43,139 nucleotides of DNA from Streptomyces sp. NP160. Lineage in GTDB: Bacteria > Actinomycetota > Actinomycetes > Actinomycetales > Quadrisphaeraceae. The notes beneath the pieces are model-generated. The model was not told the DNA's origin. It worked only from the letters and a program-made list of their open reading frames with translations, and ran no database searches. The position numbers were made by a program, and so were the translations under genes. The number at the start of each line of letters is the position of its first letter. Positions within the stretch are counted from its first letter, which is position 1. Location: positions 1 to 43,139 of the forward strand of contig NZ_VDMJ01000040.1 of assembly GCF_006335115.1 (NCBI RefSeq). The letters are read 5' to 3'. This document shows positions 1 through 43,139 of this stretch, one piece after another.

Positions 1-486
1 GGCCAGCAGCGCGTCGAGCTCGGCGTCGTCGCGGGGCAGCTGCCCGTAGTTGACGGACGAGGCGGCGTAGTCACCTCCCGGGCGCGACGGGCTCGCCAGC
101 TGCAGCGCGAACGCCCCGCCCATGCAGAACCCGATGACGCCGACCCGCCCGGTGCACTCGGCGAGCGCCACCAGCTGGGCCCGGGCGGCCTCGACGTCCT
201 CGAAGGCCCTGCCGTGCCCCGCGGCCAGGGCGCGGAAGGTGGCCGTGAGGCACTTCCGGGCACCACCGGCGGAGAACAGGTCGGGCATGAGCACCACGTA
301 CCCGGCGTCGGCGAGGCGCTCGACCTGCCGGCGCATGACGTCGTCCACGCCGAACGCCTCGTGCACCACCACCACGCCCGGCCACGGCCCGTCGCCGTGG
401 CGGTCCCGGTCGGGCACCCCCAGCACGCCCCGCAGCTCCGGGCTGCCCCCGGGGCGCGGGACCAGCGGGACCTCGCGCAGCCTCAC
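1..486 (-). CDS. dienelactone hydrolase family protein (C-terminus outside window)
   Basis: This is an alpha/beta-hydrolase of the dienelactone hydrolase family, probably a cytosolic carboxylic-ester or lactone hydrolase; the substrate cannot be told. The first 162 codons are present and the gene runs off the left edge. Visible features are the early HEAFGVDD segment, a typical DLH oxyanion/active-site stretch, and the nucleophile elbow GFCMGG, whose Cys is the DLH nucleophile. The GTG start overlaps the TGA stop of the alcohol dehydrogenase gene (GTGA), so the two are translationally coupled. The Asp and His of the catalytic triad would lie beyond the edge and cannot be checked. Confidence 0.85.
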   Translation of the reverse strand, partial: MRLREVPLVPRPGGSPELRGVLGVPDRDRHGDGPWPGVVVVHEAFGVDDVMRRQVERLADAGYVVLMPDLFSAGGARKCLTATFRALAAGHGRAFEDVEAARAQLVALAECTGRVGVIGFCMGGAFALQLASPSRPGGDYAASSVNYGQLPRDDAELDALLA

Positions 487-1652
487 GGGTGGAACACCGC
501 GCGCAGGCAGCCGTCCTGCTTGTCCTTGAAGATCTGGTACCCGTGCACGGCGTCCTCCAGGGGCATGTGGTGCGTGGCCAGCCACGACGTGTCGAGTTCA
601 CCGCGCTGCAGGTGGTCGAGCAACCGGGGCACGTACCGCTGCCCGTGCTGCTGCGCCGAGCGCAGCGTCAGCCCCTTGTTGGTCACCACGCCCATGGGGA
701 AGGAGTCCGTCAGCCCGTACACGCCGAGCACCGAGACCACGCCGCCCTTGCGGCAGGCCAGCAGCGCCTCGCGCAGCGGGGTGGCCCTGTCGGTCTCCAC
801 GCGCACCGCCTGCTTGACCCTGTCGACCACCTGCTGCACGCCCGTGCCGTGGCCCTCCATGCCGACCGCCTCGATGACGCTGTCGGGCCCGCGTCCGCCG
901 GTGGTCTCGCGCAGGGCCTCCTGCACGCTGTCGGTGGTGGAGTAGTCGATGGTCTCGGCGCCCAGGTGCTCGCGGGCCAGCGCGAGCCGGTCGGGGAGCC
1001 TGTCGACGACGACGACCCGCGCGGCGCCCATGAGCCGCGCCGCCGCGGCGGCCATGAGGCCCACCGCGCCCGCCCCGAAGACGGCCACCACGTCCCCGCG
1101 GGAGATGTCGCAGAAGTCGGCTCCGGTCCACGCCGTGGGGGCGGCGTCGGAGGCGAACAGCGCCTGGGTGTCGCTGACGCCGTCGGGCACGGTGAAGCAG
1201 TTGACGTCGCCGAACGGCACCCGGACGTACTCGGCGTGGCTGCCGGCGTACCCGCCGAAGGGGTGCGTGTAGCCGTAGATGCCGCCGCTCGGGTAGCCGA
1301 GCACCGGCTGCTGCACGGCGGCGTTCGGGTTGGTGGTGTCGCACAGCGACGGCATCTCGTGGGTGCAGTACCAGCACGCGCCGCACGAGATGAAGCTCGG
1401 GACGACCACGCGGTCGCCGGTCCCCACCCGCCGGACCTCCGGGCCGGTGGCGACGACCTCGCCCATGAACTCGTGGCCGAAGACGTCCCCGGCGCGCATG
1501 CCGGGCAGGTAGCCGTCGATGAAGTGCAGGTCGGAGCCGCACGTCGTCGTCTGCCTGACGCGCAGCAGCACGTCGTGGGGGTTGACGACCGTCGGCTCGG
1601 GCACGTCGGCGACCGCGAGGTCGTTGACGCCGTTCCAGACCAGGGCGCGCAT
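483..1652 (-). CDS. zinc-dependent alcohol dehydrogenase (formaldehyde-dehydrogenase-like MDR)
   Basis: A 389-residue medium-chain dehydrogenase/reductase that should oxidise an alcohol or aldehyde adduct with NAD(P). The catalytic zinc site is visible as TTCGSDLHF near residue 38 followed by GHEFMGEV. The structural zinc lobe shows closely spaced cysteines (SCGACWYC, then a later Cys). The nucleotide-binding fold has VFGAGAVGL followed by an acidic residue (VVVD), favouring NAD over NADP. The shape resembles the glutathione-independent formaldehyde dehydrogenase-like subgroup common in actinobacteria. It starts at ATG two bases after the SRPBCC stop, with a purine-rich ribosome site (GAGGGGCTGAGG), and its stop overlaps the next gene, so the three genes form an operon. 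Confidence 0.9.
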   Translation of the reverse strand: MRALVWNGVNDLAVADVPEPTVVNPHDVLLRVRQTTTCGSDLHFIDGYLPGMRAGDVFGHEFMGEVVATGPEVRRVGTGDRVVVPSFISCGACWYCTHEMPSLCDTTNPNAAVQQPVLGYPSGGIYGYTHPFGGYAGSHAEYVRVPFGDVNCFTVPDGVSDTQALFASDAAPTAWTGADFCDISRGDVVAVFGAGAVGLMAAAAARLMGAARVVVVDRLPDRLALAREHLGAETIDYSTTDSVQEALRETTGGRGPDSVIEAVGMEGHGTGVQQVVDRVKQAVRVETDRATPLREALLACRKGGVVSVLGVYGLTDSFPMGVVTNKGLTLRSAQQHGQRYVPRLLDHLQRGELDTSWLATHHMPLEDAVHGYQIFKDKQDGCLRAVFHP

Positions 1653-1654
1653 CC

Positions 1655-2182
1655 TCAGCCCCTCTCGTCGCGGGCGGAGGGCTGCGGCCGCAGCGTCGGG
1701 ACCTCACCGGTGACCAGGAGCGCCCGCAGCCGGTACAGCAGCGTGAACGCGGCGGCGCCGGCGGCCGCCCGCGGCAGGGGGAGGTCGGCCACCGCCCGGA
1801 CCTCGGTGCCGTGGTCGCGGGGGGCGGGGGAGGTGGTGACGTCGATGCTGCTCGTCGAGCCGCCGGTGGGCCCCTCGTAGCGCAGGCCGTCCTCGCGGCG
1901 CGCCAGCGCGGTGTCCCAGACCAGGCCGTCGTGCCCCTCGCCGCCGGCGAACGTCCACCGCTGGCCGGCGCCCCGCGCCTGTACGGACCCCAGCTCGCCC
2001 AGGAGCCGGCTGAGGGTGCCGGGGTCCTCCAGGGCGGTGAGGACGTCGACGGCGGACGCCGTCAGCGTCACGGTCTGCTGGACGGGCGAGGCCTGGCCGC
2101 CCCCGGCCGGCGACCTGCCGGGGAGGTGCTCGAGCACGGCGCGGGCGGCACCGGCGAGCCTTCCGTGATCACTGTGCGTCAC
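1655..2182 (-). CDS. SRPBCC family protein (polyketide cyclase/START-like fold)
   Basis: A 175-residue protein with the order expected of small SRPBCC ligand-binding proteins: a strand ending in the signature ASAVDVLTALEDPGTLSRLL, a middle region with paired Trp residues (RWTFAGGE, LVWDTAL), and a C-terminal helix rich in Ala and Leu. No catalytic residues can be assigned. The start is the GTG that follows a TAGCGT hexamer by 7 nt, suggesting a leaderless mRNA. It heads the operon with the alcohol dehydrogenase and dienelactone hydrolase. The function may be binding or damage control of a hydrophobic ligand, but this is inference. Confidence 0.7.
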   Translation of the reverse strand: MTHSDHGRLAGAARAVLEHLPGRSPAGGGQASPVQQTVTLTASAVDVLTALEDPGTLSRLLGELGSVQARGAGQRWTFAGGEGHDGLVWDTALARREDGLRYEGPTGGSTSSIDVTTSPAPRDHGTEVRAVADLPLPRAAAGAAAFTLLYRLRALLVTGEVPTLRPQPSARDERG

Positions 2183-2189
2183 CCCTTCG

Positions 2190-2195
2190 ACGCTA
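2190..2195 (-). promoter_or_regulatory. -10 hexamer TAGCGT of the SRPBCC operon
   Basis: TAGCGT on the minus strand ends 7 nt before the GTG at 2182, which fits a leaderless transcript starting at or next to the start codon. Confidence 0.5.
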
Positions 2196-2238
2196 CGACG
2201 CGGCCCCCGGGGGAGCGACCCGATCACCCGCGGCCACC

Positions 2239-3486
2239 TCAGCCGGCGAAGGTCAGCACCAGCAGCACGACGTTGAGGACCACGACGGCGGCCACCGCGA
2301 GCAGGGCCAGCGCCCGCACGAGGGGGGTGTTGGCGTGCTCGCCCATCACCGCGCGGCTGGAGGTCAGCCGCAGCAGGGGGACCAGGACGAACGGGATGCC
2401 GAAGCTCAGCACCACCTGGCTCAGCACCAGCGCCTGCGTCGGGTCGACGCCCGCGAGCAGCACCGCCAGCGCCGGGACCAGCGTGAGCACGCGCCGCACC
2501 AGGAGCGGCGGCACCCGGCGCCGCAGGGTCCCCCAGATGACGGCGCCGGCCTGGGAGCCCACCGAGGTCGACGCCAGGCCCGAGGCGAGCAGCCCGACGG
2601 CGAAGAACAGGCCGACGGCCGGTCCCAGGGCGTCCACCACGGCGGCGTGCGCGCCCTCGAGGGTGTCGGTGCCGGCCACGCCGCGCAGCGAGGTGGCGGC
2701 GAGCAGCAGCATGGCGATGTTGACCACGCCCGCCAGCACGAGCGCCGCGACGACGTCGGTGCGGGTGGCGCGCAGCACGCGGGGGACCCGGGACGGCTCG
2801 ACGGCGCCGCCGTGGTGGTCCCGCGCCAGGCCGGAGTGCAGGTAGATCGCGTGCGGCATGACCGTGGCGCCGAGCATGCTGGCGGCCAGGAGCACCGTGT
2901 CCGGGCCGTCGAAGCGTGGCACCAGCCCGGCGGCCGCCTCGGCGGCGTCCGGGGGCGCCACCACGAGCCCGGCGAGGAAGCCCACCGCGATGACGCCCAG
3001 CAGGGTGATGATCACCGCCTCGAAGCGGCGCACGCCGTCGGCGCTGTTGAGCGCCAGCACCGCCGTGGAGACCACCCCGGTGATGACGCCGCCGAGCCAC
3101 AGCGGCAGCCCGAACAGCAGGCCCAGCGCCACCGCCCCGCCGATCACCTCGGCGACGTCGGTCGCGATCGCCACGGCCTGCGCCTGGCTGAAGAACGCCA
3201 GCCGTCCGCGCGGGCCGAGCCGGTCGCGCAGGTGCTCGGGCACGGTGCGCCCGGTCACCACGCCGAGCTTGGCGGACAGGTACTGCACGAGCACGGCCAT
3301 CGCGTTGGCCACCACGAGCACCCACAGCAGCAGGTAGCCGTACTGGGCGCCGGCGGTGAGGTTGGCGGCGACGTTGCCGGGGTCGACGTAGGCGACGGCC
3401 GCGACGAAGGCCGGTCCGAGCAGGTGCAGGAGCTTGCGCTCCGGAGCGGGGCCGCGGGTGCTCGAGGTGGCCGCGGTCGTCGTCAC
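2239..3486 (-). CDS. mntH: Nramp family Mn(2+)/divalent metal:proton symporter MntH
   Basis: A 415-residue integral membrane transporter that imports Mn(2+), and possibly Fe(2+), with protons. The Nramp metal-site motifs are intact: DPGN at residues 35-38 in the first membrane helix and MPH at 210-212 in the sixth. About eleven hydrophobic helices follow, which is normal for the family. The GTG start overlaps the ureD stop (GTGA). A 20-bp perfect palindrome and a CACGCT -10-like hexamer lie directly upstream inside ureD, so mntH is probably transcribed on its own under a metal-responsive repressor as well as by read-through from the urease operon. Urease needs nickel, not manganese, so the adjacency need not mean shared function. 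Confidence 0.93.
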   Translation of the reverse strand: MTTTAATSSTRGPAPERKLLHLLGPAFVAAVAYVDPGNVAANLTAGAQYGYLLLWVLVVANAMAVLVQYLSAKLGVVTGRTVPEHLRDRLGPRGRLAFFSQAQAVAIATDVAEVIGGAVALGLLFGLPLWLGGVITGVVSTAVLALNSADGVRRFEAVIITLLGVIAVGFLAGLVVAPPDAAEAAAGLVPRFDGPDTVLLAASMLGATVMPHAIYLHSGLARDHHGGAVEPSRVPRVLRATRTDVVAALVLAGVVNIAMLLLAATSLRGVAGTDTLEGAHAAVVDALGPAVGLFFAVGLLASGLASTSVGSQAGAVIWGTLRRRVPPLLVRRVLTLVPALAVLLAGVDPTQALVLSQVVLSFGIPFVLVPLLRLTSSRAVMGEHANTPLVRALALLAVAAVVVLNVVLLVLTFAG

Positions 3487-4286
3487 CCGGTCAGCGTGCC
3501 ACGGGTTTCGGTCGACCGAAACCTCGCCGTGCCGGATCCGCTCCCGTCGAGCGCGGCCAGGTCGCGCCGGGCGGCGAGCAGGTCGGGCCCGAGGGCCTGC
3601 GCCAGCTCGCCCCCACCGGACAGCGGCAGCGCCGCGGCGCAGCCCGCGGTGCGCCCGGCGGGCCCCGTCGTCGTCGCCGGGCCGGACGGGCCGACGGGGG
3701 CGGCCAGGGCGGCCAGGGCGGCGGGGGAGCGCAGCCGGCTGACGAGCACGCGCGGGGCGTCGAGCGCGTCCCAGCTCGGCGCACCCGGCCCCAGGGCCAC
3801 GGACTGCCGCAGCCACGGGGCGCCGGCGAGGTCCGCCCGCAGCGTGCCGCGCCAGCGGCCGGGGGCCTCGCGCCACCGGCCGAGCACGACCACCTCGGTG
3901 AGGTCGAGCGCTCCGCCCTGCTCGACGTCGACGGTCGTGACCGCGTGCAGGTCGCTGCCGCGCACCGCCACGAGCGGCTCCAGGGCGACGTCGAGGTGCC
4001 CGCCCTCCGCCACGCGCAGGCGCAGGTCGAGGCGCGCCGGGCGCCCGGAGCGGTCCGGCATCGACAGGGTGGCCGCGACGCCGCGCAGCGACAGCCGCGC
4101 CCCGCGCTCGACGACGACGTCGACCTCCACCGCGTCCCCGCCCAGCGGGCCGGCGCCCGTCCCCACGAGGTGCACCTCGGCCGGTCCCGTGCGACGCGCG
4201 TTGAGGATGCCCTCCGCGCGGTTGGTGGTCAGCCGCGCGCCCCCGCCGGGGCCGGGCGCGGCGACCAGCTCGACCCGGGTGAGCAC
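3483..4286 (-). CDS. ureD: urease accessory protein UreD (UreH)
   Basis: A 267-residue scaffold protein that binds apo-urease and, with UreF and UreG, delivers nickel to the active site. The beta-rich sequence contains the family hallmarks LTTNRAEGILN near the N-terminus, then long stretches of Val/Leu strands, and ends with an Ala-rich tail. The start is taken as the GTG 2 nt beyond the ureG stop. Known UreD proteins are of similar length. The last 14 or so codons overlap the mntH operator and promoter, so the C-terminal tail sequence is constrained by DNA signals rather than by protein function. It is the last accessory gene in this operon. Confidence 0.85.
   Translation of the reverse strand: MLTRVELVAAPGPGGGARLTTNRAEGILNARRTGPAEVHLVGTGAGPLGGDAVEVDVVVERGARLSLRGVAATLSMPDRSGRPARLDLRLRVAEGGHLDVALEPLVAVRGSDLHAVTTVDVEQGGALDLTEVVVLGRWREAPGRWRGTLRADLAGAPWLRQSVALGPGAPSWDALDAPRVLVSRLRSPAALAALAAPVGPSGPATTTGPAGRTAGCAAALPLSGGGELAQALGPDLLAARRDLAALDGSGSGTARFRSTETRGTLTG
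3493..3498 (-). promoter_or_regulatory. -10-like hexamer CACGCT for mntH
   Basis: CACGCT on the minus strand ends 6 nt before the mntH GTG at 3486, the same distance as the TANNNT boxes elsewhere in the window. It deviates at the first base, so it is a weaker call. The palindrome at 3504-3523 would cover the matching -35 zone. Confidence 0.4.
3504..3523. promoter_or_regulatory. 20-bp perfect palindrome, probable MntR/DtxR-type operator for mntH
   Basis: Two 10-bp arms, GGTTTCGGTC and GACCGAAACC, abut without a spacer. The palindrome lies 18 bp upstream of the mntH start and within the last codons of ureD. Its place upstream of an Nramp gene and its AT-containing symmetrical form in GC-rich DNA suggest the operator of a metal-dependent repressor. 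The repressor's identity is inferred from the target gene only. Confidence 0.65.
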
Positions 4287-4288
4287 CG

Positions 4289-5170
4289 TCAGCCGGCTGA
4301 CGCGGCGGCGAGCTCGCGCCGCTGCGCCAGCAGCTGCCGCACCCACGCGGCCACGGGGGTGGCGCCCGGGTCCTCGCGCAGGCTCGTGAACGCCACCGGG
4401 CGCTCGCCGCGCAGCGCGGAGGCGTCCCTGTCCATGACCCCCAGGTCGGCGCCGACGAGGGGGGCCAGGTCGGTCTTGTTGATGACGAGGAGGTCGGAGG
4501 TGATCACGCCCGGACCGCCCTTGCGGGGCACCTTGTCGCCGCCCGCGACGTCCACCACGAAGATCTGCGCGTCCACCAGGCCGTAGCTGAAGGTGGCGGT
4601 GAGGTTGTCGCCGCCGGACTCCACGAGCACGACGTCGGGGTGGAAGCTGTCCTCGAGCTCCTCGACCGCGTCGAGGTTCATGGCGATGTCGTCGCGGATG
4701 GCGGTGTGCGGGCACGCGCCGGTCTGCACCGCGGTGATCCGCTCGGCGGGCAGCACGCCGTGGCGGACGAGGAAGTCGCCGTCCTCGGTGGTGTAGATGT
4801 CGTTGGTCACCACCGCCATGTCCAGGCCGGCGCCCTCCGGGCCCAGCGCGCGGCACAGGGCCGCCACCAGCGCGGTCTTGCCCGACCCGACGGGGCCGCC
4901 GATGCCGATGCGCAGCGGCGCGGACGGCGAGCGGCGAGGGGTGGCGACGGGCGCGTGGGTGTGGGGGACCCCCGCCGCGTGCGCCCGGGCGTGGGCGTCG
5001 TCGTCGTGGTCCTGGTGGGGGAGCGGGTTGCCGTACCTGTCCTGCGGCGCGGGGTGCGTGTGCGGGGGCTCGGTGAAGCGCAGGTGCGCGTCGACGTCCG
5101 GCTGCGCCGGGGTGTGGTCGAGGTCGGGGGTGCGCTCGGCGCCGGTCGGCTGCGGGTCCTGCGGGTGCAC
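4289..5170 (-). CDS. ureG: urease accessory GTPase UreG with His/Asp-rich N-terminal extension
   Basis: A SIMIBI-class GTPase of 293 residues that powers nickel insertion into urease. The GTPase core begins near residue 86: P-loop GGPVGSGKT (91-99), then the metal-binding [12 protein letters not shown] with the conserved Cys-Pro-His, then ESGGDNL and the NKTDL base-specificity motif. Ordinary UreG is about 205-210 residues with the P-loop near residue 15, so this one carries about 80 extra N-terminal residues with 11 His and about 10 Asp (for example [10 protein letters not shown] and PHTHA). No ureE is present in the operon, so the extension may store or hand over nickel. The GTG start has an AAAGGA ribosome site 6 nt upstream. 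Confidence 0.92.
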
Positions 5171-5181
5171 GGGTCGTCCTT

Positions 5182-5846
5182 TCAGGAGGCGAAGAGCTTG
5201 TCCTGGCGCGGCGCGTGCCGGGTCACCAGGAGGTCGGTCAGGGGGTCGGACTCCGACGGCGGCTCCTGGCCGCGGGCCACCGCGTCGGCGGCCTCGCCGG
5301 CGAGGGCGTCCTGCAGGGGCCCCAGGCCCGCGAGCACCGCGGCGACGGTGACCGGGTCGAGGCCCAGCAGCCGCGCGGCGGCCGTGGCCGGGGCGGTGCC
5401 GGTGAGGTACAGCGCCACGAGGGCGGCGTCGCGGGGGGAGCCGCCGGCCGCGGCGGCGGCCACCCCGACCGCGAGGGGGTGGTGCGGCGCTCGCGCGACC
5501 TCCCGCAGCGCCGCCCACGCCGCGCTCGGCCACGCCACGGACGCCACGCGGACCAGGCCGCGGCCCTGTGCGCGGGACGCCTCACGGGCCGCGGGCGCTG
5601 GCAGCCGGACCTCCGCCTCGCCGTCGAGCGCGCGCAGCGCGCCGGTCTGCGGTGCGGCGCAGGCGGCGGCGGCGAGGTGCGCCGCGACGACCCCCGCGGT
5701 GAGCAGGCGGCGGCGCAGCAGCGTGGCGAGGGAGGCCTCGTCGCGGACGTACCCGTCCAGCACCGCCTGCTCGGTCCCGGCGGAGTGGGCGTGCCCCCCG
5801 GCGGGCAGGCGGGAGTCGGCGAGCGCGAGCAGTGACGCCGCCGTCA

Positions 5847-5847
<1 letters not shown>
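5182..5847 (-). CDS. ureF: urease accessory protein UreF
   Basis: A 221-residue all-helical protein that joins UreD and UreG in the urease activation complex and is thought to act on GTPase timing. Recognisable parts are the N-terminal [19 protein letters not shown], the usual UreF opening with the S-x-L-P-x-G-x-x-x-x-S pattern, and the C-terminal Arg-His-Ala-Pro tail ending in RQDKLFAS. The ATG overlaps the ureC stop by one base (TGATG), and ureG starts 11 nt downstream. The long middle is Ala-rich and poorly distinctive, but the position and both ends are clear. Confidence 0.9.
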
Positions 5848-7576
<1,729 letters not shown>

Positions 7577-7577
<1 letters not shown>

Positions 7578-7897
7578 CAGAGCCTCCCGGGGGCGGGCGT
7601 GGTCAGGCCGGGCACCACGCGAGCCCCGGCGATCGGCACGAGCGACACCTCGCGCTCGACCCCGGGTTCGAACCGGACGGCGGTGCCGGCGGCCACGTCG
7701 AGCCGGAGCCCGTGCGCCGCGGTCCTGTCGAACGAGAGGGCGGTGTTGGCCTGGGCGAAGTGGAAGTGCGAGCCCACCTGCACCGGGCGGTCGCCGGTGT
7801 TGACGACGACGAGCGCGGTGCGCGGCGCGCCGGGCAGCGTGGTGACGGGGTCGGCGTGCTCGTCGACGAGCACCTGGCCGGGGTGCCAGCCGGTCAC
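7577..7897 (-). CDS. ureB: urease beta subunit UreB
   Basis: A 106-residue structural subunit of the urease trimer of UreABC units. The [10 protein letters not shown] segment and the [11 protein letters not shown] strand are the standard UreB core, and the length is typical. It starts with GTG overlapping the ureA stop (GTGA), and its stop overlaps the ureC start, so ureA, ureB and ureC are translationally coupled. Confidence 0.97.
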
Positions 7898-8196
7898 GGG
7901 ATCGGCTCGTGGACGGTGACGAGCTTGGTGCCGTCGGGGAACGTCGCCTCGACCTGCACCTCGTGGAGCATCTCCGGGACGCCGTCCATGACGTCCTCGC
8001 GGGTCAGCACGCCGCGCCCGGCCGACATGAGGTCGGCCACGGTGCGCCCGTCGCGCGCCCCCTCCAGGAGGAAGGAGGTGATGACGGCGACGGCCTCGGG
8101 GTGGTTGAGCCTCAGCCCGCGCTCACGCCGCCGCCGCGCCAGGTCGGCGGCGTAGCTGAGCATCAGGCGCTCGGTCTCGTGCGGGGTCAGCAGCAC
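7894..8196 (-). CDS. ureA: urease gamma subunit UreA
   Basis: A 100-residue helical subunit of urease with the family opening ([19 protein letters not shown]), the LNHPEAVA segment and the C-terminal [20 protein letters not shown]. It is the first gene of the operon. The GTG start lies 6 nt after a TAGCGT hexamer whose TAG is also the stop codon of the PAP2 gene upstream, which suggests a leaderless urease mRNA starting right behind that gene. No nickel permease or ureE is found next to it in this window. Confidence 0.97.
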
Positions 8197-8202
8197 GGGC
8201 TG

Positions 8203-8208
8203 ACGCTA
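8203..8208 (-). promoter_or_regulatory. -10 hexamer TAGCGT of the urease operon
   Basis: TAGCGT on the minus strand ends 6 nt before the ureA GTG. Its first three bases are the stop codon of the PAP2 phosphatase gene (8206-8208). Confidence 0.55.
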
Positions 8209-9009
8209 GCCGAGCGGGCTCGGCCTCGGGGAGGTCGGCCTCGAACGGGTCTGCTGCGTCCGCACGGCGTGCAGCGGGGAGGCGCCGGGGCGGCGGCGGC
8301 GCAGGCGCGGGCCGAGCCAGCCCTCCACCGCCACGCCGGCGCGCACCACGAGGACGCCGAGCAGCGTCCCGGCGAGCAGGTCGCTGAACCAGTGGAAGCC
8401 CAGGTACAGCGACACCAGCGTCATGACGGCGCTGGGCACGGCCACGCACACCAGCGCCGTGGACCTGCGGACGCGGGTGCCGCGGGCGCGGGCGACGAGG
8501 ACGACGACGAGCGCCGCCGCCGAGGCGGCGTTGGCCGCGTGGCCCGAGGGGAAGGCCTGGCCGCCGGGCACGAACAGCTGCGGGTCGCCCGTGATGGCCA
8601 GGCCGCGGGCCAGGGAGAACTTGGCGGCGGCGATGACCACGTTCATCGCGAAGATCGTGCCGAGCACCATCCACAGCGAGGACCAGCTGCGCAGGCGGCG
8701 GCACGCCCACAGGGCCGCGGCCACCACGACCGGCGTGACCAGCCACCGCTGACCGGTGTGGTCGAGGACGTGCGCGAGGACCAGGTCGGGCCCGGTGTGG
8801 GGGCGCGCCGCCATCCAGGCGTGCAGGCGGACGTCGGCGACGGTCGTGAGCGGGCCGCCCAGGAGCAGGTCGAGCAGGACCCCGAGCAGCGCGGCGCCGG
8901 CGAGCAGGGGCCACCGCACGGCGAGCCACGCGGCAGCGGCCTCGCGGTGCTCGCCGGTCCCGCGCAGCGCGGCTGCACGCGGGCCGAGACGCATCGGATC
9001 AGTCGTCAC
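8206..9009 (-). CDS. PAP2-family membrane phosphatase
   Basis: A 267-residue membrane protein of the phosphatidic acid phosphatase type 2 family, likely acting on a lipid phosphate such as undecaprenyl pyrophosphate or phosphatidate, with its active site facing outward. Motif 2, PSGH, is at residues 154-157 and motif 3 at 199-210 (VSLYLGFHWFSD) with His206 and Asp210. Motif 1 is weak: K130 is present but the Arg-Pro pair is not. In motif 3 the usual Arg is a Ser. Five or six hydrophobic segments and a basic C-terminal tail are seen. The GTG start is 57 nt from the DUF2993 stop. Changes in conserved Arg positions leave activity uncertain. Confidence 0.85.
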   Translation of the reverse strand: MTTDPMRLGPRAAALRGTGEHREAAAAWLAVRWPLLAGAALLGVLLDLLLGGPLTTVADVRLHAWMAARPHTGPDLVLAHVLDHTGQRWLVTPVVVAAALWACRRLRSWSSLWMVLGTIFAMNVVIAAAKFSLARGLAITGDPQLFVPGGQAFPSGHAANAASAAALVVVLVARARGTRVRRSTALVCVAVPSAVMTLVSLYLGFHWFSDLLAGTLLGVLVVRAGVAVEGWLGPRLRRRRPGASPLHAVRTQQTRSRPTSPRPSPLG

Positions 9010-9065
9010 AGTCCCTTGTTACCCGTTTCACATGAACGGAACCTGTCAGAAGTGGTCGCCCAGAG

Positions 9066-9797
9066 TCACGATCCGACAACGATGGACTCGCCGCTGGTGG
9101 AGACCAGCAGACCCTCGGCGCCGACCCGCACGCCCGTGACCTGCTGCGAGAACGGCAGCTCGCCCAGCGGGACCTCGAAGGCCAGCTGGTCGCGCAGACC
9201 GCTGAGCACCGAGCGTGACAGGCGGTCGACCAGCGCGCTCCCCGAGAGCAGCTGCCGGGGGACCGCCCGCAGACCTCCGCCGTCGGCGGTCAGGTCCACC
9301 GCGGCCGACAGGGACACGTCCTGGCCGAGCAGCCGGGTGGTGCCCGTGACGCGCAGGTCCCCGCCCTCGGGGGCCACCGAGAGCGGCAGGTCGCGCTGGC
9401 CCAGCACCTCGTCGAGGACCGGGTAGGCCAGCAGCGCCGTGGACGTCGCCCGGTCCACCTCGACCCGCTGCACGCTCCCTCCCAGCACCTGCGACAGCGG
9501 CAGGTGGACGCCGGACAGGCGAGCGTCGACCTGCTCCAGGCGCAGGCCGGCCGCGGGGACCCCGCGGGCCACCACGCGCACGTCGTCGTAGCGGCCCCGC
9601 AGGGCCTGCGGGAGGAACCAGCCGCCCTCCACCCGCACGTCCACGCCGCCGGTGGCCCCGGTGGCGCCGGTGACGTCCGCCGCGACCCGCTCCTGGGCCG
9701 CCGCCCGCGCCGCGCCGTCCACCGCGGGCGCCGCCACCGCGGCGCCTCCCGCGAGCACCGCCAGCACCACCAGGGTGAGGAGCAGCCGGCGCAGCAC
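9066..9797 (-). CDS. DUF2993 (LmeA-like) secreted or membrane-anchored protein
   Basis: A 243-residue protein with an N-terminal hydrophobic segment (residues 4-24, LLLTLVVLAVLAGGAAVAAP) that acts as a signal or anchor, followed by a beta-rich region with alternating strands. The pattern VEGGWFLPQALRGRYDDVRV, a later LPLSQVLGG, and the Val-rich C-terminus are typical of DUF2993. A mycobacterial member (LmeA) is needed for lipomannan mannan maturation, so a cell-envelope role is possible but not shown here. The GTG start is preceded by a GAGAGGA site. The gene is divergent from uraD, with only 32 bp between the two start codons. Confidence 0.75.
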   Translation of the reverse strand: MLRRLLLTLVVLAVLAGGAAVAAPAVDGAARAAAQERVAADVTGATGATGGVDVRVEGGWFLPQALRGRYDDVRVVARGVPAAGLRLEQVDARLSGVHLPLSQVLGGSVQRVEVDRATSTALLAYPVLDEVLGQRDLPLSVAPEGGDLRVTGTTRLLGQDVSLSAAVDLTADGGGLRAVPRQLLSGSALVDRLSRSVLSGLRDQLAFEVPLGELPFSQQVTGVRVGAEGLLVSTSGESIVVGS

Positions 9798-9817
9798 GGG
9801 GCCATCCTCTCAAGCCC

Positions 9818-9823
9818 TAGCCT
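9818..9823 (+). promoter_or_regulatory. -10 hexamer TAGCCT for uraD
   Basis: TAGCCT ends exactly 6 nt before the uraD ATG at 9830, consistent with leaderless transcription of the purine catabolism operon. Confidence 0.5.
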
Positions 9824-9829
9824 CGCGGC

Positions 9830-10333
9830 ATGCCGCTCCTGGACGTCCTGCTCGGCCGCACCCCGCCCGCCGGGGACGAGGCCTCCGCGCTCGCCGCGTG
9901 CCTCGACAGCCCGCTGTGGGTGGCCAGCGTGCTGGACGGGGCCCCCTACGCCGACGTCGAGGCGCTGCTGGAGCAGGCCGACGCCGCCGCCCGCGCCCTG
10001 CCGCCCGAGGCCGTGCTCGCGGCGCTGCAGACCCACCCGCGCATCGGGGAGCGCCCCACCGGCGACAGCGCCCACGAGCGCATGTCGCGCCTGGAGCAGT
10101 CAGGGGTGGCGCGGGACGCCGAGACCACCGAGCGCCTGGCCGCCGGCAACGCCGCCTACGAGGCGCGCTTCGGGCACGTCTTCCTCGTCCGGGCGGCCGG
10201 GCTCTCCCAGGAGGAGGTCCTCACCGCCCTCGACGCGCGGCTGGGCAACGACGCCGCCACCGAGCTGGAGGTGGCCGGCGACCAGCTGCGGCAGATCGCA
10301 CTGCTTCGGCTCCAGGCCGCCCTGGCGGCCTGA
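9830..10333 (+). CDS. uraD: OHCU decarboxylase UraD
   Basis: A 167-residue enzyme that converts 2-oxo-4-hydroxy-4-carboxy-5-ureidoimidazoline (OHCU) to S-allantoin, the last step of urate-to-allantoin conversion. The signature HPRIGE (residues 69-74) with the catalytic His, and the RFGHVFLVRAAG segment, are intact, and the length is typical. It is the first gene of a run uraD-uraH-pucL-DUF6986-allB-alc, with a 21-bp gap to uraH. In some bacteria UraD is fused to uricase; here it is separate. Confidence 0.95.
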   Translation: MPLLDVLLGRTPPAGDEASALAACLDSPLWVASVLDGAPYADVEALLEQADAAARALPPEAVLAALQTHPRIGERPTGDSAHERMSRLEQSGVARDAETTERLAAGNAAYEARFGHVFLVRAAGLSQEEVLTALDARLGNDAATELEVAGDQLRQIALLRLQAALAA

Positions 10334-10341
10334 AGCGCGGA

Positions 10342-10347
10342 TAGCCT
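10342..10347 (+). promoter_or_regulatory. -10 hexamer TAGCCT for uraH
   Basis: TAGCCT in the uraD-uraH gap ends 7 nt before the uraH GTG. An internal leaderless start within the operon is plausible. Confidence 0.4.
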
Positions 10348-10354
10348 CCGCCGC

Positions 10355-10675
10355 GTGGGGTTGAGCACGCACGTCCTGGACACCGCCTCCGGCGCACCCG
10401 CCGGGGGCGTCCCGGTCTTGCTGTCGCTGCGGGCCGTCGACGGCACCGACGCCTGGACGCCGCTGGTCACCGCCGTGACCGACGACGACGGGCGCGCCGC
10501 GCTCCTGCACGACGACCCCGACCCCGGCACCTACCGCCTGCTGTTCGACACCTCGGGGCGCAGCGGGTTCTTCCCGGAGGTCGGCGTGGTCGTCGTCGTC
10601 CCCGAGGGGACCCAGCGGCTGCACGTGCCGCTGCTGCTGTCGCCCTTCGGCTACACCACCTACCGCGGGAGCTGA
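10355..10675 (+). CDS. uraH: 5-hydroxyisourate hydrolase UraH (transthyretin-like)
   Basis: A 106-residue protein of the transthyretin-related family that opens 5-hydroxyisourate, the product of urate oxidase, to OHCU. The N-terminal LSTHVLDTASG carries the active-site His (residue 6), and the protein ends in the C-terminal YTTYRGS tetrapeptide signature (Y-R-G-S) that separates these enzymes from true transthyretin. Length is typical. It starts with GTG and is 9 nt upstream of the uricase gene. Confidence 0.95.
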   Translation: MGLSTHVLDTASGAPAGGVPVLLSLRAVDGTDAWTPLVTAVTDDDGRAALLHDDPDPGTYRLLFDTSGRSGFFPEVGVVVVVPEGTQRLHVPLLLSPFGYTTYRGS

Positions 10676-10684
10676 ACCACCCCC

Positions 10685-11539
10685 ATGAGCCACGAGCAGA
10701 GCCACGAGCTGTCCTGGAACCAGTACGGCAAGGCCGAGGTGCGCGTCGTGCACGTCGACAGGTCCGAGCCGCAGCACGTCGTCCGCGACCTCAACGTCAC
10801 CACCGCGCTGCGCGGCGACTTCGGCCCGGCCTACACCGACGGCGACAACTCCCGCGTGCTCACCACCGACGCCCAGAAGAACACCGTGTTCGGCCTGGCC
10901 CGCGAGACCGGGGTGGGCGAGCCGGAGGCGTTCGCGCTGGCCGTGGCCCGCCAGCTGCTGTCCGCGTGCCCCTCCGCCGACGTCGCGCGCGTGGAGGTCG
11001 AGCAGTACCCGTGGAGCGCGCTCGGCGGCGGGCACGCCTTCTCGCGGGCCGGTTCGCACGTGGTGGTGGCCGAGCTGGAGCTGCCGCGCGACGGCGAGGC
11101 GCAGCTGTCCGGTGGCGTCGACGAGCTCGTGGTGCTCAAGACCACGGACTCCGAGTACCACGGGTTCGTCAAGGAGCGCTTCACCACCCTCGCCGAGACC
11201 GACGAGCGGCTGCTGGCCACGCAGGTCACCGCCCGCTGGCGCTACGCCACCGGCGCCGCCGAGAGCGCCGACCACGCGGCCGTGAAGGCCGGGGCGCTCG
11301 CTGCGCTGCTGGAGGCCTTCGGGGGGCACCACTCCCTGGCCCTGCAGCAGACGCTGCACGCCATGGGCTCCGCCGTCCTCGACGCCCGCCCCGAGCTGGC
11401 CGGGGTGACGCTGTCGCTGCCCAACAAGCACCACTTCCTGCAGGACCTCTCGCGCTTCGGCCTGGACAACCCGAACGCGGTCTACCACGCCGACGACAGG
11501 CCCTACGGCCTCATCGAGGGGACGATCACCCGCCGGTGA
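10685..11539 (+). CDS. pucL: factor-independent urate oxidase (uricase)
   Basis: A 284-residue cofactor-free oxidase that converts urate, O2 and water to 5-hydroxyisourate and H2O2. Two T-fold halves are visible. The catalytic Lys is in NQYGKAEVR (K16), the Thr partner in LTTDAQKNTVFG (about residues 60-70), and the second-half signature LPNKHH spans residues 245-250. Length is slightly under the usual 295-310. The protein ends in ITRR with no peroxisomal-type tail. The stop overlaps the DUF6986 start (GTGA). H2O2 from this reaction would need a catalase, which is not in the window. Confidence 0.96.
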   Translation: MSHEQSHELSWNQYGKAEVRVVHVDRSEPQHVVRDLNVTTALRGDFGPAYTDGDNSRVLTTDAQKNTVFGLARETGVGEPEAFALAVARQLLSACPSADVARVEVEQYPWSALGGGHAFSRAGSHVVVAELELPRDGEAQLSGGVDELVVLKTTDSEYHGFVKERFTTLAETDERLLATQVTARWRYATGAAESADHAAVKAGALAALLEAFGGHHSLALQQTLHAMGSAVLDARPELAGVTLSLPNKHHFLQDLSRFGLDNPNAVYHADDRPYGLIEGTITRR

Positions 11540-12906
11540 GCCTCGACCTCGACGCGCTCGCGCGCTCCCTCGACGACCAGCTCGCGGGCGTCGACGCGGC
11601 GCTGGCGGCCGAGCCCGTCCAGCTGCCCCAGCCCCAGCCGGTGCACACGGTGTACGTGCCCGCCGACGCCGGGGACGACGGCACGCCCGAGCAGTGGGGC
11701 CGCCGGGCCCTCGGACTGCTCGCCCGCCACGCCCCCGGCACCGCGGCCCTGGCCGCCGCCACGGGGCTCGACGTCGACGACGACGACCGCGAGCGGCTGC
11801 TCGAGCTGCTGCGCACGCGGCCGGTGGCCGACCTGCGCCTGGACCTGGAGGACGGCTACGGCCTCCCCGGGGGTCCGTCGGGAGGCCCGGGGCGCCGCGG
11901 GGACGCCGAGGAGGACGCCCACGCGGACGCCGCGGGCGCCTCGCTGGCGCGGGTCGCCGGGCGGCGGGTGCGCCAGCAGGTGGCGCCGGGCACCGCGGGG
12001 GTGAGGGTGCGGTCCTTCGATGCGAGCACCCGGCGCCGCGCGCTGCGGACGCTCGCGCGCGTGGTGGCCGCGGTGGTCGCCACCGCCGAGCGCGGCGCCG
12101 ACGCCCCCGAGGTGGAGCTGGGCGCGCTGCCCGACCACCTGCTCGTGACCCTGGCCAAGGTCAGCGACCCGCTGCAGGTGGGCGCGCTGGCCGACGCGCT
12201 CGACGCGCTCGAGGCCGCGCACGGCCTGCCCGGGGGCTGGGTGCGGGTCGAGGTGCAGGTGGAGGTGCCGGCGCTGGTGGTCTCACCGGACGGGCGCGCC
12301 GCGGTGGCCCGCTGCCGCGAGGCGGCGCGGGGGCGGCTGACGGGCCTGCACTACGGCACCTACGACTTCTCCGCCGCCTGCGGCGTCCCGCCGGCGCACC
12401 AGAGCCTCGAGCACCCCCTGGCCGACCACGCCAAGGCCGTGCTGCAGCTCGCCGCGGCGGGCACGGGCGTGGCGGTCAGCGACGGCTCCACCAACGTGCT
12501 GCCCACCGGCGGTGCCGACGGCTCCGACACCGCCCAGGTGCACGCGGCCTGGGCGCTGCACGCCCGGCTCGTCACCCGCCAGCTGGAGCGCGGGCTCGCG
12601 CAGGGGTGGGACCTGCACCCGGGGCACCTCGTGACGCGGCACCTGGCCAACCTCGTGCACGCCCGGGCCGCGCTGCCCGACGCCGAGCGCCGGCTGGCGG
12701 CGTGGGTGGCCGCGACCGCCGCCAGGGCCGCCGCCGGGGACGACGCCGCGGCGGGCGTGGCCGACGAGCCCGCCACCGCGCAGGCGATGGCCCGGCTGCT
12801 GGTCCGCGCCGACGTCGTGGGGGCGCAGGACCTGGCCACCAGCGCGCGGCGGACGGGGACGGACGAGGCGGCGCTGCGGGCGCTGGCGAGCAGGAGGGTC
12901 GGCTGA
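11536..12906 (+). CDS. DUF6986 protein, HpcH/HpaI aldolase/citrate-lyase-like TIM barrel
   Basis: A 456-residue protein whose reaction is unknown. It has features of the aldolase/citrate-lyase superfamily: the acidic motif RLDLEDGYG (near residue 110-118), an acid-containing strand RVEVQVEVPAL where family members have a metal-ligand Glu, and LHYGTYDFSAACGV resembling the superfamily G-x-x-D segment. A further conserved-looking stretch is SDGSTNVLP. The GTG start overlaps the uricase stop and its stop overlaps the allB start (TGATG), so it belongs in the purine operon. Such enzymes usually make or break C-C bonds with Mg(2+), and glyoxylate or ureidoglycolate would be logical substrates here; that is inference. 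Confidence 0.8.
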   Translation: MSLDLDALARSLDDQLAGVDAALAAEPVQLPQPQPVHTVYVPADAGDDGTPEQWGRRALGLLARHAPGTAALAAATGLDVDDDDRERLLELLRTRPVADLRLDLEDGYGLPGGPSGGPGRRGDAEEDAHADAAGASLARVAGRRVRQQVAPGTAGVRVRSFDASTRRRALRTLARVVAAVVATAERGADAPEVELGALPDHLLVTLAKVSDPLQVGALADALDALEAAHGLPGGWVRVEVQVEVPALVVSPDGRAAVARCREAARGRLTGLHYGTYDFSAACGVPPAHQSLEHPLADHAKAVLQLAAAGTGVAVSDGSTNVLPTGGADGSDTAQVHAAWALHARLVTRQLERGLAQGWDLHPGHLVTRHLANLVHARAALPDAERRLAAWVAATAARAAAGDDAAAGVADEPATAQAMARLLVRADVVGAQDLATSARRTGTDEAALRALASRRVG

Positions 12907-14354
12907 TGGGACCGTCGAGCGGGCTGGACCTCCTCGTCCTGGCGGAGCGCGCCGTGCTGCCCGGCGGGACGCGCGCAGCGGCGCTGGGAGTGCGGGACGG
13001 GCGCATCGCCGTCGTCGTCGACCTCGACCGGCGGGGCGACCTGCCGGCCGCGCGGCAGGTGCTCGAGCTGGCCGACGACGAGGTGCTGCTGCCGGGCCTC
13101 GTCGACACGCACGTGCACGTCAACGAGCCCGGCCGCACCGCCTGGGAGGGCTTCGACACCGCCACGCGCGCCGCCGCGCTCGGCGGGGTCACCACGGTGG
13201 TCGACATGCCGCTCAACTCCGTCCCGGCGACGACGACGGCGGACGCGCTGCGCGTCAAGCACGACGCCGCGCGCGGGGCCGTCCACGTGGACGTCGGGTT
13301 CTGGGGCGGCGTGGTGCCCGGCAACACCCGGGAGCTGGCCGGGCTCGTGGCGGGCGGGGTGTTCGGGGCCAAGTGCTTCACCACGCCGTCCGGCGTGGAC
13401 GAGTTCGAGCACGTCAGCCCCGCCCAGCTGCGCGAGGGCCTGGCGGAGCTGGCGCGGCTCGGGTCGCGGCTGCTCGTGCACGCGGAGGACCCGCACGTGC
13501 TGGACGAGGCGGCGGAGCAGGTGGCGCGCCGCGTCGCCGAGGGGGCGGACCCGCGGTCCTTCGCGCTGTTCCTCGCCTCCCGGCCGGCGTCGGCGGAGGA
13601 CTCGGCCGTGGCCGACGTCGTCGCGGCTGCCCGCGAGCTGCGCGGGCTGGGCCCGGGCGGTGCGCAGGTGCACGTGGTGCACCTCGCCAGCGCCTCGGCG
13701 CTGCCGCTGGTGGCGGCCGCCCGCGCCGAGGGCCTGCCCGTGACGGCGGAGACCTGCCCGCACTACCTCACCCTCGACGCCGCGGCCGTGCCCGACGGCG
13801 CCACCCAGTTCAAGTGCTGTCCGCCGGTGCGCTCGGCGCAGACGCAGGACGCCCTGTGGGCGGCGCTGGAGGCGGGGGTGCTCGACTCGGTGGTCTCCGA
13901 CCACTCGCCCTGCACGCCCGACCTCAAGCTGCTCCAGGAGGACGGGGGCACCGGGGACTTCCTCGCCGCGTGGGGCGGCATCGCCAGCGTGCAGCTGGGC
14001 CTGCCGGTGGTGTGGACGGCCGCGCGCGAGCGCGGGGTGCCCCTGGAGCGCGTGGTCGGCTGGATGGCCGCCCGGCCCGCGGCGCGGGTGGGCCTGGCGG
14101 GCCGCAAGGGCTCGCTCGTGGTGGGGGCGGACGCCGACCTGGCGGTGCTCGCCCCCGAGGAGGAGCTGCTGGTGGAGCCTGGGTCGCTGGCGTTCAGGAA
14201 CAAGGTGACCCCGTACGCCGGGCAGCGGCTGCGCGGGGTGGTGAGGTCGACGTGGCTGCGCGGGCGGCGCGTCGACGGCGCCGACGCCGGGGCGCGGCCG
14301 CGCGGTGGGCTGCTGCACGCGGCGGGCGGCGTCGTGGAAGATGGCCCGGCGTGA
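12906..14354 (+). CDS. allB: allantoinase AllB
   Basis: A 482-residue amidohydrolase that opens the hydantoin ring of allantoin to allantoate. Binuclear metal ligands are visible: HVHVNEPGR (H69, H71), the lysine expected to be carbamylated in FGAKCF (K156), VHAEDPH (H192), VVHLASA (H259) and SDHSP (D332). The segment after the lysine reads TTPSGVDEF; other allantoinases also have S-GVDEF, which separates this from dihydropyrimidinases. The ATG overlaps the DUF6986 stop by one base and the stop overlaps alc (GTGA). The C-terminal tail is longer than usual by about 20 residues. Confidence 0.95.
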   Translation: MGPSSGLDLLVLAERAVLPGGTRAAALGVRDGRIAVVVDLDRRGDLPAARQVLELADDEVLLPGLVDTHVHVNEPGRTAWEGFDTATRAAALGGVTTVVDMPLNSVPATTTADALRVKHDAARGAVHVDVGFWGGVVPGNTRELAGLVAGGVFGAKCFTTPSGVDEFEHVSPAQLREGLAELARLGSRLLVHAEDPHVLDEAAEQVARRVAEGADPRSFALFLASRPASAEDSAVADVVAAARELRGLGPGGAQVHVVHLASASALPLVAAARAEGLPVTAETCPHYLTLDAAAVPDGATQFKCCPPVRSAQTQDALWAALEAGVLDSVVSDHSPCTPDLKLLQEDGGTGDFLAAWGGIASVQLGLPVVWTAARERGVPLERVVGWMAARPAARVGLAGRKGSLVVGADADLAVLAPEEELLVEPGSLAFRNKVTPYAGQRLRGVVRSTWLRGRRVDGADAGARPRGGLLHAAGGVVEDGPA

Positions 14355-15400
14355 GCAGCCTGACCGACCTCGCCAGCCGCGTCCTCGGTGGGGTGGTGGT
14401 GACGTGCAACGACCAGTTCTACGCGGAGGCGTCCAACCTCCTGCTGCCGCACCCGGCGCGGTTCGACCCCGACGCCTACGACGCCAAGGGCAAGGTCTAC
14501 GACGGCTGGGAGACCCGCCGGCGCCGCACCGTCGGTGACGACTGGGTGGTGGTGCGCCTGGCGGCGCCCGGCGTGGTGGAGCGCGTCGACGTCGACACCG
14601 CCTGGTTCAAGGGCAACTTCCCCTCCGCCGCCACCGTCCACGGGGCGTGGCTGGAGGGCTTCCCCGGCCCGAACGACGTGTGGCAGCTGCCCGAGCACGT
14701 CTGGCGGCCGCTCTCGCCGCGGACCCCGCTCACGGGTGACGCGGTGACGTCGCTGCCGGTGGTGCCCGAGGGGGCGCCCGAGCTGGCGGGCCGGCGGGTG
14801 TCGCACGTGCGGCTGACCATCCACCCCGACGGCGGCGTCGCGCGGCTGCGGGTGTGGGGCAGGCCGGTGCCGGACCCGGCGCTGCTCACCGGCACGGTGG
14901 ACCTGGCCGCCACGGAGAACGGCGGGCGCGTGCTGGGCTCCTCGAACGAGTTCTACGGCTCCGCCGACCACCTCCTCGCCCCCGGGCGCGCCGCCACGAT
15001 GGCCGACGGGTGGGAGAACGCCCGCCGCCGCGACGGCGGCCACGACTGGGTGGACCTGGAGCTGGCCGGCGCGGGGCGGCTGCGCCGGGTGGAGGTCGAC
15101 ACGACGTGCTTCGTCGGCAACGCCCCGGGCCGGGTGGTGCTGCGCGGCGCCGACGCGCGGGCGGGCGACCTCGGCGAGCCGTCGTCGTGGCCGGTGCTGC
15201 TCGACCTGCTCCCGCAGCCCGACACCCGCCACGTCATCGCGCTGGACGAGGCGGCCCGCCGGCGGGCCGTGACGCACGTGCGCCTGGAGGCGCACCCCGA
15301 CGGCGGCATGAGCCGCCTGCGGCTGTGGGGCGAGCTCGACGACGACGCGCTGGCCGCCGCCGCGCGCCGCTGGGAGGACACGGCCCTCCCCGTGGGCTGA
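14351..15400 (+). CDS. alc: allantoicase
   Basis: A 349-residue amidinohydrolase that splits allantoate into ureidoglycolate and urea. The protein is made of two homologous allantoicase domains; each half contains the repeated pattern N-(D/E)-(Q/E)-FY-(A/G) (ATCNDQFYAEA-type near residue 20 and SSNEFYGSADHLL near 200), a D-GWE--RRR block (KVYDGWETRRRR and MADGWENARRR), and HVRL--HPDGG-(A/M)-(S/A)RLR. The GTG start overlaps the allB stop. It closes the purine operon. The urea it releases can be used by the urease encoded 6 kb away on the other strand. Confidence 0.95.
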   Translation: MSSLTDLASRVLGGVVVTCNDQFYAEASNLLLPHPARFDPDAYDAKGKVYDGWETRRRRTVGDDWVVVRLAAPGVVERVDVDTAWFKGNFPSAATVHGAWLEGFPGPNDVWQLPEHVWRPLSPRTPLTGDAVTSLPVVPEGAPELAGRRVSHVRLTIHPDGGVARLRVWGRPVPDPALLTGTVDLAATENGGRVLGSSNEFYGSADHLLAPGRAATMADGWENARRRDGGHDWVDLELAGAGRLRRVEVDTTCFVGNAPGRVVLRGADARAGDLGEPSSWPVLLDLLPQPDTRHVIALDEAARRRAVTHVRLEAHPDGGMSRLRLWGELDDDALAAAARRWEDTALPVG

Positions 15401-15404
15401 GGCC

Positions 15405-15438
15405 CCTCAGACGGGACCTCAGACGGGGCCTCGGGCGG
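15405..15438 (+). repeat. 12-bp tandem repeat (two copies plus a degenerate third)
   Basis: CCTCAGACGGGA (15405-15416) is followed directly by CCTCAGACGGGG and then by a degenerate CCTCGGGCGG. It lies just after the alc stop, in the non-coding gap before the LuxR-type gene. Confidence 0.6.
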
Positions 15439-15449
15439 CTGGGGGTCTC

Positions 15450-15598
15450 GGGACGACGTGACCGCCCCCTCTGCGGGGGGACCCCTCAGCACCAGCGTCG
15501 TCCCCGTGCACACCACCTGGGGACCCGCACTGGACGCCGAGACCTCCCTGCGCCGCGAGCGCCTCGCCCGAGACCTGCGCCGGCCCGCGCGGGCGAGG
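15450..15598 (+). other. structured leader upstream of the LuxR-type regulator
   Basis: The 203-nt gap 15401-15603 holds two perfect inverted repeats. The first pairs GGGACGACG (15450-15458) with CGTCGTCCC (15496-15504) and encloses a small CCCCC/GGGGG stem. The second pairs CCTCGCCCG (15562-15570) with CGGGCGAGG (15590-15598), and its 3' arm reaches into the purine-rich ribosome site just before the start codon. A folded 5' leader that limits translation is possible. No protein-coding sequence is evident here. Confidence 0.45.
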
Positions 15599-15603
15599 GG
15601 AGG

Positions 15604-18600
15604 ATGGGCCGCGTGGACCAGCCTGATCCCGGCGCGACGCCGATCGTCGGCCGCGACGCAGAGCTGAGCGACCTGGCCGCGGCGCTGGAGCGCGCCGCGG
15701 CCGGCCGGCCCGGCGCGGTGCTCCTCACCGGGGACGCCGGCGTCGGCAAGACCCGGCTGCTGCGCACCGCTGCGGACCTGGCCCGCGGGCGCGGGGCGCG
15801 GGTCCTGGTGGGGCACTGCCTGGACCTCGGCGACGTCGGGGTGCCGTTCCTGCCCGTCGCGGAGGTGCTCAGCGCCCTCGTGTCGGCCGCTGCCGACGAC
15901 GACGCCGTGCGGGCGGCGCTGACGCAGCGGCCCGTCCTCGCGCGCCTGTCGCCGGCGGTGCGGGAGCTGCTGGGCGGCCAGGCCGCGGCGGACCCCGCCT
16001 CCGCCGACCGTCTGGCGCTGTTCGAGGCGGTGGAGGGGCTGCTCGCCGACCTCGCCGGCAGGGACGGTGGGGCGCCGGTCGTGCTGGTGCTGGAGGACCT
16101 CCACTGGGCCGACGCCTCCACGCGCGACCTGCTGCGCTTCCTGCTCGCGCGCCTGCGGGTCGGCCGGCTGCTGGTGCTGGCCTCGGTGCGCGCGGAGGAC
16201 CTCCACCGCCGCCACCCGCTGCGCCCCCTCCTGGTCGAGCTGAGCAGGCTCGCGGCCGTGCGGCGCCTGGAGGTGGGACCGCTCGAGCGCGACGCGCTCC
16301 TGCAGCACCTGCGCCACCTGGGGGCGGCCGGCGGTGCGCCCCGCACCGAGGCCCAGCTGGCCGCGGTGGCGACCCGCAGCGCGGGCAACCCCTACTACGC
16401 CGAGGAGCTGCTCGTCAGCAGCTCCTCGGGAGCCGCCGGCGTCCCCGAGGCGGTCTCCGACGTGCTCCTGGGGCGGACCGCCGTGCTCGACGAGCCGGCG
16501 CGGCGGGCGGTCGCCGCGGCCGCCGTGGGCGGTCCGGTGGTCTCCGACCGCCTCCTGCGGCAGGTGCTGCAGGAGGCGCTGGACGTGCCGCCGGACGCGG
16601 CGCTGGAGCAGGCGGTGGGCGCCGCCGTGCTCGTGCCGCGCGCCGACGGGTACGCCTTCCGGCACGCGCTGCTCCAGGAGGCCGTCCTCGACGACCTGCT
16701 GCCCGGTGAGCGCACCGCGCTGCACGCCTCCTACGCGCGGCTGCTCGCTGCGGCCGCCGGCGCGGGTGCGCCGCTGGCGCCCGCCGCCGAGCTCGCCCGG
16801 CACGCGCTGGCCAGCCACGACACGGCTGCGGCGCTGGCCGCCAGCGCCGCGGCCGCGGCCGAGGCCCTGGACCGCCTGGCGCCCGCCGAGGCGCTGCGCC
16901 ACGTCGAGCAGGCGCTGTCGCTGCTGCCCGTGGTGCCGGGCGCCGACGAGGCCGCGCTGGCCGCTCCGCTCACGGACGCCCTGGCCTCCCACCAGTCCAG
17001 CGCTCCGCTGCTGTCCGCGGTGGCCGCCGAGCTCGCCTCGCGCGCCGGTGAGCTGGGACGCGCCGTCGAGCACGCCCGCCGCGCCGTGGCCCTCAGCGAC
17101 GGGGGTGCCGGCGGGCCGCTGCAGGCGGTGGAGGCCCGCACGCGGGCGGCGCTGCACCTGCTCGCCGCCGACGTCGACGGGTCGATGACCGCGCAGGCCG
17201 CCGGCCTCCTCGACGACGCCGAGCAGCTGGTCGGGCAGCTGGACGGGCAGCTGGACGGGCAGCTGGACGGACCGGCCACGGCTGCCGTGCGCGCGCGGCT
17301 GCTCGTGCAGCGGGGCCGCGTGCACCTCGCCCGCGACGAGCTCGCTGCTGCGGAGGGCGCCGCCGAGGAGGCGCTCCCGCTGGCCCGCGCCGCCGGCGAC
17401 GCGGCGGCCGAGGCCGAGGCGCGGGCCACGCTCGCCGTCGTCCACGACGTCGCCGGGGCGGACGCGCAGGTCGCCGAGCACCTGGGCCGCGCCCTCGCGC
17501 TGGCCGCGGCGGCCGCCGACCCCCTCGCGGCCTCCAGGGCCGGCTACCTGCTCGCCGTGCACCACTGGGGCGCCGGGCGCGTCCCGGAGGCGCTCGCGGG
17601 GTTCGAGCGCGTCAGCGCCGAGCTGGCCGCCCAGGGGCTGGCCTGGAGCCGCTACGGGGTGGCGGCGGTGTGGATGACCTCGGTGGCCCGGTACGCCTCC
17701 GGTGACCTCACCGGGGCCGCCGCGGCCTCGGCCCGCGGGGCCTCGGGGCCCGACCCCGTGCACCGGGCCCTGTCGCAGGCCGCTGGCCTGCAGGTGGAGG
17801 CGGCGCTCGGGCGGGAGGGCGTCGCCGAGCGCGCGGAGGCGCTGCTGCCGGCCGTGGCCCCCGACCCGCTCTCCACGATGGTCGCCCTCGGCGGCCGCAC
17901 CGAGGCGCTGGCCTGGCAGGGGCGCCCGGCCGAGGCGGCCCGGGCGGCGACCGACGCCCTCGCGGTGGCGGAGGGGGTGGACCTCGAGGAGGCGCTCTCC
18001 GGGATCTGGCTGTCCGCGCTGGCCGTGGGCTCGCTCGCCGACGCCGGCGGCGACCCGGCGGAGGGGACCGAGCTGGCCCGCCGCGGACGGGTGCTCGCCG
18101 AGCGGCCCCCCGGCCGCGGTGGTCCGCTGGGGCCGGAGGGGCGGGCCTGGCTGGCGCGCCTGGACGCCGAGCTGGCCCGCCTGGCCGAGCCCGGCTCGGC
18201 CGCCGCGGTGGCGTCCTGGCGGGCGGCGCTGGAGGCGTTCGGCTACGGCCACCGCTACGAGCTGGCGCGCTGCCGGTGGCGCCTGGCGGAGGCCCTGCTC
18301 GACACCGGCCGGCCCGAGGCCCGCACCGAGGCCCGCGAGCTGCTGGCGACCGCCCTCGGCGAGGCCGAGCGCATGGCCGCGGCGCCGCTGGCCGTCGCCG
18401 TCCGCGACCTCGCGCGCCGGGCGCGGCTGCGTCTGGACGGCGGACCGGGCGCGCAGGGCGTCGTCGTCGACAGCCCGCTGACGGCCCGGGAGGCGGCGGT
18501 GCTGGCCCTCGTGGCGCAGGGGCTCACCAACCGCAGGGCGGGGGAGCGGCTGTTCATCAGCGAGAAGACCGTCAGCGTCCACCTGTCCAACGCCATGGCC

Positions 18601-18672
18601 AAGCTGGGCGCCTCAGGGCGCGCCGAGGCCGTGGCGGTGGCCACCCGGCGCGGCCTGCTGCCGCCCGCCTGA
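15604..18672 (+). CDS. large LuxR-type ATP-dependent transcriptional regulator (LAL family)
   Basis: A 1022-residue regulator with an N-terminal AAA/STAND ATPase, an Ala-rich helical middle resembling TPR repeats, and a C-terminal LuxR DNA-binding domain. Walker A is GDAGVGKT (43-50) and Walker B lies in VLVLEDLHWADA (about 161-172). The GNPYYAEELL segment is typical of these regulators. The HTH reads LTAREAAVLALVAQGLTNR with the recognition helix ISEKTVSVHLSNAM. A 12-bp tandem repeat at about 17232-17270 encodes QLDG three times. The ATG at 15604 has AGGGGAGG directly before it; the GTG at 15613 is an alternative start. It lies upstream of the sugar ABC/YcaO operon in the same direction and may control it or the purine genes. 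Confidence 0.9.
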   Translation: MGRVDQPDPGATPIVGRDAELSDLAAALERAAAGRPGAVLLTGDAGVGKTRLLRTAADLARGRGARVLVGHCLDLGDVGVPFLPVAEVLSALVSAAADDDAVRAALTQRPVLARLSPAVRELLGGQAAADPASADRLALFEAVEGLLADLAGRDGGAPVVLVLEDLHWADASTRDLLRFLLARLRVGRLLVLASVRAEDLHRRHPLRPLLVELSRLAAVRRLEVGPLERDALLQHLRHLGAAGGAPRTEAQLAAVATRSAGNPYYAEELLVSSSSGAAGVPEAVSDVLLGRTAVLDEPARRAVAAAAVGGPVVSDRLLRQVLQEALDVPPDAALEQAVGAAVLVPRADGYAFRHALLQEAVLDDLLPGERTALHASYARLLAAAAGAGAPLAPAAELARHALASHDTAAALAASAAAAAEALDRLAPAEALRHVEQALSLLPVVPGADEAALAAPLTDALASHQSSAPLLSAVAAELASRAGELGRAVEHARRAVALSDGGAGGPLQAVEARTRAALHLLAADVDGSMTAQAAGLLDDAEQLVGQLDGQLDGQLDGPATAAVRARLLVQRGRVHLARDELAAAEGAAEEALPLARAAGDAAAEAEARATLAVVHDVAGADAQVAEHLGRALALAAAAADPLAASRAGYLLAVHHWGAGRVPEALAGFERVSAELAAQGLAWSRYGVAAVWMTSVARYASGDLTGAAAASARGASGPDPVHRALSQAAGLQVEAALGREGVAERAEALLPAVAPDPLSTMVALGGRTEALAWQGRPAEAARAATDALAVAEGVDLEEALSGIWLSALAVGSLADAGGDPAEGTELARRGRVLAERPPGRGGPLGPEGRAWLARLDAELARLAEPGSAAAVASWRAALEAFGYGHRYELARCRWRLAEALLDTGRPEARTEARELLATALGEAERMAAAPLAVAVRDLARRARLRLDGGPGAQGVVVDSPLTAREAAVLALVAQGLTNRRAGERLFISEKTVSVHLSNAMAKLGASGRAEAVAVATRRGLLPPA
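17235..17270 (+). repeat. 12-bp in-frame tandem repeat encoding QLDG x3
   Basis: A CAGCTGGACGGG unit is repeated three times in frame inside the middle region of the LuxR-type regulator. Copy number could vary between strains without breaking the frame. Confidence 0.6.
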
Positions 18673-18728
18673 TCTGTGGCCTGCGTCACGATGTGGTGAC
18701 GGACCCGGTCTCGGGGTGCGTCCACCCT

Positions 18729-18755
18729 CGAACGGCCGTAGCAAGGGGCCGTTCG
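18729..18755 (+). promoter_or_regulatory. 9-bp perfect hairpin between the regulator and the sugar-binding protein gene
   Basis: CGAACGGCC (18729-18737) and GGCCGTTCG (18747-18755) form a perfect stem around a 9-nt loop. It is 44 nt before the binding-protein start and 56 nt after the regulator stop. It could be a terminator for the regulator, an operator, or a leader hairpin; no T-run follows. Confidence 0.45.
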
Positions 18756-18798
18756 GCGGGCCACCGCCGAGCTGCCCCGAACTCAGCGGAGGAACGCC

Positions 18799-20115
18799 AT
18801 GCACCGGACACCGTGGTCTCGCCGGCAGTTCCTCGGCGCCCTGGGCGCCGGGGGAGCGGCCGCCCTCGGGGCGGGCTCGCTGGCCAGCTGCTCCAGCTCC
18901 TCGGGCTCCGGCTCGGGCTCGGGGTCTGGCGACGGGGGGCTGACCTTCACGCTCTGGGGCGGTGACGAGGAGGTCCAGGCCTTCCAGGCCGTGGCCGACG
19001 CCTTCGAGCAGTCGGAGGGCACGAAGGTCACCCTCAACCAGCTGCCGTACACCGAGGTGCTGCCCTCGGTGGACTCCCGGTTGCAGGCCCAGGACCCGCC
19101 GGACCTGTTCCGGGTGTCCTACATCGACATCGGCAGGTACACCACGCTCGGCGTGCTGGCCGACATCTCCGACGCGCTGCCCTCCGGCTACGCCGACGCC
19201 TTCACCCCGGCGCTGTGGAAGGCCGTGCAGGACCCGGACGGCAGGCCGGTCGGGGTGCCCCACCACACCGACTGCTCGGCCATCGTCTACAACGCCCCCG
19301 CCTTCGCGGCCGCCGGGATCACCGCGCCCACCTCGCTGGACCAGGCCTGGACCTGGGAGCAGTTCCAGCAGGTGCTCACCGAGGTCAAGGGCGCCAACGG
19401 CGGCAAGTACCCGGTGGCGATCAACTGGCAGGCCGCCGGCGCCTACCGCTGGCTGAGCTTCCTCGCGCAGGCCGGCGGCTCGGTCTTCAACGACGACCTG
19501 TCGCAGGTGACCATCGCCTCCGACGCCGGGAGGAAGGCGCTCACCTACACGCAGGGGCTCTACACCTCCGGCCTGCACGACCCCACCTTCCTCGTGCAGG
19601 CGGCCAACTACCCGGACGAGACGTTCCCCACCGGCCAGCCGCTGTCCATCGCCACCGGCGACTTCAACCTCCCCTCCCTGGTCTCCACCGCCACCGGCTT
19701 CGACTGGGGCGCCACCTACCTGCCGCGCGACGCCGCCGCCGCCACCGACCTCGGCGGCAACGCCGTCGTGGTGCCGGACGGGCCCAACGTCGAGGCCGCC
19801 GCGAAGTTCGCGGCGTTCCTGGCCAACGCGGAGAACATGAAGAGCTTCTGCGAGGCCACCACGGTGCTGCCCACCCGCAGCGACGTCACCGACCTCACCT
19901 ACGCCGTCCGCCCCGACCTCATGCCGGTCTTCGTGGAGCAGGCGACCACCATCCCCGAGAGCCTCGTGGCCGCCAGCACCTCCCCGGTGTTCACCCAGGT
20001 CAACCAGGCCCTCCAGCAGCAGCTGGAGGGGGCCTTCGCCGGCGGTGCGGACGTCGACTCCACGCTCGAGTCCCTGCAGCAGGCGATCGAGCAGGCCCTC
20101 CAGCAGCAGGCCTGA
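18799..20115 (+). CDS. ABC transporter sugar-binding lipoprotein (CUT1 family, Tat-exported)
   Basis: A 438-residue extracellular solute-binding protein of the sugar family 1 type. The signal has twin arginines (SRRQFLG, R8-R9) and a lipobox LASC with the lipidated Cys at residue 31, followed by a Ser/Gly linker. The mature part begins with LTFTLWGGDEEVQAF and contains DPPDLFRV, typical of oligosaccharide binders. The ATG has a GGAGG site 7 nt upstream. It begins a five-gene unit: binding protein, two permeases, YcaO enzyme and deacetylase-like protein. The Gln-rich C-terminus (QQAIEQALQQQA) is unusual. The ligand is unknown. Confidence 0.92.
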   Translation: MHRTPWSRRQFLGALGAGGAAALGAGSLASCSSSSGSGSGSGSGDGGLTFTLWGGDEEVQAFQAVADAFEQSEGTKVTLNQLPYTEVLPSVDSRLQAQDPPDLFRVSYIDIGRYTTLGVLADISDALPSGYADAFTPALWKAVQDPDGRPVGVPHHTDCSAIVYNAPAFAAAGITAPTSLDQAWTWEQFQQVLTEVKGANGGKYPVAINWQAAGAYRWLSFLAQAGGSVFNDDLSQVTIASDAGRKALTYTQGLYTSGLHDPTFLVQAANYPDETFPTGQPLSIATGDFNLPSLVSTATGFDWGATYLPRDAAAATDLGGNAVVVPDGPNVEAAAKFAAFLANAENMKSFCEATTVLPTRSDVTDLTYAVRPDLMPVFVEQATTIPESLVAASTSPVFTQVNQALQQQLEGAFAGGADVDSTLESLQQAIEQALQQQA

Positions 20116-20118
20116 CCC

Positions 20119-21054
20119 GTGGCGCTCCTCGGCTCGGCCGCGGCCCTGCAGGACTCGCCGTCGTCGGCGAGGCGCGTCCGCCGCACCCGCCGCCGGGGCG
20201 AGGCCGTGGCGGGCCTCGCCCTGGCCGCCCCCGCCCTGCTCGTCTTCGCCGTCTTCATGTTCGTGCCCCTGGGCATGACGGCGTACTACTCGCTGACCCG
20301 GTACACCGGCTTCGGGCAGCCGCGCTTCCAGGGCCTGGAGAACTTCGTCCAGATCGGCTCGGACCCGCTGTTCTGGCGGGCGCTGACCAACACCGCGGTC
20401 TTCACGGTGGTCAGCGTGCCGCTGAGCGTGCTCGGCGGGCTGGGCCTGGCGCTGCTGCTCAACCGCCACCTGCCCGGGCGGGGGCTGCTGCGGGCGCTCT
20501 TCTACGTGCCCGTGGTCATCTCCGCCGTCTCGGCGGGCATCATCGCCCGCTGGATCTTCAACGAGAACTTCGGCGTGGCCAACCGGCTCCTGTCGCTGCT
20601 GGGGCTGCCCGAGGTGGGCTGGCAGACCGACGGGCCGGCGGCGCTGGCCTCCGTCATCGCCGTGCAGGTGTGGACGAGCCTGGGCTTCGCCATGGTCGTC
20701 TACCTGGCGGGGCTGCAGGGCATCAGCGGCGAGGTCTACGAGGCCGCCGAGCTCGACGGCGCAGGCCGCTGGCGCGTGCTGCGCTCCATCACCTGGCCGC
20801 TGCTCGGGCCCACCACGTTCTTCATCCTCGTCTACATGGTCATCACGTCGTTCCAGGTCTTCGACATCGTGGTGATCATGACCGGGGGCGGTCCGCAGAA
20901 CGCCACCACCTTCCTGGTCAACTACGCCTACGACTCCGGCTTCGAGCAGCGCCGCCAGGGGTACGCCGCGGCCCTCGGCGTGGTGCTCTTCGCCATCGTC
21001 ATGGTCCTCACGCTGCTGCAGTGGCGCGCGGGCCGCCGGAGGGACCTCGCATGA
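20119..21054 (+). CDS. ABC sugar permease, MalF/UgpA type
   Basis: A 311-residue inner-membrane permease with six hydrophobic helices. The EAA loop that docks the ATPase reads EVYEAAELDGAGRWRVLRSI. The GTG start is 3 nt after the binding-protein stop and the stop overlaps the second permease (ATGA). The basic N-terminus (RRVRRTRRRGE) is cytosolic. No ATPase gene is found in the operon, so a shared MsiK-like ATPase encoded elsewhere is expected, as is common for CUT1 importers of actinobacteria. Confidence 0.93.
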   Translation: MALLGSAAALQDSPSSARRVRRTRRRGEAVAGLALAAPALLVFAVFMFVPLGMTAYYSLTRYTGFGQPRFQGLENFVQIGSDPLFWRALTNTAVFTVVSVPLSVLGGLGLALLLNRHLPGRGLLRALFYVPVVISAVSAGIIARWIFNENFGVANRLLSLLGLPEVGWQTDGPAALASVIAVQVWTSLGFAMVVYLAGLQGISGEVYEAAELDGAGRWRVLRSITWPLLGPTTFFILVYMVITSFQVFDIVVIMTGGGPQNATTFLVNYAYDSGFEQRRQGYAAALGVVLFAIVMVLTLLQWRAGRRRDLA

Positions 21055-21959
21055 GCGCCGCCACGCAGCCCCGGACCGCCGGCTCCGGCGCCACCGCCGT
21101 CCCGCGCCGCCGCCCCGCGCGCGGCGCCCCCTCGCGCCGCGGCGCGGAGCGCCGCGTCACCGGCTGGCGGCTCACCGCGGCGGTGCTCCTCGCCGCCGTC
21201 GTGGTCTTCCCGCTGTACTGGATGCTCGTGACGGCGCTGTCGAGCCCCGGCGCCCTCACCCGGCCGGACGCCGCGCTCTGGCCCACCGAGCTGCGCTGGG
21301 AGAACTTCACGCGGCCCCTGGAGCAGTTCCCCTTCGCGCGGTGGGCGCTGAACTCGGCGACCATCGCCGTCATCTCGGTGGCGCTCACGGTGGCCATCAA
21401 CCTGGCCGCCGGCTACGCCTTCGCCAAGCTCGACTTCCCGCTGAAGAACACGCTCTTCCTCGCGATCGTCGGCACGCTGATGATCCCCGTGCAGGTGATC
21501 ATGGTGGCGCAGTTCCAGCTGGTCATCGACCTGGGGCTGGTCAACACCCCCACGGGCGTGGTGCTGCCGCGGCTGGCGGAGGCTTTCGGACTGTTCCTGG
21601 CCCGCCAGTTCATGGACGCCATCCCCGACGAGCTCCTCGAGGCGGCCCGCGTGGACGGCGCCAGCGCCCTGCGCACCTTCGTCTCCATCGTGCTGCCGCT
21701 GAGCAAGCCGCTGGTGGCCGTGCTCGTGATCTTCACCTTCATGTGGCGCTGGAACGAGTTCATCTGGCCGCTCATCGTGCTGCCCGACCCCGACGCCTTC
21801 ACCCTGCCGCTGGGCCTGCGCTTCCTGCAGCAGCAGTTCGGCAACGACTACGGCTCCCTCATGGCGATGTCGCTGCTGTCGATCCTGCCGATGCTGGTGG
21901 TCTTCGCCGTCTTCCAGCGGTACTTCGTGGAGGGGGTCGCGCGCAGTGGGCTCAAGTGA
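21051..21959 (+). CDS. ABC sugar permease, MalG/UgpE type
   Basis: A 302-residue partner permease with six membrane helices. The EAA loop reads ELLEAARVDGASALRTFVSI, and the protein ends FVEGVARSGLK, a common C-terminus of this permease type. The ATG overlaps the first permease's stop. Its own 3' end overlaps the YcaO gene by 14 nt, so transport and the YcaO enzyme are coupled in translation. Confidence 0.93.
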   Translation: MSAATQPRTAGSGATAVPRRRPARGAPSRRGAERRVTGWRLTAAVLLAAVVVFPLYWMLVTALSSPGALTRPDAALWPTELRWENFTRPLEQFPFARWALNSATIAVISVALTVAINLAAGYAFAKLDFPLKNTLFLAIVGTLMIPVQVIMVAQFQLVIDLGLVNTPTGVVLPRLAEAFGLFLARQFMDAIPDELLEAARVDGASALRTFVSIVLPLSKPLVAVLVIFTFMWRWNEFIWPLIVLPDPDAFTLPLGLRFLQQQFGNDYGSLMAMSLLSILPMLVVFAVFQRYFVEGVARSGLK

Positions 21960-23460
21960 GGGGTCCGCGCGCGGCCTGGAGGGTGCGGCCGGCGCCTACC
22001 GCGCCGCGCTCGAGGCTCCGGGGACGCTCACCGAGTGGTCGCTGACCCGGTACGACACCACCGGGATGCCCGTGGTCGCCACCGCGTGGGACCCGCCCGC
22101 GGGCCCGGAGGGCGGCGGCGACGCCCACGGCGTCGGGTACGGCGCCTCCGAGCTGGAGGCCCGGGTCGGGGCCCTGGGCGAGCTCGCGGAACGCGTCGCC
22201 CTGGCGCCGCGGCTGCGGTCGGCGCTGGCGGGCGCCCGCCGCGCCTCCCTCGCCGAGCTGGTCGCCGAGGTGGGGGCGCAGGGCGTGGTGGACCCCCTCG
22301 AGCTGGCGCTGCCCGCCGGCTCGCCGCACACCGCCGACTCCCCGCTCGACTGGGTGCCCGCGGTGCGCTGGCGCACCGGTGAGCAGGTCCTCGTGCCCGC
22401 CGACGCCGCCGCCTACGACGGCTCCCTGCGCTCCCCGGGCGGACCGGGGCAGCTGTTCACGCCGGTCTCCAACGGCCTGGGCGCGGGTGCCGGGGACGAC
22501 GCCCTGGTCCGGGCCGTCTCGCACGGCCTGCTCGAGCTGCTCCAGCGCGACGGCGACACCGTGAGCTTCAAGGCCCTCGACACCGGCGAGGTGGTGGACG
22601 TCGAGGCGCTGGCCGCCGGTGACGCCGAGCTGGCCGGCGTGCTCGCGCAGCTGCGCGCCGCGGGCACCGAGCCGGTGGTCAAGCTCGCCAGCACCGAGCT
22701 GGTGCCCGTCGTGTTCTGCCACGGAAGCCACGAGGTCGACGGCACGCCGCCGCTGGCCGTGGGCGCCGTCGGTGAGGCGGCCCACCCCGACGCGGTGCTC
22801 GCCGTGCGCAAGGCGCTGCTCGAGCACGCCGCCTCCCGCGCCCGCCGGGTCTTCGCCTTCGGTCCCCTCGACGACGTCCGCCGCCTCAGCCCGGACTACT
22901 GGGAGCTCGAGCAGCAGCGCCCGGTGGGGGAGCAGGAGCCGCGGGCGCTGCACGAGGCGGCCGGCTGGGCGCGCCTGGACCTGGCGGGCGTGCGCGCCGC
23001 CGTGGAGCCCGCCTTCTCCCGGCGCACCCGCACGGTGGGGGTGGCCGAGCTGCTCGCGGTCTCCAGCCCCGGCGAGCGCGGCCCGGCGCAGCTGCTCGAG
23101 CTGCTGCTCGGCAGGCTGGAGGGCTTCGACGTGCTCGTGGTCGCCTCCGACGAGGGCGACGGCGGGCCCGGCGGAGTGCGGTCCGCCAAGGTGGTGGTCC
23201 CCGGGCTGGAGGTGGAGACGCTGTCGTACGGACGCATCGGCGAGCGCGTGGCGCGCCGGCTGCTGGAGCGCGAGGACCCGCTGGTCACGAGGGCCCCCGG
23301 ACCCGGTCGCCTGCCCGTCCGCCTCACCGCCGCCGCCACCGAGCGCCTCGGCGGACCGGTGTGGTGGGACGCCGACCGCGCCGCCGCCGCGCTCGGGCCG
23401 CTGTACCCGCTGTACCGCGAGCCTCGCCGGCACGCCCCGCAGCGGCTGGGCCTGGCGTGA
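21946..23460 (+). CDS. YcaO-domain ATP-dependent enzyme
   Basis: A 504-residue protein with the YcaO pattern. The first block is GVGYGASELEARVGALGELA (from about residue 62), matching the G-x-G-x-S---A--AL-E--ER signature that binds ATP and Mg. The second is SNGLGAGAG (175-183) leading to ELLQRDGD (197-204), where most YcaO proteins have E-ERDA. The third is AVRKALLEHAASRAR. YcaO enzymes activate amide oxygens with ATP to make azolines, thioamides or amidines, mostly in peptides. No precursor peptide, cyclodehydratase partner or TfuA is visible, and the C-terminus lacks a clear P-x-P-x-P. The GTG start overlaps the permease gene. Its position in a sugar-import operon is unexpected and the substrate is unknown. 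Confidence 0.8.
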   Translation: MGSSEGSARGLEGAAGAYRAALEAPGTLTEWSLTRYDTTGMPVVATAWDPPAGPEGGGDAHGVGYGASELEARVGALGELAERVALAPRLRSALAGARRASLAELVAEVGAQGVVDPLELALPAGSPHTADSPLDWVPAVRWRTGEQVLVPADAAAYDGSLRSPGGPGQLFTPVSNGLGAGAGDDALVRAVSHGLLELLQRDGDTVSFKALDTGEVVDVEALAAGDAELAGVLAQLRAAGTEPVVKLASTELVPVVFCHGSHEVDGTPPLAVGAVGEAAHPDAVLAVRKALLEHAASRARRVFAFGPLDDVRRLSPDYWELEQQRPVGEQEPRALHEAAGWARLDLAGVRAAVEPAFSRRTRTVGVAELLAVSSPGERGPAQLLELLLGRLEGFDVLVVASDEGDGGPGGVRSAKVVVPGLEVETLSYGRIGERVARRLLEREDPLVTRAPGPGRLPVRLTAAATERLGGPVWWDADRAAAALGPLYPLYREPRRHAPQRLGLA

Positions 23461-24506
23461 GCACCCCCTCGTCCCCGGCGCTGCAGCTCCTGCGGCGCGC
23501 CCAGGACCGCGACCTGGCGGGCGAGGGCATCCCCGTGGCGCTCGCCCTGCTCGACGAGACCGGCGCGGACCCCGCCGCTGCGTCGGCGGTGGCGTCCCCG
23601 GCCGACGCCGCCCTCGTCGCCCAGCTCGACGCGCTGCGCGCCGAGCTGGCCCCGGACCAGCGCGACGGCGACCTCGGCGTCATCGCCTCCCTGGTCACCG
23701 CCGCCGCCTTCCACGAGGCCGAGCAGCTGGGCCGGCCGGCGCCGGAGGCGGGACCGCCGCCGCCGTCGTCGTCCTCGCGGACCGGGCGAGCGCGCCTGGG
23801 GTGGCGCCGCCACCGCGAGGCGCTGGCCGCCGGCCGCGTCCTGCGGGTGGTCAACTACCACAACACCCCCGAGCACGGCCGCGACGGCCTGCGCGCCGAG
23901 CTGGCGCGCTTCGCCGAGCACTGGGTGGGCGTCGGGTGGGAGGACCTGCTGGCCTTCTACGCGGCCGGCGCCTGGCCCGACGACCGGCCGCGCTTCGCCC
24001 CCGTCTTCTACGAGGGCTACGCCAACAGCGCCCAGGTGGCCGCTCCGGTGTGCGAGGAGCTGGGGCTGACCGGCTGGTTCCCGGTGTGCACCGGGTTCCT
24101 GCAGTGCCCGCCCGCGCAGCAGGAGCTGTTCGCCCGCTCGCACTTCATCGCCGTCGACCCCGCCGAGCGGGACGGGCGGCGCCTCGCGATGTCGCCCGAG
24201 GAGGCCGCGGCGCTCGCGGGCCGGCACGTGGTGCTGCCGCACACCTCCTCCCACGACGGCATCGGCGAGACCTCCCTGGGCGCGGGTGAGGACGACGTCG
24301 AGCGGGAGGTCGCCGCGCCGCTGCGCCTGCTGCAGGAGTGGACCGGCGGGCGCGCCGCACCCGCCACCGCCTGGATGGGCGGCACGCCGTGGGGGCTGCA
24401 CCCCGGGCACGACGCCGCGGTGCGCGCAGCGGGCCACCAGCTGGTCATCAGCAACACGGCGGTGCAGCGCGTCGCCGCGGGGGACGCCGCGCAGCGGGCT
24501 GGCTAG
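23457..24506 (+). CDS. polysaccharide-deacetylase-fold protein with altered catalytic motif
   Basis: A 349-residue protein without signal peptide. The first 120 residues are helical and Ala-rich; from about residue 128 it looks like a NodB/polysaccharide deacetylase barrel: VVNYHNTPE, then [20 protein letters not shown] where deacetylases read T-FDDG, then [10 protein letters not shown] (262-266 is H-x-x-x-H, the zinc motif 2), then a C-terminal [13 protein letters not shown]. The motif-1 aspartates are replaced by Tyr-Glu, so the metal site or chemistry must differ. The GTG overlaps the YcaO stop, and the TAG stop lies in the -10 hexamer of miaA. Joint action with the YcaO protein is inferred from coupling alone. 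Confidence 0.7.
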
Positions 24507-24509
24507 CCT
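24504..24509 (+). promoter_or_regulatory. -10 hexamer TAGCCT for miaA
   Basis: TAGCCT ends 8 nt before the miaA GTG. Its TAG is the stop codon of the deacetylase-like gene, so this promoter sits exactly at the boundary between the accessory operon and the housekeeping genes. Confidence 0.5.
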
Positions 24510-24517
24510 GGCCGACC

Positions 24518-25465
24518 GTGCCAGCCGCCGTCGTCGCCGTCGTGGGGCCCACCGCCACCGGCAAGTCGGACCTGGCGGTGGAGCTGGCCCTGGCGACCGG
24601 CGGCGAGGTGGTCAACGCCGACGCCTCCCAGCTCTACCGGGGGATGGACGTCGGCACCGCCAAGCTGTCGGTGGAGGAGCGGCGCGGTGTGCCGCACCAC
24701 CTGCTCGACGTGCTGGACGTGCGCGAGGAGGCCCGGGTGGCCGCCTACCAGCGCGCGGCGCGGGCCGCGCTCGCCGACGTGGTGGGGCGCGGCCGCACCG
24801 CCGTCCTCGTGGGCGGCTCGGGGCTGTACGTGCGGGCGGCGCTGGACGAGCTGGCCTTCCCCGAGACCGACCCGGCGGTGAGGGCGCGGCTGGAGGCTGA
24901 GCTGGCGGCGGCGGGACCCGGCGGCGAGGCGCAGCTGAGGGCCCGGCTCGCGGCGGCGGACCCGGTGGCCGAGGCCGCCATCACCCGGGGGAACGTGCGC
25001 CGCGTGGTGCGGGCCCTGGAGGTGGTCGAGGTGACGGGCCGCCCGTTCAGCGCCTCCATGCCGCTGCGGCGCTACAGCGACGCGGTGGACGCGCTGGGCG
25101 CTGTGGTGCAGGTGGGCCTGCGGGCCGACCGCGAGGTGCTGCGGGAGCGGATCGCCGCCCGGGTGGAGGCGATGGCCCGCGACGGGCTCGTGGAGGAGGT
25201 GGCCCGCCTGGCGGAGGCGGGGCTGCGCGAGGGCGCCACCGCCAGCCGCGCCCTCGGCTACGCCCAGCTCCTCGACGCCCTCGACGGCCGCTGCAGCGTG
25301 GCCGAGGCGCTCGAGGCCACGGTGCACGGCACCCGCCGGTACGCCCGCCGGCAGCTGTCGTGGTTCGGCGCCGACCCCCGCGTGCAGTGGCTCGACACCG
25401 ACGCGCTGCTGGCCTCCGGCGGCCGCGGCGCGGTGGTCCAGGCGGCGCTCAGGCTGCTCGCCTAG
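24518..25465 (+). CDS. miaA: tRNA dimethylallyltransferase MiaA
   Basis: A 315-residue enzyme that transfers a dimethylallyl group to A37 of tRNAs reading codons starting with U. The P-loop [13 protein letters not shown] is at the N-terminus, followed by [15 protein letters not shown], the GGSGLYVRA segment and the C-terminal [10 protein letters not shown], all standard MiaA blocks. Length is typical. It starts with GTG 11 nt after the preceding stop and is followed by dapF, an arrangement widely kept in actinobacteria. Confidence 0.97.
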
Positions 25466-25468
25466 GCT
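25463..25468 (+). promoter_or_regulatory. -10 hexamer TAGGCT for dapF
   Basis: TAGGCT ends 7 nt before the dapF GTG and begins with the TAG stop codon of miaA. Confidence 0.5.
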
Positions 25469-25475
25469 CGCGGGC

Positions 25476-26435
25476 GTGACCAGCACCCTCGCGTTCACCA
25501 AGGGGCACGGGACGCAGAACGACTTCGTGCTGCTCACCGATCCCGACGGCGCCCTCGCGCTGGACCCCGTGCTCGCCGCGCGCCTGTGCGACCGGCGCGC
25601 CGGCCTCGGCGCCGACGGCGTCATCCGGGCCGTGCGCAGCGACGCCCTCCCCGAGGGCGCGGCCGCCCTGGCCGAGGACGGCGCCGCGGTGTGGTTCATG
25701 GACTACCGGAACTCCGACGGCTCGGTCGCGGAGATGTGCGGCAACGGCGTGAGGGTGCTCGTGGCGCACCTGCTGGCCGAGGGCCTGGTCGAGGAGGCCG
25801 AGCTGCGCAGCGGCCCGGGCCTGGCCGTGGGCACCCGCGCCGGCGTGCGCCGCGTCCGGCGCGTGCGCGGACCCGAGGGGGAGGACTGGCTCGCCGTCGA
25901 CATGGGCCCCTGGCACCTCGTCGACCCGGTCGGCGCCGCTGAGCGCGGCGCCGACGCCGAGGTGGGGGTCCACGGGCTCGACGGCGTGCGCAGGCCCGGC
26001 CTGTCCGTCGACGTCGGCAACCCCCACACCGTGGTGGCGCTGGCCTCGGCCGCGGAGCTGGAGGCCGCCGACCTGGGCCGCGCGCCCGAGGTCGACCCGC
26101 TGCCGCCGCACGGCACCAACGTGGAGCTGGTGATCGTGGAGGACGCGGTCGGGCGCTCGGGCGCGTCCGAGCAGCCGCTCGGGGTCATCAGGATGCGCGT
26201 GCACGAGCGCGGCTCGGGGGAGACCCGCTCCTGCGGCACGGGGGCCTGCGCCGCGGCGCTCGCCGTGCGCAGCTGGGCCGGAGGCGCGCAGGCCGGCGCC
26301 CCGGAGCGGTGGCTGGTCCACGTCCCGGGTGGCACGGTGGCGGTGCGCGCCCTGGAGGGCCAGCGCGTGGAGCTGGCCGGGCCGGCGGTGCTGGTGGCCC
26401 GCGGCGAGGTGGACCTGGCCCTCCTGGAGGGCTGA
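25476..26435 (+). CDS. dapF: diaminopimelate epimerase DapF
   Basis: A 319-residue racemase that converts LL- to meso-diaminopimelate for peptidoglycan and lysine. Both catalytic cysteines are present: C88 in AEMCGNGVR and C253 in RSCGTGACAAA. The N-terminal FTKGHGTQNDFVLL substrate motif and the GNPHTVV segment are normal. The length is slightly above average because of insertions near residues 55-75 and 150-170. The GTG start gives a probable leaderless mRNA. Confidence 0.97.
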   Translation: MTSTLAFTKGHGTQNDFVLLTDPDGALALDPVLAARLCDRRAGLGADGVIRAVRSDALPEGAAALAEDGAAVWFMDYRNSDGSVAEMCGNGVRVLVAHLLAEGLVEEAELRSGPGLAVGTRAGVRRVRRVRGPEGEDWLAVDMGPWHLVDPVGAAERGADAEVGVHGLDGVRRPGLSVDVGNPHTVVALASAAELEAADLGRAPEVDPLPPHGTNVELVIVEDAVGRSGASEQPLGVIRMRVHERGSGETRSCGTGACAAALAVRSWAGGAQAGAPERWLVHVPGGTVAVRALEGQRVELAGPAVLVARGEVDLALLEG

Positions 26436-26505
26436 CCGCGGCGCGCCCGGCGTCCGCGACACGCCGGTCGTGATGCCTTCGTGATGTGACGTCTGGCTAC
26501 TGGTG

Positions 26506-26527
26506 GGGCAGGAGTGCACTCCTGCCC
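26506..26527. promoter_or_regulatory. 22-bp perfect palindrome
   Basis: GGGCAGGAGTG is followed directly by its reverse complement CACTCCTGCCC. It lies in the 204-nt gap between dapF and the small gene at 26640, just after a possible -10 (TACTGG at about 26489-26501 region), so it could be an operator or the 5' hairpin of a leader RNA. Confidence 0.6.
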
Positions 26528-26554
26528 GCTGTGGGCGACGATCTCTGGGCTGTG

Positions 26555-26593
26555 AGGGTGACCACTTCGGGCAAAGTGGTTGCTGCTCACCCT
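26555..26593 (+). other. compound hairpin in the leader of the 61-residue gene
   Basis: AGGGTG (26555-26560) and ACCACTT (26561-26567) pair with CACCCT (26588-26593) and AAGTGGT (26574-26580). Thus 13 bp of stem close a 6-nt loop with a 7-nt bulge on the 3' side. Together with the palindrome at 26506 this makes the gap 26436-26639 unusually structured for non-coding DNA; it may be a regulatory leader or a small RNA. Confidence 0.5.
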
Positions 26594-26639
26594 GCGTCGG
26601 GGAACCCTTGACCCAGGGCAACGGGGGGAGACGGTCGCG

Positions 26640-26825
26640 GTGGAGAGCACGGCCACGAAGAGCGCACTGCTCGACGCGCGCACGCACGCCGCGGTGGCGG
26701 CGCTGGCGGCCGTCAACGACCCCCGCACCGACGGCGACGAGCGCCTGCGCCGCCGCGAGCGGCTGCTGCACCAGCTGGCCATGGAGCGCCAGCGCAAGCA
26801 GCGCCGCCTCAGCCGGACCGCCTGA
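26640..26825 (+). CDS. small charged protein of unknown function (61 aa)
   Basis: I do not recognise the family. The 61 residues start with an uncharged helix-prone half (ATKSALLDARTHAAVAALAA) and end in a strongly basic, Arg/Gln-rich helix (ERLRRRERLLHQLAMERQRK), consistent with nucleic-acid binding. The chosen GTG has GGGGGAG about 8 nt upstream; an in-frame start at 26580 is possible but would begin within the leader hairpin. The 3' end overlaps the convergent methyltransferase gene by 17 nt. The long structured leader suggests regulated expression. Confidence 0.55.
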   Translation: MESTATKSALLDARTHAAVAALAAVNDPRTDGDERLRRRERLLHQLAMERQRKQRRLSRTA

Positions 26826-27450
26826 CCTCCAGCACGCGGAACCCCTTGCGGGAGCCGGAGCGCTCGGCGGTCCAGCCGTGCTGCTCGCCCTGCTCGCCGA
26901 TCCAGCGCTGCAGCGAGTCGGCGCCGAGGTCCTTGGCCACCACCAGGTGCGCGCTGCCGCCCGGCGCCAGCCGCGGCAGCCAGTGCAGCAGCAGCGCGTG
27001 CAGCGCCGGCTTGCCGATGCGGATCGGCGGGTTGGACCAGATCGCGGCGAAGCGGGCTTCGTCGTCGACCTCCTCGGGGGCTGCGGTGCGCACCCCGCGC
27101 AGGCCCAGGGACGCGGCGTTGGCGGCGGTGAGGTCGCGGGCGCGCTCGTTGACGTCCACCGCCCACACGCGGCGGGTGGCGGGCTCGGGCGACCTCATCG
27201 CCAGGGTGAGCGCCACCGGTCCCCAGCCGCAGCCCAGGTCGAGCAGGTCGCCGTCCGCGGGCGGGTCGCCCACGAGGTCCAGCAGGACGGCGGTGCCGAG
27301 GTCGAGGCGGTGCCCGCTGAACACCGACGGCGCCGTGACCAGCTCCAGCTCGCGCCCGTCGAGGTGGACCCGCAGCGGCCGGCGCTCGTCGGCGCTGGCG
27401 GGGGAGGCGCTGAAGTAGTGCTCCGGCGGCTGGTCGGGCTCGTCACGCAC
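26809..27450 (-). CDS. class I SAM-dependent methyltransferase (RsmC/MTS-like)
   Basis: A 213-residue single-domain methyltransferase. The N-terminal EHYFSASPAS is typical of the RsmC-like group. The SAM site is LLDLGCGWGPVAL, and the motif IV SNPPIRIGK matches the N-P-P-(F/I)-x-x-G signature of enzymes that methylate exocyclic amino groups of bases such as 16S rRNA guanine. The C-terminal KGFRVLEVRRS resembles the family end. The GTG start follows a TAGCCT box by 6 nt. Full-length E. coli RsmC has an additional N-terminal domain, absent here as usual in actinobacteria. The exact target is unknown. Confidence 0.88.
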   Translation of the reverse strand: MRDEPDQPPEHYFSASPASADERRPLRVHLDGRELELVTAPSVFSGHRLDLGTAVLLDLVGDPPADGDLLDLGCGWGPVALTLAMRSPEPATRRVWAVDVNERARDLTAANAASLGLRGVRTAAPEEVDDEARFAAIWSNPPIRIGKPALHALLLHWLPRLAPGGSAHLVVAKDLGADSLQRWIGEQGEQHGWTAERSGSRKGFRVLEVRRSG

Positions 27451-27456
27451 TGCGGG

Positions 27457-27462
27457 AGGCTA
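27457..27462 (-). promoter_or_regulatory. -10 hexamer TAGCCT for the methyltransferase gene
   Basis: TAGCCT on the minus strand ends 6 nt before the GTG at 27450, consistent with a leaderless mRNA. Confidence 0.5.
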
Positions 27463-27522
27463 TCCGTGAGCTCGAGGGGCGGAAACACCGTCGACGTCCC
27501 GGGCGTTGTGAGGAACAGTGGG

Positions 27523-27543
27523 CGGCTCGCAGTCAGCGAGCCG
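27523..27543 (+). promoter_or_regulatory. 8-bp hairpin in the hflX leader
   Basis: CGGCTCGC (27523-27530) and GCGAGCCG (27536-27543) form a perfect stem with a 5-nt loop, ending about 6 nt before the AGGAGG ribosome site of hflX. It could modulate ribosome access or act as an attenuator; no T-run follows. Confidence 0.45.
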
Positions 27544-27560
27544 CACGACGCAGGAGGCGC

Positions 27561-29054
27561 ATGACCACCACGGCCCAGTCCACGACCCGTACCGCTGACG
27601 ACGCCGTCAGCCGCATCCTGGCCCGCCACGGCGGCGCGGTCCCGGCAGCGGTGGCGGACGGCGGACGGGACTACGACGGCGAGCAGTACGACCTCGAGGA
27701 GCGCAACGCGCTGCGACGGGTCGGTGGCCTCGCCAGCGAGCTGTCCACCGAGCTCACCGACGTCACCGAGGTCGAGTACCGCCAGCTCCGCCTGGAGCGC
27801 GTGGTGCTGGCCGGCGTGTGGTCGAGCGCGACCGCGTCCGCGGAGGACGCCGAGAACTCCCTGCGGGAGCTCGCCGCGCTGGCCGAGACCGCCGGCTCGA
27901 CCGTCCTCGACGGCGTGCTGCAGCGGCGCGACACCCCCGACCCGGGCACCTGGCTCGGCTCGGGCAAGGCGAACGAGCTCAAGGGCGTCGTCTCCGCCGC
28001 CGGCGCCGACACGGTGATCGCCGACGGCGAGCTGTCGCCGTCCCAGCGCCGCGCGCTGGAGGACATCGTCAAGGTCAAGGTCATCGACAGGACCGCCCTG
28101 ATCCTCGACATCTTCGCCCAGCACGCGAAGTCCAAGGAGGGCAAGGCCCAGGTCGAGCTGGCGCAGCTGGAGTACCTGCTCCCGCGCCTGCGCGGCTGGG
28201 GCGAGTCGATGTCCCGCCAGGCCGGTGGCCGCGTCGCCGGCGGTGAGGGCATCGGCTCCCGCGGACCCGGTGAGACCAAGATCGAGCTCGACCGGCGCCG
28301 CATCCGCACCCGGATGGCCAAGCTGCGCCGCGAGATCAAGGAGATGCGGCCCGCCCGCGAGACGCGGCGCCAGTCGCGCCGCCGCGGGGCCGTGCCCAGC
28401 GTCGTCATCGCCGGGTACACCAACGCCGGCAAGTCCTCGCTGCTCAACCGCCTCACGGGGGCGGGCGTGCTCGTGGAGGACGCGCTGTTCGCCACGCTGG
28501 ACCCGACGGTGCGCCGCTCGCAGACGCCCGACGGGCGCACGATGACGCTGTCGGACACGGTCGGCTTCGTCCGTTCGCTGCCCACGCAGCTGGTGGAGGC
28601 GTTCCGCTCCACGCTGGAGGAGGTCGGCGAGGCCGACGTCCTGCTGCACGTGGTCGACGCCTCCCACCCCGACCCGGAGGGGCAGATCTCCGCGGTGCGC
28701 GACGTGCTGGCCGAGGTCGGCACGCACGGCGGGGACGGGCCCGTGGAGGTCGTCGTCCTCAACAAGTGCGACCAGGCCGACCCGGAGGTCGTCTCGCGGC
28801 TGCTGCGCCGCGAGCGCGGCTCGGTGGTCGTCTCGGCGCGCACGGGCGAGGGCCTGGAGGCGCTGCGCGAGCGCATCGGCGAGGTGCTCCCGCACCCGGA
28901 GGTGCTGGTCGACGTGGTGGTGCCCTACTCCAGGGGCGACCTGGTCTCGCGCGTGCACTCCACCGGCGAGGTGCTCTCCACCGAGCACACCGAGACCGGC
29001 ACGCGCGTCCGCGCGCGGGTCGCCCCCGACCTCGCCGCGGAGCTCACCGCCTGA
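27561..29054 (+). CDS. hflX: ribosome-splitting GTPase HflX
   Basis: A 497-residue GTPase that binds the 50S subunit and splits stalled ribosomes during heat or antibiotic stress. The N-terminal HflX domain includes TWLGSGKANELK and the helical AQLEYLLPRLRGWG with the Gly-rich loop GEGIGSRGPGETK. G-domain motifs: G1 GYTNAGKSS, G2 ATLDPT, G3 SDTVGFV, G4 NKCD, G5 SARTGEG. An AGGAGG site lies 5 nt before the ATG, preceded by a hairpin. The protein has a normal actinobacterial length. It converges with the DUF559 pseudogene across a 26-bp perfect inverted repeat. Confidence 0.97.
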   Translation: MTTTAQSTTRTADDAVSRILARHGGAVPAAVADGGRDYDGEQYDLEERNALRRVGGLASELSTELTDVTEVEYRQLRLERVVLAGVWSSATASAEDAENSLRELAALAETAGSTVLDGVLQRRDTPDPGTWLGSGKANELKGVVSAAGADTVIADGELSPSQRRALEDIVKVKVIDRTALILDIFAQHAKSKEGKAQVELAQLEYLLPRLRGWGESMSRQAGGRVAGGEGIGSRGPGETKIELDRRRIRTRMAKLRREIKEMRPARETRRQSRRRGAVPSVVIAGYTNAGKSSLLNRLTGAGVLVEDALFATLDPTVRRSQTPDGRTMTLSDTVGFVRSLPTQLVEAFRSTLEEVGEADVLLHVVDASHPDPEGQISAVRDVLAEVGTHGGDGPVEVVVLNKCDQADPEVVSRLLRRERGSVVVSARTGEGLEALRERIGEVLPHPEVLVDVVVPYSRGDLVSRVHSTGEVLSTEHTETGTRVRARVAPDLAAELTA

Positions 29055-29073
29055 CCCCCAGCAGGTGAGGCGA

Positions 29074-29130
29074 CGAGTGCGGAGTCCAGGGTCAGGATCA
29101 CGACGATCCTGACCCTGGACTCCGCACTCG
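29074..29130. repeat. 57-nt palindromic element, copy 1 (26-bp perfect arms)
   Basis: Two perfect 26-bp arms (29074-29099 and 29105-29130), starting CGAGTGCGGAGTCC and ending GGACTCCGCACTCG, surround a 5-nt loop. It lies between hflX and the convergent DUF559 pseudogene, 7 bp from the pseudogene's stop. It could terminate transcription from both sides, but a homologous copy at 30152-30208 lies in a divergent gap where no terminator is needed. Confidence 0.85.
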
Positions 29131-29137
29131 CGGCAGT

Positions 29138-30095
29138 TCAGCGACCAGTGAGCGCGCGGCGGACCCGGTCCACGGTCTCCTCACGAGCCCACGGTCGGTG
29201 CCGGTCCAGGCTCCCGCCGACCAGGACGACGACCGTCCAGCCGGCCTCGCGCAGCCGCGTCCGCTTGTCCTCGTCGTGGCGCCACTGGTCCTGGCCCTTG
29301 AGGCGGTGGACGTCCCCGTCGTACTCGACGATGACGCGCTGCTCGAACCAGACCATGTCGACCTGCCACAGCCGACCGGTGGCGTCCGGCACCCACCGTC
29401 CGCACTCCGGTTCCGGCAGCCCCGAGCTCACGAACAGCAGGCGCGCCTCGGTCTCCATGGGGGAGTCGACCTGGTGGCGCACGTCTGCGAGGACGAGTCG
29501 CAGCTGCCGCGCGCCGCGGCAGCCGCTGCGCAGGTCCACCGCGACCTGCATCTCCTCGTGCGACGCGTGATGGCGTCGGACGGCGTCGCCGAGAGCCACC
29601 CCGTCGACGTGGGGCAGGCCGGGTGCTAGGTCGCACCAGGCGCTCACCGGGTCCTGCAGCCGCAGCCCGTCCCACGCCGGCAGGAGCGCCGAGGCGTCCC
29701 CGCCCGTGGTGAGGACGAGCCCGTCGTGCTGCCGCACGCGGCCGACGCTCACGCCGCGGACCTCGGGGCGCACGACACCCGCCGGGACCCGCGCCTGGAG
29801 GAGCCCGCCGACGGGCTCAGGGCGCCCCCAGGGCGTCGGCAGCCCGAGCAGGCGCACCGCGGTCCACTCCGAGAACCCAGCGGAGGGCGGCAGAGCCAGG
29901 CGCGCGGCAGCCACATCCAGTGCCAGCCCGGGTGCGAGGCCCGGGTGCGAGGCCCGGTGGCACCCGCACGCCGCGGTGCGGGGTGGTGAAGCGCGGTGGA
30001 CGCAGCACGTCGGCCGTGGGTCCCATCTCGCGCGCCTCGGCCACGCTGAAGGGGCGACGCAGCAGCTCGGGTGGGACGTCGGCTCGGCGCGGCAC
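29138..30095 (-). pseudogene. DUF559 (Vsr-like endonuclease fold) protein, frameshifted
   Basis: The two halves are in different frames. The N-terminal half (from GTG at 30095) reads PELLRRPFSVAEAREMG and later FTTPHRGVRVPPGLAPG, the usual start of the actinobacterial DUF559 proteins. The second half reads LALPPSAGFSEWTAVRLLGL and carries the nuclease-like domain VIVEYDGDVHR...DKRTRLREAGWTVVVL. A 13-bp direct duplication at 29926-29951 separates them. Removing one copy joins the halves in one frame of about 314 codons, so this is a recent knockout, unless it is a sequencing error. The DUF559 fold resembles very-short-patch-repair endonucleases; its role in these paralogous genes is not known. 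Confidence 0.85.
29926..29951. repeat. 13-bp tandem duplication that breaks the DUF559 reading frame
   Basis: GCCCGGGTGCGAG occurs twice head-to-tail (29926-29938 and 29939-29951). Because 13 is not a multiple of 3, the duplication shifts the frame; deletion of one copy restores a continuous protein with the family's expected sequence on both sides. Confidence 0.9.
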
Positions 30096-30151
30096 CGCAT
30101 CACCGTGCCGCGCGAGGGCTCCTTCCTGCTGTCGTCGTCCACAGGCGTCCG

Positions 30152-30208
30152 CGAGGGCGGAGTCCGGGGCCAGGAAGTGCTCGATGGTGACCTCGGACTC
30201 CGCTCTCG
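30152..30208. repeat. 57-nt palindromic element, copy 2
   Basis: This element has the same length as copy 1 at 29074 and matches it at 43 of 57 positions. Outer arms CGAGGGCGGAGTCC and GGACTCCGCTCTCG are near-perfect partners, while the centre has lost pairing. Pairing extends outward to about 30142 and 30217 with one bulge. It lies 56 bp upstream of the DUF559 start and 66 bp upstream of dinG, in a divergent gap. Confidence 0.8.
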
Positions 30209-30262
30209 GGGCGCCTGGAGGGGGGCTGTGGACGAACGCGGCCGCCGGTCGGTGGCGCTGCG

Positions 30263-30268
30263 TAGGGT
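30263..30268 (+). promoter_or_regulatory. -10 hexamer TAGGGT for dinG
   Basis: TAGGGT ends 6 nt before the dinG GTG at 30275, consistent with leaderless transcription. Confidence 0.5.
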
Positions 30269-30274
30269 GGCTCG

Positions 30275-32374
30275 GTGCCGAAGCCCAGCCGCGGAGCCGA
30301 CCCCTCCGACCTCCTCGACGCCGCCGTCGCGGCGCTGGGCGGGGCCCCGCGCGAGGGGCAGCAGAAGATGGTCGCCGCCGTCTCCCAGGCGGTCCGCTCG
30401 GGTCGCCACCTCCTCGTGCAGGCCGGGACGGGCACCGGCAAGTCGCTGGGCTACCTGGTGCCGCTGGCCGCGCACGCCGCCGAGACGGGCACCCCGGGCG
30501 TGGTCTCCACGGCGACGCTGGCGCTGCAGGCGCAGGTGGTCGACCGGGACCTGCCCCGGCTGTCCCAGGCGCTGCGCCCGCTGCTGGGCCGGGAGCTGAC
30601 GTGGCAGACCGTCAAGGGCCGCGCCCACTACGTGTGCCGGCAGAAGCTGGTGGGGGGCTTCCCCGAGGACGAGCCGGAGGCGCTGCCCGGCATGGAGCTG
30701 GTCGGCGGGGCCGAGCGCGCCACGGACCGTCGCCCCGCCGCGAGCTCGGCCACCAGCCAGCTCGGCCGGGAGGTCGCCAGGCTGCACCGCTGGGCGCAGG
30801 ACACCGAGACCGGAGACCGCGACGAGCTGGTCCCCGGCGTCTCCGAGCGCGCCTGGCGCCAGGTCTCGGTGAGCTCGCGCGAGTGCCTCGGCGCCACCCG
30901 CTGCCCCATGGCGGAGGAGTGCCACGTCGAGCTGGCGCGGGCGCGGGCCAAGGAGGTGGACGTGGTCGTCACCAACCACGCGCTGCTGGCCATCGACGCC
31001 GTCGAGGACGTGCAGCTGCTGCCCGAGCACGACGTCGTCGTCATCGACGAGGCCCACGAGCTGGTCGACCGGGTCACCTCGGTGGCCACGGGGTCGCTGT
31101 CGGCCTCGGCGGTGGCCCAGGCCGCGACCACCGCGCGCCGCCAGGGCGGTCTCGACCCCACGTCGGCTGAGCGGCTGCGCGTCGCCTCCGACGACCTCGG
31201 CGCCGTGCTCGAGGAGGCCCCCGTCGGCAGGTACGCGCGGGGCCTGCCCGAGGGCGTGCGCCTGGCCGTGGCGGGCGTGCGCGACGCCGCCCGCGAGGCC
31301 CTGTCGGGCCTCAAGGGCGAGGGGGGCCAGAAGGACGACGACGGCGAAGCGGCGGCCGGCAAGCAGGTCGCCCGCGCCGCGCTGAGCGAGGTCTTCGACG
31401 TGGCCGAGCGGCTCGTCGAGGTGGGCCCCGCGGGAGACGCGCCCGGTGAGGACGTCGCGTGGCTCGAGGCCCCCGGCGCCTGGCGCCGTGACGAGGAGCC
31501 GCGGCCGCGCGTGCTGCACGTGGCGCCGCTGAGCGTGGCGATGACGCTGCGCGAGCACCTCTTCGGCGGCTCCACGGTGGTGCTGACCTCGGCCACGCTG
31601 ACGCCGGGCGGGTCCTTCGACGCCGCCGCCGGCGCGCTGGGCCTGCAGGGAGCGGGGGCGCCGCAGTGGACCGCGCTCGACGTCGGCAGCCCGTTCGACC
31701 ACGCCAAGCAGGGGATCCTCTACGTGGCCGAGCACCTGCCCCAGCCCGGCCGCGAGGGCCCGGTGCCGGAGGTGCTGGAGGAGGTCGAGCGACTGGTCAT
31801 CGCCGCCGGCGGCCGGGCTCTGGGGCTGTTCTCCTCCCGCCGCGCCGCCGAGGCCGCCGCGGAGGCCCTCGGCGACCGGCTCGCCCAGCACGGCATCTCC
31901 GTGCTCTGCCAGGGCGACGACACCGTGCCCAACCTCGTCCGCGAGTTCGCCGAGGACCCGCGCACCTGCCTGTTCGGCACGCTGACGCTGTGGCAGGGCG
32001 TGGACGTGCCGGGCCCGAGCTGCCAGCTGGTCATCCTCGACCGGATCCCGTTCCCCCGCCCGGACGACCCGCTGGCCTCGGCCCGCGCCGAGGCGGCCGA
32101 CCGCGCCGGGGGCAACGGGTTCATGGCCGTCTCCGCCACCCACGCGGCGCTCCTGCTCGCGCAGGGCGCCGGGCGGCTGCTGCGCAGCACCTCCGACCGC
32201 GGCGTGGTGGCGCTGCTCGACCCGCGGCTGGCCACCAAGCGGTACGGCTCCTTCCTGCGGGCGAGCCTGCCGCCGCTGTGGCCGACCACCGACACCGAGG
32301 TGGTGCTGGGCGCGCTGCGACGCCTGGACGCCGCGGCCACTGATCAAGAGGCGAGGGTCACCGAGCCTGCTTAG
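30275..32374 (+). CDS. dinG: DinG-family ATP-dependent DNA helicase
   Basis: A 699-residue XPD/DinG-like superfamily 2 helicase for damaged or structured DNA. Walker A is GTGTGKS (51-57) and the DEAH box is VIDEAHELVDRV. An iron-sulfur cluster site is likely: C121 in HYVCRQK and three more Cys in SRECLGATRCPMAEECH. The C-terminal half has the VVLTSATLTPGG and GTLTLWQGVDVPG motifs, and ends QGAGRLLRSTSDRGVVALLD. No SOS box was found upstream. The TAG stop forms the -10 hexamer of the following OsmC gene. Confidence 0.93.
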   Translation: MPKPSRGADPSDLLDAAVAALGGAPREGQQKMVAAVSQAVRSGRHLLVQAGTGTGKSLGYLVPLAAHAAETGTPGVVSTATLALQAQVVDRDLPRLSQALRPLLGRELTWQTVKGRAHYVCRQKLVGGFPEDEPEALPGMELVGGAERATDRRPAASSATSQLGREVARLHRWAQDTETGDRDELVPGVSERAWRQVSVSSRECLGATRCPMAEECHVELARARAKEVDVVVTNHALLAIDAVEDVQLLPEHDVVVIDEAHELVDRVTSVATGSLSASAVAQAATTARRQGGLDPTSAERLRVASDDLGAVLEEAPVGRYARGLPEGVRLAVAGVRDAAREALSGLKGEGGQKDDDGEAAAGKQVARAALSEVFDVAERLVEVGPAGDAPGEDVAWLEAPGAWRRDEEPRPRVLHVAPLSVAMTLREHLFGGSTVVLTSATLTPGGSFDAAAGALGLQGAGAPQWTALDVGSPFDHAKQGILYVAEHLPQPGREGPVPEVLEEVERLVIAAGGRALGLFSSRRAAEAAAEALGDRLAQHGISVLCQGDDTVPNLVREFAEDPRTCLFGTLTLWQGVDVPGPSCQLVILDRIPFPRPDDPLASARAEAADRAGGNGFMAVSATHAALLLAQGAGRLLRSTSDRGVVALLDPRLATKRYGSFLRASLPPLWPTTDTEVVLGALRRLDAAATDQEARVTEPA

Positions 32375-32377
32375 CGT
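32372..32377 (+). promoter_or_regulatory. -10 hexamer TAGCGT for the OsmC-family gene
   Basis: TAGCGT ends 6 nt before the ATG at 32384 and starts with the TAG stop codon of dinG. Confidence 0.5.
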
Positions 32378-32383
32378 GATCGC

Positions 32384-32794
32384 ATGACCTCCCAGAGCAG
32401 CGAGACCACCGTCCAGGACGCCACGGCCACCGCCGTGGCCGGCAGCGTGAAGACCTCCGACGGCGTCCTGGAGGCGGCCACGCAGCTGGCCGGTGAGTCC
32501 GCCGGTGACCGCACCACCCCCGAGCACCTCATGGCCGCCGCCACCGCCGCGTGCCTGCAGCAGTCGATCGGCATCGCCGCCTCCACCCAGGACGTCGACG
32601 CCAGCGACGCGCAGGTCACTGCGCACGTGGTCCTGACCACGGCGGAGGAGGCCGGCTACACCTCCCACATCACCCTGGAGGTCAGCGGTCTCGCCGACGA
32701 CGTCGCCGAGCGCGTGCTGGAGCAGGCCCAGCAGATCTGCCCGTTCACCAAGGCCCTGGCGGGCTCCGACCTCACCGTGAAGCTGGCCGCCTGA
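32384..32794 (+). CDS. OsmC/Ohr-family peroxidase
   Basis: A 136-residue protein of the Ohr/OsmC family, which reduces organic hydroperoxides through a cysteine pair. The reactive Cys lies in TPEHLMAAATAACLQQSI (C57), matching the N-P-E-x-L-x-A---A-C pattern with Thr in place of Asn, and the second Cys in QQICPFTKA (C119). Both needed cysteines are kept and the length is normal. The likely role is cytosolic peroxide defence. No OhrR regulator is adjacent. Confidence 0.9.
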   Translation: MTSQSSETTVQDATATAVAGSVKTSDGVLEAATQLAGESAGDRTTPEHLMAAATAACLQQSIGIAASTQDVDASDAQVTAHVVLTTAEEAGYTSHITLEVSGLADDVAERVLEQAQQICPFTKALAGSDLTVKLAA

Positions 32795-32818
32795 CAGGAT
32801 CCGGCACGTGAGTCAGGC

Positions 32819-33985
32819 ATGAGCCAGCACTGGGACCTGGTCGTCGTCGGGGCCGGGCCGGCCGGCTCGGCGGCCGCCCTGGGCGCGCTGCACCAGCGCG
32901 CGGACGCGCGGGTCCTGCTGCTGGACCGTGCCGACTTCCCTCGCGACAAGGTCTGCGGCGACGGGGTGGCTCCGCACGCCTTGGACGTCCTGGAGACCGT
33001 CGGCGTCACCGGCCTGCTCGACGACTGGCCGGTGGCGCCGCGCCTGCGCATCTCCGTGGTCGGCGCCCCCGGGGTGCCGGTGGTCGAGCAGGCCATGGCG
33101 CGGCCGGCGCAGGTGGTGCCGCGCGCGGTCCTGGACGAGCGGATCCTGCGGGCCGCCCTGGACCGCGGCGCGGTGCTGCGCCGGGCCCGGGTGCGTGACG
33201 TGCTGCAGGACGGCGCGGGCGTCGGCGTCGTCCTGTCCGACGGTGAGGTGGTGCGCGGGCGCGTCGTGGTGGGTGCCGACGGCGCCCACTCGGAGGTGCG
33301 GCGGGCCCTGGGCCCGGCGGCCGTGCCCCCGCAGAAGCGGGGGACGACGGCGATCGCGGTGCGGGCGTACGCGCCCGTGCTGCCGCAGCACGACGGCGTG
33401 CAGGTGCTCGCGTTCTCGCAGGACACCGACAGGCCCAGCTACGCGTGGTCCTTCCCCGTCGGCGACGGCCGGGCCAACGTGGGCTTCGGGCAGCTGGTCG
33501 ACTCGCGCTCGTCCGCGGGGGAGGCGCCCACGCGGGCCCGGCTGCTGGAGCGCCTCGAGGAGCTGCTGCCGGGGACCACGGCGGGCGCCGAGCAGGTGGC
33601 CGGGCACCCGCTGCCGCTCTCGACGGGCCGCGGCGGTGTGTGGTCGGTGGGGCGCGTGCTGCTCGTCGGCGACGCCGCCAGCCTCGTCAACCCGGTCACC
33701 GGCGAGGGCATCTACTACGCGGTGCTGTCCGGGGTGCTCGCCGGGCGAGCGGCCCTCGGCGGTGGGCGCTACGACGCGATGCTCCGCGAGGCCCTCGTCG
33801 GCCACCTGCGGCACACCGACCTCGCGGCCCGGCTGGTGCGCAGCGACCACCTCCTGCACGCGGCGCTGCGCGCGTCGGCCCGCGACGGCGGCGTCTTCGA
33901 CGACGTCGCCGACATCGGCCTGGCCCGCGGCCGCCTCACGCGCCGCGTGGTCACGGGGATGGGCCGGGCGCTGGTCGGGCGCTGA
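32819..33985 (+). CDS. geranylgeranyl reductase family FAD-dependent oxidoreductase
   Basis: A 388-residue flavoprotein. The N-terminal FAD fold is VVVGAGPAGSAAALGAL, followed by the family signature LDRADFPRDKVCGDGVAPHALD with the C-G-D-G motif, then VVGADGAHSEVRRAL, and the C-terminal RVLLVGDAASLVNPVTGEG. These enzymes reduce isoprenoid double bonds or are related halogenase-like monooxygenases. In actinobacteria one paralogue saturates menaquinone side chains, which is one candidate role. The ATG is 24 nt after the OsmC stop; a GTG 10 bases upstream is out of frame. Confidence 0.9.
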   Translation: MSQHWDLVVVGAGPAGSAAALGALHQRADARVLLLDRADFPRDKVCGDGVAPHALDVLETVGVTGLLDDWPVAPRLRISVVGAPGVPVVEQAMARPAQVVPRAVLDERILRAALDRGAVLRRARVRDVLQDGAGVGVVLSDGEVVRGRVVVGADGAHSEVRRALGPAAVPPQKRGTTAIAVRAYAPVLPQHDGVQVLAFSQDTDRPSYAWSFPVGDGRANVGFGQLVDSRSSAGEAPTRARLLERLEELLPGTTAGAEQVAGHPLPLSTGRGGVWSVGRVLLVGDAASLVNPVTGEGIYYAVLSGVLAGRAALGGGRYDAMLREALVGHLRHTDLAARLVRSDHLLHAALRASARDGGVFDDVADIGLARGRLTRRVVTGMGRALVGR

Positions 33986-34025
33986 TCGGTTGGCGCTCAC
34001 GGGTGACGTGCGCCACGGTGGCCGC

Positions 34026-35498
34026 ATGTCCACCCGCGACGACGCGGCCGGCCAGCGCGGGCCGAGCGCCACCACCGTCCTGGACCCGTTCCGCGGGTCG
34101 AAGCTCGCGGTGCCGGAGGTCCGCGAGCTCCCGAAGCCGCCGAGCCGGTGGCTCCCGCTCATCGGTCCGGGCATCATCGCCGCCGGCGTGGGCCTGTCCA
34201 GCGGCGAGTTCGTGCTGTTCCCGTTCATCGCCTCCCAGGTGGGGCTGGTGTTCGTGTGGGCGGCGGTGGTCGGGGTGGTCACGCAGTTCTTCGTGACGAT
34301 GGAGATCGAGCGGTACGCCCTGGCGACCGGCGAGACGGCGGTGACCGGCTTCAGCCGGTTCTGGCCGCACTGGGGGCTGGTCTTCGCGATCCTCACCTAC
34401 GGCGCCAACCTCTGGCCGGGGTGGGCGACCAGCTCGGCGACGCTCATCAGCTTCCTCACCGGCGGGACGCCGCGGTACATCGCCATCGGCCTGCTCGTGG
34501 CGATCGGGCTCATCCTCACGCTCGCCCCGGTGGTGTACGTGGCGCTGGAGAAGATCCAGATGGTCAAGGTGGCGGCGGTGCTGCTGCTGCTCGTGGTGGG
34601 CGCCTTCGCCGCCATCACGGCCACCGCCTGGCGGGACGTGCCCACCATCGTCACGGAGGCGACCTTCCCGGCTGCCGAGCTCGGCTTCGCCACGCTCTTC
34701 GGCGCCATGATCTTCGCCGGCGCGGGCGGCGGGCAGAACCTCGTGCAGTCCAACTGGATCCGCGACAAGGGCTTCGGCATGGGCCACTACGTCCCGCGCC
34801 TGCAGAGCCCCGTCACCGGTGAGCCCGAGGCCGTGCCGAGCACCGGCTACGTCTTCCGCACCGAAGGGCCGGAGGGCGAGGAGAACCTGCGGCGCTGGCG
34901 CGGCTGGTGGCGCTTCGCCAACATCGAGCAGCTCAGCACCTTCGTCGCCATCACCGTGGTGTCCATCTTCTTCACGTCGCTGCTGGCCTACTCCACCGTC
35001 TTCGGCCTGGAGGACCTGCCCAACGACATCCAGTTCGTGCGGGTGGAGGGCGAGCAGCTGGCCGAGGCCGTCGGCGACTGGTTCGGCGTGTTCTTCTGGA
35101 TCATCGGCGCGTTCTCCCTGTTCGGCGCCGCCCTCGGCATCACCGACTACACGAGCCGCATGGCCGCGGACGTGCTGAAGACCAGCTACCTCAGGGGCGC
35201 TGACGAGAGCCGCATCTACTTCTGGCTCACCTGGGGCCTGGTGGCCATCGGCTGCGTGGTGCTGCTGGTCGGCTTCGACCAGCCGATCGCCCTCGTCGTC
35301 GTCTCCGCCACCGTCGGCGGGCTCATGATGACGATCTACTCGGCGCTGCTCATCGCCACCAACCGCAAGCTGCTCCCGGCGCCGCTGCGCGTCAAGGGAG
35401 TGCGGCTGGCGCTGCTCGTGGCCGCCATCCTCATCTACGGGACGGCGACCGTGCTGACCATGAGCCAGCAGATCCCGAAGCTCTTCGGAGGCGAGTGA
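34026..35498 (+). CDS. divergent Nramp-superfamily transporter without DPGN/MPH motifs
   Basis: A 490-residue membrane protein of about 11 helices with overall Nramp layout. The first helix reads IGPGIIAAGVGLSSGEFVL, where true Nramp metal transporters have DPGN, and helix 6 has FAGAGGGQNLVQSNW where they have MPH. So the manganese-site Asp, Asn and Met are missing, and the substrate is probably not Mn(2+). An unusual hydrophilic loop of about 50 residues after helix 6 contains KGFGMGHYVPRL and charged residues. The ATG follows a CACGGT hexamer by 6 nt. It ends 4 bp from the convergent lexA gene. The classical mntH at 2239 makes redundancy unlikely. Confidence 0.8.
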   Translation: MSTRDDAAGQRGPSATTVLDPFRGSKLAVPEVRELPKPPSRWLPLIGPGIIAAGVGLSSGEFVLFPFIASQVGLVFVWAAVVGVVTQFFVTMEIERYALATGETAVTGFSRFWPHWGLVFAILTYGANLWPGWATSSATLISFLTGGTPRYIAIGLLVAIGLILTLAPVVYVALEKIQMVKVAAVLLLLVVGAFAAITATAWRDVPTIVTEATFPAAELGFATLFGAMIFAGAGGGQNLVQSNWIRDKGFGMGHYVPRLQSPVTGEPEAVPSTGYVFRTEGPEGEENLRRWRGWWRFANIEQLSTFVAITVVSIFFTSLLAYSTVFGLEDLPNDIQFVRVEGEQLAEAVGDWFGVFFWIIGAFSLFGAALGITDYTSRMAADVLKTSYLRGADESRIYFWLTWGLVAIGCVVLLVGFDQPIALVVVSATVGGLMMTIYSALLIATNRKLLPAPLRVKGVRLALLVAAILIYGTATVLTMSQQIPKLFGGE

Positions 35499-35502
35499 CG
35501 CC

Positions 35503-36186
35503 TCAGAGCGAGCGGAGCACCGTGACGACGCGGCCCAGGACCGTGGCCTCGGTGCCGTCGATGGGCGAGAAGGCCTCGTTGCGCGGCATGAGCCAGACCC
35601 GGCCCTCGCGGCGCTGCAGCACCTTGACCGTGGCCTCGCCGTCGATCATGGCGGCGACCACCTCGCCGTTCTCGGCGACTGGCTGGCGGCGGACCACCAC
35701 GTAGTCGCCGTCGCAGATGGCGGCGTCGACCATGGAGTCGCCCACGACGCGCAGGGTGAACAGCTCGCCCTCGCCGACCAGCTGGCGGGGCAGGGCGAAG
35801 ACGTCCTCCACCTCCTGCTCGGCCAGCAGCGGGGCGCCCGCGGCGATGCGGCCGACCAGCGGGACGAACGCGGTCTCCTCGCTGTCCGGCACCGCGGGGG
35901 CCGCGGGCTCCCCGGCCGCTCGACCGGAGGTGCGGGCGGCGTCGACCACCTCGATGGCGCGCGGGCGGTTCGGGTCGCGGCGCAGGTAGCCCTTGCGCTC
36001 GAGGGTCACCAGCTGGTGGGCGACGCTGCTGGGGCTGTGCAGGCCCACGACCTTGCCGATCTCCCGCATGCTCGGCGGGTAGCCGCGGCTGGAGACCGAC
36101 TCGCGGATGGTGTCGAGGACGGCGCGCTGGCGGCTGGTGAGGTCGTCAGTGCGGGTGGGGGAGCCCTTGGGGGCGGTCGTCGCCAC
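35503..36186 (-). CDS. lexA: SOS repressor LexA
   Basis: A 227-residue repressor-protease. The N-terminal winged helix reads [16 protein letters not shown]...[21 protein letters not shown]. The self-cleavage site is A116-G117 in RIAAGAP, and the protease Ser-Lys pair is S151 (GDSM) and K188 (ATVKV). The GTG start is 6 nt after TACGCT, with TTGAGA 18 nt further upstream. An SOS box at 36219-36234 overlaps that -35, so it controls its own synthesis. The protein converges with the Nramp-like gene. Confidence 0.97.
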
Positions 36187-36192
36187 GGACGC

Positions 36193-36198
36193 AGCGTA
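36193..36198 (-). promoter_or_regulatory. -10 hexamer TACGCT of lexA
   Basis: TACGCT on the minus strand ends 6 nt before the lexA GTG. A TTGAGA -35 candidate (36217-36222) lies 18 nt upstream. Confidence 0.6.
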
Positions 36199-36218
36199 GT
36201 GGATCGATGACGCGGATC

Positions 36219-36234
36219 TCAAACAGGCGTTCGA
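36219..36234. promoter_or_regulatory. LexA-binding SOS box
   Basis: TCAAACAGGCGTTCGA matches the actinobacterial/Gram-positive consensus TCGAAC-N4-GTTCGA at 11 of 12 fixed positions. It overlaps the lexA -35 element and sits between lexA and the divergent NCS1 gene. Confidence 0.85.
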
Positions 36235-36294
36235 CGGGCGCGCCGCGGGCCGTGCGGAGGCCCGTCCAGCACTGCTGGGCGCCCCACCAGCGCC

Positions 36295-36300
36295 TATGGT
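36295..36300 (+). promoter_or_regulatory. -10 hexamer TATGGT for the NCS1 permease
   Basis: TATGGT ends 6 nt before the GTG at 36307, consistent with a leaderless mRNA. Confidence 0.5.
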
Positions 36301-36306
36301 TCCGAC

Positions 36307-37791
36307 GTGCTGCCCCCCGACGCCGCTCCCGCCACCGCGACGCCCTCGCTGTCGCGCGTGGAGGTCAACGGCCTCAACGTCATCGACGAGTCCGAGCGCA
36401 AGGGGAAGCCCTCCAGCCTGTTCTGGCCCTGGTTCGCCGCCAACGTCTCGGTCTTCGGCATCGCCAACGGCGCCTTCGTGCTGGGCTTCGGGCTCAGCTG
36501 GTGGCAGGCGCTGCTCGCCGGCGTCGTCGGCGTGGTGGCCTCCTTCCTCCTGTGCGGGCTGGTGGCCCTCGGCGGCACGCGGGCGTCGGCGCCGACCATG
36601 GTGGTCAGCCGCGCAGCCTTCGGCGTCCGCGGCAACCGCCTGCCCTCGGCGGTCAGCTGGCTGCTCACGGTCGGCTGGGAGACCGTGCTCGTGTCCCTGG
36701 CCGCGCTCGCCACCGCCACCGTGTTCACGACCCTCGGCTGGGGCGGCGGAGCCGTCACCAAGGCGGTCGCGCTCGTCGTCGTCGTCCTGCTGGTGGTCGG
36801 CGCGGGGGTGCTCGGCTTCGACGCGATCATGCGACTGCAGACGGTCATCACCGTGGTGACGGGCGTGCTGACCCTGGTCTTCCTGGCGCTGCGGGCCGGG
36901 GACCTCAGCTGGTCCGCCTTCGCCGCCATGCCGAGCGGCTCCTGGCAGGCCCTGGTGGGGGCCACCGTCTTCACCATGACCCTGTTCGGCCTGGGGTGGG
37001 TCAACGCCGCGGGCGACTACTCCCGCTACCTGCCGCGCCACTCCTCGCGGCCCGGCGTGGTCTGGTGGACCACCTTCGGCGGCGCCGCGGCGCCCCTGGT
37101 GCTGCTGGTCTTCGGCATGCTGCTCGCCGCCTCCTCCACCGAGTTCTACGACGGCGCCAGCACCGACCCCATCGGCGCGCTGGCCTCCGGCCTGCCGGTG
37201 TGGTTCCTCGTGCCGTTCGCGCTGGTGGCCGTGCTGTCGCTGGTCGGCGGCGCCGTGCTCGACATCTACTCCTCCGGCCTGGCCCTGCTCTCCCTCGGCC
37301 TGCCCGCCCCGCGCTGGGTGGCGGCCCTGGTCGACGGCGCGCTCATGGTGGCCGGCGCGGTGTACGTGGTCTTCGTCTCCGCCGACTTCCTCACCCCGTT
37401 CCAGGGCTTCCTCATCACCCTCGGCGTGCCGATCGCCGCGTGGGCGGGGGCCGCCATCGCCGACCTGGTCCGCCGCTCCGGCGCCTACGACGACGCCGCG
37501 CTCTTCGACCCCGCCGGCCCCTACGGCTCGGTGCGCTGGGGCCCGGTGGCCGTGCTCCTGCTCGCCACCGCCGTCGGCTGGGGCCTGGTGGTCAACACCA
37601 GCGCCACCTGGCTCGGCTGGCAGGGCTACCTCATGGGTCCGCTCGGCCTGGGGGGCAAGAGCGGCGACTGGACCTTCGCGAACCTCGGGGTGCTCGTGGC
37701 GCTGGTCATCGGCTTCGCCGGGCAGCTGCTGCTCACCCCGTCGGCGAGGAAGACCCTGCGCACCGGAGCGCTCAGCCGCGCTCGCCGGTGA
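36307..37791 (+). CDS. NCS1-family nucleobase:cation symporter (cytosine/purine permease)
   Basis: A 494-residue transporter with 12 hydrophobic helices of the NCS1 family, which imports nucleobases, allantoin or related compounds with protons or sodium. Characteristic segments are [19 protein letters not shown] in helix 1, the [21 protein letters not shown] region, and [14 protein letters not shown]. Which substrate it carries is unclear; purine or allantoin would suit the catabolic cluster 21 kb away. The last codons lie in a 12-bp tandem repeat shared with the 3' end of the convergent GH2 gene, with 20 bp of overlap. Confidence 0.9.
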
Positions 37792-39754
37792 GCTCGCCGG
37801 TGAGCTCGCCGGTGACGAGCCCGCGCAGCTGCGCCAGCGGCAGCTTGGGCGTGCGGTCTTCGGTGACCAGGCCGTTGGCCTCCTGCAGCGTGTCCGCCAG
37901 CTGCGTGTAGCACCACCCGACCAGCCCGCCGGCCTCGACGCAGGCGTTGGCCGCGCCCAGCAGGTCGCCCAGGCGGCGGGCGAAGTCGTCGGCGTCCCAG
38001 GCGGTCGAGTAGCCCCAGGTCGCGCCCTCGGGCGCCGAGGAGCCGGGGGTGAACCTCACCCCGCCGAACTCGCTGAGCACGAGCGGCCGCTCCTCGTCGG
38101 GCAGGTCGCCGCCCCGGGCGCCCCCGGCCACCCTCAGGCGCCGCCCGTTGGCGGTCACGCGGGCCGAGGGCGACGACGGCGAGGGCACGCCCACCAGCGC
38201 CGCGGCGGCCTCCGGGGAGCCGTAGCGGGACAGCAGCACCTGGCCGGAGTCCGTGTAGTCGTGCACGGTCCACACGTCGGAGTCGGTGTGCTCCCACCCG
38301 TCGTTGCTGATGACGGGCCGGGTCGGGTCGAGCGCCCTGGTCAGAGCCGCCAGCGCCGTCGCGTACGCGCGCTCCCCGGCGCAGGCGGCGACGTCCTGCA
38401 CGCCCCAGCTCTCGTTGAGGGGCACCCACGCGACGACGCTGGGGTGGCTCGCGTCGCGGCGCACCACCTCCAGCCACTCCGCCGTCAGCAGCGACACCGC
38501 GCGCGCGGTGTGGGCGTAGGCGTTGGCGGTCTCGGCCCACACCGTGATGCCGAGGCGGTCGCACCAGTGCAGGAACCGCGGGTCCTCCACCTTCTGGTGG
38601 ATGCGGACGGAGTCGAAGCCGAGGTCGGCCAGCAGCTGCGCCTCGGTGCGCAGCCGCTCGGCGCTGGCGGCCAGGTGGGTGTCGGGCCACCAGCCCTGGT
38701 CGAGCACCGAGCGCAGCGTGCGCGGCGTGCCGTTGAGCATGAGCCGCCCGGCGCCCACTCCCACCGAGCGCATCCCCAGGTAGCTGGCGACGGCGTCGAG
38801 CTCGTCGCCGGGGGAGCTCGGGGAGCCGGCCAGCAGCCGCACCTGCGCGTCCACGAGGTGCGGGTGCTCCGGGCTCCACAGCAGCGCCTCGCGCTCCTGG
38901 CCGTGCCGCAGCAGCGGCACCGCGAGGGCCACCTCCACGCGCGGGCCCCCTCGCTCGGCGGGTCCGGGCACGGCGACCACGGCCTCGGCGAGCACGCGCT
39001 CGTCGCCGTCAGCGCCGAGGGAGAGGCGGACGGCGAGGCTGGCCGGCTCCACCGGGGTGCTCGACAGCTCCGCGACCAGGTGCACGGTCGCGCCGGTCAG
39101 GTCGGTGGTCCAGGTGAGGTGCTCGATGCTCACCGCGGGCACCACCTCGGCCCACACCGTCTGCCAGATCCCGGAGGTGCGGCGGTACCAGATGGCGTGG
39201 GGGGCGTCGTGCCAGTCCTGCTTGCCGCGGGGCAGCTCGGGGTCGCGGGCGTCGTCGACGGCGCGGACCACGAGCACGTGCTCGAGGTCCAGGTCCAGCT
39301 GGTCGGCGTCGAGCAGCTCGGTGACGTCGGCGGAGAACGGCGTCTGCCCGCCGGTGTGCTCGGCCACGAGCTGCCCGTCGAACCAGACCCGGGCGCCGTG
39401 GTCGACCGCGCCGAAGCGCAGCACCAGCCGCGCTCCCTCCCCGAGCGCCTCGGCGCCCGCGACGTCGCGCAGGCGCAGGCCGCGGCGGTACCAGAGCTCC
39501 GCGAACGGGCCCTGCTCGCCCACGCCGGACGCCGCGCTCTCCGGCGGGTAGGGGACGACGACGTCGCGCTCGAAGCCCGCCCGCTGCGTGAGGTCGGAGC
39601 CTCGCCACAGGCCCCGGGGGGAGGGGGCTCCGGCGGGCACCAGCCCGAGCTGCCAGGTGCCGTCGAGGTCGGTCCAGCGCTCTCGCAGCAGCTGGGGCCG
39701 CGGGTGCTCCCCGGTCTGGGCGCTGGCTCGGGGGAGGTGTGCCGTCTCTGCCAC
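37772..39754 (-). CDS. glycoside hydrolase family 2 protein (beta-galactosidase/glucuronidase type)
   Basis: A 660-residue cytosolic glycosidase without signal peptide. The order is the N-terminal sugar-binding beta domain ([20 protein letters not shown]), a middle immunoglobulin-like domain, and the TIM barrel. The acid/base Glu is E448 in WVPLNESWG and the nucleophile is E562 in [22 protein letters not shown] and [10 protein letters not shown] support GH2. The GTG start follows a CACACT box by 7 nt, with a 13-bp palindrome nearby at 39785-39797. It is divergent from a sugar ABC importer and probably degrades the imported glycoside. The C-terminal tail is encoded by a tandem repeat. Confidence 0.92.
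37780..37815. repeat. three copies of a 12-bp tandem repeat at the NCS1/GH2 overlap
   Basis: GCTCGCCGGTGA occurs three times head-to-tail. The NCS1 stop codon is in the first copy. On the other strand the repeat encodes the [10 protein letters not shown]-type tail of the GH2 protein. Confidence 0.8.
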
Positions 39755-39784
39755 GGCCCGGAGTGTGCCACGCCCCGTCGCGCT

Positions 39785-39797
39785 CGCAACGGTTGCG
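39785..39797. promoter_or_regulatory. LacI-type operator candidate between GH2 and the importer
   Basis: CGCAAC-G-GTTGCG is a perfect 13-bp palindrome with a central base, the usual form of LacI-family sites. A further half-site, CGTTGCAA, starts at 39805. The palindrome overlaps the GH2 -35 region. The 111-nt gap also holds a possible TTGCAA...CAGACT promoter for the importer genes. No LacI gene is in the window. Confidence 0.6.
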
Positions 39798-39865
39798 TTT
39801 CCATCGTTGCAAATCACGGGCCGACGATGCAGACTCCGGCTCAGCGGACGACGAGGAGGTCGACG

Positions 39866-41245
39866 ATGACGACGAGGCTGCCTGAGCAGCACCCGAGCCG
39901 GCGGAAGGTGCTGGCCGGGGGACTGGCCGGGCTGGGGGCCCTGGGCCTGACCGGCGGGCTGGCCGGTTGCGGCTCACCCCTGGCCGCCGGGGTGGCGGGC
40001 ACCCCGCTGAACCCCGACTCGGTCACGTTCTGGAACCTGTTCGGCGGCGGAGACGGCGCCCGCCTGCAGACCATGCTCGAGGAGTACCGCAGGCAGCAGG
40101 GGTCGCAGGACTCCCTGACCGCGGCCACCTTCGCCTGGGGCAACCCGTACTACACCAAGGTCGTGCTGGCCACGCTCGGCAACAAGCCGCCGGACGTCGC
40201 CGTGGCCCACGCCACCCGCGCGACCATCCTCGCGCAGGCCGGGCTGCTCGAGCCGATCACCGAGGACCTGCTCGGCCTGGCCGGGCTGTCCAGCTCCTCC
40301 TTCACGACGTCGGTGTGGGAGGCCGGCAAGGTCGGGGACAGCTACTACACGATCCCGCTCGACACCCACCCCTACGTGCTGTTCTTCAACTCCCAGGTCT
40401 GCCAGCAGGCCGGGCTCCTCGACGCCGACGGCAAGCTGGCGCCCATCCAGGGCAAGGAGGCCTTCGAGGCGGCGCTGACCGCCATCGCCGGCGTCACGGG
40501 CGGAGCGGCGTGGTCGGCGTCCAACGTCGGCGACACCTCGGGCTCCTGGCGCCTGTTCCAGACCCTGTACTGGCAGATGGACGGCGCCACCGACTTCCTG
40601 GGCGACGACGGGCAGCAGCTCACCGTCAACGAGGAGCTGGCCCTCGAGACCATGGCCTACATCGGCGACCTCGCCAAGCGGGGCCTGCTGACCCCCACCG
40701 TCGACTACGCCGGCGCCGGGACCCAGCTGTTCACCGGCAAGGTCGGCTTCCAGACCCAGGGCGAGTGGGAGATCACCACCGCGCAGTCCGTGGAGGGCTT
40801 CGAGTTCGGCATGGTGCCGATCCCGCAGATCTTCGACGTGCCGGCCGCCCAGGGCGACTCCCACACGTTCATCCTCCCGAAGATGGACAGGACGGACGCC
40901 CAGAAGGAGCTGGCGATGGGCTTCGTGAAGTCCCTGCTCGACCAGTCCCTCACCTGGGCCGAGGGCGGCCACGTCCCGGCGCTCACGGCGACGCTGGAGT
41001 CGGCCGAGTACAAGGCCCTCGAGCCGCAGGCCGACTACGCCGCGGCTGCGGAGATCGCCAAGTACGACCCGCCGGGCTGGTACTCCGGCTCGGGCTCGAC
41101 CTTCGAGAACACCGTGGGGTCGCAGATCGGTCTGGTGCAGCAGCAGCTGGCCACCCCGCAGCAGGCGCTCGACGCCATCAAGGTGCAGCTGCGCACCTAC
41201 CTGGAGACCCCCAGCCCGGTCGCGGGCACGTCCTCGAACGCCTGA
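39866..41245 (+). CDS. ABC transporter sugar-binding lipoprotein (CUT1 family, Tat signal)
   Basis: A 459-residue extracellular sugar-binding protein. The signal has SRRKVLAGG (R12-R13) and a lipobox LAGC with Cys35; the mature part starts with the typical VTFWNLFGGGDG. Segments such as NPYYTKVVLATLGNKPPDVAV and DTHPYVLFFNSQV match CUT1 binders. An AGGAGG site lies 8 nt before the ATG; an in-frame upstream ATG at 39827 lacks one. It opens the importer operon divergent from the GH2 glycosidase. Confidence 0.93.
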   Translation: MTTRLPEQHPSRRKVLAGGLAGLGALGLTGGLAGCGSPLAAGVAGTPLNPDSVTFWNLFGGGDGARLQTMLEEYRRQQGSQDSLTAATFAWGNPYYTKVVLATLGNKPPDVAVAHATRATILAQAGLLEPITEDLLGLAGLSSSSFTTSVWEAGKVGDSYYTIPLDTHPYVLFFNSQVCQQAGLLDADGKLAPIQGKEAFEAALTAIAGVTGGAAWSASNVGDTSGSWRLFQTLYWQMDGATDFLGDDGQQLTVNEELALETMAYIGDLAKRGLLTPTVDYAGAGTQLFTGKVGFQTQGEWEITTAQSVEGFEFGMVPIPQIFDVPAAQGDSHTFILPKMDRTDAQKELAMGFVKSLLDQSLTWAEGGHVPALTATLESAEYKALEPQADYAAAAEIAKYDPPGWYSGSGSTFENTVGSQIGLVQQQLATPQQALDAIKVQLRTYLETPSPVAGTSSNA

Positions 41246-41257
41246 CAGGAGCCGACG

Positions 41258-42193
41258 ATGACCTCGATCACCGCCGCGCCGGCACCCTCGGCGACGCCGC
41301 CGCAGGACACCCCGCGCGTCCGCCGCACCGACGCGAAGGCCGGGTGGCTCTTCGTCGCCCCGTTCGCCTTCTTCTACCTGCTGTTCCTCATCGCCCCGAC
41401 GATCTACATGATCGTCTCCAGCTTCTTCAACACCTCGCTGGTGCAGGGCGGCCTGGGCAGCTTCGCCGGGTTCGCCAACTACGCCGAGATGTTCGGCCGC
41501 GAGGACTTCTGGTCCTCGATGTGGCACACGCTGCAGTTCACGATCTACACCACCCCGCCGCTGGTGGTGCTGAGCTTCGTCATCGCGGTGCTGGCCAACC
41601 GCGTGCAGCGCGGCCAGTGGTTCTTCCGCCTGGCGTTCTTCCTGCCCTACGTGCTGCCCTCGGCCACGATCTCCCTGATCTGGGTGTACATCTTCACGCC
41701 GGACACCGGGCTGTGGCCGTGGCTGGAGCAGCTCGTGGGCCTGTCGCCCACGGCCGTGCTGGCCGACCCGTCGCTGGCCATGGTCGGCATCGCGGTGGCC
41801 ACCATCTGGTGGACCATCGGCTTCAACTTCGTGCTCTACCTGGCCGGCCTGCAGGACATCCCGCGGGAGCTGTACGAGGCGGCCGCCACCGACGGCGCCA
41901 CCCCCTGGCAGCAGATCCGGTTCATCACCATCCCGCTGCTGAGCAGGACGACGACGCTCGTGGTGCTCCTGCAGATCATCGCCTCGCTGAAGATCTTCGA
42001 CCAGGTCTACCTCATGACCCAGGGCGGCCCGGGCATCTCCACCCAGGTGGCGCTGACCCTCATCGCCAACGTCGGCTTCACCGACAACCGCATCGGCGCG
42101 GCGTCCGCGGCCTCGGTGCTGCTGTTCATCGTCATCATCGTCATCGCCGTGGCCCGCCAGCTGATGGAGCGCCGCTCGGAGAGGAGCGCCTGA
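41258..42193 (+). CDS. ABC sugar permease, MalF type
   Basis: A 311-residue six-helix permease, first partner of the importer. The EAA loop reads ELYEAAATDGATPWQQIRFI. The ATG has CAGGAG upstream and is 12 nt after the binding-protein stop. The gap to the next permease is 1 nt. Confidence 0.93.
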   Translation: MTSITAAPAPSATPPQDTPRVRRTDAKAGWLFVAPFAFFYLLFLIAPTIYMIVSSFFNTSLVQGGLGSFAGFANYAEMFGREDFWSSMWHTLQFTIYTTPPLVVLSFVIAVLANRVQRGQWFFRLAFFLPYVLPSATISLIWVYIFTPDTGLWPWLEQLVGLSPTAVLADPSLAMVGIAVATIWWTIGFNFVLYLAGLQDIPRELYEAAATDGATPWQQIRFITIPLLSRTTTLVVLLQIIASLKIFDQVYLMTQGGPGISTQVALTLIANVGFTDNRIGAASAASVLLFIVIIVIAVARQLMERRSERSA

Positions 42194-42194
42194 G

Positions 42195-43097
42195 ATGGCC
42201 ACCAACACCACCACCCGCAACGGCGTCTCCGCCGCCGCCCCGGCCGCCGTGGTGCCCGCGGCGGCCGGCAAGGACTCCACCCGGACGTTCACGATCATCA
42301 CCACGGTGGTGCTCGTGGTGTTCGCGGTGATCTGGCTCATCCCGAGCCTGTACGCGCTCAAGGCCTCCCTGTCGAGCAACGCCACCGCCGCGCTCGGAGC
42401 CGGCGAGGTCATCGCCAGCACCAGCCCGACGCTCGAGAGCTACACCACGCTGCTGGCCAGCGGCGACATCTGGAACTGGTACCTGTCGAGCTTCCTCACG
42501 TCAGCCGTCACCACGGTGCTGACGGTGCTGTTCGCCTCGATGGCCGGGTACGCCCTCTCCCGGCTGCGCTTCCGGGGTCGCAACCTCGTCTTCGTGCTCA
42601 TGCTGCTCGGCATCATGGTGCCGCCGCAGGTCCTCGTGGTGCCGATCTTCCAGATGCTCGACGCCGCGGCCCTGCTCAACACCTACTGGGCCGTGATCTT
42701 CCCGCAGGTGCCGGCCGTCATCGCCGTCTTCGTCTTCAAGCAGTTCTTCGACGGGCTGCCCAAGGAGCTCGAGGAGGCCGCCCGCATCGACGGCGCCGGC
42801 TACTGGCGCATCTACCGCCAGGTGGTGATGCCCCTGAGCAAGCCGGTCATCGCCGCGATGGCGATCGTCACGTTCGTCGGGGTGTGGAACAACCTCATCC
42901 TGCCGCTGTTCGTGGTCTCCAACCCCGAGCTCATGACCATCCCCGTCGGCCTGGCCACGGTGCAGGGCTCCTTCGGCCAGCGCTACGCCGACATCCAGGC
43001 CAGCGCCATCCTCGGTGCGCTGCCGCTCGTCGTCCTGTTCCTCATCTTCCAGCGCCGGATCATCGAGGGCGTCGCGGGCACCGGCCTCAAGGGCTGA
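42195..43097 (+). CDS. ABC sugar permease, MalG type
   Basis: A 300-residue six-helix permease, second partner. The EAA loop is ELEEAARIDGAGYWRIYRQV and the C-terminus IIEGVAGTGLKG is typical. As with the first importer, no ATPase gene follows within the window, so a shared ATPase is likely, though one could lie just beyond the edge. Confidence 0.93.
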   Translation: MATNTTTRNGVSAAAPAAVVPAAAGKDSTRTFTIITTVVLVVFAVIWLIPSLYALKASLSSNATAALGAGEVIASTSPTLESYTTLLASGDIWNWYLSSFLTSAVTTVLTVLFASMAGYALSRLRFRGRNLVFVLMLLGIMVPPQVLVVPIFQMLDAAALLNTYWAVIFPQVPAVIAVFVFKQFFDGLPKELEEAARIDGAGYWRIYRQVVMPLSKPVIAAMAIVTFVGVWNNLILPLFVVSNPELMTIPVGLATVQGSFGQRYADIQASAILGALPLVVLFLIFQRRIIEGVAGTGLKG

Positions 43098-43127
43098 GCC
43101 GCCCCTGCCCGCACCGCCTCGGCTCAG
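43094..43127 (+). terminator. hairpin at the end of the second importer operon
   Basis: CTGAGCCG (43094-43101) and CGGCTCAG (43120-43127) form a perfect 8-bp stem across the stop codon of the last permease, with an 18-nt loop. No T-run is present, which is normal for GC-rich actinobacteria. Confidence 0.4.
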
Positions 43128-43139
43128 GGCCGGGGGACC

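Follow-up and report, generated by a model that had tools for sequence, protein, structure and literature searches.

The window analysed here is a 43,139-nt contig of Streptomyces sp. NP160 (NZ_VDMJ01000040.1), in which a DUF559 gene lies between hflX and a dinG-like helicase gene and is bracketed by two palindromes of equal length (Table 1). Copy 1 is found beyond the minus-strand stop codon of the DUF559 gene and 19 nt after that of hflX, and copy 2 precedes the GTG start codon on one side and the dinG-like start, 66 nt away, on the other. The two copies are identical at 43 of 57 bases, their self-complementarity amounting to 26 of 28 positions in copy 1 and 19 of 28 in copy 2, and as single-stranded DNA they are predicted to fold with -35.5 kcal/mol (z -11.2) and -19.8 kcal/mol (z -5.1), respectively. 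Copy 1 is the only 57-mer of the window that is self-complementary at 21 or more of 28 positions. The window contains 83.8 million direct pairs of 57-mers spaced 200-2200 bp apart; four of these reach 43 identities, corresponding to two places in the window, one of which is the copy 1/copy 2 pair. A previous description of this DNA, hereafter the sequence-only reading, had reported two palindromes of this length and mutual identity, the perfect arms of copy 1, the spacings to the gene and a divergent gap around copy 2 in which a terminator would make little sense, and our measurements agree with it on each of these points. A hairpin followed by a T-run, as intrinsic terminators have, was found nowhere between positions 28900 and 30400. 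A known RNA family identity was also rejected, as no Rfam family is matched by the palindromes at the curated cut-off and the matches below it are mostly to miRNA families, which any hairpin may give.

Table 1. Coordinates of the genes, palindromes and duplication at the DUF559 locus of the window.
Feature	Position	Strand	Description
hflX (GTPase)	27561..29054	+	Pfam GTP-bdg_N, GTP-bdg_M, MMR_HSR1; left neighbour, convergent with the DUF559 gene
Palindrome copy 1	29074..29130		57 nt; perfect 26-bp arms, 5-nt loop; 7 nt past the DUF559 stop
DUF559 gene, main frame	29138..29956	-	rest of N-terminal region and EDxHD/Vsr-like nuclease domain (SPMETEARL...VDMVW...VEYDGDVHR); stop 29138-29140
DUF559 gene, N-terminal part, other frame	29817..30095	-	GTG start at 30095
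13-bp tandem duplication (GCCCGGGTGCGAG, 2.5 copies)	29926..29957		at the DUF559 frame change
Palindrome copy 2	30152..30208		57 nt; 19/28 self-complementary; divergent gap, 56 nt before the DUF559 start
dinG-like helicase gene	30275..32374	+	Pfam Helicase_C_2, DEAD; right neighbour, divergent

The gene that the sequence-only reading placed between the palindromes is present, but not as one open frame: its N-terminal part is in the frame of position 30095 and the rest in the frame ending at 29138, with the tandem duplication at the frame change, and in the relative G001 both parts align in a single frame. The main frame is matched by the A1 profile with E 7.1e-61, with one TGA inside, and is barely detectable with Pfam DUF559 (E 8.8e-4; 19.6 bits, the cut-off being 20.6), the gene scoring 20.9 bits in the genome search. 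An assembly error may be the source of the frame break.

Palindrome pairs around DUF559 genes across Actinomycetota

DUF559 genes of Oerskovia are bracketed by palindrome pairs as well, with other sequences, and we have surveyed two sets of regions, composed of 80 DUF559 regions of 11-20 kb from the window's genus and Oerskovia's family (set 1) and of 60 regions, each about 11 kb long, sampled across the Actinomycetota (set 2). A pair was counted when both palindromes had arms matching at 15 or more of 20 positions, were 500-2200 bp apart and were alike at 38 or more of 55 positions. By this measure 65 of these 140 other DUF559 loci are bracketed by a homologous pair, as are 6 of 9249 control points taken from the regions themselves: 42 of 80 loci in set 1, where the control gave 6 of 7167 points, all six in one region, and 23 of 60 in set 2, where the control gave 0 of 2082. 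Both sets were chosen by the author among the matches listed, favouring strong matches and long contigs, after results on 49 and 30 program-chosen loci were known; 18 and 7 of the latter, respectively, were bracketed, at slightly looser thresholds and with the window's unit included in each count. Orthologous units are counted separately in these figures. The background against which these pairs stand out is itself rich, with 2-31 palindromes detected per region of 11-20 kb in these high-GC genomes.

The same picture results from a test that is blind to palindromes and simply compares upstream with downstream flanks: 92 of 140 DUF559 loci reach at least 32 of 45 identities, and at this cut-off the controls give 2 of 438 cross pairs within the same genome and 5 of 840 pairs from other genomes. 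The distance from the stop codon to the start of the downstream palindrome is at most 30 nt in 30 of 42 units and at most 100 nt in 38 of them, and the palindrome often overlaps the stop codon. The sequence-only reading had named a random occurrence of the element after unrelated genes, with neither enrichment near DUF559 nor empty sites, as the outcome that would speak against it; what we find is a very strong and firm association with DUF559, and sites free of the element do exist (see below).

A clade of 15 DUF559 proteins in the 140-locus set, from whose clade analysis 4 proteins that were absent or too short are omitted, is devoid of palindrome pairs, and several of its members have other repeats in their flanks. 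The genes at L126, L133, L104 and L103, which form part of a clade of their own, are flanked by pairs of direct repeats that are not palindrome-like.

Regarding the other DUF559 genes of the window's genome, none of five further PF04480 (DUF559) genes has a palindrome pair. Three more, retrieved with the A1 profile in a set that leaves out a match on C104 and two unlisted ones, do carry flank repeats, each its own: the flank test gave 34 of 45 (L369), 35 of 45 (L370) and 28 of 45 (L371) identities, and at a relaxed threshold L371 has a flank pair alike at 42 of 55 positions. The repeats of L371 are located at 317-403 and 1434-1488, one side having two copies 32 nt apart.

Palindrome sequences and their shared design

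The palindromes of 66 units, the window's included, fall into 55 clusters, the identities within each own pair being high by selection. In a single genome, G236, 11 DUF559 genes were examined and six proved to be bracketed, each by a different palindrome. The palindrome is thus mostly private to its DUF559 lineage, and in what follows a palindrome is called cognate in this sense of sequence privacy, and not of binding. Correspondingly, the proposal of the sequence-only reading that one 57-nt element is the partner of DUF559 was not borne out: lineages mostly have palindromes of their own, and two of the four copies found in the host genome have no DUF559 gene in the 3 kb inspected. A single 57-nt family tied to DUF559 everywhere was rejected, as a strict pattern of it turned up in no more than 3 of 99 genomes, that of the window being one, and the match in one of the two others (G023) looks like chance by eye.

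Despite these private sequences, CGCYGAG recurs as the outer edge of the arms. An initial profile reached a score of 1713, five shuffles giving 912-946, a difference that overstates the shared skeleton because each unit contributed four related arms and the arms were shuffled apart. When each of 55 units is represented by a single arm, the scores are 372 and 420, and the highest values among 20 letter shuffles each are 280 and 292; in this test the CGCYGAG edge holds and an inner GTT is weak. In the initial profile, the edge lies at a nearly constant distance from the centre in 149 of 220 arms. Such a shared design with variable letters would be expected for the targets of related dimeric proteins diverging in specificity.

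Dispersed copies, gain and loss

With a loose hairpin pattern, the window's palindrome family has four members in its genome, the window pair and two solo copies at C124:37066 and C176:84815, which adjoin an aldo/keto-reductase-like and a transporter-like gene, respectively (names given by eye from the open reading frames). No DUF559 gene was found near either within the 3 kb read, and two of four copies next to DUF559 would by themselves be weak evidence for an association. The loop and centre of the C176 copy (G000:C176:84815-84846, L006) reads NN in the assembly, as does a hairpin centre at G000:C57 near 135312 (L049); long palindromes may therefore be under-counted or collapsed in short-read genomes.

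Dispersed copies of cognate palindromes, a feature of REP/RAYT systems, are thus present here, and in several genomes the solo copies outnumber those of the unit. Six genomes out of the 101 family genomes searched have 4-20 forward arms of the AGAAGTGAGT palindrome, unit copies included (G099 8, G100 16, G101 17, G159 17, G184 4, G194 20); in five of them this palindrome brackets a DUF559 gene, and the sixth is G194, whose matching region can be aligned with the same unit and both palindromes. Elsewhere the arm was found seven times in G177, once forward and three times reverse in G109, and as one reverse arm in each of three others. In the window's genus, two-armed copies of the GATCATGCAG palindrome number 10 in G002, 10 in G003, 6 in G001, 6 in G005, 5 in G004 and 1 in G000. 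In each of G003, G004 and G005, two of those counted are unit copies, and the six genomes from other genera have none.

A palindrome scan of 84,980 species genomes retrieved 35 stretches. Four Oerskovia species account for 26 of these, every one of which has the 51-nt length of window copy 1 and differs from it in the inner letters. Among 21 distinct copies of this Oerskovia family, two-sided (compensatory) changes are observed at 5 pairs, a number reached by 20 of 500 shuffles, and they occupy 11 cells (5 of 500 shuffles), the exact arms of the search pattern fixing the outer pairs in this test. In Oerskovia turbata (L022:3726-4832), a copy of the dispersed GAGTGCGGAGTTCTTG palindrome is located 74 nt before an open frame that contains a 3'-truncated DUF559 gene, possibly a decayed cognate gene of a multi-copy family.

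We have also compared solo sites among the genomes of the window's genus, the intergenic position having been checked for the C124 and C176 copies and one copy of G003. At the C124 site the element is present in G000 and G001 and absent in the other four. In G002 and G004 the two flanking genes are joined directly and a neighbouring gene is lost, so that a deletion is possible and the absence confounded; in G003 and G005 an ordinary GC hairpin takes the place of the element. At the C176 site it is present in G000 and G002, degenerate in G001 and absent in G004, and in G003 and G005, where the context differs, it was not seen. Finally, one copy of G003 is missing at the matching site of G005 (gap of 57 versus 16). 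At one of these three sites TGAG is found at both ends of the element, and there the deletion of the neighbouring gene confounds the comparison. These differences represent gain or loss, whatever the mechanism.

In G000, G002 and G004, a gene located between the aldo/keto-reductase-like and the VOC-like one appears to be lost (L260, L262 and L265, compared with L261, L263 and L264), and the palindrome is what distinguishes the junctions. An excised unit leaving a single palindrome was not found, the candidate G194 carrying the unit. Phage carriage was rejected, as one scan of viral contigs with a single peptide pattern returned no relative.

Units at conserved loci

A DUF559 gene or its remnant is found between hflX and dinG in six genomes of the window's genus, in two arrangements. 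In G000, G001 and G002 the gene is on the minus strand: the orthologous unit of G001 has a weaker palindrome pair (36 of 55), below the detector threshold, and in G002 there is an 87-residue DUF559 remnant with two unlike palindromes. The gene of G003, G004 and G005 lies on the plus strand, is 48-49% identical to that of the window and is bracketed by GATCATGCAG pairs alike at 43, 46 and 42 of 55 positions, respectively. In dinG, closeness to G000 is 97% for G004 and 98% for G001, which suggests that the unit, palindrome included, was replaced or exchanged on at least one occasion. In three genomes from two other genera (G013; G006 and G009) hflX and dinG are adjacent without a DUF559 gene; in G007 the two are separated by about 1.8 kb in which nothing matches the DUF559 gene of the window, and hflX was not found in the 6 kb read in G008.

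A second case is locus X, found at L106, L109, L115, L164, L166, L168, L174 and L176, where the flanks are conserved and the gene is inverted in L106 and L176. That units reside at conserved loci argues for mostly vertical descent over frequent jumping.

The DUF559 proteins

In an alignment of 18 bracketed proteins, residues E214, D246, E257, D259, H263 and D273 (L102 numbering) are invariant, among others. All 18 match REase_MTES_1575 and DUF559 at E of 0.1 or lower, and two match AbiEi_1; in addition, PADLOC AbiEi models match the N-terminal half in two of three proteins scanned, the piece from the window giving no match. The best solved structure for the nuclease profile is 3r3p, annotated as 'Mobile intron protein' (E 4.5e-5), which we take to be I-Bth0305I, followed by 3hrl (9.7e-5). 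The features of the EDxHD class are therefore found in the sense of the invariant residues as a set and of the 3r3p profile match, rather than of a letter-by-letter mapping of the motif. Searches with a single protein against solved structures gave no match, and NCBIfam gave nothing relevant. DUF559 is usually placed in the Vsr fold group.

Interpretation

Taken together, these observations lead us to regard the window as probably containing one member of a widespread actinobacterial unit that resembles REP/RAYT, in which a DUF559 nuclease would recognise the private palindromes that flank it. Its components are of unequal strength: beside the observed association, recognition of the cognate palindrome by the DUF559 protein is likely, and self-spreading of the unit is possible. 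The sequence-only reading, which had proposed a REP/RAYT-like unit with a Vsr-like nuclease, thus stands in respect to anatomy and association, including the solo copies, and falls in respect to the one 57-nt element.

The steps of such a unit may be envisaged as follows. The DUF559 protein would bind its palindrome as a symmetric dimer, because the two-fold symmetry and the length match the nearly 60-bp target of EDxHD enzymes, and would then nick or cut it. Repair from another copy could keep the two flanking copies alike, could let the gene segment flip, and may occasionally seed or convert palindrome copies elsewhere, so that nuclease and palindrome would persist side by side, in the manner of RAYT and REP. 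Barring a misassembly, the window's own nuclease gene is no longer in frame, and what its genome retains is the flanking pair together with at least two solo copies.

We would advance more tentatively, as possible and somewhat short of probable, the further-reaching proposal that this is a separately evolved palindrome system. Here, an EDxHD nuclease with an AbiEi-like N-terminal part would recognise, as a homodimer, a private palindrome of about 57 bp, copy it around the genome, homogenise and invert its own flanks, and diversify so that single actinobacterial genomes come to contain many pairs of nuclease and palindrome, each orthogonal to the others.

A different explanation is that the palindromes are regulatory or insulating hairpins, acting as bidirectional terminators and as operators for an AbiEi-like, self-regulating DNA-binding protein, so that the pair isolates the gene. 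The location of copy 1 between convergent genes, the many downstream palindromes that overlap the stop codon, the strong predicted folding and the AbiEi matches in N-terminal halves would all fit with it; however, there is no T-tract around the locus, copy 2 sits in a divergent gap, and operators poorly explain solo copies away from DUF559 or a like copy past the stop codon, which makes this explanation unlikely. Still less probable, in our judgement, is that the palindromes belong to another mobile element (a MITE, REP or IS end), DUF559 being a passenger or inserting with target duplication. Such an insertion would indeed yield two like flanks, and the excess of solo over unit copies in several genomes is in its favour. 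Against it, no Rfam family was identified and the Y1 (RAYT) transposase, PF01797, was found in none of 20 genomes by a search that does find it in E. coli, which also led us to reject RAYT-driven REPs; moreover, the bracketing recurs with DUF559 across the phylum with many unrelated palindromes, so that a single common mobiliser other than DUF559 is unlikely. Ordinary terminators, or a chance likeness of GC-rich hairpins around a short gene, are suggested by the abundance of hairpins in high-GC genomes but have a negligible probability and were rejected, given the control rates of both sets and of the same-genome cross pairs and the absence of T-tracts.

The REP/RAYT-like reading has several consequences. 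REP and RAYT are the known case of a bacterial nuclease living with dispersed palindromes, the enzyme there being a Y1 transposase. Should a nuclease family unrelated to it behave in this way across a phylum, the arrangement would have arisen on two or more occasions, and a testable role could be assigned to DUF559, named as a 'domain of unknown function'. The private palindromes predict dozens of long, possibly orthogonal recognition sites, and as a candidate target lies on either side of each gene, recognition and spreading are directly testable. As far as the literature was searched, the pairing of DUF559 with palindromes is undescribed: we found no report linking DUF559 to flanking palindromes, which is weak evidence of absence considering that subscription papers fall mostly outside the coverage.

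Comparison with known systems

Vsr, the endonuclease of very short patch repair, corrects T:G mismatches and is accompanied by a methyltransferase. The DUF559 proteins share with it invariant E, D, E-x-D-G and H residues; unlike Vsr, they have a palindrome pair as their recurring partner, and in the window the gene is flanked by hflX and dinG. AbiEi antitoxins of type IV toxin-antitoxin systems resemble the N-terminal part, through the AbiEi matches in two of three scanned proteins and those to AbiEi_1 in two of 18; unlike them, the proteins under study have a C-terminal nuclease domain, and hflX and dinG flank the window's gene in place of a partner toxin gene.

The likeness to I-Bth0305I goes further. 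Beyond the profile match of the nuclease domain, EDxHD homing endonucleases such as I-Bth0305I are described as dimerizing on a target of nearly 60 bp (PMC3943268), which fits the length and symmetry of a palindrome of 55-57 bp. On the other hand, no intron or intein is seen here, the gene lies between two palindromes instead of splitting its target, and the N-terminal part is AbiEi-like in two of the three proteins scanned.

The closest comparison is with REP/RAYT systems (REPtrons; REPINs). RAYT genes are described between two REPs, with REPs dispersed and their pairing preserved (PMC2817692, PMC3733652), usually at more than 100 per genome (PMC2817692). The DUF559 units differ from these by having a DUF559/EDxHD enzyme and not a Y1 transposase, palindromes of about 55-57 bp with the shared edge CGCYGAG and without a GTAG head, much lower copy numbers (4 in the window's genome, 4-20 in the best genomes) and hosts belonging to Actinomycetota. 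As there is no Y1 transposase between the palindromes, we call the unit REP/RAYT-like and do not file it as a member. The resemblance to what those sources describe is otherwise extensive: a nuclease-type gene lies between two cognate palindromes, solo palindromes are dispersed in the genome, several unrelated systems are found per genome, and the pairing of the palindrome is kept via complementary changes.
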